Below are positions 1 to 7,188 of a DNA stretch of 7,188 nt, piece by piece. Each line of letters opens with the position of its first letter. Positions within the stretch are counted from its first letter, which is position 1. Source of the stretch: an uncultured Lachnospiraceae bacterium (lineage in GTDB: Bacteria; Bacillota_A; Clostridia; Lachnospirales; Lachnospiraceae). Both the position numbers and the translations under genes were made by a program. The stretch covers positions 1 to 7,188 of the forward strand of contig CADBME010000363.1 in assembly GCA_902795715.1 (NCBI GenBank), read 5' to 3'. Under the pieces are notes generated by a model. That model was not told where the DNA came from, searched no databases, and saw only the letters and a program-made list of their open reading frames with translations.

Positions 1-1076
1 AGGAGAACCAGATACTGACCTTTCCCGTAGCGGCAGACAGCATCACTGTGACGGACCGACTGGCATATGGAGTCTCTGAGCCTGGTAGACAGGCTGTCAA
101 GCTGGGGACCTGATTTCATGATATTTCCTTTGGAATCCACCACAGTACACAGCATCAGGAAAACAGATTGGCCGCCACGCTCCATCATACGGCGCACCAT
201 CTGGTAGACTCCCTGAAAAACAGGATAGGAACAAAGGAATCCTCTTCCCGGAGGCCGGTCGTATTCCTGCTCCAGCTGTTTTTGGATATCATCCAGCAAT
301 GCATACTGATGGTCCATCTGGGCACCCAGCTGGTTCAGAAGCTTAAGCATCTTCTGGGAAGGCCGGATACCTTCACTTCGGAAATAGAGATCAAGGGTGT
401 CATCATAAAACCTGGCTGCATCATTATATCTTCCTGTTGCCACCATGGCTTCCATAGTAACAACCTCCCAGTCAGCCAGGGGCTGAAGTTTTGCCGCATA
501 CCGGCCCAGGTTTTCCATCTCCAGGTAATCATAAGACTCCCGAAGAAGGTGAACCGCCGCCTCCACGCAATGGCAGAAGAGGTTCCTGTATCTTCTTGCT
601 TCCTGGGCTACCCAAAGCATACCGATCTGGTTGGCAAGAAACTCCCCCTTATAGAGATAGCAGGCCTTCAGATACAGTTCCTTTTTCCTGGCCGGATCGG
701 TTTCCGCATCCGCAAGTGCCGCTGTCTCTTCCATCATGGAAGCATCTTCTTCAACCTCAATTTCCGGTGTCCACCGAAGTATCCCCTTGTTCAGTCTCAT
801 ATAGTCCACATCCGGCAGAGGGGAAGCTTTCAGCTTTTTCTTTGCATTGTAGATGACACTTCGGGTTGCATGATGGACATCCTCCAGATCCCGGTCTCCA
901 AAAATGATTTCTTCCACATGATCCCGGCTGATTCCGTCTTTGGCGTGATGAAGGACGAGCTGCATCAGATATGTAAATTGTGATTCACTGGTTCTTCCTT
1001 CATTGGTGATGATCTTCCCCTGATAACGCATGGCAAAGGTTCCGAACATCTGAACCTGTAGTACTTCTTTGCTCAT
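1..1076 (-). CDS. BTAD-family transcriptional regulator with degenerate GGDEF-like C-terminus (partial, 3' end outside window)
   Basis: This reading frame is open from ATG at 1076 to the window edge, giving 358 complete codons and no stop. Residues about 6-103 look like the OmpR-type winged helix found at the N-terminus of SARP/BTAD regulators: a VQMFGTF opening, the helix-turn-helix stretch around GISRDHVEEIIFGD, and a wing near YMRLNKGILRW. Residues about 108-250 are helical and TPR-like, matching the bacterial transcriptional activator domain (YLYKGEFL, ATGRYNDAARFYDD). Residues about 280-358 resemble a diguanylate cyclase fold up to its signature, where RYGGDEF is replaced by RYGKGQY (349-355), so cyclase activity is unlikely. 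The start lies 4 bp after the pilT stop, so the gene is probably co-transcribed. Its likely role, inferred only, is control of this operon or of genes for the surface structure. No phosphoacceptor or membrane segment is visible in the part present. Confidence 0.87.
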   Translation of the reverse strand, partial: MSKEVLQVQMFGTFAMRYQGKIITNEGRTSESQFTYLMQLVLHHAKDGISRDHVEEIIFGDRDLEDVHHATRSVIYNAKKKLKASPLPDVDYMRLNKGILRWTPEIEVEEDASMMEETAALADAETDPARKKELYLKACYLYKGEFLANQIGMLWVAQEARRYRNLFCHCVEAAVHLLRESYDYLEMENLGRYAAKLQPLADWEVVTMEAMVATGRYNDAARFYDDTLDLYFRSEGIRPSQKMLKLLNQLGAQMDHQYALLDDIQKQLEQEYDRPPGRGFLCSYPVFQGVYQMVRRMMERGGQSVFLMLCTVVDSKGNIMKSGPQLDSLSTRLRDSICQSVRHSDAVCRYGKGQYLVL

Positions 1077-1080
1077 GTAT

Positions 1081-2136
1081 TTACCCCAGTCTTTTCACCA
1101 TATTTTCATAATGCGTGCAATGTAAGAGTGCTGTATCTTTGCTTATTCTTCCTTCCCGGTAAAGCTTGAGCAGGCTTCCGTCCGTCGTGCACATGCCGTC
1201 AGCCGCACCGGACTGCATAGTGGAATCCAGCTGATGGAGTTTGTCCTCCCGGATCATATTGGAAATAGCCACGGTGGACTTCATAATCTCAAATACAGGA
1301 ATCTGTCCTCCATTCACATCAGGAACCAGCTGCTGACAGACAACTCCCTTGAGAATCTGGGCAAGCTGTATCTTGACCTGCTGCTGCTGATTAGCAGGAA
1401 ATACATCAAGAATTCTGTTTATGGTATTGGCCGCACTGCTGGTATGCAGTGTGGAAAAGAGAAGAACTCCGGTCTCAGCTGCTGTAAGAGCTGCTGAAAT
1501 GGTGTCATAATCTCTCATCTCACCAAGGAGGATAACATCGGGGCTCTCCCGCAGGGCCGATCGAAGGGCTTCCAGGTAACCGGGAGTATCAATAGAGATT
1601 TCTCTCTGGGTTACAATAGATTTTTCATGGCGATGGATATACTCGATCGGATCTTCCATGGTAATAATGTGGCAATCCCGGCTTCGATTGATCCGGTCGA
1701 TCATACAGGCCAGGGTGGTGGACTTTCCGGTACCTGCTGCTCCGGTAATAAGAACCAGACCTTTTTTATTTTCAGCCAGGGAAAGTACACTCTCCGGTAT
1801 TCCCAGAGCTGACGGATCCGGCAGACCGAAATGAATCACACGGATTACTGCTGCCAGAGATCCACGCTGACGGAAAATATTGACCCGGAACCTGCCAAGG
1901 GAAAAGATAGAGAAGGAAAAGTCGTCATCCACTCCCTGATTTAAAAGGGTCTTCTCTCTCTTGGCCACCACATAGATTTCCTCTACAAGTTCCCGAATGG
2001 CATCCGGTTTCAGCATATCGCCCGGTAATCTCTCCTGATGTCCATTCACCTTCAGCACAACCGGAAGGCCGGCTATGATAAAGATATCCGCCGCATCCAT
2101 GGAAACGGCCTGTCTAAGGATTTCCTCAATTTTCAT
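1081..2136 (-). CDS. pilT: PilT-family type IV pilus / type II secretion ATPase
   Basis: The product is a 351-residue cytoplasmic hexameric ATPase of the PilT/GspE superfamily, near the usual PilT length. PilT proteins power pilus retraction. The N-terminal domain (about 1-100) carries DDFSFS and GRFRVNIFRQ. Walker A is GAAGTGKST (132-140), the Asp box is ITMEDPIEY (158-166), and Walker B with the catalytic Glu is DVILLGEMRD (200-209, E206). The His box keeps STLHT (H231), but the upstream AETGH is AETGV (V224). AISNMIRE (290-297) matches the PilT-specific AIRNLIRE element with Arg to Ser, which favours PilT over PilB/GspE. I chose ATG 2136 because AGGGAGG sits 6 nt upstream; the frame continues to a TTG at 2154 that would place this site inside the gene. 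The gene follows the four pilin-like genes after 89 bp and precedes the BTAD gene by 4 bp. No second assembly ATPase is in the window. Confidence 0.95.
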   Translation of the reverse strand: MKIEEILRQAVSMDAADIFIIAGLPVVLKVNGHQERLPGDMLKPDAIRELVEEIYVVAKREKTLLNQGVDDDFSFSIFSLGRFRVNIFRQRGSLAAVIRVIHFGLPDPSALGIPESVLSLAENKKGLVLITGAAGTGKSTTLACMIDRINRSRDCHIITMEDPIEYIHRHEKSIVTQREISIDTPGYLEALRSALRESPDVILLGEMRDYDTISAALTAAETGVLLFSTLHTSSAANTINRILDVFPANQQQQVKIQLAQILKGVVCQQLVPDVNGGQIPVFEIMKSTVAISNMIREDKLHQLDSTMQSGAADGMCTTDGSLLKLYREGRISKDTALLHCTHYENMVKRLG

Positions 2137-2225
2137 ATTCTTCCTCCCTGCCAACTCCTGGTTTCTATCGCTGTCATCCGATTTCTCTTACATTCAAATA
2201 ATATCCGACAGATAACCTGTTTGCC
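2137..2225 (-). other. 89-bp gap before pilT, the longest in the cluster
   Basis: Apart from the pilT ribosome binding site, I see no convincing -35/-10 pair, no strong hairpin and no T-run. A CTGTC/GACAG pair is present, but the stem is 5 bp with a loop of about 30 nt, too weak to call. The gap could hold a secondary promoter or an mRNA processing site that uncouples the ATPase level from the pilin-like genes, but nothing in the sequence proves it. Confidence 0.4.
2143..2149 (-). promoter_or_regulatory. Ribosome binding site that fixes the pilT start
   Basis: The minus strand reads AGGGAGG here, 6 nt before ATG at 2136. This strong Shine-Dalgarno match decides in favour of the MKIEEILRQ start rather than the in-frame TTG 18 bases further upstream. 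Confidence 0.8.
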
Positions 2226-2630
2226 TTACCATCCTAGTCCATCCCAGATGTTGACATCCTTATCTTCCTCCCAGGAGTGAACCATCTTCCAGGACAGGAT
2301 CTTCATCCCGCCCCCTTCATTCTTTACTCTCACGGTAAGGGAAGCATCCCCATCTTCGATAGTTTTCTCATAAACATTATACTCTTGTGTCCCAAAGGGG
2401 GCAAGAGCACTTGTATTCCCGCTTTTTATAGCTGCATCCAGGTCCCTCAGGAATTCCTGACCCTGTCTTTCCAGCCGGTAGCGGGTTTCCACTGTCTGAC
2501 CATAACGATCGGCCAGCCTTCTGTCCGCCTCGGCTGTGGTAAAGGTCAAAATAGCCAGCGTTGTCAGGCAGATACTGATGACTGTGAGCAGGAGGGCCAG
2601 GGGGCCCAGCTTGATGGGTACCTCTTTCAT
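2226..2630 (-). CDS. Small pilin-like membrane protein, type II secretion/pilus associated
   Basis: The product is a 134-residue protein with one N-terminal membrane helix (about 9-31), then a charged helix (ADRRLADRYGQTVETRYRLE, about 35-54) and a short, probably beta-rich C-terminal part with NVYEKTIEDG and ASLTVRVKN. This bitopic layout, a hydrophobic helix running into an amphipathic helix and a small globular head, is typical of pilins and pseudopilins. The usual prepilin site is absent: the only Gly before the helix (G9) is followed by Pro, which blocks prepilin peptidase cleavage. An Ala-x-Ala motif (A33-E34-A35) follows the helix and could be a signal peptidase I site, which is speculative. 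I chose ATG 2630 over ATG 2636 because AAGGAGG lies 7 nt before the former and only 1 nt before the latter. The start overlaps the preceding stop as ATGA, implying translational coupling. I cannot name a specific family. Confidence 0.75.
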   Translation of the reverse strand: MKEVPIKLGPLALLLTVISICLTTLAILTFTTAEADRRLADRYGQTVETRYRLERQGQEFLRDLDAAIKSGNTSALAPFGTQEYNVYEKTIEDGDASLTVRVKNEGGGMKILSWKMVHSWEEDKDVNIWDGLGW

Positions 2631-3100
2631 TTCCATCCCTCCTTACCATAGGAAGAGGTCGTCACCGTATAAATAACCTTCTTCCCTTTTTTGGCCTGTA
2701 TAGTTCCCTGGAGGAGGATTCTGTCCCCTCCGGCAGGATTTCCGCTTTCCGAAGGATCCGGTTCCCAGGCAATTTCTACCTTTAAGCTGCCTTTGGGATC
2801 CGGAGTCATATCAGCAGCATAGGCTGCTGTGATCCGTCCCTTTTTATCTCCCATCTCCTCTATGGATGCATTGTCTTTTTCATTCAGAAGGTCCAGTAAT
2901 TCTTTACTGTCCCCTGCCGCCGCGAATGCTTCCGCCGTATTCTGGCATAGGCAGATGGCGCTGGTTTTTTCTCTGGCCTCCACACTCTTTTTACGGGCCA
3001 TTCCGAAAATCCGGGTAAGAACCAGTATGATTCCGATAAAAACGACAATCAAAAGAAGGGTTTCAATATAAAATGCTGTATTATGTCCTTTTTGTTTCAT
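2627..3100 (-). CDS. Pilin-like (pseudopilin) membrane protein with degenerate prepilin-type N-terminus
   Basis: The product is a 157-residue protein: short basic N-terminus, membrane helix about 12-33, amphipathic helix (ARKKSVEAREK onward), an Ala-rich segment NTAEAFAAAGDSKELLDLL (54-72), then a strand-rich head (SLKVEIAW, RILLQGTI, KVIYTVTTSSY). The opening FYIETLLLIVVF (10-21) is reminiscent of the prepilin FTLIELLVVI signature, with Glu at position +4 rather than +5 from Phe and Ala instead of Gly before it. This supports a diverged minor pilin, but classical cleavage is doubtful. The start ATG 3100 overlaps the stop of the preceding DUF4860-like gene (ATGA), with a GGGGG-type ribosome site upstream, and its stop overlaps the next start in the same way. 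The head is acidic and proline-containing around 113-124 (EPDPSESGNP). Function is inferred from position and architecture only. Confidence 0.75.
   Translation of the reverse strand: MKQKGHNTAFYIETLLLIVVFIGIILVLTRIFGMARKKSVEAREKTSAICLCQNTAEAFAAAGDSKELLDLLNEKDNASIEEMGDKKGRITAAYAADMTPDPKGSLKVEIAWEPDPSESGNPAGGDRILLQGTIQAKKGKKVIYTVTTSSYGKEGWK
2638..2644 (-). promoter_or_regulatory. Ribosome binding site that fixes the start of the 134-residue pilin-like gene
   Basis: The minus strand reads AAGGAGG. Spacing to ATG 2630 is 7 nt and to ATG 2636 only 1 nt, so the second ATG is the real start. The site lies inside the last codons of the preceding gene, as expected for coupled genes. Confidence 0.8.
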
Positions 3101-3561
3101 GGTTGACCGCCCCCTTCACTTCGGAAATGCAGAAGGCATGCCCCCTCATCTGTTGTAACCTGATACAGGCCGTCTTTTTTCTCCTCGATACGAAAAACAG
3201 ATGTGTCCCCGATCAACTGGGCCTTTTTTAGATTCAGCTCCCTTTTCTCCGGACCATAGTATTCCCAGATAGCCTGGTCCCGACAGAAAATACGGAGGGC
3301 ATATCCGCCTTCATCACGGATCATAAGGATTTGACCCTGGTCCGTATCCTGGACAACCACAGCTGACTGTCTATCATTGGCAGCTGCCACGGCCGACAGG
3401 TAGGAAAGGGTTGATCTTGTTTCATTATTCCTGTTCTGACTCTCCACGGTATTTCTATAGGTTGAAGCTCCGAAGACCACCAGCAGAAGGAATCCGACCA
3501 GGAATAAAGCCGCTATACCGATTGTAAATACCCCAATAGAGGGTGCTTGTGAACGCTTCAT
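3097..3561 (-). CDS. DUF4860-like pilus/secretion-associated membrane protein
   Basis: The product has 154 residues: N-terminus MKRSQAPSIG, membrane helix about 11-32, then STYRNTVESQNRNNETRSTL followed by SYLSAVAAAND (33-63), and a strand-rich head to the end. The GVFTIGI-helix-YRNTVE...RSTLSYL pattern matches what I remember of DUF4860, a Clostridia family of unknown function found next to GspF genes; this is from memory, not a search. The head contains a single Cys pair candidate (C93, C142). G10-V-F-T-I-G resembles a prepilin site, but the Glu at +5 is Gly. ATG 3561 is supported by AGGAG 7 nt upstream. Fifty bases separate it from the preceding pilin-like gene, and it is coupled by ATGA to the next one. 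It is probably a minor pilin or accessory subunit of the same machine. Confidence 0.75.
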   Translation of the reverse strand: MKRSQAPSIGVFTIGIAALFLVGFLLLVVFGASTYRNTVESQNRNNETRSTLSYLSAVAAANDRQSAVVVQDTDQGQILMIRDEGGYALRIFCRDQAIWEYYGPEKRELNLKKAQLIGDTSVFRIEEKKDGLYQVTTDEGACLLHFRSEGGGQP

Positions 3562-3611
3562 TCTCTATCTCCTCTTACAAGAGTTTTCTCTCTTACTTCT
3601 TACTGGAATAC
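3562..3611 (-). other. 50-bp gap between two pilin-like genes
   Basis: The gap holds AGGAG for the DUF4860-like gene (about 7 nt before its start) and a small A/T-rich inverted repeat (AAGAG/CTCTT at 3579-3594, 6-nt loop). The stem is only 5 bp and has no following U-run, so it is not a credible terminator. GTAAG occurs three times within the gap, of unknown meaning. Confidence 0.4.
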
Positions 3612-3923
3612 CTATTTCTTCTTCACGGTGACCTGAACAGTCGGAGGCATGTTGGAAGCAAAGGCATTGTAGGTAATATAGTAATTCTTCCGGTTGACCT
3701 GAAGTCCGTAATTCTCTTCCAGGTACTTAAGATCCGGAGGATATACCCCTTCCACCACATAGCACTGTCTTGCGCTTCTCTCAACAGCGTAACGGATTGC
3801 CTGAGCACTTTCTTCCGTCAAGCCATCATCCGGAAGAAGAGCCGCTATGGCTGCAATCACCAGAAAAACAGCCAGAATCAGAAAGACTTTCAGTAATCCG
3901 GTAGATTCTTTATCGGAATACAT
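3612..3923 (-). CDS. Small GspG/pilin-like membrane protein
   Basis: The product is a 103-residue protein with a short N-terminus (MYSDKESTG), membrane helix about 10-30, and a small head. The segment after the helix, AIRYAVERSARQCYVVEGVYPPDLKYLEENYGL (residues 42-74, broken here only as a description of its order), has the GspG/type IV pilin rhythm: a helix with Ala and Arg, a Tyr, then GxYPPDL and a following Leu-rich turn. The head ends in strands (NYYITYNAF, TVQVTVKKK). G9 precedes the helix, but no Glu lies at +5, so it is not a standard prepilin. It starts 16 bp after pilC with AAGGAGG 6 nt before ATG 3923. This strong site and first position after the platform gene suggest it may be the most abundant subunit, which is inference. 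It contains one Cys (C54). Confidence 0.75.
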   Translation of the reverse strand: MYSDKESTGLLKVFLILAVFLVIAAIAALLPDDGLTEESAQAIRYAVERSARQCYVVEGVYPPDLKYLEENYGLQVNRKNYYITYNAFASNMPPTVQVTVKKK

Positions 3924-3929
3924 GCAATC

Positions 3930-3936
3930 CCTCCTT
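3930..3936 (-). promoter_or_regulatory. Near-consensus ribosome binding site of the 103-residue pilin-like gene
   Basis: The minus strand reads AAGGAGG, 6 nt before ATG 3923. It occupies most of the 16-bp gap after pilC and is among the best ribosome sites in the cluster. Confidence 0.75.
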
Positions 3937-3939
3937 TTC

Positions 3940-4980
3940 TTATCCTACGGAATTCATCATTCCGATCAGGGGCAGCATGACACTCAGAAGAGATAATCCG
4001 ACTGTGATCATCAGGATACCGGAAAGCAGCGGATCAACGATGCCGACCAGGCGGTCGACCAGATTGCTGCAGTTTTCCTCCAGAAGACCTGTCAGACGTC
4101 CTAAAACATTCTCCATATTGCCGCTTCGTTCACCAGCCAGAAGCATACGGCCGTAAACGGGCTCAAACAATTCTTCTTCATAAGCCGCCTGGGCGATGGA
4201 GTGTCCTTCCTCCATATAGGCCACGCAGCGCTGCAGTTTCTCCTCAACCGGTTTGCAGTCCGTCATGGCAATACTGTCAATGACTGCCACATCCTGCATT
4301 TCCCCGCTGGCCAGGAAAGTAGCCAGGGCAGAAGTAAAACGGAACATGCCCATGTTCTCAAGGATCTTATCGCAGATGGGAATCTTTCGAAGCAGACCTT
4401 CCACTAAGGGACGACGGTCTGTGTTCCAAAGCATATATCCCAGAAAGAGGGCCAGAGCCAGCAGGATCATCACGATCAAAGCTACCCAGCAAAATACTTT
4501 GGCCCAGGTTATGTAGGCATAGGACGAAGCCGTCAGAGATCCGGTCAGATTATTGTATACATCCGTAAAGGTGGGCAGTACCATAACAAGCATGACCACC
4601 AGGACAGCAATGATCAAAACAAGCATAGCCGCCGGGTAGGTGACGGCATTTTTCAGTTTCTCCGATATGGTTTTCTGGTCTGCATAGTAGCCGGACAGAC
4701 GGAAAAGAACATCCTCAAGCCGTCCGGAGGTCTCGCCTGCCTTGATCATCTGCAGGCAGTATTTGGGGAAGATCCCGGTGCTTTCCATTGCATCCGAAAG
4801 GCTGTTCCCCTCTTCTACCATTTTTTTCATTTGCTCCAGTCCGCCTTCCAGGATGCCACCTTCTTTGTGGCCTGAATAGAGAAGGCCGATGGCTTCATCC
4901 ATCTGTATTCCGGACTGCAGCATCATAGCCATACTCTCACAGAAGGCGCTGACGCCCAGATTGTCTAATGTCTTACTCAT
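3940..4980 (-). CDS. pilC: Type II secretion / type IV pilus platform protein, PilC/GspF family
   Basis: The product is a 346-residue inner-membrane platform protein that couples the cytoplasmic ATPase to pilin or pseudopilin movement. It has two T2SSF repeats. The first (about 10-140) contains LQSGIQMDEAIGLL, GNSLSDAM and the signature MIKAGETSGRLEDVL (78-92). The second (about 212-340) contains ALATFLASGEM, GHSIAQAA and the matching MLLAGERSGNMENVL (279-293). Membrane segments are at about 117-137, 161-184 and 314-341, the usual three-helix layout. It is somewhat shorter than typical PilC (about 400), mainly because of a short N-terminus. ATG 4980 has AGGAG 6 nt upstream. It follows the transglutaminase-like gene by 38 bp and leads directly into the pilin-like genes. 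The likely partner is the PilT ATPase of this operon; no PilB is in view. Confidence 0.93.
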   Translation of the reverse strand: MSKTLDNLGVSAFCESMAMMLQSGIQMDEAIGLLYSGHKEGGILEGGLEQMKKMVEEGNSLSDAMESTGIFPKYCLQMIKAGETSGRLEDVLFRLSGYYADQKTISEKLKNAVTYPAAMLVLIIAVLVVMLVMVLPTFTDVYNNLTGSLTASSYAYITWAKVFCWVALIVMILLALALFLGYMLWNTDRRPLVEGLLRKIPICDKILENMGMFRFTSALATFLASGEMQDVAVIDSIAMTDCKPVEEKLQRCVAYMEEGHSIAQAAYEEELFEPVYGRMLLAGERSGNMENVLGRLTGLLEENCSNLVDRLVGIVDPLLSGILMITVGLSLLSVMLPLIGMMNSVG

Positions 4981-5018
4981 TCCAATCTCCTATAATGTGA
5001 CAGGGTTTTCATCGCTTA

Positions 5019-5951
5019 TTAGTAATAATACACATCCGTATAATTGCTTCCGTCTCCCACAAAATCCGAGGGAGCTCCTCCCGAGGAAAATGTCAGATCA
5101 AGCCGGTTCCAGGAGTTGGAGTCTACTTCGTACTCCATGGCCACCCAGCCGGTTTCCTCCGTGTAGAACATATTCCAGGCATGGTATACGTCATCCGGAG
5201 ACACATATCCGAAAACCATCTTGACCGGAATCCCCTGGCTTCGCAGCATAGACGCTGCCAGTGCCGCATAATCAAAACAGATTCCCTTGCCGGTTTTCAG
5301 GGTTTCATCCGGGTCCGGCAGATAGCCTGCCTGGACTGTCTGTGCTTTTTCTTTATCGTATTTGACTTTGGCACAGACATAGTCGAAAACCTTCTGGACA
5401 AGATCCAGGGCATCTTCCGATTTCTCGGCAAGTTTCGCCGCTTTCTCTACGCACTTGGATTTCTCATTGTAATTCACATAATCACTGGGACGAATGAAAG
5501 GCTGAAACTCATCTTCCATCGTTACATCCACGTCCCCCTCATCCAGAATGCTGTATTTCGTTCCGTTTACATTTTCCAGTACACGGTAATAATAATATCC
5601 GTCACCGCAGGTAAGGGGATAGATAGATGGTGTTCCATCCGAAGCCAGATCATAGGTATATGTCATATCATCCATGATGATCTGGACCTTCAGCGTGTTC
5701 TCCGAAAGGGCAGACACACCGATATACCCCTCCTCCACCATTGTAGTGTCCACGACAACCTCCCCGTCACTTTCCGCCCTATCTTCATAAAAAGCGGAAT
5801 CTGCAAAGGCCGGAGCCTTATAGCCGCCTCCTTTGGCTGATTTAGCCGCTTCGGCAGCCTGCACGGGAAAGTGTCCGGAAAATACAAGGGCCAGCAATAG
5901 AAGGAGCACACCCGTCAGACGGATTCTTCCGCTTCTTCTTATTCTTTTCAT
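5019..5951 (-). CDS. Secreted transglutaminase-like (Transglut_core) protein
   Basis: The product has 310 residues. A signal peptide is clear: basic RRSGRIR, hydrophobic core about 13-26, and likely cleavage after QAA or AEA (about 33-35). An N-terminal beta-rich region (about 60-145) precedes the transglutaminase-like core (about 180-290). The catalytic triad is visible: C225 in GKGICFDYA, H257 in VYHAWN and D285 in WNRLDLT. The Q/G-rich loop and ASMLRSQGIPVKMVFGYV segment are typical of the family. Such enzymes form or cleave amide bonds, as cross-linkers or cysteine peptidases; which one cannot be decided here. The protein ends in a short Tyr-rich tail (DVYYY). It begins 3 bp after the signal peptidase stop, with AGAGG 7 nt before ATG 5951. 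Its place in the operon suggests maturation or cross-linking of the surface protein or pilin-like subunits (inference). Confidence 0.9.
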   Translation of the reverse strand: MKRIRRSGRIRLTGVLLLLLALVFSGHFPVQAAEAAKSAKGGGYKAPAFADSAFYEDRAESDGEVVVDTTMVEEGYIGVSALSENTLKVQIIMDDMTYTYDLASDGTPSIYPLTCGDGYYYYRVLENVNGTKYSILDEGDVDVTMEDEFQPFIRPSDYVNYNEKSKCVEKAAKLAEKSEDALDLVQKVFDYVCAKVKYDKEKAQTVQAGYLPDPDETLKTGKGICFDYAALAASMLRSQGIPVKMVFGYVSPDDVYHAWNMFYTEETGWVAMEYEVDSNSWNRLDLTFSSGGAPSDFVGDGSNYTDVYYY

Positions 5952-5954
5952 AGA

Positions 5955-6494
5955 TCAGCCTCTCATTTTTCCTGCTAAAAGGTTCAAAAGACATCCACAG
6001 GCAAGGTAAGCCATCAGGGCCAGTTTGCCTCCTCGTGTCGTGTTCATGGCCAGCCATCCTCCAAGATATGGAACATGACGTATGACCACTCCGATGTAAG
6101 CACTGTAGGGAACAGTCTCAAAGTCTTCTTGCTCGTTTGCATCGCCCATGGTTACAAATTCACCTGAAAAAGATTGGTTTTTCATGGCTCGATGGACAAT
6201 AGGTGTGTCGGAGCCATGCCTTTGGAAGGCAATGACATCATTTTCCATTACTTCGGATGGATCGATAGGATCAACGATGACGATCGAACCGATGGGAATT
6301 GCCGGAGCCATACTCCCTGTTTCAATATTAAATATCTGGTAGCCCAGCATTTTGGGGATCACCGCAGGAAGTAAAGTCAGAATGACACCTATAATTATCA
6401 AGGTCCCTGCTATATTACAAAGAGCGGGAAGAATCTTCCCGCCCCATGTAGATCTCTTTTTGCCGGACAGTCTGGATCTCTTACTCATGTTCAC
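5955..6494 (-). CDS. sipW: SipW/ER-type signal peptidase I
   Basis: The product has up to 179 residues and is a membrane-bound signal peptidase that removes signal peptides outside the membrane. It is of the SipW/archaeal/ER type: the Ser nucleophile is in ETGSMAPAI (S61), and the usual bacterial Lys is replaced by His in TPIVHRA (H101). The conserved acid is in TMGDANEQED (D118, with D124 nearby). Membrane helices lie at about 27-47 and 156-174, the second after the catalytic domain, as in SipW. Two starts are possible: GTG 6494 (used for the numbering) and ATG 6488 two codons later. AGGTG lies only about 3 nt before the ATG and AAGAG about 3 nt before the GTG, so neither is decisive. In Bacillus, SipW matures TasA fibre subunits. 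Here the candidate substrates are the upstream surface protein or the pilin-like proteins, which is inference. Confidence 0.92.
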   Translation of the reverse strand: MNMSKRSRLSGKKRSTWGGKILPALCNIAGTLIIIGVILTLLPAVIPKMLGYQIFNIETGSMAPAIPIGSIVIVDPIDPSEVMENDVIAFQRHGSDTPIVHRAMKNQSFSGEFVTMGDANEQEDFETVPYSAYIGVVIRHVPYLGGWLAMNTTRGGKLALMAYLACGCLLNLLAGKMRG

Positions 6495-6537
6495 CTGCTC
6501 TTAATATAATCTGCCGGTTTTATGGATTCCTTATCTG

Positions 6538-7188
6538 TCAGCTTTTTGTACCCGGTTTTTTACCGGCTGCACTTCCGGGTTTACCTGTTCCCGGTCCTGC
6601 GGGCTTCCTGGGCCCCGGACCTGCCGGTTTCCTGGGAGCACTGCCTGCGGGTTTTCCGGTCGGTTTGCTTCCCGGTGCGCCCGGCTTTCCGGATGGCTTT
6701 CCACCCGGCCCTCCAGGACCGCCCGGTTTCTTTCCGGATGTTCTCTTGCCGCCTGAATTGGCAAGCTTCCAGATACCAAAACCGGCTCCGCCTAAGGCCA
6801 GAAGAGCAAGCAGGATAAGCAAGGCTTTCAGAATCGGATTCATTCCCTTATTGCGGTTCATCTCGTCTTCTGTATCATCAATCTCGGGATTACCAAAGTC
6901 ATCCTCTGTCGTGGCTTCCTCAATGTCATCCCCACTGGGGTAGTCAGCCTGAGGAATCTCATTGTTCCCGATATCGATCAGATCATCCGGTTCATTATTA
7001 TTGTTCCCTGCACCAGCATTATCATCTTCGTCTTCATCACCTGCTGCTGCGGCATTGGTTCCGGTACCTGTTCCGGTTCCGGTCCCGGTATTGGTGTTGG
7101 TATTCGTATTGTTAGTATTGTTGTTATTGTTGTTGTTATTATTGTTGTTATTGTTCTCTTCTACAACCTCTTCCTCAACAACTTCTTC
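6538..7188 (-). CDS. C-terminal part of a larger surface-type protein with low-complexity linker, membrane helix and Gly/Pro/Lys tail (5' end outside window)
   Basis: The frame is open from the window edge to TGA at 6538, giving 216 residues of a larger protein. In order: Glu/Val stretch EEVVEEEVVEE (1-11), 13 Asn (12-24), Thr/Asn alternation (25-34), five Gly-Thr pairs (35-44), an acidic linker rich in Asp, Glu and Asn (about 50-109), a basic MNRNKGMNPILK flank, a membrane helix (about 120-142) and a tail of about 70 residues made almost only of Gly, Pro, Lys, Ala, Ser, Arg and Thr with no acidic residue. Opposite charge on the two sides suggests the acidic part is outside and the basic tail inside, or that the tail binds the acidic wall. 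The Met at 6861 has no ribosome binding site, and the frame runs on through it, so a separate 107-residue gene is unlikely. No LPxTG is seen. Function is unknown; a wall-spanning stalk is plausible. Confidence 0.8.
   Translation of the reverse strand, partial: EEVVEEEVVEENNNNNNNNNNNNNTNNTNTNTNTGTGTGTGTGTNAAAAGDEDEDDNAGAGNNNNEPDDLIDIGNNEIPQADYPSGDDIEEATTEDDFGNPEIDDTEDEMNRNKGMNPILKALLILLALLALGGAGFGIWKLANSGGKRTSGKKPGGPGGPGGKPSGKPGAPGSKPTGKPAGSAPRKPAGPGPRKPAGPGTGKPGSAAGKKPGTKS
6541..6753 (-). repeat. Gly/Pro/Lys-rich basic tail with short internal repeats
   Basis: This stretch encodes the 71-residue tail after the membrane helix. It holds GGPGGPGG near its start and a duplicated PRKPAGPG unit, with GKP recurring several times. 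There are 16 Lys or Arg and no Asp or Glu. Gly is not at every third position throughout, so it is not a regular collagen-like triple-helix repeat. Confidence 0.75.
7057..7116 (-). repeat. Asn-Thr then (Gly-Thr)x5 dipeptide repeat
   Basis: Codons for Thr/Asn alternation (7087-7116) pass into five GGN-ACN pairs (7057-7086), giving Gly-Thr five times. The hexanucleotide unit is about GGAACC with synonymous variation, so it is an old or selected protein repeat rather than a fresh expansion. Confidence 0.85.
7117..7155 (-). repeat. AAC/AAT triplet repeat coding for 13 consecutive Asn
   Basis: Thirteen codons, all AAC or AAT, form an imperfect microsatellite on the minus strand. It lies in frame in the surface-protein linker and continues into ten codons of mostly Asn/Thr alternation. 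Changes in copy number would keep the frame and alter linker length only. Confidence 0.9.

Follow-up and report, generated by a model that had tools for sequence, protein, structure and literature searches.

Can a set of pilin-like proteins without the canonical prepilin cleavage site still belong to a type IV filament (T4F) machine, and are its leaders removed at all? Both questions are raised by a stretch of 7,188 nucleotides from an uncultured Lachnospiraceae bacterium (contig CADBME010000363.1), called the window here. A preliminary description had placed four adjacent small open reading frames next to PilC and PilT, and this arrangement was confirmed: they lie on the minus strand, between a PilC/GspF gene and a PilT gene (Table 1). 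The complete order on the minus strand is Asn-rich membrane protein, SipW-like signal peptidase, transglutaminase-like protein (TG), PilC, p103, DUF4860, p157, p136, PilT and BTAD-domain protein. The window had also been described as free of a prepilin peptidase. Scanning of its ten open reading frames agreed with this, as none matched peptidase family A24.

Table 1. Positions of genes and protein features in the window.
Feature	Position	Strand	Remarks
SipW-like signal peptidase I	5955..6494	-	S26; TIGR02228; 3 bp upstream of TG
TG, transglutaminase-like exported protein	5019..5951	-	PF01841, 84.7 bits; Cys-His-Asp triad assigned by eye
PilC/GspF-like platform protein	3940..4980	-	PF00482, 140 bits; GspF 174 bits, under its equivalog cut-off
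p103, pilin-headed; MYSDK-type N-terminus; without Pfam/NCBIfam family	3612..3923	-	
p103 membrane helix, residues 8-29	3837..3902	-	sequence variable; Gly-1 and Glu5 not conserved
p103 head, residues 31-103	3615..3833	-	predicted type IV pilin fold; Gln53-Cys54-Tyr55 invariant
DUF4860 protein (PF16152)	3097..3561	-	predicted GspJ-like minor pseudopilin fold
DUF4860 Gly10 to Gly15	3517..3534	-	Gly where Glu5 would be
p157, pilin-like	2627..3100	-	Glu invariant, at start of membrane helix
p157 motif T8-A9-F10-Y11-I12-E13	3062..3079	-	Glu kept; residue five before it is not Gly
p136, pilin-like, no Glu5	2226..2636	-	likely start 2630 (134 aa)
p136 Gly-Pro dipeptide	2601..2606	-	Pro invariant in set 1, directly after the Gly of a would-be cut
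PilT-type ATPase	1081..2154	-	Walker motifs; AISNMIRED; conserved start probably at 2136
BTAD-domain protein, probable regulator	3..1076	-	cut by window edge

Profile searches placed only one of the four small proteins. The DUF4860 protein is a member of PF16152 (47.8 bits, gathering cut-off 25), an entry that gives no function, and p103, p157 and p136 matched no Pfam or NCBIfam family above cut-off. When the members of their alignments were scanned against Pfam as well, scattered weak matches were obtained only. Among the 62 p103 members, Pilin_N was hit in three and T4SS_pilin in five, which is suggestive only. Profiles of all four proteins gave nothing meaningful against PDB chain sequences. 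Structure prediction, proposed earlier as a check, returned a type IV pilin fold for both proteins modelled, p103 and DUF4860, with a long N-terminal helix and a head containing a sheet. In the p103 model, a break at residues 30-32 separates the membrane helix from the head helix. The structural match of DUF4860 is GspJ/EpsJ/XcpW, and its predicted fold is that of a GspJ-like minor pseudopilin. Foldseek alone gave weak best E-values (0.038 and 0.31). For PF16152, the pilin fold and the operon context are new; a search of the open-licence literature found no mention of DUF4860.

The distribution of the operon was followed through DUF4860, for which 123 database proteins match the window protein. 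An alignment of this protein with 37 database matches was used to scan genome contigs, resulting in 62 loci (set 1). Judged by their titles, these are mostly gut or rumen metagenome-assembled genomes (MAGs) of Lachnospiraceae, Oscillospiraceae, Erysipelotrichaceae and unplaced Clostridia. p103 and p157 were recovered in 61 loci each, p136 in 60, PilT and PilC in 59 each and TG in 55, and several of the absent genes coincide with contig ends. The seven genes TG, PilC, p103, DUF4860, p157, p136 and PilT form a conserved machine of mostly gut-dwelling Firmicutes. A BTAD homologue was present in 39 of the 62 loci and an unknown family of 164 residues (F9) in 24. GGDEF/EAL-like and phosphotransfer-like genes, read by eye, adjoin some loci. 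At E 0.001, profile searches gave 2265 clusters resembling p103, and 1038 resembling p136 among the candidates that were scored.

A second, more distant subfamily was found in one family of bacteria (that of G010), where 49 of 200 sampled genomes have a DUF4860 match. Seventeen of 18 DUF4860 places examined carry the run PilC-p103-DUF4860-p157-p136, and the eighteenth (L107) is an ordinary type IVa pilus (T4aP) locus. Exceptions within the subfamily are few: L113 is without a recognised PilT, TG is located elsewhere in L104 and L111, and no TG was seen in L110 or L112. Of the 49, three genomes (G010, G032, G038) overlap with set 1 and three (G094, G165, G175) have weak matches; the other 43 form set 2. 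The loci of 17 of these were examined and all have the pilin genes. In 25 of the remaining 26, reading by eye showed a PF00437 match on the DUF4860 contig, within about 2 kb of that gene. Open-licence literature on type IV pili (T4P) in Lachnospiraceae, Oscillospiraceae and Firmicutes, and on T4P lacking a peptidase, was searched and gave no description of the operon.

We examined the N-termini for the canonical cleavage motif, [GAS]-X4-Glu. It occurred in one of 248 N-termini of set 1 (p103 0/62, DUF4860 0/63, p157 1/62, p136 0/61). Among the database homologues listed it was seen in 0/120 p103, 0/120 p136 and 1/120 DUF4860 proteins, and second-subfamily p157 showed it in 4/17, three times with Ser at -1. 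As a positive control, T4aP and Com loci of the same genomes were searched with a near-identical pattern, which found KGFTLAELLIVV- and KGFTLLEM-type pilins; this pattern is slightly wider than the canonical one and also picked up spurious open reading frames, so that the pilins were recognised by eye. The canonical class III motif is thus lost across two subfamilies.

In a looser sense, a class III signal peptide is described as a leader ending in Gly or Ala with Glu5 optional (PMC10191384). A correspondingly loose pattern (Gly or Ala not directly followed by Pro, then a stretch of 18 residues, most of them hydrophobic, with no Glu needed) matched 10/10 control pilins. Within set 1 it matched p103 in 23/62, DUF4860 in 27/63, p157 in 49/62 and p136 in 1/61 at scattered positions, and within the second subfamily in 11/17, 14/17, 2/17 and 14/17, respectively, at varying positions. 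Since the loose pattern leaves possible sites, it lowers our confidence that the leaders stay uncut and slightly raises two of the rival explanations.

The four proteins depart from the motif in different ways. The conserved N-terminus of p103 is MYSDKKK followed by a variable hydrophobic helix. It had been described as having Gly9 without Glu at +5; the lack of a canonical site was borne out (0/62), but Gly9 is not conserved, with Gly or Ala at this place in 2 of 61 orthologues. The Gln-Cys-Tyr of its head is kept in 62/62. For DUF4860, the reported Gly in place of Glu was correct, as the +5 residue is never Glu in 62 orthologues, and neither residue 14 nor 15 is Glu in any of them. Its Gly10 is Gly in 46/63 alignment rows and in 114/120 of the database matches listed. 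In p157, Glu13 is invariant (62/62) and its surroundings are well kept (T8 in 59, A/S/G at 9 in 57, F10 in 61 and Y11 in 60 of 62). The absence of Gly held for this protein, whereas a Glu one place early depends on the register: it stands at +4 if the cut is after A9, and at +5 if the cut is after T8. Second-subfamily p157 keeps the Glu in 17/17, and the residue five before it is Pro in six, Ser in four and Asn, Arg, Val, Asp, Thr, Glu and Gly in one each. p157 therefore keeps Glu, but in that register not the Gly/Ala with which a class III leader ends. The Gly-Pro of p136 was confirmed (Gly in 60/61, Pro next in 61/61); the length of 134 aa given for it applies from the conserved start M3, and from the first ATG it is 136 aa. 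GspK has an N-terminus without Glu, and we take the Glu-less N-terminus of p136 to be GspK-like. Across set 1, DUF4860, p157 and p136 have membrane helices of strongly conserved sequence.

The host genomes were searched for A24. In set 1 a match was found in 14/23 and 19/39 genomes, together 33/62 with one of the latter 19 below cut-off, and 29 were negative. In set 2 it was found in 18/43 and in none of the other 25. The idea that the hosts lack a prepilin peptidase thus applies to 29/62 and 25/43 genomes and not to the rest. Searching the 29 negatives at E 10 produced sub-threshold matches in 15 (best E 0.008) and none over cut-off, and archaeal-type PF06847 was found in 0/29. Across the set 1 loci, no peptidase gene was found as a fixed part of the operon. 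In none of 21 A24-positive genomes, checked by eye, did A24 lie on the contig of the operon PilT.

These results bear on the possibility that an unrecognised leader peptidase, either a very divergent aspartic one or another membrane protease, processes the subunits and gives rise to ordinary thin filaments. Pilin folds, PilC and PilT are all kept, DUF4860 and p136 mostly keep Gly at the leader end, and part of the proteins have possible sites by the loose pattern, all of which speaks for this explanation. Against it, no peptidase gene is fixed in the operon, and the 29 negatives gave neither an A24 match over cut-off at E 10 nor PF06847; moreover, the residue before the hydrophobic stretch is unconserved in p103 and second-subfamily p157, and Pro follows the Gly of every p136. 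We consider such a peptidase unlikely.

Two other enzymes encoded in the window were considered as processing candidates. The S26 homologue was recovered by phmmer in only 7/62 loci and is not a conserved part of the system; its joined cluster consists partly of sortases. In addition, the active site of S26 signal peptidases lies outside and pilin leaders lie inside, so this enzyme would be on the wrong membrane side. TG has a Cys-His-Asp triad that is conserved in the alignment, and a lipobox-like pattern in 33/55 rows, the window protein being without it. Signal peptide or lipobox-like pattern indicate that TG is exported, which would likewise put it on the wrong side for a leader peptidase. 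The S26 enzyme was rejected as a fixed part of the system, and TG as leader peptidase.

Next to processing, the motor sets the operon apart. The operon ATPase scores 405.5 bits against TIGR01420 (PilT, cut-off 319.1) and 124.9 bits against NF041000 (ComGA type, cut-off 300). In a quick tree, which carries a long-branch warning, the operon ATPases fall beside the T4aP PilT proteins of these bacteria and apart from PilB and ComGA. AiqNMIRE is conserved in the 59-row PilT alignment, and the AISNMIRED of the window protein corresponds to the AIRNLIRE-like motif of the PilT family. The operon motor is of PilT ancestry, and a second ATPase was not found in the operon. For the rest of the genome, any further PF00437 match that reached about 40 bits was counted by hand as another T4P-type ATPase; matches of 25-29 bits in five A24-negative genomes (G016, G019, G029, G032, G146) were not counted, though over or near the Pfam cut-off. 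With this definition, another ATPase was present in 4/29 A24-negative versus 20/21 A24-positive genomes of set 1 (Fisher p 5e-9) and in 2/25 (G140, G244) versus 18/18 of set 2 (p 3e-10); both p values assume independent genomes, an assumption that does not hold. It was not found in 48/54 A24-negative genomes (25/29 and 23/25).

In set 1, the counts for this ATPase, LspA, RecA and N_methyl prepilins come from 21 of the 33 A24-positive genomes and the 29 negatives (n=50). As a control, LspA was found in 26/29 negatives and 20/21 positives of set 1 and in 24/25 negatives of set 2. RecA was found in 28/29 negatives and 18/21 positives, so that three of the latter are without it. In a PilC+PilT tree of 54 rows, the A24 label needs 11 changes, whereas shuffled labels need about 18, and all members of one clade of five are negative. 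Given the LspA and RecA controls, the clustering by clade and the second set, MAG incompleteness is unlikely to be the whole explanation. N_methyl prepilins were found in 4/29 negatives and 12/21 positives. The four negatives (G006, G050, G060, G062) carry canonical ones, so that their assemblies have probably missed the A24 gene. These four and G054 show traces of other systems or poor assembly, and setting them aside leaves 24 set 1 negatives. G138 and G220, the two set 2 genomes that a single contig covers almost completely, are A24-positive, so that no closed genome proves absence of A24.

Could the subunits instead be cut by an A24 enzyme borrowed from another T4P, Com or Tad system, the negatives being assembly gaps or recent losses? 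MSH loci offer a precedent, as they are described as lacking a peptidase in genomes that have one (Denise 2019, PMC6668835). The 33/62 (one below cut-off) and 18/43 matching genomes, and the four negatives with N_methyl prepilins, fit this explanation. It is harder to reconcile with 54 A24-negative genomes in which the control genes are nearly all present, 48 of them showing no other T4P-type ATPase, and with the clustering of negatives by clade. Leader residue frequencies are alike in A24-positive and A24-negative genomes of set 1, and p103 is without a conserved Gly, a residue described as absolutely critical for prepilin processing (PMC4471445). Such borrowing is rather improbable in our judgement. 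Where a host has A24, DUF4860 could nevertheless be a substrate through its Gly, because cleavage is known for pilins that lack Glu5, ComGG among them (PMC10790768). Likewise, leader cleavage may occur in the strain of the window itself, since its relatives L001, L011 and L017 have an A24 match.

Based on these observations, we give an even chance to a reduced T4F relative, in which uncut leaders hold a stub or short pseudopilus in the membrane and PilC and PilT work it. p103 would be the main pilin-headed subunit. DUF4860 (GspJ-like), p157 (invariant Glu) and p136 (Glu-less, GspK/ComGG-like N-terminus) would assemble on the PilC platform as a minor-pilin complex, with the PilT-type ATPase as motor and TG, exported and often lipid-anchored, as outer partner. 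The subunits comprise one pilin-headed, one GspJ-like and one Glu-bearing protein besides Glu-less ones. Sets of this kind make up T4F tip complexes, which are described as capped by a subunit without Glu5 (PMC10790768). Leaders would not be removed, and the short, positively charged N-termini would stay in the cytoplasm as permanent anchors. PilC and PilT would turn or pull the membrane-held stub, probably without a long filament being made by extraction from the membrane; with uncut leaders and no extension motor, we infer that a stub is likelier than a long filament. The complex would likely present, move or crosslink a surface protein together with TG, and the invariant Gln of p103 might, as a guess, be a TG substrate.

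Alternatively, pilin-derived heads could serve a new purpose in a static complex of the membrane, be it a sensor, an adhesin or an export gate, which PilT only remodels and in which no filament of any length is built. The missing extension ATPase, the variable p103 membrane helix with the predicted break before the head helix and the signalling-type genes read by eye beside some loci are in line with this. In contrast, the strong conservation of the DUF4860, p157 and p136 membrane helices is expected of packing in a pilus core, and p157 keeps its Glu in 62/62 and 17/17 cases. A static complex therefore seems very improbable to us.

Returning to the reduced T4F relative, the earlier suggestion of an unusual filament machine is partly borne out by the predicted pilin folds of two subunits, the lost motif and the frequent lack of an A24 match, and non-cleavage in cells, the membrane-held complex, the single-motor mechanics and the role of TG are the parts reached by inference. 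We would not class the operon as an ordinary type IV pilus, as an extension ATPase, the canonical leader motif and a constant A24 were all looked for and not found, although its parts are homologous to T4F parts. The minimal T4F core is given as pilins, prepilin peptidase, extension ATPase and platform (PMC10790768). With a probability that we put a little under half, the operon is a new T4F machine, widespread in gut Firmicutes, that does without prepilin peptidase and extension ATPase, keeps its leaders attached and is driven by PilT alone. The Glu5 of p157, which normally pairs with the N-terminus freed by cleavage, would then need another partner, for example a leader Lys or Arg. If true, leader cleavage and membrane extraction would be dispensable for some uses of T4F machinery, and the role of Glu5 would be separated from that of the processed N-terminus. 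Peptidase-free T4P-like sets are mentioned for nanosized archaea, and none was found for Firmicutes in the literature searched. The mentions are brief: Nanoarchaeota (PMC4471445) and Nanohaloarchaeota clusters (PMC9563170) have pilus-type genes with no prepilin peptidase found. These are archaea, and the passages concerned describe no loss of the cleavage motif.

Known systems resemble the operon in parts. The Com pilus (ComGA-ComGG, ComC; T4dP) of Gram-positive hosts likewise has a single ATPase and a single PilC-type platform, with several small pilin genes in a row, and its minor-pilin set is described with one member without Glu5 (PMC10790768). However, ComG pilins have class III signal peptides cut by ComC (PMC10790768), whereas the operon is without the canonical motif, many of its hosts show no A24 gene, its ATPase groups with PilT and not ComGA, and a transglutaminase-like protein is added. 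The Clostridia T4aP (PilB, PilT, PilC, PilA) of the same genomes have PilB and GFTLAELLIV pilins and the operon has neither; their PilT and PilC are homologous to those of the operon, whose motors group with T4aP PilT. For archaeal T4P, A24-type peptidases are described, and some loci are linked with surface transglutaminase-family peptidases (arCOG02164, arCOG09555, arCOG03450) of unknown role (PMC4858521); what they have in common with the operon is a pilus locus accompanied by a surface protein of the transglutaminase family. Finally, the operon differs from the type II secretion pseudopilus (GspG-GspK) by having no secretin, GspE gene or canonical leaders, and shares with it the GspJ/EpsJ/XcpW match of DUF4860.

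In several relatives the operon adjoins a gene cluster that they have in common, namely at locus L045 and, upstream of the transglutaminase-like gene, at L007, L016, L023 and L056. At L045 it comprises a class C sortase, a SpaA-type pilin, SipW and a second sortase, and weak matches to a SipW-dependent matrix protein were also found within it. These contents suggest a wider surface-fibre locus.

Genes close to the operon were also read by eye. At a number of loci, GGDEF/EAL-like, receiver-like and phosphotransfer-like sequence features were observed, and these hint that the operon may be under c-di-GMP control. A further family, F9 (about 164 aa), was present in 24 of the 62 loci, mostly adjoining the gene for the BTAD-domain protein, a probable regulator. 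F9 carries the motif RVQHRQNSSWQGRITW; the single member scanned had no match in Pfam or NCBIfam.

Coordinates of the features (examples for F9)
Feature	Locus	Position
Gene cluster of a possible surface-fibre locus	L045	1-7590
F9	L001	4116-4604
F9	L011	4163-4654
Signalling-like gene(s)	L044	5053-8495
Signalling-like gene(s)	L062	10938-14378
Signalling-like gene(s)	L028	
Extended p103 homologue	L101	6643-8346
p103 head (contains Gln-Cys-Tyr)	window	3615-3833
ORF open at window edge, followed by SipW-like peptidase gene	window	6538-7188

Genome G222 has two DUF4860 matches, on contigs C69 and C73; the C69 place, the one fetched, carries the operon. A second-subfamily operon, at L113 (genome G233), contains the transglutaminase-like gene, PilC and the four pilin genes, and no PilT was recognised beside it.

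Gln-Cys-Tyr is invariant in the p103 head helix and is a possible crosslink or modification site. The p103 homologue of genome G138 (single contig, 4.31 Mb) has an additional C-terminal part of about 450 residues. In the window's upstream ORF, Asn runs, acidic residues and a Gly-Pro-Lys-rich tail flank a single hydrophobic stretch.
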